In this document: positions 1 through 25,445 of the stretch, in pieces
How the letters are laid out: every line of letters starts with the position of its first letter
Numbering within the stretch: the stretch's first letter is position 1
DNA from: a virus
Strand: one strand, 5' to 3'
DNA length: 25,445 nucleotides
IMG/VR virus record: IMGVR_UViG_3300025585_000151
Span: 1-25,445 of that record
Position numbers and translations under genes: made by a program
The notes under the pieces: model-generated
Told to the model about the DNA's origin: nothing
Seen by the model: the letters and a program-made list of their open reading frames with translations, nothing else
Databases searched by the model: none

Positions 1-1103
1 ACCCGATGGAGTTGCCGTATGACCATGGGCAGTGTCCGTTCGTGGATTTCCCGTATGAGATCAAGGACAAGGGGTGGTTCAGTCCGCGAGGTGTGTGTGA
101 GATCTTGGCTCCGTTCGAGCTGAGCATGACCTCGATGTGGAACCACAAGCATGATGCGATGACGTTGTACAACCGTCCGTTGTTCCGGGCGGAGCGGGAG
201 TTGCCGAACAGCATCAATCTGCGGTTTCAGCCGGGGCAGATCTTGCCGTATGGGGTGGCTCCGGTGCAGATGCCGCAGCCGCCGGTGAGTTTTGATCAGG
301 AGTTGAACCAGACTCGGGCGGTGGCTGAGAACCGGATTGGTAGCCCTGACTATGCGATGGGCAGTGTGATGAGTGGTGGCTCTGACCGGCGGACGGCGAC
401 GGAGATCCAGAGCATCAACGCGCAGGCGATGCAGAGTGGGGATTTGCGGGCGCGGCTGTTCCGCATGGCGTTGGGCAAGTTGTATCGTCAGGCGTGGGCG
501 TTGTATGTGCAGTACGACAGCAAGAGTCTGAGGTATCGGTTTGCGGAGGATTCGTTGGAAGCGGATCCGGTTGCGTTGCATGACCAGTATGAGTTGGAGC
601 CGAAGGGTGGGATGGACATGGTGAGTCGTCAGGTGATGGTGCAGCAGGCCATCAACCGGAAGCAGTTGTTCATGAACTCGCCTTGGGTGGATCAGGTGGA
701 GTTGGACAAGAGCATCATGGAGTTGGACGACCCGAGTCTGGTGAAGCGGTTGTTGAGGGATCCGGGGCAGAAGCAGGTGGATGAGTTGGAGGACGAGGCG
801 AAGACGATCCCGACGCTCTTGGTGGGTGTGCCTGTGCCTGCGAAGCCTGGTCAGAACTATGCGGGGAGGATCGGGGTGTTGATGCAGTATCTGAATGGGG
901 CGATGCAGCAGGGTCAGGTGTTGAGTCCTGTGGCGAAGAATGCGTTCATGAGCCGGCTGGACAGTCTGCTCCAGGCTTACGAGCAGGTGGCGACGAATGA
1001 GGCGCGGAAGCTGCGGAAGGAGATCCAGAAGTTCTTTGAGAGTACGGGGATGCTCGCGTCCCAGCAGGCCCCGATGCCCGCTCCTGCTATTGCTCCCCAA
1101 TGA
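1..1103 (+). CDS. Portal protein, C-terminal part (5' truncated by window)
   Basis: The reading frame is open from base 3, and the first ATG at 6 is probably internal because portals of short-tailed phages are normally 500-750 residues and only about 366 are visible. The portal forms the dodecameric ring at the packaging vertex through which DNA enters and leaves the head. The best signature is RRTATEI (about residues 128-134 counted from the ATG at 6), a Thr-Ala-Thr-Glu motif typical of phage portals, followed by long Gln/Glu-rich helices and a Pro/Ala-rich tail. Its position before scaffold and capsid genes agrees. Codon use is odd: most Leu codons are TTG and the strand is rich in G and T, unlike the CTC-rich genes downstream. 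I am sure of a portal-type protein but not of the exact family. Confidence 0.85.
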   Translation, partial: PMELPYDHGQCPFVDFPYEIKDKGWFSPRGVCEILAPFELSMTSMWNHKHDAMTLYNRPLFRAERELPNSINLRFQPGQILPYGVAPVQMPQPPVSFDQELNQTRAVAENRIGSPDYAMGSVMSGGSDRRTATEIQSINAQAMQSGDLRARLFRMALGKLYRQAWALYVQYDSKSLRYRFAEDSLEADPVALHDQYELEPKGGMDMVSRQVMVQQAINRKQLFMNSPWVDQVELDKSIMELDDPSLVKRLLRDPGQKQVDELEDEAKTIPTLLVGVPVPAKPGQNYAGRIGVLMQYLNGAMQQGQVLSPVAKNAFMSRLDSLLQAYEQVATNEARKLRKEIQKFFESTGMLASQQAPMPAPAIAPQ

Positions 1104-1411
1104 CCTGTAACGATTGTCGATACCGTGCTGTGGATGGAACCTGCCGGAGGTATCCGCCCAGCAGCAGACCCACTTGTTGGCCCACTGTCCATGCGATGGA
1201 TTGGTGCGGCGAGTTCCAGCCTATGAATCCAACCCCGCCTCCGCCACCGCCGCCGGTCGTTCATATCAAGATGCCTGAGCCTGTGGTGACCACCTCGGTT
1301 TCTGTGATGCAGCAGCTTGAGGAGGGGGTTCCGCCGAAGGTGCGGTTCCAGAAGGCCAGGAGCAATGGGACATTGAAGGAGATACAGGAATCGCCGCTAT
1401 TTGGAGAATGA
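1100..1411 (+). CDS. Small Cys-cluster protein with polyproline segment
   Basis: This 103-residue protein starts inside the portal stop (ATGA overlap), which implies translational coupling. The N-terminus has Cys at 3, 6, 15 and 36, with an extra Cys at 26. The pattern is C-x2-C-x8-C, then a WP-V segment and a DWCGEF motif, and it looks like a small zinc- or iron-sulfur-binding knuckle. A run of seven prolines follows at about residues 46-52, then a charged tail. Short proteins of this C..C..C..PP..DWCGEF type occur in many phage genomes near head genes, from memory, but I know of no assigned function. The metal-binding role is inferred from cysteine spacing alone. Confidence 0.75.
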   Translation: MTCNDCRYRAVDGTCRRYPPSSRPTCWPTVHAMDWCGEFQPMNPTPPPPPPPVVHIKMPEPVVTTSVSVMQQLEEGVPPKVRFQKARSNGTLKEIQESPLFGE

Positions 1412-1414
1412 GAT

Positions 1415-1660
1415 ATGGCTGAGTATCAGGGCAAGAAGGTCACGCTGAACAAGCCGTTCTACACGCCGGGTGAGGCGAAGAAGAAGGCTGTGTATGTCCG
1501 CAATCCGAAGGGGACTGTGATCAAGGTCCGGTTCGGTGATCCGAAGATGGAGATCAAGAAGGATGACCCGGAGCGGCGGAAGAACTTTCGTGCGCGGCAC
1601 AACTGCGACACGGCGACGGACAAGACCACGCCGAGGCACTGGTCGTGCAAGGCATGGTAA
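1415..1660 (+). CDS. Conserved small basic phage protein (RHNCD...WSCKAW type)
   Basis: An 81-residue basic protein. The ATG at 1415 is preceded by GGAG at 1403-1406, a good ribosome-binding site about 8 bases upstream. The body contains KVRFGDPKMEIKKDDPERR followed by FRARHNCD and ends in RHWSCKAW. This arrangement is one I recognise from hypothetical proteins encoded next to portal or capsid genes in varied phages. The two cysteines and His are conserved-looking and might bind a metal or form a structural turn. No enzymatic motif is visible. Neighbouring genes are head-assembly genes, so a minor structural or assembly role is possible but unproven. Confidence 0.75.
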   Translation: MAEYQGKKVTLNKPFYTPGEAKKKAVYVRNPKGTVIKVRFGDPKMEIKKDDPERRKNFRARHNCDTATDKTTPRHWSCKAW

Positions 1661-1672
1661 CCACATAACCAC

Positions 1673-1828
1673 ATGAAGAAGAAACCTACGAAGTTCAGCA
1701 AGTTGGCCACGCAGCTCAAGAAGGAGGGCGCGGATGATCCGAAGGCTCTGGCGGCATGGATCGGGCGCAAGAAGCTCGGGGCTGCGGAGTTCATGCGCCG
1801 TGCGGCTGCCGGCCGGAAGAAGGACTGA
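1673..1828 (+). CDS. 51-residue basic conserved-type phage protein
   Basis: ATG at 1673, TGA at 1826-1828. The product is very basic, with FSKLATQLKKEG near residue 8, DPKALAAWIGRKK at about residues 22-34, and ends AAAGRKKD. The ALAAWIGRKK core is a pattern I know from short uncharacterised phage proteins that sit between portal and capsid genes. The next gene begins on the last base of this stop codon (TGATG), which supports translation of both. High lysine content suggests binding to nucleic acid or to an acidic partner, but that is inference. There is no clear Shine-Dalgarno; the leader reads CATAACCACATG. Confidence 0.75.
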   Translation: MKKKPTKFSKLATQLKKEGADDPKALAAWIGRKKLGAAEFMRRAAAGRKKD

Positions 1829-2151
1829 TGATCACATTCATTGGCCGACTCCGTGCGGCATGGACTTTTGCGCGTCACCAGCGTTGGGTTGATCCGTTGC
1901 CATGGCGCAAGGATGACGCGATCGCGCTCAACAATTTCTTCAAGAGCGATACCGGCAAACGGTTCAAGGACGCTCTACTGAACACGGTCCTGATGCAGAA
2001 CGCTTCTGCGATTACGGACCGAAACCATTTGCAATACTCGGCGGGGTTTGCAATGGGTCAGGCCAGTCTTGTGAAGGTCATCGAAGTGATGGCCGATCAG
2101 GAATCAATTACGGGGCAGGATGATGATCCTGATTCTGCCACGAACCAATAG
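1828..2151 (+). CDS. Uncharacterised head-region protein
   Basis: 107 residues from the ATG at 1828, which overlaps the preceding stop by one base. An open frame extends upstream to 1756, but that part is the preceding gene read in another frame, so the coupled ATG is preferred. The protein is mostly helical in appearance, with an aromatic/basic N-terminus (FIGRLRAAWTFARHQRW), a middle NNFFKSDTGKRFKDALL, an FAMGQASLVKVIEVMA segment, and an acidic C-terminus. I do not recognise the family. Its place directly before the scaffold-like gene suggests a head-assembly accessory protein. It is followed by 55 non-coding bases. Confidence 0.65.
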   Translation: MITFIGRLRAAWTFARHQRWVDPLPWRKDDAIALNNFFKSDTGKRFKDALLNTVLMQNASAITDRNHLQYSAGFAMGQASLVKVIEVMADQESITGQDDDPDSATNQ

Positions 2152-2206
2152 GATCAAGTTGCGGTTGCTGTGTCTGTGCGGACCGGCAAACGAGTAAAAG
2201 CACAAT

Positions 2207-3142
2207 ATGTCAGAAGAGAATCAGAGTGGGGCGATGGATGCCAATGCGATGCTCGCGCTGGCCAACGACTTCGACTCCGGTGTCGACATCGACAATCGGG
2301 CAAAGGAGCAGCCGGAAACCAAACAGGAGGTTGCTCTAGCCGAGAAGGAAGCCACAGAAGTGGAGTCCGCCGGGAAAGAGGTTGAGAACACGGCCAAGAG
2401 CGAGAGTAAGCAGGAGCAGAAGCCGCCCGCTGAGCAGAAGCGGGATTCCAAGTTTGCCCAGGAGCAACAGCGAAAGGCCAAGACTTGGGAGCAGATCAAC
2501 GCCGAGAAGGAGGCCATCAAGGCTGAGCGCGAGGCGGTGAAACGGGAGCGGGAGGAATGGCAGAAGCAGCGGGAGCAATCCCAGAGTGTGGAAGCCAATT
2601 CCTATCGGGATGACAAGGGCTACACGGCGGAGGACTACGAGGCTGCGGCCAAGGAGTTCGATGCTGATGGCGACACCCAGTTGGCCAAGGCAGCGCGAGC
2701 CAAGGCCGAGGGGGTTCGCAAGTCCGCGTCCCAGCAGGCGCAGAAGGTCCAGCAGGAGCGCATGGCAAAGCAGTGGGCTGACAACTACAATCGATTGGCC
2801 GACAAGGAGCCGTGGTTGAAGGATCAGTCGAGTGCTGAGTACAAGCGGACTGTTGAGATCATCCAGCGTGTGCCGTTCCTCGCGGGGATGCCGGATGGAC
2901 TTGTCCATGCGGTTGAACTGATGAAGCTGCAAAATACCGCTGGCAAAGCTCAGTCGCTTGAGAGCGAGAACAAAGCTCTCAAGGAACAGTTGGAAAAGCT
3001 CCAGCAGAAGACCGCCATTGGGAAGAGCATTCCGGCAGGACAACTCAAGGCCGAGGAGAAGGATTTCTCTCGGCTGTCCCTCAAGGAGCAGAGGGAGGCA
3101 CTCATGCGAGCGTCACGAGAGTTCGACCGGGAAGCAGCCTAA
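2207..3142 (+). CDS. Scaffolding-like protein, highly charged coiled coil
   Basis: 311 residues directly upstream of the major capsid gene, the usual place of a phage scaffolding protein, which directs prohead assembly and then leaves. The sequence is dominated by Glu, Lys, Gln and Ala, has almost no cysteine and few aromatics. Long heptad-like stretches span about residues 60-135 and 240-275, and a basic segment ends the protein, as expected for a scaffold that binds capsid subunits by its C-terminus. The MDANAMLALANDFDSG opening is acidic and hydrophobic. Start chosen at the ATG at 2207; no strong Shine-Dalgarno is seen (leader GTAAAAGCACAAT). A function from composition and position only; no catalytic motif is present. 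Confidence 0.75.
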   Translation: MSEENQSGAMDANAMLALANDFDSGVDIDNRAKEQPETKQEVALAEKEATEVESAGKEVENTAKSESKQEQKPPAEQKRDSKFAQEQQRKAKTWEQINAEKEAIKAEREAVKREREEWQKQREQSQSVEANSYRDDKGYTAEDYEAAAKEFDADGDTQLAKAARAKAEGVRKSASQQAQKVQQERMAKQWADNYNRLADKEPWLKDQSSAEYKRTVEIIQRVPFLAGMPDGLVHAVELMKLQNTAGKAQSLESENKALKEQLEKLQQKTAIGKSIPAGQLKAEEKDFSRLSLKEQREALMRASREFDREAA

Positions 3143-3162
3143 GGCACAACCACAACTGAAAT

Positions 3163-4314
3163 ATGCCAGTCACGACCTCAACCACGCTTACTAACCAGTT
3201 CCAGAACTACTTCAGCAAGGAGCTGCTCAGCATCGTCACTCAGGAGACGATCCTCGATCAGTTCGGCATGAAGGCCCCGATCCCCAAGAACAATGGTAAC
3301 AAGGCCATCTCGATGTTCCGTTTCGGAGCCCCGAGCATCGCCAGTGTTCAGACCATTGCTTCTGAGGGTGCTGCCATCAGCTCCGCGAACTACCGCGCTC
3401 TCGCGCTGAACAAGCTCGACAAGAGCCTCGCGCAGTACGGTCAGGTCATCGGCCTCACGGACATCCTCCGCGCCACCGACCTGTTCAACAGCTTGCAGCA
3501 GGCCACCAAGACCTCTGGTCTGGACATGGCCCTCTGGGTTGACTCCGTGATCCGCAACACGCTGATCGGTTCCAACCTCACGGCGAGCGGTTCCTCCATC
3601 GGTTCCGCTGCCGAGGGTGGTGGCACGTTCGACAACTCGGACGCCTGTAACACCGCTGCCGCTTCCGGTGGCATCAAGGTGTACGGCAACCCGGCCACGC
3701 TGACCACGCAGACCTTCTCTGCGCTGAACAGCGACACGACCGCCGCCAACACCACGATGACCGCCTCGGCTGTCCTCGACTCCATGACCCGGCTGAAGCG
3801 CAACCGCGCTCCGCTGATCAATGGCGGCTACGTCCTCGCCACCGATCCCCGCGTTGCCCGCGACCTGATGCGCGACAGCGATTGGTTGAACGCCTCCAAC
3901 TACGGCAACAAGGGCACCCCGTTCTACAAGGGCGAGGTCGGCTCCATCTACGGCTGCCGCGTCGTCACCCAGACCAACTCGTTCGTCAGCACCGGCTCCG
4001 GTACCGCTGGCGATGAGTTCGTCTATCAGGCCACCCCTGCCGGTGGCGGTCTGGCGGTCAGCAAGGACATCATCGCTTCGTTCTTCTTCGGCAACGAGGC
4101 GTTCGGTATCCCTGCTCTGACGGGTGATGATCCGCTCTCCCCGAAGATCGTGATCACCGATACCCCGGACAAGAGCGACCCGCTGAACCAGCTCGTCACG
4201 GTCGGCGTGAAGCTCTACTTCGCTGCCCTCCGTCTGGCCGCTGGTAACACCGGTTCCACCGGCAACCCGACCTGGTACCTGGTGCATCGCACGAAGACCT
4301 CGACCACGCTGTAA
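3163..4314 (+). CDS. Major capsid protein, N4-gp56 family
   Basis: 383 residues. The N-terminus (PVTTSTTLTNQFQNYFSKELL, then FG.KAPIPKNNGNKAISMFRF) matches the opening of the N4-gp56-type major capsid family, in which a T-x-L-x-N-Q-x-Q motif is followed by a K-PIPKNNGK segment. The rest shows an HK97-like layout: QYGQVIGLTDILRATD, LIGSNLTASG, then a VLATDPRVARDL segment and a KGEVGSIYGCRVV segment usual in these coat proteins. It assembles the icosahedral head. The codons are strongly C-ending, as in a highly expressed gene. The leader is A/C-rich (CAACCACAACTGAAAT) with no Shine-Dalgarno, notable for the most abundant virion protein. The gene is followed by a strong terminator-like hairpin. 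Confidence 0.92.
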   Translation: MPVTTSTTLTNQFQNYFSKELLSIVTQETILDQFGMKAPIPKNNGNKAISMFRFGAPSIASVQTIASEGAAISSANYRALALNKLDKSLAQYGQVIGLTDILRATDLFNSLQQATKTSGLDMALWVDSVIRNTLIGSNLTASGSSIGSAAEGGGTFDNSDACNTAAASGGIKVYGNPATLTTQTFSALNSDTTAANTTMTASAVLDSMTRLKRNRAPLINGGYVLATDPRVARDLMRDSDWLNASNYGNKGTPFYKGEVGSIYGCRVVTQTNSFVSTGSGTAGDEFVYQATPAGGGLAVSKDIIASFFFGNEAFGIPALTGDDPLSPKIVITDTPDKSDPLNQLVTVGVKLYFAALRLAAGNTGSTGNPTWYLVHRTKTSTTL

Positions 4315-4324
4315 TGAAACCCAA

Positions 4325-4352
4325 GACGGCCACCATCATGGTGATCGCCGTC
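4325..4352 (+). other. Imperfect hairpin in capsid gene 3' region
   Basis: GACGGC (4325-4330) pairs with GCCGTC (4347-4352), and CACCAT (4331-4336) pairs with ATGGTG (4338-4343), leaving a three-base bulge (ATC); the innermost pairs must open to form a loop. It lies 10 bases after the capsid stop and just before the stronger hairpin at 4359-4392. It may protect the 3' end of the capsid transcript or act with the terminator. The function is inferred from position. Confidence 0.5.
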
Positions 4353-4358
4353 AGCCCA

Positions 4359-4392
4359 AAGGGGCATCATCGAGCAATCGGTGGTGCCCCTT
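4359..4392 (+). terminator. Intrinsic terminator-like hairpin after the capsid gene
   Basis: AAGGGGCATCATCGA (4359-4373) pairs over its full 15 bases with TCGGTGGTGCCCCTT (4378-4392), with two G-U wobbles, closing a GCAA tetraloop (4374-4377) of the stable GNRA class. The sequence after the stem is pyrimidine-rich (CTCATTCC) rather than a pure T run, so termination may be partial or the hairpin may stabilise the mRNA end. It falls in a 122-base gap between the capsid stop and the next likely start at 4437. Placing a terminator behind the capsid gene is common in phages because it sets a high capsid mRNA level. Confidence 0.75.
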
Positions 4393-4436
4393 CTCATTCC
4401 GCTTGCGGATGCGAAGAGGCTGACAACAATGCGCCC

Positions 4437-4706
4437 ATGATTTCGATTCCTATCGAGGCTCTCTCCACCGACATGGAGGATGGCGAACAGGCCATGCCCG
4501 AGGTCGGTGATGAGGTTGTTCTAGATGATGTTCGCGGTGTACTGAAGAAGCTCGACAACGGAGAAGCCTACATCGAGATCCGTAGCGTCAACGGCATGCC
4601 CGCCGAGTACGAGTCCAAGGAGGACAAGAAAGAGATGGCCGGCCCCATGGACAAAGAAGGCATGCGTAAGATGGCCGAGGAATACGACAGCGAGATGGAG
4701 GGCTAA
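4437..4706 (+). CDS. Small acidic protein after the capsid gene
   Basis: 89 residues beginning MISIPIEALS. The frame is open back to an ATG at 4314 overlapping the capsid stop, but that extension would cover both hairpins and adds a low-complexity Cys/His-containing stretch, so I place the start at 4437; the longer 130-residue form is the alternative. The product is rich in Glu and Asp: an N-terminal domain with EVGDEVVLDDVRGVLKKL and EAYIEIRSVNG looks like a small beta-barrel, then a Lys/Glu/Met-rich tail. Small acidic proteins are frequent right after capsid genes in this type of phage; a head-associated role is possible. The ribosome-binding site is weak (AAGAGG, 17 bases upstream of the ATG). 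Confidence 0.65.
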   Translation: MISIPIEALSTDMEDGEQAMPEVGDEVVLDDVRGVLKKLDNGEAYIEIRSVNGMPAEYESKEDKKEMAGPMDKEGMRKMAEEYDSEMEG

Positions 4707-4707
4707 G

Positions 4708-4962
4708 ATGCCGATCTACACCTTCGAGAACAAAGGCCGGTCCATCGAGCATATCGCTCCGATGGGAACCGATTCCATTGTGATCAAAGGGGAACGCTGG
4801 ACGAGGCAGCCGGTGGCCCGCTTCGGGGTCACCGGTTTTGCCCGCGAGGCCGAACTCAAGGATCATGTGAAGCGCGGGTTCAGTCGCATGGAAGACCGTC
4901 AGGGCTCGCGCTTCGAGAGTACTTTCACCAAGAATCAGATTCGGAAGATTTGGGACATATGA
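4708..4962 (+). CDS. Uncharacterised 84-residue protein
   Basis: Start ATG at 4708 is one base after the previous stop, with a good Shine-Dalgarno (GGAGGG at 4697-4702, 5-base spacer). The N-terminus MPIYTFENKG superficially recalls FmdB-type zinc ribbons, which start MPIYEY, but this protein has no cysteine at all, so it cannot be a functional zinc ribbon. The remainder is mixed charged, with the segments ERWTRQPVARFGVTGFAR and GSRFESTFTKNQIRKIWDI. It sits between head and tail genes and overlaps the next gene by four bases. Function unknown; a minor structural or assembly protein is the plainest reading. Confidence 0.65.
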   Translation: MPIYTFENKGRSIEHIAPMGTDSIVIKGERWTRQPVARFGVTGFAREAELKDHVKRGFSRMEDRQGSRFESTFTKNQIRKIWDI

Positions 4963-5225
4963 GCGACGTATCAAACCAAGCCATTCAGTATTCGATGGGA
5001 GTCGCCGGTGGCCGACTCGTGCAGGACACGGCCAGCTACACCGGTCCGTTCGTTGCGCTGACGTTCCTGGCTCCGACCGTGATCTCCAGCATCAGCGGGG
5101 CGAACATCGTGGGAACCTTCTCGACCGTGACAATCCCGGCAGGCGTGACGATTCAAGCCCCGATCAACAGCTTCCAGCTTTCCAGCGGTGTGGTGTGGGC
5201 CACGAATGGCGTGATCCAGTCCTGA
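4959..5225 (+). CDS. Small beta-rich structural-type protein
   Basis: 88 residues from the ATG at 4959 (ATGA overlap with the preceding stop). A TTG nine bases upstream is in frame, but the ATG is preferred. The chain is rich in Ser, Val, Ile, Ala and Gly and short of charge. It ends in TIPAGVTIQAPINSFQLSSGVVWATNGVIQS-like beta strands. The P-A-G-x-T-I...SFQL-x-SG-x-V pattern is one I associate with short beta-sandwich proteins encoded between capsid and tail genes in many phages. Probably a minor virion or decoration protein; the exact role is unknown. Confidence 0.65.
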   Translation: MSDVSNQAIQYSMGVAGGRLVQDTASYTGPFVALTFLAPTVISSISGANIVGTFSTVTIPAGVTIQAPINSFQLSSGVVWATNGVIQS

Positions 5226-5231
5226 TGACCT

Positions 5232-5468
5232 GTGACTACCCTGGCTCTAGGAACTCGGTTGGCATCGGCGGGTGGCGGAAACGTCATTCCGGTTGATCCT
5301 CCGATCCTGCGCCGGGACCTGTTGCAGGAGGACGATTTCTTCGTCCTGTTGGAAGACGCGAGCAAGATCGTTCTCAGTCTTGGAACATATGATCGAATTG
5401 CCACTGAGCAGGGCACTGATCTGCTCCTCACCGAAGATTCAAGCAAGTTCATTCTAACCGTTTACTGA
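5232..5468 (+). CDS. Small protein with internal LLxED repeat
   Basis: 78 residues. No ATG fits the start of the frame; the GTG at 5232, six bases after the previous stop, is the likely start. The sequence includes LLQEDDFFVLLEDASKIVL and, further on, LLLTEDSSKFILTVY, so an LLxED unit recurs three times with a period of about 9 to 30 residues. Such LL-x-ED repeats are familiar from small phage proteins near fibre genes and likely form beta strands. The next gene starts one base after the stop. Function unknown; a fibre-attachment or minor virion role is an inference from context. Confidence 0.6.
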   Translation: MTTLALGTRLASAGGGNVIPVDPPILRRDLLQEDDFFVLLEDASKIVLSLGTYDRIATEQGTDLLLTEDSSKFILTVY

Positions 5469-5469
5469 T

Positions 5470-6594
5470 ATGCCCGACACGAAGATCACAGCACTTACGG
5501 CACTGACTGCGGCTGATCCCGCGAATGATGTGCTTCCGATTGTCGATGTGAGTGACACGACAATGGCGGCTTCTGGTACTACCAAGAAGATCAGCATCAA
5601 CAATGTTCTCGGTTGTTCCGGCACCGCCACGCTGGCCTCCGCCACCATCACCGGCGACCTGACGGTGGATACCAGCACTCTGAAGGTGGACAGCGCGAAC
5701 AATCGGGTGGGTGTTGGGACGGCGAGTCCGACTAGGGCGCTTTCTGTTGTCGGATCTGCTGTTGCTACCTACGCAAACATCAACAGCGGTGACAACACTT
5801 CGCTGGTTGGTCTTCTGCTTGGTGGAACCAGCACTCCGTCGGCTGGTCAGGTGATTTACGACAACACCGCTAACTCGCTGGCTTTCTTTACATCTGGTGC
5901 GACCCAGATGACCCTCAACTCCACCGGCTTGGGCGTGGGGGCCAGCCCCAACATTTCAGCCTCTGGGAAAGCTCTCACAATTTCTGGAGCATTTACTCGT
6001 TCTCGTCTGGAATTGCAGAACACCGACGGTGGAACTGCTGGTGTGACTTGCGGCACAATTTCATGGTTCAACGGGTCCAATGCCATCGCTGACATCACAG
6101 GTGCCACGAACTCAGGTTCTGCAACGCTTGGTTCGCTCGCGTTCTCTACTGGTGGTTCGCCCCGACTCACCATCGACTCCACCGGCAACGTCGGCATCGG
6201 GGTTACGCCGAGTACTGTTTGGACCGCCAACGGAAATCTACAAGTCGGGGTTCATGCCGCTTTGTACACAAATGCCAGTCTTGGCGCGACTGATTTTGCG
6301 TACAACAGCATCAGAACCGGATCAGATACCTATCAATATTCGTTTGCAACGTCGTTGGCTGCCAGCCGTTTGCAGCAACGCGATGGTTCATTCCGTTTTT
6401 TCACTGCTCCTGCTGGCACTTCGCCGAATGCCATCACCTTCATCGAGCGACTGAGACTCAAAGAAACCGGACAGCTTCGCTTCGTACCTCTCGCTGCCGA
6501 TCCTGCCGGTGCTGAAGCTGGTGATGTTTACTACAACAGCAGCAGCAACAAGCTGAAGTGCTACAACGGAACCACTTGGAACGACCTCTTCTAA
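5470..6594 (+). CDS. Tail fibre/spike-like protein 1
   Basis: 374 residues. The N-terminus, KITALTALTAADPANDVLPIVDVSD then ASGTTKKISINNVL, is a module I know from the head-proximal end of phage tail appendages. The middle holds repeats typical of fibre shafts: RVGVGTASPTRALSV, GLGVGASPNISASGKALTI and GNVGIGVTPS, each with a V-G-[IV]-G-x-[ST]-P core. The C-terminus AGDVYYNSSSNKLKCYNGTTW resembles the end of many phage appendage proteins. It likely contributes to host contact at the virion surface. There is no visible chaperone or peptidase domain (no intramolecular cleavage motif recognised). It lies before the lysis-type cassette, while a second fibre gene lies behind it. Confidence 0.8.
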   Translation: MPDTKITALTALTAADPANDVLPIVDVSDTTMAASGTTKKISINNVLGCSGTATLASATITGDLTVDTSTLKVDSANNRVGVGTASPTRALSVVGSAVATYANINSGDNTSLVGLLLGGTSTPSAGQVIYDNTANSLAFFTSGATQMTLNSTGLGVGASPNISASGKALTISGAFTRSRLELQNTDGGTAGVTCGTISWFNGSNAIADITGATNSGSATLGSLAFSTGGSPRLTIDSTGNVGIGVTPSTVWTANGNLQVGVHAALYTNASLGATDFAYNSIRTGSDTYQYSFATSLAASRLQQRDGSFRFFTAPAGTSPNAITFIERLRLKETGQLRFVPLAADPAGAEAGDVYYNSSSNKLKCYNGTTWNDLF

Positions 6595-6601
6595 TCCCAC
6601 C

Positions 6602-7039
6602 ATGCCCACCCTCTCTTGGATCATCGAACGCCTTCTCTGCAAGCCGGTTGAAGGCACTCTCACCGATGTCGTCATCACCGCCGACTGGCGTTGCAACGGC
6701 ACCGAAACCACCGGCTCTGGCGACACCGAGCAGACCTACACCGGCACCTGCTATGGGTCCTGTAGCTTCGCTCCGCCGACTGAGAACTTCACGCCCTACG
6801 ACCAGCTCACCGAGCAGCAGGTGCTGGACTGGTGCTTCGCCAACGGAGTCGATCAGGCTGCGATTGAGGCCAACGTCTCGCTCCAGATTGCCAACCAGAT
6901 CAACCCGCCGGTTGTGGTGCTGCCGCTGCCGTGGGTGCCGCCCGCTCCAGAGCCGCAACCCGAGCCTGTGACTGAGGCTCCTGCCGCTCCGGTTGTGGTT
7001 GCCGACGAAGCTCCGGTTGCCGATGCTCCCGCCGCATGA
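6602..7039 (+). CDS. Phage protein, DUF7936-like
   Basis: 145 residues. The pattern of a short beta N-terminus (TLSWIIERLLCKP), then LTDVVITADWRCNGTET, a Tyr/Gly-rich part, F.PYDQLTEQQVLDWCFANG and IEANVSLQIANQINPP is shared by a large group of small phage proteins found next to fibre genes; I believe this is the group named DUF7936, from memory. The C-terminal 40 residues are Pro/Ala/Val-rich and low complexity. Three more Cys residues sit in the middle (CYGSC motif). Role unknown; proximity to fibre genes suggests fibre assembly or a virion-surface role. It overlaps the next gene by four bases. Confidence 0.65.
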   Translation: MPTLSWIIERLLCKPVEGTLTDVVITADWRCNGTETTGSGDTEQTYTGTCYGSCSFAPPTENFTPYDQLTEQQVLDWCFANGVDQAAIEANVSLQIANQINPPVVVLPLPWVPPAPEPQPEPVTEAPAAPVVVADEAPVADAPAA

Positions 7040-7185
7040 TTCACATTGAACTGACTCAGGAGCAGGCCAACCAACTGCTCCAGCTCATCGAAATCGCCAT
7101 CAAAGCCGGTGGATATGCCAACGCGAAGGTTGGAGTCCCGCTGGCCGACATCATCATCGCAGCAGCCCAACCTAAGCCCGAATGA
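7036..7185 (+). CDS. 49-residue small helical protein
   Basis: ATG at 7036 overlaps the previous stop (ATGA), and its own stop overlaps the next start in the same way, so it is a link in a coupled chain. The product begins MIHIELTQEQANQLLQLIEI, continues AIKAGGYANAKVGVPLADIIIAA and ends in a short Pro/Lys tail. It reads as an amphipathic helix hairpin without membrane segment. This type of E-x-A-x-x-L-L-x-L-I-x-x-A-I-K-A-G-G small protein occurs in phage lysis/fibre regions, from memory. Function unknown. Confidence 0.65.
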   Translation: MIHIELTQEQANQLLQLIEIAIKAGGYANAKVGVPLADIIIAAAQPKPE

Positions 7186-7361
7186 AGAACTGGAAAACAA
7201 CCGCTGGCGGCGTTGCCGTCCTGCTCGCCGCTCTCTCGGTCGGCATCAAGCAGATCATCGCAGGTGACATCGCCAACGCCATCGCCGCCATCACGGCTGG
7301 CGCCGGTGCCATGTTCACGGCGTTGAAGGCTCAGGACGCGAGCAAGGAGGACCAGAAGTGA
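7182..7361 (+). CDS. 59-residue membrane-active small protein (holin-like candidate)
   Basis: ATG at 7182, with ATGA overlap before and GTGA overlap after. The N-terminus MKNWKTTAGG is followed by two hydrophobic Ala/Ile/Gly-rich segments at about residues 9-27 and 30-47, then a charged tail (ASKEDQK). Two short hydrophobic helices separated by a GD turn and a charged tail are the layout of small class II holin-like proteins and of similar small membrane proteins common in phages. No experimental family can be named. It opens a run of three membrane proteins followed by a lipoprotein, which together look like a lysis cassette. Confidence 0.65.
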   Translation: MKNWKTTAGGVAVLLAALSVGIKQIIAGDIANAIAAITAGAGAMFTALKAQDASKEDQK

Positions 7362-7639
7362 AGGACACGCTACGAGAGCTTGGCATCAACATTGGCCTAC
7401 TCGTAGCAGGCTTCGCAGGGAGCTTGGTGATGATGAAGAAGGACGGTCACAAAGACTGGTTCACCACCATCACCTCGCTCCTCGCAGGCACTCTGTCGGC
7501 CAACTACCTCACACCAGTAGTGGTCGATCTCGTGAACATCGGCAACAGCAACACCCAGTACGCTGCCGCGTTCATCATGGGATTCCTAGGTTTGCACGGA
7601 GTTGAATACATACTCAGCAGATTCGGACCAAAACCATGA
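7358..7639 (+). CDS. Membrane protein, holin-like candidate
   Basis: 93 residues. The GTG start at 7358 overlaps the previous TGA, and its stop overlaps the next ATG (ATGA). Hydrophobic stretches lie at about residues 10-26 (INIGLLVAGFAGSLVMM), 38-60 and 69-86, with a charged loop MKKDGHKDWFTT between the first two. The loop KDW-x-T-T-x-x-S-L-L-A-G-T-L-x-A-N-Y-L-T-P is a pattern I have seen in small phage membrane proteins near lysis genes. A holin forms the membrane lesion that times lysis; this call rests on size, topology and context, not on a proven family. Confidence 0.65.
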   Translation: MKDTLRELGINIGLLVAGFAGSLVMMKKDGHKDWFTTITSLLAGTLSANYLTPVVVDLVNIGNSNTQYAAAFIMGFLGLHGVEYILSRFGPKP

Positions 7640-7992
7640 ACCCACTCACAGTGGTCAATGTCATCGCCAGCGGAATCCTCACCGCTGGCGTTTCTGCTTT
7701 CATGATCCTCCTCTATCGGTCAGACGGAGTGGTCAAACGATGGCCGCTGACAGGAAGCATCATGCTACGCGCATCACTCACGGCAACAGCCGCAGGCGCA
7801 CTCTTCAACTGCCTGACCGCATCGACCCCTCCACTATCGGAAATCATCCTCAACTGCGGACTCGCAGGAATCTTCTCGTGGGCAGTCTACTTCCACACCA
7901 AACTCATCCATGGACCCGCTTCTAAGCATCAGTCAGGGCCTCATGAAGGCCGCGCTCGACAAGATCCTCGAACAGAAAGACCAAACCCTTGA
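7636..7992 (+). CDS. Membrane protein with three hydrophobic segments
   Basis: 118 residues starting MNPLTVVNVI, coupled to the previous gene (ATGA). Hydrophobic segments lie at about residues 5-25, 43-60 and 70-88, with a basic loop YRSDGVVKRWPLTGS between the first two. After about residue 92 the protein turns into a polar Pro/His/Arg tail with codon use that looks poor, because that stretch is also read in another frame by the gene at 7910. The real functional part is probably the first 90 residues. Its TGA overlaps the TTG start of the lipoprotein gene at 7989. Likely part of the lysis cassette as a holin or antiholin component; unproven. Confidence 0.6.
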   Translation: MNPLTVVNVIASGILTAGVSAFMILLYRSDGVVKRWPLTGSIMLRASLTATAAGALFNCLTASTPPLSEIILNCGLAGIFSWAVYFHTKLIHGPASKHQSGPHEGRARQDPRTERPNP

Positions 7993-8110
7993 AGACGGAC
8001 AAACGGACAAAACCCTCACTGCTCGCCTCCTTGCTCGCGTTGATGCTGCCGGGTTGCAGCCCGACAAGAGTGGTGATGGTTCCACCAGGTCAACCCGTCC
8101 GACTGGCTGA
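7910..8110 (+). CDS. Possible overlapping small ORF (MDPLLSIS...)
   Basis: 66 residues, in the third frame across the 3' end of the membrane-protein gene (about 83 bases) and the 5' part of the lipoprotein gene (about 122 bases). The first 27 codons look genuine: MDPLLSISQGLMKAALDKIL is a good amphipathic helix, and short proteins starting M-[DN]-P-L-L-[AS]-I occur in phage lysis regions. The second half (RVDAAGLQPDKSGDG...) looks like a shadow of the lipoprotein frame. If real, it shares DNA in three frames with its neighbours near 7989-7992. It has no membrane segment and no signal peptide. Confidence 0.4.
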   Translation: MDPLLSISQGLMKAALDKILEQKDQTLEDGQTDKTLTARLLARVDAAGLQPDKSGDGSTRSTRPTG

Positions 8111-8219
8111 GAACGTCAAAGCCCACGTCTGGGCCAAAGACGCCGAAGGGAAGGTCATCCGAAGCCGAAACCGCGTGACAATCAGCGAGGGTTGGTACGC
8201 ACTACCTCCAAGAGAATAG
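7989..8219 (+). CDS. Small lipoprotein, candidate outer-membrane lysis protein
   Basis: 76 residues from a TTG start at 7989 (TTGA overlap with the preceding stop). Basic N-terminus (KTDKRTKPS), a hydrophobic core LLASLLALMLP and a lipobox-like LPGC with Cys at about residue 23 indicate a lipoprotein signal peptide. The mature part reads SPTRVVMVPPGQPVRLAE..., then AHVWAKDAEGKVI and SEGWYALPP, a pattern I recall from short phage lipoproteins. Size, lipobox and position after holin-like genes fit an o-spanin-type or other envelope protein, which would imply a Gram-negative host. It is not Pro-rich like classic Rz1 and no clear inner-membrane partner (Rz) is seen, so the spanin reading is tentative. 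Confidence 0.65.
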   Translation: MKTDKRTKPSLLASLLALMLPGCSPTRVVMVPPGQPVRLAENVKAHVWAKDAEGKVIRSRNRVTISEGWYALPPRE

Positions 8220-8220
8220 T

Positions 8221-9561
8221 ATGGGAACTCCACTCACCGGAAGCTCCGTAGCATCCACCTACACCGCGCTCCTCAAGACCACCGACAACGCTGTCCTGAG
8301 CGGTTCCCTGAGAACCATCAGCGACGGCGGTGGCAACGATTCCGCGCTCCAGCTCTCGACCGCAGGAGTGGCCAGCACCGGCACCCTCGCGGTCACCGGG
8401 GCGACCAATCTCTCAACGCTCACCACGAGCGGCAACGTAAGCATCGGAGGCGCACTCAGCGTCACGGGCAACCTGTCGGTTCCGGGCACCTTGTCATCCA
8501 CCGGCAACTTCTCGGTCAATACCAACAAGTTCACCGTCAATGCCACGAGCGGAAATACCACCGTCCTAGGAACCCTCGGAGTCACCGGTGCCACGTCGCT
8601 CTCAAGCCTCTCAACAAGCGGTGCTGCCACGGTCGGAACGACGCTCGGAGTGACCGGAAACTTCTCGGTCAACAGCACCCAGTTCACGGTCGCGGCAGCT
8701 ACCGGAAACACCGTCGTAGCAGGAACTCTGAACGTCACCGGAGCCAGCGTCCTCGGATCATTGTCCTCTTCCACGCTCACCGTCAGTGGACTGTCTCAAG
8801 TCGCTGAACTTGACGCTCTGAGCGACACCACAGTAGGTGGAACGCTCGGCGTTACCGGAGCAACCACGGTGACTTCGATCACGGCCAACGGAAACGCCAC
8901 TCTGAACGCCGATACCACCATCGGAAACGCCAACACCGATGTCCTGACGATCAACTCGAATAACGTCACGTTGCCAAACATCACGGCAGCCACGATCGAT
9001 TACTCGAACGACACCGTACTCATCAGGGACCAGAACGATTCCAACAAATTGAGGTCGGCCACGATGGCCCAGTTTTTTCCTCAATGCGTTCAGACCATAT
9101 TCCAAGGAATCAACAGCTACACGGCAGTCAATACTGGGTCTGGCACTCAGATTACCGATCTCAACGCTTCAATTACCCCGAGGTCTTCTTCGTCCAAAAT
9201 TTTGGTGACCATCGTTTTGAATTACTTCGCTACAAATGCTGATAGAGGAGTGTTCAGATTGACCAGAAACGGAACCGAAATTGGATCCAACTCAAATGGA
9301 TCAAGCCTGTATGGAATCGCCCCTGTTTTTCAATCAGACCAAGGTTTTACTGGAATCACAAATACGGTCATTAGTTTTTACGACACGACCCCTTCATCTG
9401 GTTCAAACACTTACGCAATCAACGTGTTTTCGGCAGGTGCTGGAGGCATAGTTTGCGGGATCAATCTAAATAGGTGCGGAGATGATGTAACCTCCGGTCC
9501 AAATAATTTCAATCGAGCCAGAACCTCCTGCACGATGACTCTTCAAGAAGTCCTCGCATGA
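8221..9561 (+). CDS. Tail fibre-like protein 2 with repeat stalk and AT-rich tip
   Basis: 446 residues. The N-terminal part (MGTPLTGSSVASTYTALLK) leads to a stalk of Gly/Thr/Ser/Val repeats at about residues 54-215 (GTLGVTGAT-type units). After a linker to about residue 285, the C-terminal ~155 residues form a different domain: SYTAVNTGSGTQITDLNASITP, SSSKILVTIVLNYF, then a FRLTRNGTEIGS strand pair and a closing TSCTMTLQEVLA. This T-x-I-T-P-x-S-x-S-S-K-I-L-V layout is common at the tips of phage appendages and probably binds the host. Base composition drops from about 60% GC in the stalk to about 38% in the tip (windows of 60 bases at 8461 and 9181), a sign of separate acquisition. Overlaps the next gene by four bases. 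Confidence 0.82.
   Translation: MGTPLTGSSVASTYTALLKTTDNAVLSGSLRTISDGGGNDSALQLSTAGVASTGTLAVTGATNLSTLTTSGNVSIGGALSVTGNLSVPGTLSSTGNFSVNTNKFTVNATSGNTTVLGTLGVTGATSLSSLSTSGAATVGTTLGVTGNFSVNSTQFTVAAATGNTVVAGTLNVTGASVLGSLSSSTLTVSGLSQVAELDALSDTTVGGTLGVTGATTVTSITANGNATLNADTTIGNANTDVLTINSNNVTLPNITAATIDYSNDTVLIRDQNDSNKLRSATMAQFFPQCVQTIFQGINSYTAVNTGSGTQITDLNASITPRSSSSKILVTIVLNYFATNADRGVFRLTRNGTEIGSNSNGSSLYGIAPVFQSDQGFTGITNTVISFYDTTPSSGSNTYAINVFSAGAGGIVCGINLNRCGDDVTSGPNNFNRARTSCTMTLQEVLA
8380..8865 (+). repeat. Coding repeats in the fibre stalk
   Basis: Imperfect repeats encode GTLxVTGA(T/S) followed by Ser/Leu/Ser-Thr strands. Copies begin at about residues 54, 117, 168 and 207, and the longer NFSVN(T/S)..FTV..A(T/S)GNT unit occurs at about 97 and 147 (50-residue spacing). 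Such repeats form a trimeric beta stalk and can change length by recombination. Confidence 0.75.
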
Positions 9562-10319
9562 AACCCTCCGAAGTAGCGCAGGCTGCCTGCGACAAACTCT
9601 CGTTCACGGACTCGGCCACCATCACGTTGGCCAACAAGTTCTGCATCCGTCGATACTCGATGATCTGGGACTCGTGCCTCTGGAACGATACCCTCGGAGT
9701 CATCTCCCGATCAGTCAGCCAAGGCAACGAACTCGTCACCCTCGACCAAACCGTCACCGCCACCTACGCCTCCGGGTCCGGGTACAACATGTTCCTCGAC
9801 TTCCCGGTCGCCGCACGGTTCACGGTCACCGGAGAAACCGATGGCATCGAGATCCCTGCCGCAGAATGGGTCTCGTTCTTCCAGCTCGATCCCAACACTT
9901 GGAACAACGTGGACTCCCGCAAGTCCACCCCCGGCAACTTCGTCAACTGGACCCGCATCATCGGGGCTTCCTACGGAGAAGCCGGCGTCCCACGCATCAA
10001 ACTCGTCCCAACACCAAACACCGATGGGACACTCTTCATCCTGGGAAAGAAGCAGTCCCAGATGCGCCAGTTCGGAGAATCCACGGCCATCTCCAACGAC
10101 AGCGACTTCGAGCTGCGCGGAGTAGAGAACGCCTTGCTGGCCTACACCGAAGGCGATCTCCTCGAATACTCACGCCAGTACGCAAAGGCGCAGGCCAAGT
10201 TCCAAGAGGGTGCCGCTCAGGTCTCCATCATGAAGGACATGGAGCGCGGCCAGCAGCAGCAGATCAGCCGCATCATTCCTGACAGCCTCTACGACTACAC
10301 CTTCCAAGACATCCTGTAA
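9558..10319 (+). CDS. Adaptor / tail-tube-A-like protein
   Basis: 253 residues coupled to the fibre gene (ATGA) and to the next gene (TAATG). It opens with a helical MKPSEVAQAACDKLSF segment, has a beta middle with repeated WxxxFQLDP and PRIKLVPTPNTDGTL elements, and ends in a long helix with LEYSRQYAKAQAKFQEGA. Proteins of this length and layout, placed directly before a 600-700-residue beta-rich hub protein, serve in podoviruses as head-to-tail adaptors (T7 gp11- or P22 gp4-like in role). The assignment is by layout and neighbours. Sequence similarity to T7 gp11 is not something I can claim by eye. Confidence 0.65.
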   Translation: MKPSEVAQAACDKLSFTDSATITLANKFCIRRYSMIWDSCLWNDTLGVISRSVSQGNELVTLDQTVTATYASGSGYNMFLDFPVAARFTVTGETDGIEIPAAEWVSFFQLDPNTWNNVDSRKSTPGNFVNWTRIIGASYGEAGVPRIKLVPTPNTDGTLFILGKKQSQMRQFGESTAISNDSDFELRGVENALLAYTEGDLLEYSRQYAKAQAKFQEGAAQVSIMKDMERGQQQQISRIIPDSLYDYTFQDIL

Positions 10320-12274
10320 TGCCGTTCCAAGCGTCAGAGACTCTCGACGACCAGTTGATCCTCGACGGGACCAACGGGTTCAGCACCGGCGTCATCTCTG
10401 CCACACGTCCAGATGCCATCCCTGCCACAAGCATGGAGTCGGCAATCAACATGGACTACGACGATTTCGGGAACATCGTCAGCCGACTTGGAACCGTCAC
10501 GCTCACAGGTAACGCGATCGTCTCCAACTGGGAAGACATCGTGGACAACTGGAACGCGCTTACCTCCAGCTTCGGCTCAAACCTCCCGGTAAACGCTAGC
10601 GTCTTCTCAGGCTTCTACTTCGACACCTCGGCATCCGAACGCCTCGTCATAGCGGTCAACGATACATCGACCAAGACGCTCTACTACGGATCGCCGGGAA
10701 CCTCTTACGCACAGATCTCAAGCTCGACGATCGATCCGTCGGCCAACTTTGTCTACTTCGCGCAGCTCAACGAGAAGCTGTTCTACGCAGACGGCTACAG
10801 CAGCCTTCGGTACATCACCTCCACAAACGTCAATTCATCGATAACAGCCGGCAAGATCAGCCGCATCGATGTCATCAACCAAGGAAGCGGTCATTCATCA
10901 ATCCCGACCATCACGATCTCGGCTCCTCCAAGCGGTGTGACCGCAACCGCGGAAGCAAGGATCGGCGGCGACGGAGCAATCCTTTCCATCGTCATCACAA
11001 ACCCAGGCAGCGGTTACACAACAGCTCCAACAGTATCGATCTCGCCGGCCAATCAATCCCACGCGGTCGCTTTCGTTTCGCTCTCTGCTCCATCCAAGCC
11101 GATCTACCTGACGACGCACACCAATCGGCTCTGGTGCGTGTCGAATGACACAGCGATCACTCCAGACACCCTCTACTTCTCCGACATCCTCGATGGCGAA
11201 GTCTGGGATCCCCTCGGATCAATCCGCGTCGGCGGCGACGGCGATCCCATCAAAGGACTCTACTCGTGGTTCGGGTACAAGCTCCTCGTCTTCAAGGAGA
11301 GATCCATCTGGACGGTCGATTCCGATCCGACACAAGACCCAGCCGATTGGCAGGTCACACTCGTCAGCGGAAACATCGGATGCTCCTCTCACCGATCCAT
11401 CGCAGCCGTCGGTGCCGATGTCTTCTTCCTCTCCCGTGACGGCATCCGGTCCATGGCCCAGATCCAAGCCGGCACACAGACCAGCGTCGGCCTCGCGCTC
11501 TCGTCGCCCATCAACGACCTGATCAGCCGGATCAACAAGACCAAGCTCGATCTGTGTGATGGCGTCTTCTGGAACAACCGCTACCTGCTGGCCGTTCCGT
11601 TCGTCACCGAGGATCCCTACATCCTGGGGACGGAAAACGAGTATTCACTGCTCACCGAGAACTCGATCGACATCTCGCTCGAAGGCGCACTCAACGAGAA
11701 CAACGCGGTCATCGTCTACCACTCGCTGGCCCGCTCTTGGCTTGGTTACTGGGACAACTGGATCGTCAACGACTTCATCCCGACTTCGTTCTCCAACTTC
11801 GGTCCCGTCCTCATGTTCGCCGGCGACATCATCTCGGTGTCGGCAGCATCCGGTCAGGTCTGGTCCTTCAACGACTACCTGCCCAACACCCGGCTCTCAC
11901 CCGTCGCTGCGTCCGCATACCTCGACGGCGGTGCCACCTACGAGTCGAGCGTCATCACCAAGGCGTACAACCTCAACGAGCCGATCCCCGACAAGATCGG
12001 GTACAGCGTCCAGCTCGCGTTCGACAATCCGTACACCACGCAGAATGTTCCGGTGAGCGTCTCCTACGCCAAGGACATGAGCGGGACCTTCTCGACCATC
12101 GATCCAGCCCTGAACATCACGGCTTCGCAGAAGTTCCTCAAAGCCTACAACCTGATCAGCAAAGGCCGCTGGAACACCATCCAGTTCAAGGTGAACACCA
12201 ACTCGGGCGGAAGACTTTGCCTACAGTCCACGATCTTGTCTGGGTTCGTTGATTCCGTTCGCCCACAACAGTGA
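10319..12274 (+). CDS. Tail hub / stabilisation protein (tail-tube-B-like)
   Basis: 651 residues, start ATG at 10319 sharing a base with the previous stop. Repeated short beta motifs ending in aromatic turns (NEKLFYADG, NRLWCVSND, YKLLVFKERSIW, NRYLLAVPF, SWLGYWDNW) suggest a beta-propeller, the fold of nozzle/hub proteins such as P22 gp10 and T7 gp12. An inserted module at about residues 180-245 contains the paired motifs VINQGSGHSSIPTITIS and ITNPGSGYTTAPTVSIS, a repeat found in many phage structural proteins. It closes the tail and holds DNA. The order adaptor-hub-GNAT-ejection proteins agrees with T7-like gene order. Overlaps the next gene by four bases (GTGA). Confidence 0.75.
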   Translation: MPFQASETLDDQLILDGTNGFSTGVISATRPDAIPATSMESAINMDYDDFGNIVSRLGTVTLTGNAIVSNWEDIVDNWNALTSSFGSNLPVNASVFSGFYFDTSASERLVIAVNDTSTKTLYYGSPGTSYAQISSSTIDPSANFVYFAQLNEKLFYADGYSSLRYITSTNVNSSITAGKISRIDVINQGSGHSSIPTITISAPPSGVTATAEARIGGDGAILSIVITNPGSGYTTAPTVSISPANQSHAVAFVSLSAPSKPIYLTTHTNRLWCVSNDTAITPDTLYFSDILDGEVWDPLGSIRVGGDGDPIKGLYSWFGYKLLVFKERSIWTVDSDPTQDPADWQVTLVSGNIGCSSHRSIAAVGADVFFLSRDGIRSMAQIQAGTQTSVGLALSSPINDLISRINKTKLDLCDGVFWNNRYLLAVPFVTEDPYILGTENEYSLLTENSIDISLEGALNENNAVIVYHSLARSWLGYWDNWIVNDFIPTSFSNFGPVLMFAGDIISVSAASGQVWSFNDYLPNTRLSPVAASAYLDGGATYESSVITKAYNLNEPIPDKIGYSVQLAFDNPYTTQNVPVSVSYAKDMSGTFSTIDPALNITASQKFLKAYNLISKGRWNTIQFKVNTNSGGRLCLQSTILSGFVDSVRPQQ

Positions 12275-12711
12275 ACGCTCATCCCACAATCATCTCGGCG
12301 GCCAAGCTGCTGAAGGAGAAGTGGCCCACTTGTTCCACATGGAACAATGACGAGTTGCTCAACTGGATCGGCATCTTCAATGCCAAGCGACAGATCGGCA
12401 TCGTCATGGATGGCGACGAATGCGTTGGCGTAGGGGCCGTCCGATTCATCAACTCCATCGAGGAATCCAAGGACATCTACAACGATGATCCGAACGGTCA
12501 CATCGCTTGGATCGAGGTGGTTGTGACCAGCAAGCCGATGGCGGTCCAGACACTCTGGCTGGCCATGAAAGCGCGGTGTTCCGCCAGCGTCACCAAGATG
12601 GGAGGAACCAACGTCCACACGGGCGTTTCGCGTTTGTACGATTTCGAGAGGTACTTCAAACTGTTGATGAACGATAGGATTTGCTATGGGAGGAACATAC
12701 AGGGCACCTGA
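12271..12711 (+). CDS. GNAT-like small protein of the tail region
   Basis: 146 residues from a GTG start overlapping the hub stop. An N-terminal helix and W-x-[ND]-[DE]-ELLNWI part is followed by IGIVMDGDECVGVGAVRF, a HIAWIEVVVTSKPMAVQTLWLAMKARC segment and SRLYDFERYFKLLM. The alternation of beta strands with a helix after the VVVTSKP strand resembles the GNAT acetyltransferase fold, and similar small proteins sit between hub and ejection genes in podoviruses (T7 gene 13 position). The canonical acetyl-CoA loop R/Q-x-x-G-x-G/A is not evident, so it may be a structural GNAT-like protein without acetyl transfer activity. Its end overlaps the next gene by 26 bases. Confidence 0.55.
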   Translation: MNAHPTIISAAKLLKEKWPTCSTWNNDELLNWIGIFNAKRQIGIVMDGDECVGVGAVRFINSIEESKDIYNDDPNGHIAWIEVVVTSKPMAVQTLWLAMKARCSASVTKMGGTNVHTGVSRLYDFERYFKLLMNDRICYGRNIQGT

Positions 12712-13858
12712 TTTCGCGTCGGCCAATCGAGAGGCTGTCTTGGCGCAGGCGGAAACGTTTCCGTTGCTACGCCAGATCGAAGCCGCATCTCGCATTGGAG
12801 CAAAGGTGGATGTTCCAGTCTACAAAGACGGAAAAGCCACCGGCGAGTTCAAGACCGTCGATTTCGGAGGCATCTCTGACGTTGAGCAGACGAGGGCAAT
12901 CGGGAGGGAATTGGCTGCTATGGCCCCCGAGCAGGCCCTTGCTCAGTATCAGGCGTCACAACAACGAGTATCACCGGGTGGACCAACGCTCGGTGAAGCA
13001 ACGGCGATTCAGCGCGCAAAAGAGCTTCGAGCCCTAGATCCCACCAGATACGGACTCTACGAGACCTTCCTAAAGAACATTGCTGACCGACCAATCGCAG
13101 AGGATCAGATCCAAGCTCCTCGGTACGAGCAGGTCGGCACCGCGAACATTCCTCAACCTCAGGATGTCGGTGAGGCGCAGCGGATCCGTTCCAATCTTGA
13201 GCGTCAGATCTCCGCTGGTCTGGCTCAGGCCGGAACCGCTGATCCTGCGCTCATCCGCGCTGCTCAGCAGGCTGTCCGAGCCCGTGGAACCGCTACCGGT
13301 GCCGCACTGAGCGATCCCCAAGCATTCCGTGAGGCTCGTGCCGTCAGCGAGGCCATTGCCAACGCGGACATGCAGCGCAGGGCTCAGGCCATGAGCCTGC
13401 TTCAGTCTGGCCAGACGACCAGCGATGTCGCCAATCGGCAGGCGCAGGAGTCGTTCCAGAACATCCTTGCCGCTACTGGCCAACGGAATACCGCCCAGCA
13501 GCAGACATTCGCGGGCCAGATGGCTTCACAGCAGCAGCGTCAGGGCACCCAGCAGCAGAACATCGCCAACATCCAGTCTGCTCTCGGTCTCCAGCCGATT
13601 GTCTCGCAGGCCGCTCAGCTCCCCGGACTTCAGCAGGGCGCATCTCCGTTCGCTCCTCCCCAGCTCATTCAAGGAATGCAGCAGGCGGGTCCGGGTCAGC
13701 TCGCCCAGCTTGGAACCAGCTTCGCGTTGCAGAACGCCCAGAACGCTTTCCAAGCCTCGCAGGCCGGATCTCCGTTGGCTGTGTTCGGTGCCCTGACTCA
13801 AGGCATCGGAAACCTCGGAACTGCGTATCGAGGATTCAACAGTCCTTACGGGGGTTGA
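12686..13858 (+). CDS. Putative ejection (internal virion) protein 1, Ala/Gln-rich
   Basis: 390 residues starting MGGTYRAPDF inside the previous gene. After a mixed N-terminal 100 residues it becomes very rich in Ala, Gln and Arg (QQQRQGTQQQNIANI, ARGTATGAALSDPQAF), helical, with no catalytic motif, and it ends in Gly/Pro-rich segments. Such Ala/Gln-rich proteins behind the tail hub are typical DNA-ejection proteins that leave the virion and line the channel through the envelope in podoviruses (the T7 gp14 position). The role is inferred from composition and place in the ordered series. Confidence 0.65.
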   Translation: MGGTYRAPDFASANREAVLAQAETFPLLRQIEAASRIGAKVDVPVYKDGKATGEFKTVDFGGISDVEQTRAIGRELAAMAPEQALAQYQASQQRVSPGGPTLGEATAIQRAKELRALDPTRYGLYETFLKNIADRPIAEDQIQAPRYEQVGTANIPQPQDVGEAQRIRSNLERQISAGLAQAGTADPALIRAAQQAVRARGTATGAALSDPQAFREARAVSEAIANADMQRRAQAMSLLQSGQTTSDVANRQAQESFQNILAATGQRNTAQQQTFAGQMASQQQRQGTQQQNIANIQSALGLQPIVSQAAQLPGLQQGASPFAPPQLIQGMQQAGPGQLAQLGTSFALQNAQNAFQASQAGSPLAVFGALTQGIGNLGTAYRGFNSPYGG

Positions 13859-13861
13859 TCT

Positions 13862-14947
13862 ATGGCCGAATCGCTGGACAGCTACTTCTTGTTTCCCGAG
13901 GGTGGAGAGGCGTCCGAGCTTGGGTTCACCCCGAGCGCGGAAGTTCTCGGTCGATACCCCATCGATCTGTCCACGGGGTTGGCCACGTTGCAGCCTCCTC
14001 AGGATCAGGGGCCGGCGATCAGCGATCTGGAGCGCATTGCCTACGCCGCTCCGACTCCTCCGAGGATCGACTTCACTCCTCCTCCGGTTCTCGGGATGTT
14101 CCAGCCGCAGCAGCCGGTCACACCGGCAGCGGCTCCTCCACGAGTTTCCTACGCCGCTCCCGCTCCCGCGAGGATCGACATGACGCCAATGCTCAACGCG
14201 GGCTTGGCAACCTTTCAGCAGCCTCAGGCTCCTGCTCCCACGCCTTCGCTCGCCAGCCCGATGTCCTTCGCGGCACCGTCGGCTGTCAGGGTTGAGCCAA
14301 CGCCTGCTCCTGAGCCAGAGCCAGAGCCATCTTCTGCTCCGGTTTTCTCGGATTATCAGACAAAACCGGTTGTTGCCGCAAACATCGGAACCCCCCTCGA
14401 TCCAACCACGGAGGAACGGTACAATGTCATTGGAGTTGGAAAGGATGATAAGGAAACGATCACCCCTATTCCAGAATCTGGTATTGGCGGCGGCGCACCT
14501 GACATCAAAGTCGAGCAGCTCACTCCGAAAGAAATAGATGAGCTTCTTGGAACCCAGACTCCGACCACATCGACTCCTACCGTCACGCCGGGCACAAACA
14601 CGCCTCCTCCTGGGACCGAGATCAAAGAGGAAGTAAGCCAATACGTTCCCGCCCGCGTCATCATTGATCCGATCAAGTATGACCCGTTTCCGATTTCCGA
14701 GTTCCAGTTCACCGAACCGGCTCCGGTCACGCCAATCAACAGGCAACCCGGTCGCCTGATCCCAACGCTCAAGCCCGTAGACATAGAGCCCATGCGTCGG
14801 GCGGTCGAACGGCTCGCTCCCGGCATCTTCCGAGACATCAACTACGATCCCGAGCTGATCCTCGAAGCCGCCATGCGGAGCCTCGGCCCGCGCTACGCAA
14901 AACAGTCGCTTCTCGAAGAACAACGGATGTTTGAAAGGATGAAGTAA
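13862..14947 (+). CDS. Proline-rich repeat protein, putative ejection/virion protein
   Basis: 361 residues. The first half is Pro/Ala-rich and carries three copies of a ~37-residue unit (about residues 40-149), each holding an LQxPQ/FQxxQ motif and an AAP-x-x-x-R-[IV]-[DE]-x-T-P motif. A Glu-Pro run (EPEPEP) follows, then a linker rich in Thr and Pro (TPTTSTPTVTPGTNTPPPG), and a folded C-terminal part of about 110 residues with RRAVERLAPGIFRDINYDPELIL. No enzyme motif is visible. The position between two putative ejection proteins suggests a virion-internal role. A G-rich stretch (GGGGGT, 13850-13854) lies ahead of the ATG. Confidence 0.65.
   Translation: MAESLDSYFLFPEGGEASELGFTPSAEVLGRYPIDLSTGLATLQPPQDQGPAISDLERIAYAAPTPPRIDFTPPPVLGMFQPQQPVTPAAAPPRVSYAAPAPARIDMTPMLNAGLATFQQPQAPAPTPSLASPMSFAAPSAVRVEPTPAPEPEPEPSSAPVFSDYQTKPVVAANIGTPLDPTTEERYNVIGVGKDDKETITPIPESGIGGGAPDIKVEQLTPKEIDELLGTQTPTTSTPTVTPGTNTPPPGTEIKEEVSQYVPARVIIDPIKYDPFPISEFQFTEPAPVTPINRQPGRLIPTLKPVDIEPMRRAVERLAPGIFRDINYDPELILEAAMRSLGPRYAKQSLLEEQRMFERMK
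13979..14308 (+). repeat. Three-copy proline-rich coding repeat
   Basis: Units of 36-39 residues each end in YAAPTPPRIDFTPP, YAAPAPARIDMTPM and FAAPSAVRVEPTPA (residues 61-74, 97-110 and 136-149), and each starts with a Leu/Phe-Gln-Pro-Gln type motif. The repeat probably grew by duplication and could change in copy number. Confidence 0.65.
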
Positions 14948-16372
14948 ATGGCTACTCCAGAAGAAACGAAGAAAATCAGGGAAGATCTCAGGAAACAAGC
15001 CGAGCAGCGGATCAACCCGTTGCTCAAGGGCTTGTCGATGCTGACCGGCGGAATCGCTGGAGAGTTCACCGGGACCAACGAGCAGATCCGCCAGCAGCGT
15101 CAGGCTCGACGCGCCATCATGGAGGAGGATCTCGCTGCATTACAGCAGGAGCGGATGATGGAAAAAATGGATGCTTTTGAGGCTAAAAGACTCAAAAGGC
15201 AACTTGAGTTCGATGAAGCCCAGAGGTTGGCTGAAATGCTAAGGCGTTCCGAAGAAGCTGCGGGCGCGGAAGATGTTTTGAGTGGAAGCACATTTGTAGG
15301 CCCTGTTTCACAATCCAGAGAACTTGGCCGCATGAACGCCCGCATTCAACGCCTTGCAACAGGCGAGAAGGAGGCCGCTGAAAAAGCAGGATTGATTGGC
15401 CGACTTGTTGCGGAAATGGGTCCGACCGAAAGAGCCGCCGTGGAATCTGGAATTGTTCCAAGGTACGAAGACATGGACATTGGGACTCTCAGGAAAATGG
15501 CATCTGCTTCAGAGGCTTCGAGGTCTATCGCAAAGGAAGCTCGTCTGGCAAAACGCGAAGAAGGCCAAGTCTTCATCAGCAGAAATGCCGAAGGCCAAGT
15601 CAGTGTTCAAGGCCCTGCCGATAAAGTTGCTGAGTATCAGAAAGCAAATCCCGATCTGTTCTCAAAACAAAAGGGTGCGCCATACAGAATCAGGCTCCAG
15701 CCAGGCATGGAGGGAAATCAGTTGTTCGCCGATTTCGGTGACATGACTACTGAGGAAATTGAAAGAATCCAGCCAAACATCCTTCGTTTGCAGAAGATGT
15801 ATGGTGGCAGCAACGCAATGGATTCTGGAGATCAAGCCACAAAAGGAATCACTACACCAACGCCTCTTCCGAAGGGGCCGGCAGCCGAAAAGGGAGCCGC
15901 GCAAGTCGGTCGTGGAACCGGTGAAACGCGAGGCAGGGCTGCCGCAGCGATTGCTTCAGAAATGGCCGCTGCTCCAACGCCTGAGATGTACGGACCTCCA
16001 TCTCCTGGTGAACAGTTCATTCAAACCGGAAGGCGTTTGGGGGCATTGGAGGGACGAGGAGGGGCTGCAACCTATGGCGCACAGCAAACCCTCACGAGCC
16101 CATTCTACGAGGCTGTAGCCCAAGAACTCGCAACCCAACCTCAACGTGTTGGTGGCGAAAGCGTCATTGTCAAAGGAGCCAAAGCTGTCATTGCCAGCGA
16201 GTTCCCAACTGAACAATGGAACAAACTCCCGCAAGAGGTTCAGAACAGGATCTACATCGAGGCTCTCAACAGGTCAGCGGCTGAAATGGCAAAGCCCCCT
16301 CAACAAAAGGGAATGTTTGGTGTTGGATACGCTGAGTCTCCGTTTGCTCCATACTCCATCAAGAGGGACTAA
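14948..16372 (+). CDS. Putative ejection (internal virion) protein 2, coiled coil
   Basis: 474 residues; the ATG follows the previous TAA without a gap. The N-terminal part is basic and helical (ETKKIREDLRKQAEQRINPLL), has a Gly-rich hydrophobic piece (GLSMLTGGIAGEFTGTNEQ), then a long charged coiled coil at about residues 45-85 (RQQRQARRAIMEEDLAAL). The middle is Glu/Lys/Arg/Ala-rich, and the C-terminal part has an RAAAAIASEMAAAPTPEM linker and a folded end. It sits directly before the giant protein, in the same place as T7-type internal core proteins. No catalytic motif is seen. The role is inferred from layout. The stretch 15160-15800 is lower in GC than its neighbours. Confidence 0.65.
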   Translation: MATPEETKKIREDLRKQAEQRINPLLKGLSMLTGGIAGEFTGTNEQIRQQRQARRAIMEEDLAALQQERMMEKMDAFEAKRLKRQLEFDEAQRLAEMLRRSEEAAGAEDVLSGSTFVGPVSQSRELGRMNARIQRLATGEKEAAEKAGLIGRLVAEMGPTERAAVESGIVPRYEDMDIGTLRKMASASEASRSIAKEARLAKREEGQVFISRNAEGQVSVQGPADKVAEYQKANPDLFSKQKGAPYRIRLQPGMEGNQLFADFGDMTTEEIERIQPNILRLQKMYGGSNAMDSGDQATKGITTPTPLPKGPAAEKGAAQVGRGTGETRGRAAAAIASEMAAAPTPEMYGPPSPGEQFIQTGRRLGALEGRGGAATYGAQQTLTSPFYEAVAQELATQPQRVGGESVIVKGAKAVIASEFPTEQWNKLPQEVQNRIYIEALNRSAAEMAKPPQQKGMFGVGYAESPFAPYSIKRD

Positions 16373-16383
16373 GACGAAATAAC

Positions 16384-19300
16384 ATGACCAAGGAACAGCG
16401 CGACTGGCTGATCAAGAACAACCTCGATCCAGAGGTCTACGACATCGACGCTGAAGGCAACGTCTTCGAGAACCCCATCATGGGAAAACTCGAAGCCGGT
16501 GCCAGATCGGCTGCCGCCAGTCTTGTTCCTGCTGCTGGCGGGTTCGGAGGTGGTGCAGCGGGTGCCGCAATTGGTGCCCCGCTCGGACCGCTTGGTGTGA
16601 TCGCAGGCGGTTTGATCGGTGGTCTTAGCGGATCTTTTGGGGCCAGCAAGATTCAAGAAGCAGCACTTGAAAAATACTCCCCAGAGACGCTTGAGAAGCT
16701 CTCCCAAGCACAAGAAGAGCAACCTGTCGCCTCATACGCTGGCGGATTCCTTCCGACTGCGCTGACACTCCGCCCCACAACCAAGGGGCTTAGTGGCCTA
16801 CTCAGACCCGCTGCTCGCCAAACCACGCTTCGAGAAGCGATCTCAAAGCCTGAGTTTGTCGCCCCTGCTTCCAACGTTGCCATCAACGTGGGCCAAGCGG
16901 CTGCTGGTCAGGCGTTAGACGTTTCTCAAGGAGCAGAGTTTTCCGGCCCTCGAATGGCCGCTGATATTGCTCTTGGAACTCTGTTCTCTCGCCCGACTCG
17001 ATTGGGCAGGAAACTGGGGCTTCCTGACATTCCCGAGGATGCTCCGGTCCAACAGTTGGATTTGGATCGAGCCAGATTCATGGCACAACCACCAGAGGAG
17101 TTTGTCACTCCTCGTGAGGAACGTCTCGGTGTTGGGCGCGAAAAGGTTGCCCCGGAACAATTCTTCGGAACTGAGACCGAGCAGCGCAATCGCCCCATCA
17201 GCGAAGAGCGGATGGCAAAGCAGTACGCTGATTGGTGGAAGTCCGAGACCGAACCCACGACAACGCTCATCAAGCAGGCCGCTGACAGCGTGAAGGTGAA
17301 GCTGCCCCGCGAGAGGATTTCTGAGTTGGCCAACGATCCTGAGGTGGCTCGCGTCATCTCGGACCCGACAACGCTTCCAGAGTTCGTTCAGAACCAATAT
17401 CAGCAGGCTCTTGAGGACGCCTACGATCAGGTGCGTCAGAAGAGGGCTATGGCAGAGCGTTTCCTCACCGCAGAGGAACGCGCTGACATTACCAAGATGG
17501 AAGAGCTTCGGGCTGTTACCGAAGAGCCATTCAAGGCTGAAACTGCTGCCGTAAAGACCGCCCAAGACATTTACGATAGCCTCTACACCCGCTTACAACG
17601 CCAAGGCGAAGGAGCCAAGATCACCCAAGCGGACATCGACGCCGCTGCTCAGATCGCTGCTCGCCGCAATCTCAAGATCGAGCTGGATCGGGCCTTTGCC
17701 GGCGACCGCGAAGTGCGCGGGATGTACTTGGTCAACAAGGACGGAGATCGCGTTGTCCGGGTCAATCCGCTGATGGCGACCCCGGATACCGCCATCCATG
17801 AAATCGGTCACGACATCTTCAGCGGAGTCACCAATCCATCGATGCGGAAGTCGCTCCTTGAATCCGCTCAGGACAGCCCCGCTTATCGCAGTGAGCTTGC
17901 GGCACGACAGGCCGAAGTTGATCAAGGAAGACTGACGCAAGAGCAGGCCAACAACTACGCGCTCGAAGAGGGCTTGATCCAATCATTCGGAGAGCAAGCT
18001 CCGAGTATCAAGCGCAGCGAGATCAGATCTTGGTTCAAGGCGGTGAAGGCTTCGACCAAGCAGCTATTCACCGGCAAGATTTCGCCCGAGGATGCTATCG
18101 CTTGGCTCCATTACGCATCTACCGAATCAGTTCCTTGGAAGGGTGTTGCTGCCCCGAAGGCTCGTGAGGAGAGGATGCAGAGAGAGCAGCCGCTTCAAGA
18201 AATCTCATCGGCTGAGACTTCTCTGGCTCAAATCCCAGCAGTCTTCAAGAGCAAGACCTTTGTTCCTCGTGGAACAAACATAGACATAGGTGCAGGAAAA
18301 TTTGATTTGGGGAAACAGTACCTAGAAAGCGAACGGGGTGTCTCCGAAAGTGTTCCGTTCGATCCATTCAATCGCAGCATTGAATCCAATCGGATGGCAG
18401 TTGAACGCTTGCAGTCAGGCGAACGATTTGGAACCGCTACAATCCCAAATGTACTAAACGTAATCGCTGAAGCATCTGCGCGAGACAACGTAATCTTGCA
18501 GGCAGCACGAGCGATTGAACCAGAAGGGGTTGCTTACTTTCAAATCTACGAAGGTGATCGATCTGGTATTGGCCGCAAAACATCAAAAGGGTTTCAGAAC
18601 AACAAGAAGACTTCGGATTATGTAAACGAAGTCGGAAATCACTTTGATAACGTAAGATCGACAGGGAACATCATTGTAGCAACCGGCCCCAAGCCATCTG
18701 ACAGAAAAGCATTCTGGCAGTTATCGCCAGATGCAGCCGGACCATCTGTTCGCTTTCAACGCGGAGAGGAGGACGCTACCCGCAAGTTCGCTGAGCGTGT
18801 CATCGCTTCCGAAGAAGTACCGGCTGAGGTTCGCCGTAGAGTCGCTGAATCTCCGCTGATCAACTACAAGCGGCAGAACGTGGCCGACGCCGCAGAGACC
18901 GCTTCCACGCTCAGCGATCGGCAGCTCACCTCGGACTCGTTGGACGCCAAATCCAACACTCGGGTCATCTCCAGCATGGAGCTGTTCAACCGAGCGATTC
19001 GCGCTGGTGACTTCTCCGGTGCTTCCGAGATCGCCGTTTCCATGGCGAAAGAAGGCACCACTTGGGGCCAGCTCATCAACCAGTTCAAGCTCCTCAAGTC
19101 GGCCACTCCAGAGGGTGTCATCCAACTGGTCTCGAAATCGCTCGAACAGAAGAAGCGCAAGCCGATGACCCAGGCACAGGTCACCGCGCTGACCGATGCG
19201 ATGAACCAGTATCGCGCCGCGAGCGATCAGGTCACCGCAGCGAAACGAGCGGCACGAGACGCCATCGATGCCAACAACGAGGCCGCGATCCAGCAGGCAG

Positions 19301-21324
19301 CCAAGCAGTTCGACTTGGCCAGCGCAGTCCAAGGTCAAGCCGATGTGGCGATGAACGAGCTGATCAGCAGGATCAACCCGTCGAGCGCAGCCGATCTGTT
19401 TGTCTCAATGGTTCAAGGATCGGTCATGTCACCGATCTCCATCGTCAGGAACGTGGTCGGAAACATCATCAACGCTCCTCTTCGTGACGCTTCAGATGCC
19501 ACAGCGGCAGCAATCGACTCCGCTTTGTTTGGCGGCAAGAACTCCAGTTACAACTACCGCGCTCGCAGCATTGAGCGACTCAACGCCTTCGCCAAGTCGT
19601 TGCCGCAGGCAGCAAAGATCCTGCTCAAGGGTTCGGACGCGATGCCTTACGAACTCGGCACCGACATCGGCAATCCGCTGAACTTCACACGCGCATGGCG
19701 CAACCTCTACGAGGCCATGTCCGGTCAGTACGAGGGCGCACCCATCGCTCGCAACATTGTCGAGGCCACCCTTGGGGCAATCCCCGATGTCTTCCTTCGA
19801 CTCACGCAGGCCACCGACGTTCCGTTCCGTGCAGCCGAGCGAGCCAGAATCATCACCGAGGTGGGACGCCAGCGCGGTCTTTCAAAGTCCCAGATCGAGT
19901 TGGCCAAGCGTGACCCCAAGCTCCTGCGGATCACCGACGAGCAGGCTCAGGCTGGTCGCAAAGGGTTCACCGAAGACGATCTCGGACTCATCGAGTACGA
20001 AGCCGCAAAGGCCGTGTTCCAACAGGACAACGCTGCCACACGCATGGTCAGCGGAATCAACCGCTTCATCAAACAGGAAGGCGGACCAGTGGCCTACGTC
20101 CCCTATCGCCTCATCTCGCTCTTCCAGAAAACCCCGATCAACGTAGCCGCAGAAGCCCTGTCATTCACCCCAGCCGGCGTCCTTCGCAACTGGAAGGACA
20201 TGACCGTGCGTGAGCGCGAGATCGCCACTTCACGACTCATCATCGGAGGAATCGTCACAGGAGCTTACGCTTACCTCTACGACAAGGGCGTCATCACCCC
20301 GAACCTCGATACCCCCGGAGAAACCAACAAGGCTCGTGAGCTGGCAAAGGCTGGCGGCGTCATGCCTCCAGGCACACTCAACGTAAGCGGCCTCCGACGC
20401 CTCGTCCGTGGAGAAAGCCCAACCTTCCAGCCGGGTGATACGGTCAAGGATCTCTCGGCCCTCGGAACTTCCGGCGCACTTGGCATGATGGTCGGAACAG
20501 CCAAGCGTCTCCAAGAGCGCAGCCCCACCGATGACCCTGACTTCCTTGCTCTCGGCAAGGGCGCGGCTCTCTCAGGCATCAACTTCGTGATGGAGCAGCA
20601 GTTCCTCAAGGGCACCAGCGACTTCATCAAGCTCCTCTCGCAGGAATCCGGCTCCGCACTCGACCGATTCGTGAAGAGCCTGTCGGTCACAGCCGCTTCT
20701 CCGGTCGCCCCAGCCATCCTCGGTGCGGTGCGCCGGGTTGAGCGCGAGAACCTCCCGGCCATCGGCGGTGAGGGCTTCATCAAGGATACGGTCAACGAAC
20801 TCAACCAGCGGTTCGCGGCCATTGGCCTACAGATCCCCGGCACCCGCGATCCAAACGCCATGCCGGTGCGCCGAGACCTCTGGGGAGAACCCGTCGAACA
20901 GACTCCCAAGAGCGAAAACCCGTGGATCTACAACTTCTTCAGCGCAGCCAAGAGCCGCCAGATCGATGCGGACCCGCTCAACGCCACGCTCTACTCCATC
21001 TGGCGTCGAACCGCCGACAACCAGGTCATCCCGTCGGCCATCAACCCCAAGATCACCTACAAGGGGACAACCTTCGAGCGCATGACCCCGGATCAGTACG
21101 ACCGTTACACCCAACTGGTCGGGTTCTATCGGCGCAAACTGGCTGAAAGAGCCTACCTCAGCGGCCAGTTCCAGCAGCGCGGAGATGAAGTCCGCATCAA
21201 CCTGATGAAACGCGCCTACGACAAGGGTCTGGAGATCGGAAAGTACCGTTTCCTCAAGGAATTGCGCGAATCCGGCCAGTCCCTGACACCTCAGGCAGGT
21301 CGCCGGGGCTTCACCGCAGAATAA
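16384..21324 (+). CDS. Giant polyvalent ejection protein with metallopeptidase motif and methyltransferase-like domain
   Basis: 1646 residues, the last structural-type gene. Visible order: a Gly/Ala-rich hydrophobic stretch at about residues 43-88 that could insert in membranes; a charged helical region; HEIGHD at about 472-477, the zinc-binding HExxH motif of metallopeptidases; a methyltransferase-like domain at about 623-786 (DIGAGK 634-639, DPFNR 660-664, NVLNVI 689-694); long helical segments; and a C-terminal region with a hydrophobic LIIGGIVTGAYAYLYDKG stretch near 1284 and a RQIDADPLNATLYSIWRR motif near 1520, which I associate with LPD38-type 'large polyvalent protein' domains. Such proteins enter the cell with phage DNA. 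It may take the role of a T7 gp16-like core protein; no transglycosylase motif is recognised. Leader without Shine-Dalgarno (GACGAAATAAC). Confidence 0.8.
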   Translation: MTKEQRDWLIKNNLDPEVYDIDAEGNVFENPIMGKLEAGARSAAASLVPAAGGFGGGAAGAAIGAPLGPLGVIAGGLIGGLSGSFGASKIQEAALEKYSPETLEKLSQAQEEQPVASYAGGFLPTALTLRPTTKGLSGLLRPAARQTTLREAISKPEFVAPASNVAINVGQAAAGQALDVSQGAEFSGPRMAADIALGTLFSRPTRLGRKLGLPDIPEDAPVQQLDLDRARFMAQPPEEFVTPREERLGVGREKVAPEQFFGTETEQRNRPISEERMAKQYADWWKSETEPTTTLIKQAADSVKVKLPRERISELANDPEVARVISDPTTLPEFVQNQYQQALEDAYDQVRQKRAMAERFLTAEERADITKMEELRAVTEEPFKAETAAVKTAQDIYDSLYTRLQRQGEGAKITQADIDAAAQIAARRNLKIELDRAFAGDREVRGMYLVNKDGDRVVRVNPLMATPDTAIHEIGHDIFSGVTNPSMRKSLLESAQDSPAYRSELAARQAEVDQGRLTQEQANNYALEEGLIQSFGEQAPSIKRSEIRSWFKAVKASTKQLFTGKISPEDAIAWLHYASTESVPWKGVAAPKAREERMQREQPLQEISSAETSLAQIPAVFKSKTFVPRGTNIDIGAGKFDLGKQYLESERGVSESVPFDPFNRSIESNRMAVERLQSGERFGTATIPNVLNVIAEASARDNVILQAARAIEPEGVAYFQIYEGDRSGIGRKTSKGFQNNKKTSDYVNEVGNHFDNVRSTGNIIVATGPKPSDRKAFWQLSPDAAGPSVRFQRGEEDATRKFAERVIASEEVPAEVRRRVAESPLINYKRQNVADAAETASTLSDRQLTSDSLDAKSNTRVISSMELFNRAIRAGDFSGASEIAVSMAKEGTTWGQLINQFKLLKSATPEGVIQLVSKSLEQKKRKPMTQAQVTALTDAMNQYRAASDQVTAAKRAARDAIDANNEAAIQQAAKQFDLASAVQGQADVAMNELISRINPSSAADLFVSMVQGSVMSPISIVRNVVGNIINAPLRDASDATAAAIDSALFGGKNSSYNYRARSIERLNAFAKSLPQAAKILLKGSDAMPYELGTDIGNPLNFTRAWRNLYEAMSGQYEGAPIARNIVEATLGAIPDVFLRLTQATDVPFRAAERARIITEVGRQRGLSKSQIELAKRDPKLLRITDEQAQAGRKGFTEDDLGLIEYEAAKAVFQQDNAATRMVSGINRFIKQEGGPVAYVPYRLISLFQKTPINVAAEALSFTPAGVLRNWKDMTVREREIATSRLIIGGIVTGAYAYLYDKGVITPNLDTPGETNKARELAKAGGVMPPGTLNVSGLRRLVRGESPTFQPGDTVKDLSALGTSGALGMMVGTAKRLQERSPTDDPDFLALGKGAALSGINFVMEQQFLKGTSDFIKLLSQESGSALDRFVKSLSVTAASPVAPAILGAVRRVERENLPAIGGEGFIKDTVNELNQRFAAIGLQIPGTRDPNAMPVRRDLWGEPVEQTPKSENPWIYNFFSAAKSRQIDADPLNATLYSIWRRTADNQVIPSAINPKITYKGTTFERMTPDQYDRYTQLVGFYRRKLAERAYLSGQFQQRGDEVRINLMKRAYDKGLEIGKYRFLKELRESGQSLTPQAGRRGFTAE
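18250..18741 (+). other. AT-rich segment encoding the embedded methyltransferase-like domain
   Basis: Within the giant gene, this 490-base stretch encodes a SAM-methyltransferase-like fold: DIGAGK (motif I loop), the acidic DPFNR at the end of the next strand (motif II), NVLNVI (motif IV region) and EGVAYFQIYEGDRSG (later strand). GC falls to about 48% (18301-18360) and 37% (18601-18660) against about 63% at 19201-19260, so the domain looks inserted from elsewhere while the frame stays open. I recall this D-[IV]-G-[AG]-G-K...DPFNR-type domain in other phage polyvalent proteins. The target of any methylation is unknown. Confidence 0.65.
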
Positions 21325-21325
21325 T

Positions 21326-21355
21326 TTCAACATTTTCCTTGCGGCAGAGTACGAC
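21326..21355 (+). promoter_or_regulatory. Possible promoter ahead of the DNA-metabolism genes
   Basis: The 50 non-coding bases 21325-21374 are the main gap between structural and recombination genes and start AT-rich (TTTCAACATTTTCC). A weak sigma-70-type pair is possible: TTCAAC (21326-21331), an 18-base spacer and TACGAC (21350-21355). The match to consensus is poor, so this is a position-based guess. A short TTGC (21339-21342)...GCAA (21361-21364) inverted pair in the same gap could be an operator. Confidence 0.25.
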
Positions 21356-21374
21356 ACGGTGCAACATCTGCCCC

Positions 21375-21551
21375 GTGAGCGTAAAACTCCTCTCAACGAA
21401 GCAGATCGCCACTGCTCTCGGGGTCCACCCCGAGACGGTGCGCCGATGGATCCGTTCGGGGCGGCTCCCAGCGATGAAGGCCACCAGCCAGGTCATCCGG
21501 GTCCGCTCCGATGTGGTCGAGCAGATGCTCCGAAACCAACAAGACAAATGA
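21375..21551 (+). CDS. Small helix-turn-helix (MerR/excisionase-type) protein
   Basis: 58 residues from the GTG at 21375; an in-frame TTG at 21339 would add 12 residues that do not look like the family. The body LLSTKQIATALGVHPETVRRWIRSGRLPAMKATSQVIRVRSDVVEQML is a textbook winged helix-turn-helix of the excisionase/MerR-like (HTH_17) kind: helix, recognition helix with PETVRRWI, wing GRLPA, strand and C-terminal helix. It binds DNA. With no integrase in view it may be a regulator of the following genes rather than an excisionase. Its TGA overlaps the RecT ATG (ATGA), so it is in the same operon and could act on its own promoter. Confidence 0.8.
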   Translation: MSVKLLSTKQIATALGVHPETVRRWIRSGRLPAMKATSQVIRVRSDVVEQMLRNQQDK

Positions 21552-22315
21552 ACGCAATCGCAACGACAACGCCATCATCCGAGATGTACGACAAGATCTC
21601 GGACCCCATCACCGCCATCGAAAAGATGGGCGAGTGGATCGCTTCATCCGGCATGCTCGGATGCACCAAGGTCGAGCAGGGCAAGCTCATCGCGTGGCAA
21701 TGCGCCGCCGAGAAGAAGACCCCGTTCGACTTCAAGCGCGAGTACCACATCATCAACGGATCCTTGAGCATGCGCTCCGATGCCATGCTCGCCGGATACC
21801 GTGTTCGCGGAGGCAAAGTCCTCTGGAAGCAGTTCGACTCGAAAGCCGCCATCGCCATCTGGAAGTACGATGGCAACGAGTGCGAGATCGGCTTCACCGA
21901 GAACGATGCCCGCATCGCTGGCCTACTCCCAGCCAAGCCGGGTTCCGGGTGGGCCAAGGATCCGTCCGCCATGCTCCGCGCCCGCTGCATCTCCAAGGCA
22001 GTCCGCATGCTCGCCCCCGAGGTCGTCGCCGGGATCTACACCCCGGAGGAAACCGAGGACTTCCAGCCCGCTCCTTCCGAGGTCGCAGTCACCCCAGCCA
22101 AGTCCTTCGACATCACCTCCAAACTCGAAGAGCTTTTCGAGTCACGCGAGACCGAGGTGAACCAACTCCTCATCGGTGCCGGACGCATCAAGGAAGGTCA
22201 GACCTTCCGCGACATCGACGATGTGACCGCTTCCAAGTACATCAAGCGGCCCGACCTCATCCTCTCCAAGCTCCCGGCTCCCGCCGTCGAGACCACCGTG
22301 GAGGTCGCACCGTGA
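21548..22315 (+). CDS. recT: RecT-like single-strand annealing protein
   Basis: 255 residues from the ATG at 21548. Family traits: a hydrophobic N-terminal helix, QGKLIAWQCAAEKKTPFDF (about 45-62), an IINGSLSMRSDAMLAGYRVRG stretch (68-88), IAIWKYDGNECEIGF (102-116) and SGWAKDPSAMLRARCISKAVRMLAPEVVAGIYTPEE (133-168), where the W-x-K-x-P-x-x-M-L-x-x-R core and the Gly-x-Tyr-x-x-E-E ending are the strongest matches to RecT-type annealing proteins. It coats and anneals single strands for homologous recombination and end repair, paired here with the exonuclease encoded next. The C-terminal 60 residues are charged and may bind partners. The stop overlaps the exonuclease GTG start (GTGA). Confidence 0.85.
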   Translation: MNAIATTTPSSEMYDKISDPITAIEKMGEWIASSGMLGCTKVEQGKLIAWQCAAEKKTPFDFKREYHIINGSLSMRSDAMLAGYRVRGGKVLWKQFDSKAAIAIWKYDGNECEIGFTENDARIAGLLPAKPGSGWAKDPSAMLRARCISKAVRMLAPEVVAGIYTPEETEDFQPAPSEVAVTPAKSFDITSKLEELFESRETEVNQLLIGAGRIKEGQTFRDIDDVTASKYIKRPDLILSKLPAPAVETTVEVAP

Positions 22316-23097
22316 GCGCACTCCAGATCAAACTCATGGCGGCAGCGGATTACCACGCCAGCCGATCTCTCTCCAAGTCCGGGCTCGACCAGTTCCGAAA
22401 GTCACCAGCCCACTTCCGCGCATGGCAGGACGGTGATGCCAAGCAGGAGTCCACTCCTGCCATGGAGTTCGGCACCGCCGCTCACATGGCTGTCCTTGAG
22501 CCAGAACTGTTCATCCAGAAGTACAAGCCGTTCAACGGGGACAAGCGCACCAAGGAAGGCAAGGCCATCTGGCAGGCAATCCTCGACTCAGGCCACACCC
22601 CGCTGGCAGCAGAGACTTGGGATTCGATCAACTGCCTCGCGGCATCCGTCCACGCCCACCCTGCCGCCGCCCAACTCCTCCACCGCATCGAGCCAGAGAC
22701 CTCGTGGTTCGACAACTGGATGGGCATCGAGGTCAAAGCCCGACTCGATGGCATCGGAGACGATTACATCATCGACCTCAAGACCACCCAGGACGCATCG
22801 CCATCGGCGTTCGCCAAGTCCGTCGCGCAGTTCCGATACCATGTCCAAGCCGCTTGGTACCAGCGCATCACCGGCATCCGCCGCTTCGTATTCATCGCAG
22901 CAGAGAAGGAGCCGCCCTTCGGCATCGCCTGCTACGAGCTTGATCAGCAGGCCATCGACCTCGGCAACGAGATCATCGATGCTCAGCTTGCCACCTTCCG
23001 CGAATGCCAAGCCCTCAACTCTTGGCCCTGTTATTCATCCTCAACCGAAACCCTTTCTCTGCCCGCGTGGGCTTTGAAGAACAACGAAAACCAGTAA
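22312..23097 (+). CDS. PD-(D/E)XK exonuclease, RecE-like
   Basis: 261 residues from the GTG at 22312; the frame is open 800 bases upstream, but that part is the shadow of recT. Catalytic features are clear: MEFGTAAHMAVLEP (51-64) with the GTAAH signature of RecE/YqaJ-like nucleases, ARLDGIGDDYIIDLKTT (143-159) giving D146, D155 and K157, and YHVQAAWYQ (177-185) with the Gln helix. These match the phage exonuclease group that pairs with RecT and resects double-strand ends 5' to 3'. The N-terminus SRSLSKSGLDQFRKSPAHF fits the helical start usual in this group. The coupling to recT (GTGA overlap) supports a joint role. Confidence 0.88.
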   Translation: MSALQIKLMAAADYHASRSLSKSGLDQFRKSPAHFRAWQDGDAKQESTPAMEFGTAAHMAVLEPELFIQKYKPFNGDKRTKEGKAIWQAILDSGHTPLAAETWDSINCLAASVHAHPAAAQLLHRIEPETSWFDNWMGIEVKARLDGIGDDYIIDLKTTQDASPSAFAKSVAQFRYHVQAAWYQRITGIRRFVFIAAEKEPPFGIACYELDQQAIDLGNEIIDAQLATFRECQALNSWPCYSSSTETLSLPAWALKNNENQ

Positions 23098-23101
23098 CAC
23101 C

Positions 23102-23518
23102 ATGAAGTTCACAGTCGATCGTTCCCAAGCAGAAGTGAAGTCCTTCGCCAAGCCCGGCGAATACACCGTCGTCGTCAACTCCGCCAAGGACGAGGGCCTC
23201 GACAAGTACGGCAACCCCGTCGTCACCATCCGCTACAAGGCTGCCACCGGCGAGACCGCCAGCGACCGGTTCACCCTCAAGGAAACCCTCATGTGGCGCG
23301 TCCAGTCGCTCATCTCCGCCACCGATGCCAACATCGATGACGGCAAGGAGTTCGACTTCTCGGTCCCAGGTGCCTTCCTCGCCTTCCTCCAAGGCTTTGT
23401 GGGGCTCGCGCTCAACATCGTCCTTGAAGAGGAGAAGTACACCGACAAGAACGGTGCCGAACAAAACGTCCTGCGCGTGAAGCGGCTGAAGAAGACCCCC
23501 GCTGACGAGGCGTTCTGA
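23102..23518 (+). CDS. DUF669-like protein, likely single-strand DNA binding
   Basis: 138 residues with a leader lacking Shine-Dalgarno (CCAGTAACACC). The pattern PGEYTVVVNSAKDEGLDKYGNPVVTIRYKA, then a FTLKETLMWRVQSLISATDAN helix, an acidic DDGKEFDF turn and ALNIVLEEEKYTDKNGAEQNVLRV strands is the layout of the DUF669 group, small phage proteins with an OB-fold-like core found with recombination and replication genes. It probably binds single-stranded DNA for the exonuclease, annealing protein and helicase around it. The family is named from memory of its layout. The C-terminus ends in DEAF, with acidic residues as in single-strand binding proteins. Confidence 0.7.
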   Translation: MKFTVDRSQAEVKSFAKPGEYTVVVNSAKDEGLDKYGNPVVTIRYKAATGETASDRFTLKETLMWRVQSLISATDANIDDGKEFDFSVPGAFLAFLQGFVGLALNIVLEEEKYTDKNGAEQNVLRVKRLKKTPADEAF

Positions 23519-23532
23519 TCATCAAAACAAAG

Positions 23533-23558
23533 CCCCCGGAGGTTCCAGCCTCCGGGGG
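23533..23558 (-). terminator. Perfect GC-rich hairpin with T-rich tail on the minus strand
   Basis: CCCCCGGAGG (23533-23542) pairs exactly with CCTCCGGGGG (23549-23558) around a TTCCAG loop. On the + strand the stem is followed by TGTGCG, not T; on the minus strand it is followed by CTTTGTTTTGA, a typical terminator tail. It therefore best suits termination of leftward transcription, or an mRNA-processing or stability hairpin between the DUF669-like and helicase genes. It lies 15 bases past the first stop and 34 bases before the helicase ATG. Confidence 0.6.
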
Positions 23559-23592
23559 TGTGCGAACAAGTAACAAAGCGCAACGAAACGCT

Positions 23593-25086
23593 ATGCAGCT
23601 CCGACCCTACCAAGAGAAGTGCATCGGTCAAGTGTTCCAGTCTTGGAACCAATACCGTAAGACACTCATCGTGCTGCCTACCGGTGGTGGCAAGACAATC
23701 ATCTTTGCCAACATCGCCAGCAAAGCGACCGGTAGAACACTCATCATCGCTCACCGCGAGGAGCTGCTTCAACAGGCCATCGACAAGATCAAGACCTCAA
23801 CCGGGTTGGTCGCCGACTTGGAACGCGCCGAATCCACGAGCAGCATCAACACAAAGATCGTCGTAGGATCCATCCAGACCCTGATCCGAAGACTCGATCG
23901 ATTCACCATGGATGACTTCCAGAACGTCATCGTGGACGAATCACATCACGTCGCAGCAGACAGCTATCAGACCGTCCTAGGACACTTCGCCAGATCGCGT
24001 ATCCTCGGAGTCACCGCAACCCCGGATCGGTCCGACAAGAAACAACTCGGCTCATTCTTCGAGACCGTGGCCTACGAGGTCACACTCATGGAACTCATCA
24101 AGGATGGATACCTGTCACCCATCAAGGTCCGCGTCTGCGACGTGTCCATCGACCTGTCCAAGGTCAGCTTCTCCGCAGGCGACTTCGATTCCAACGACAC
24201 CGCTCACGCCATCGAACCATATCTCCAGCGGGTCGCGGAACAGATCAAGCAGTACGGCGGCAAGAAGACCCTCGTGTTCCTCCCGCTCATCGCCACGTCA
24301 CAGAAGATGACCGGCATCTGCCAGAGCATCGGACTCAACGCACGTCACGTCGATGGCGGCAGCGAGGATCGGGCCGACATCCTGCGCTGGTTCAAGGATC
24401 AGGAACGCGCCGTCCTCTGCAACGCCATGCTGCTCACCGAAGGGTACGATGAGCCAAGCATCGACACGATCGTCTGTCTGCGCCCAACAAGGAGCCGTGC
24501 GCTCTACACCCAGATGGTCGGTCGCGGAACCCGGCTGTTCCCAGGTAAGAACCACCTCACCATCCTCGACTTCCTGTGGATGACCGGGAAACACAAGCTC
24601 GTGAAGCCCACACGGCTCGTCACAGCAGATGAAGTCGGAGACATCGCCGACGACCTGATTTCAAAGCAAGGTGAGTTTGATCTCCAAGACGTTGCCGGCG
24701 AAGCAGTCATCCAGCGCGAGACCGCTCTGGCAAAGCAGTTGGCCATCAAGAAGAGAGCCACCGGAATACTCATCGATCCCGTCGAGTACGCAGTCTCGGT
24801 CCACGACGCATCGCTCGCAGACTTCGAGCCAACCATGCCGTGGCACTCGCAACCCATGAGCTTCAAGCAGGAACAAATGCTAAACAGCTACGGGTTCGAC
24901 GTGAAACTCGTCACCTGCAAGGGCCATGCATCAGCGATCATCGACAGGTTGATGACCCGCAATCACATGAATCTAGCCAGCCCAAAGCAGGTGCGTGTGC
25001 TGCAACGATACGGCGTGAAGAAGCCCGAACAATGGACCCGCAAAGCCGCCAGCGAGTTCCTCGACAAAGCATTCAACAAGAAATGA
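23593..25086 (+). CDS. Superfamily 2 DNA helicase (DEAD/DEAH type) with repeated C-terminal helix domain
   Basis: 497 residues from the ATG at 23593; an in-frame GTG at 23560 sits in the edge of the hairpin, and MQLRPYQ is the usual start of the group. Motifs: Walker A LPTGGGKT (28-35), IAHREELLQQA (Ia, 52-62), DESH (motif II, 115-118), TAT (III, 141-143), HVDGGSEDR (252-260), TEGYDEPSID (V, 282-291) and QMVGRGTR (VI, 307-314). It is an ATP-driven DNA-remodelling enzyme in phage replication or recombination. The C-terminal 80 residues hold two copies of a helix module: MSFKQEQMLNSYGF...GHASAII and ASPKQVRVLQRYGV...AASEFL, similar to short DNA-binding tails. The stop overlaps the next ATG. Confidence 0.88.
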   Translation: MQLRPYQEKCIGQVFQSWNQYRKTLIVLPTGGGKTIIFANIASKATGRTLIIAHREELLQQAIDKIKTSTGLVADLERAESTSSINTKIVVGSIQTLIRRLDRFTMDDFQNVIVDESHHVAADSYQTVLGHFARSRILGVTATPDRSDKKQLGSFFETVAYEVTLMELIKDGYLSPIKVRVCDVSIDLSKVSFSAGDFDSNDTAHAIEPYLQRVAEQIKQYGGKKTLVFLPLIATSQKMTGICQSIGLNARHVDGGSEDRADILRWFKDQERAVLCNAMLLTEGYDEPSIDTIVCLRPTRSRALYTQMVGRGTRLFPGKNHLTILDFLWMTGKHKLVKPTRLVTADEVGDIADDLISKQGEFDLQDVAGEAVIQRETALAKQLAIKKRATGILIDPVEYAVSVHDASLADFEPTMPWHSQPMSFKQEQMLNSYGFDVKLVTCKGHASAIIDRLMTRNHMNLASPKQVRVLQRYGVKKPEQWTRKAASEFLDKAFNKK

Positions 25087-25223
25087 ACACCGCGCTCACG
25101 ATCATCTCGATGGCCGCGATCCTCCCGATCTTCACACTCCTCGGAGTCTTCGTAGGCCACAAACTCACCATCAGATCACAGAACCAACCACCAACCAATG
25201 AACAGAACAATCGTAGCCTGTGA
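25083..25223 (+). CDS. 46-residue single-pass membrane protein
   Basis: ATG at 25083 overlaps the helicase TGA (ATGA). One hydrophobic segment at about residues 5-26 (LTIISMAAILPIFTLLGVF) is followed by a polar Gln/Asn-rich tail. The tail overlaps the start of the resolvase gene at 25198 by 26 bases. No family is recognised. A short membrane anchor in a DNA-metabolism operon could tie replication to the membrane or inhibit a host factor; that is speculation. Confidence 0.55.
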   Translation: MNTALTIISMAAILPIFTLLGVFVGHKLTIRSQNQPPTNEQNNRSL

Positions 25224-25445
25224 CCCCGGCGTGAACGGCGGGTTCGCAGTCAAAACCCAGGACAGGATCCTCCTGTTCCCAATGCCGGAATCCGTGCCGG
25301 ACATCCACGAACTCCTCATGGACATCAAACTATCAGACTCACACATCTGGATCGAGAAGGTGCCGAAGTTCGTGAGCAAACTAACCCCAGCCGCAGCCGT
25401 CGCAACACTCCACGAGAACTACGGCATCGTCCAAGGACTGGCTTA
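25198..25445 (+). CDS. RuvC-like Holliday junction resolvase (3' end beyond window)
   Basis: The frame from the ATG at 25198 stays open to the window end (82 residues visible). MNRTIVACDPGVNGGFAV has the first catalytic Asp in a DPGxxGG loop, the start signature of the RuvC/RNase H-fold nucleases, and IWIEKVPKF supplies the second acidic residue (Glu) in the expected strand. LTPAAAVATLHENYGIVQGL follows as the usual helix with a Gly. The remaining acidic residues lie past the window. It would cut branched DNA before packaging or in recombination, consistent with the recT-exonuclease-helicase neighbours. The upstream gene overlaps it. Confidence 0.8.
   Translation, partial: MNRTIVACDPGVNGGFAVKTQDRILLFPMPESVPDIHELLMDIKLSDSHIWIEKVPKFVSKLTPAAAVATLHENYGIVQGLA

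Follow-up and report, generated by a model that had tools for sequence, protein, structure and literature searches.

A mobile methyltransferase cassette in the exchange slot of a giant phage protein, with a likely role as an injected early-infection effector

The giant gene and its modules

The window, by which we refer to the whole 25,445-base stretch of DNA that was analysed, is a virus record and probably a fragment. Portal and major capsid genes were recognised, followed by tail-like genes, a giant gene, and then genes for an ssDNA-binding protein and a helicase; the virion genes upstream of the giant gene were recognised in part only. Among isolated phages, no close DNA relatives of the window were found. 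The giant gene and the modules of its product are arranged as follows:

16384..21324, + strand: gene for a giant multidomain (polyvalent-type) protein of 1646 aa carrying the cassette (ORF and translation; orthologues L100-L140)
17551..18183, + strand: metallopeptidase-like module, aa 390-600, with HEIGHD at 17797-17814, kept in orthologues
17590..17601, + strand: junction peptide RLQR, aa 403-406, before the metallopeptidase module
18172..18183, + strand: junction peptide RMQR, aa 597-600, at the slot start
18184..18750, + strand: exchangeable cargo cassette, aa 601-789 (edges from orthologue alignments and from the end of homology to L001)
18205..18699, + strand: class I SAM-methyltransferase domain, aa 608-772 (family alignment, AlphaFold2 model, PDB fold matches, and Pfam Methyltransf_23 in relatives)
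18751..18762, + strand: junction peptide RFQR, aa 790-793, at the cargo end
18763..21321, + strand: conserved C-terminal module, aa 794-1646 (alignment with relatives; mostly helical prediction)

The C-terminal module of the giant protein has 41 relatives among viral contigs (L100-L140) and shows 59-83% identity across 19 relatives in an alignment. AlphaFold2 predicted it to be mostly helical, with a pLDDT of 48 that is too poor for a fold search, and a PDB sequence search returned zero matches. The HExxH motif of the metallopeptidase-like module was found in 28 of the 28 orthologues that carry this module. Since the module matches neither Pfam nor the PDB at the sequence level, its assignment as a peptidase is motif-based. 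The module recurs in another family of giant proteins, whose C-terminus differs, and some relatives of the window protein (L100, L102, L107, and others) have a different N-terminal module that lacks HExxH.

Two further observations concern the N-terminal half of the protein. A viral contig fragment (L147) encodes 193 residues of the metallopeptidase-like module that are identical to those of the window, and it stops before the slot. Moreover, aa 40-110 (16501-16713) are Gly/Ala-rich and give weak matches to tail-lysin and other phage profiles (phrog_1047, E 2e-6); this segment is possibly membrane-active, or the matches could reflect composition only.

The methyltransferase domain and its family

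An earlier note on this DNA had proposed a methyltransferase-like domain at 18250-18741, based on DIGAGK, DPFNR, NVLNVI, and EGVAYFQIYEGDRSG in the order of a SAM-methyltransferase fold. All four were found in that order within the frame of the 1646-aa ORF, and the translation runs uninterrupted through the AT-rich stretch. The domain is thus real, but larger than the note had drawn it, as its conserved part begins with SSAETS (18205) and the exchanged cassette extends from approximately 18184 to 18750. The conserved elements are the following:

18283..18300, + strand: SAM-binding motif I, DIGAGK (DIGGGK in the family; in-frame translation and family alignment)
18361..18375, + strand: DPFNR, with the invariant acidic residue that ends beta-2 and an invariant R (family alignment)
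18448..18465, + strand: NVLNVI after beta-4, at the motif IV position, with invariant L and N (family alignment)
18523..18609, + strand: EGVAYFQIYEGDRSG...FQNNKK, beta-5 and a conserved loop or hairpin, with an invariant Q (alignment and AlphaFold2 model)

In the last of these, EGVAYFQIYEGDRSG itself spans 18523-18567, and the beta-5/loop region with its invariant Q is the probable substrate side. In an alignment of 71 family members, 9 residues are invariant (D27, G29, G31, D53, R57, N62, L84, N85, and Q131, counted from residue 608), and a loop reading YEG..SG.G..T..GWQNN.KT is conserved; agreement of this extent greatly exceeds what chance would give. The window copy keeps all 9 invariant residues. 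It departs from the family at 2 near-invariant positions (G30 to A and D76 to G), with motif I glycines 29 and 31 kept.

The domain has a methyltransferase fold. AlphaFold2 modelled the window copy with a mean pLDDT of 93.8 and a pTM of 0.90, predicting strands at 24-28, 48-52, 75-81, 104-113, 147-153, and 156-162 with helices in between, i.e., a Rossmann-type alternating alpha/beta core. The listed Foldseek matches in the PDB are SAM-methyltransferase-fold proteins (best E 1.6e-5), and the best structural alignment by VIA-align was obtained with Trm9 (Z 13.4 over 143 residues, rmsd 3.1). Many methyltransferase families are tied within 1 Z of this value, so that the fold is clear and no substrate is singled out; most of the fold neighbours are methyltransferases of RNA or small molecules. 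A glycine-rich motif I and an acidic residue closing beta-2, as expected of class I enzymes, are invariant across the 71 sequences (D27, G29, G31, and D53). The domain shares its Rossmann-type fold with Trm9 and other class I methyltransferases, but it differs from the Trm9 type in that its model has 6 main strands with none predicted between the post-beta-2 helix and the NVLN strand; identity to Trm9 is 13%, and a Trm112 partner was not seen. As a Rossmann-type core was found and the motifs are conserved among homologues, neither of the two observations that could have contradicted the earlier note speaks against it.

The window copy itself matches no Pfam or NCBIfam methyltransferase model, and the methyltransferase assignment therefore rests on its relatives and on the model. 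Pfam Methyltransf_23 matches 65 of the 71 relatives (best 2.5e-9). PHROG 14016, a 215-aa family listed as of unknown function, matches 65 of the 71 members as well, the window copy with an E of 3e-7 over the first half of the profile only; it represents the same domain family, to which a methyltransferase fold is assigned here. More distant are two families linked to defence. TIGR04096, a DNA phosphorothioation-associated putative methyltransferase, matches 24 of the 71 relatives, but the best value of 2e-5 lies below the family cut-off (150 bits, for a model of 478 positions), and the window copy gives no match at E<=10; TIGR04096 is thus a distant relative and not the same family. Similarly, mad2 of the MADS system in PADLOC matches 26 of the 71 relatives at no better than 1.9e-7. 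In 99 genomes, zero TIGR04096 members above the cut-off were found, and our literature search returned no paper giving a function for MADS mad2 or TIGR04096.

Selection on the domain was assessed against its closest relative (L001, 81% identical), which yielded a dN of 0.12 with saturated dS, indicating strong purifying selection. We consider it very likely that the domain is catalytically active.

With respect to distribution, a profile-guided scan confirmed 198 viral loci (80 kept) compared to 8 in 84,980 species genomes, a ratio that is indicative only because the second scan, of the genomes, used somewhat stricter patterns. The broad alignment was too diverse for a pattern search, and a tighter one served for this purpose. 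A single-sequence scan of genome contigs returned zero relatives, and the sole match of a profile search in 148 genomes of one phylum was the genome on which the search had been centred. Relatives are found in viral contigs, a 485-kb uncultured phage, and Vibrio and Photobacterium plasmids, as well as more distantly in Vibrio phages such as KVP40. Most members lie inside ORFs of 1000-3900 aa; the others, fewer in number, stand alone or belong to short proteins. In L047, the methyltransferase is flanked by ART-PolyVal and LPD39, and a helicase module lies upstream; the giant proteins of L063 and L003 also contain ART-PolyVal, and the L001 host protein gives helicase-type ATPase matches. Giant hosts bearing ART-PolyVal, LPD39, and helicase domains are polyvalent proteins.

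Among the plasmid-borne relatives, that of the 136-kb Vibrio sp. SCSIO 43009 plasmid (L011, 3992-4531) is a solo gene with 34% identity, upstream of several hypothetical genes and a PAAR-domain gene. On 2 Vibrio plasmids of approximately 0.9 Mb (L010 and L014), the methyltransferase forms the C-terminal part of a 341-aa protein, and its N-terminal part looks similar, on visual comparison, to a 155-aa ORF that lies separately near the solo gene in the viral contig L033.

An exchange slot bounded by junction peptides

Residues ~601-789 constitute an exchange slot. Orthologues align to the window protein at residues 1-608 and ~788-1643, and between these segments they have 0 to ~239 aa that are unrelated to the window's, or none, with edges that are sharp in the alignments. 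In 6 of 30 distinct contexts the slot is empty (...EQRFQRGEE... without cargo); an empty slot may represent either the ancestral state or the outcome of a deletion between the two junction repeats. The commonest alternative cargo, present in L103, L121, and others, is an ~230-aa cargo without a Pfam match. In L106, L110, and L132, the cargo is ART-PolyVal, with scores that reach or exceed the Pfam gathering threshold, and L136 carries a further domain of 181 aa. Among the contexts examined, the methyltransferase occupies this slot in the window only. It may be added that the ~230-aa cargo of L103 and its relatives has a conserved IPSDINTWTQVGFNPDRHSYFYDR...GGDEAVQIGNTVFVK stretch that is partly common to the L136 cargo.

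The closest methyltransferase relative, that of L001, resides in an otherwise unrelated 3517-aa protein, and homology stops at the slot edges. When the whole 1646-aa protein was compared with 10 domain-carrying records, only the domain region matched. The edges derived from orthologues coincide with the end of homology with L001 (QPLQEI...GPSVR), and this agreement of two independent boundaries is the best evidence that the whole cassette is the exchanged unit. The earlier suggestion that a domain had been acquired as a cassette is thus supported, both by orthologues lacking the domain or carrying another and by the unrelated protein in which its nearest relative is found.

The composition of the cassette differs from that of its surroundings. 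The earlier note was right in kind about an AT-rich stretch, as GC is 0.461 for residues 623-771 compared to 0.577 for the whole gene, and GC3 is 0.41 compared to 0.65, but its range of 37-48% was slightly low, with 150-nt windows across the domain giving 43-53%. Essentially no stretch of equal length in the gene is poorer in GC than residues 623-771: the minimum, 0.452, belongs to a stretch that starts a few codons upstream, and the mean is 0.577 (sd 0.041). For the cassette as a whole (aa 601-789), GC is 0.471 compared to 0.592 in the flanks, and in each of the 24 contexts with an occupied slot the cargo has a lower GC than its flanks (mean difference -0.100); these contexts do not amount to 24 independent events because several are close relatives.

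An insertion was also observed among the relatives that have the other, HExxH-less N-terminal module. L137 differs from L102 by an inserted ParB_N-like domain of ~117 aa (aa ~627-743; 25.6 bits, with a cut-off of 26.3), the flanks of which are 95% and 89% identical to L102. Its GC is 0.376 and its GC3 0.22, in a gene of 0.56, and this insertion is apparently recent. Furthermore, in the other giant-protein family that shares the metallopeptidase-like module (L157, L160-L166), the slot holds a single cargo or two, and every cargo terminates in ...RYQR.

The slot and its modules are marked by short peptides. Across the 30 contexts, 83 occurrences of R-[FYLMT]-[QS]-R were counted, compared to 5.9 expected from shuffles, a figure that is descriptive because the pattern was written after the junctions had been seen. 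The informative part is the confinement to module edges across the 30 contexts, as each of the 83 motifs precedes the metallopeptidase module or marks the start of the slot or the end of a cargo. An empty allele has one motif at the slot, a single-cargo allele two, and a double-cargo allele three, each cargo adding one. The codons differ between the positions (mostly CGG/AGG...CAG AGG at the slot start and CGY TAY/TTY CAA CGN at the cargo end), and the constraint therefore appears to act on the peptide rather than on the DNA.

P1 DdrB and DarA are reported to be processed proteolytically before packaging, and peptidase domains of this kind have been proposed to act autoproteolytically; by analogy, the R-x-[QS]-R junction peptides would be natural candidate processing sites. 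We tentatively raise the idea, which we regard as rather unlikely on present evidence, of a modular effector polyprotein, from which the embedded metallopeptidase or another protease frees each effector at these sites. Relatives with the other N-terminal module have a single motif in a total of 11,778 aa, off the junction, but this comparison is confounded because the junction region of these HExxH-less proteins is not homologous. Across all giant hosts of the domain, R/K-[FY]-[SQ]-R is not enriched (10 compared to 11.3 expected, and 16 compared to 12.2). A [VILMAE]-x-[FY]-[SQ] tail follows the domain in 8 of 56 cases against a background of 2.5%, to which we give little weight since the pattern was chosen once the tails had been seen. 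Outside the lineage, HExxH showed no association with junction-like motifs (Fisher p = 1.0), which counts against a general rule.

Possible substrates and a role early in infection

The giant protein combines unrelated conflict-type domains with shuffling (the HEIGHD module, the methyltransferase, and the allelic ART-PolyVal), as do polyvalent proteins, which mix peptidase, ART, helicase, ParB, and methylase domains (Iyer et al. 2017, PMC5512222). The alternative cargo ART-PolyVal (PF18760) is likewise shared with the polyvalent proteins of phages and plasmids. Most of the methyltransferases treated in PMC5512222 are DNA adenine methylases of the EcoKI/TaqI-like type with NPP(Y/F), whereas the domain described here has NVLN and belongs to another class.

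Furthermore, enzymatic domains are swapped between ejection proteins of short-tailed phages (T7 gp15/gp16; PMC8954989), and the giant gene, like theirs, comes after genes for capsid and tail. Gene order and architecture fit an internal virion protein that is ejected with the DNA, as described for T7-like phages and N4 (PMC8954989, PMC5512222). No sequence or structure match of the giant protein to T7 gp16 was found, the model of its C-terminal module being of too low quality for a fold comparison. Position and size suggest ejection by analogy, and together with the architecture they make injection of the giant protein from the virion moderately probable.

The overall reading that we consider likely is that of a mobile methyltransferase cassette in an exchange slot of a giant protein that is injected and acts as an early-infection effector. 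The AT-rich stretch is a mobile cargo cassette encoding a compact SAM-dependent methyltransferase, held between the metallopeptidase-like and conserved C-terminal modules with R-x-[QS]-R peptides on both sides, a slot that related phages fill with other effectors (an ADP-ribosyltransferase and others) or leave empty. The computations show the fold, the family, the slot with its replaced cargoes and empty alleles, the AT-rich cargo, and the junction peptides, while catalytic activity, packaging and injection, substrate, and a counter-defence role are inferred from them. The giant protein would most likely be packaged and injected along with the DNA. As one of several interchangeable effectors, the methyltransferase could then act within minutes of the onset of infection, its target being a component of the host or a nucleic acid, nucleotide, or protein related to defence, and it would take the early place that ADP-ribosylation may have in phages with the allelic cargo. 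That one slot exchanges enzymes whose chemistry is unrelated suggests that the effectors face changing selection, and this would fit counter-defence; we give a role in counter-defence or host takeover an even chance.

The earlier note had left the target open as DNA, RNA, or a protein, and the evidence disfavours DNA as far as amino-methylation of bases is concerned. Methylation of a small molecule, a signalling nucleotide, or a host protein, blocking a defence or metabolic pathway, is a reasonable possibility, albeit short of probable: among Pfam families the generic Methyltransf_23 comes closest, TylM1, ToxA, GSMT, and CypM are among the fold neighbours, and the conserved YEG..SG.G..T..GWQNN.KT loop suggests one specific substrate, yet such folds are common to many substrates.

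Modification of RNA such as tRNA or rRNA, which would protect translation from infection-triggered RNases or reprogram it, seems unlikely. Trm9, a tRNA U34 methyltransferase, heads the VIA-align results (Z 13.4) and is also the top PDB profile match, although not significantly (E 0.07), and MnmM matches 3 members weakly. Sugar and small-molecule methyltransferases are nevertheless tied with Trm9 within 1 Z unit, and the domain has no attached RNA-binding domain.

That the domain is a DNA base methyltransferase shielding the incoming genome from restriction, in a DarB-like manner, is quite improbable. Among polyvalent proteins, the methyltransferases established so far are DNA adenine methylases (PMC5512222), and the distant cellular relatives, TIGR04096 (24/71) and PADLOC mad2 (26/71), are DNA-modification-linked defence families. 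However, NVLNVI follows beta-4 where (D/N)PP(Y/F) would be expected, in the window copy as in nearly all 71 members, which disfavours amino-methylation of DNA bases; in addition, ~165 aa leave no space for a target-recognition domain, and the fold neighbours chiefly act on RNA or small molecules.

We assign a similarly small probability to a degenerate methyltransferase fold that serves as a binding module or decoy, as might be suspected from the two near-invariant positions at which the window copy deviates, since the SAM-motif D, glycines 29 and 31, the beta-2 D, and indeed all 9 invariant residues are retained under strong purifying selection. Finally, the notion that low GC merely reflects amino-acid composition in a domain native to the protein can practically be discounted: K, N, and F residues are abundant and lower the GC, but GC3 drops from 0.65 to 0.41, orthologues have no domain or others at the same edges, unrelated cargoes share the same composition shift, and the closest relative lies in a different protein.

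Domain shuffling in polyvalent proteins and mosaic ejection proteins were already known. The available portion of PMC5512222 contains no description of a fixed exchange slot that has empty alleles and a junction peptide, and within the literature surveyed, the methyltransferase fold of the family, its frequent occurrence in giant phage proteins, and the defined AT-rich slot with empty alleles and a junction peptide appear to be new. A large phage family (PHROG 14016), carried mainly in giant phage proteins, is hereby given a methyltransferase fold, and the empty and alternatively filled alleles show the exchange of effector domains inside a single conserved gene. If the polyprotein idea were true, a new cargo would become functional simply by bringing its own C-terminal site. 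Moreover, the slot can serve as a finder, as any occupant is a candidate injected effector with bounds set by a short peptide motif. With slot and motif defined, the function of the methyltransferase can be tested directly, as can the assembly logic of polyvalent proteins.
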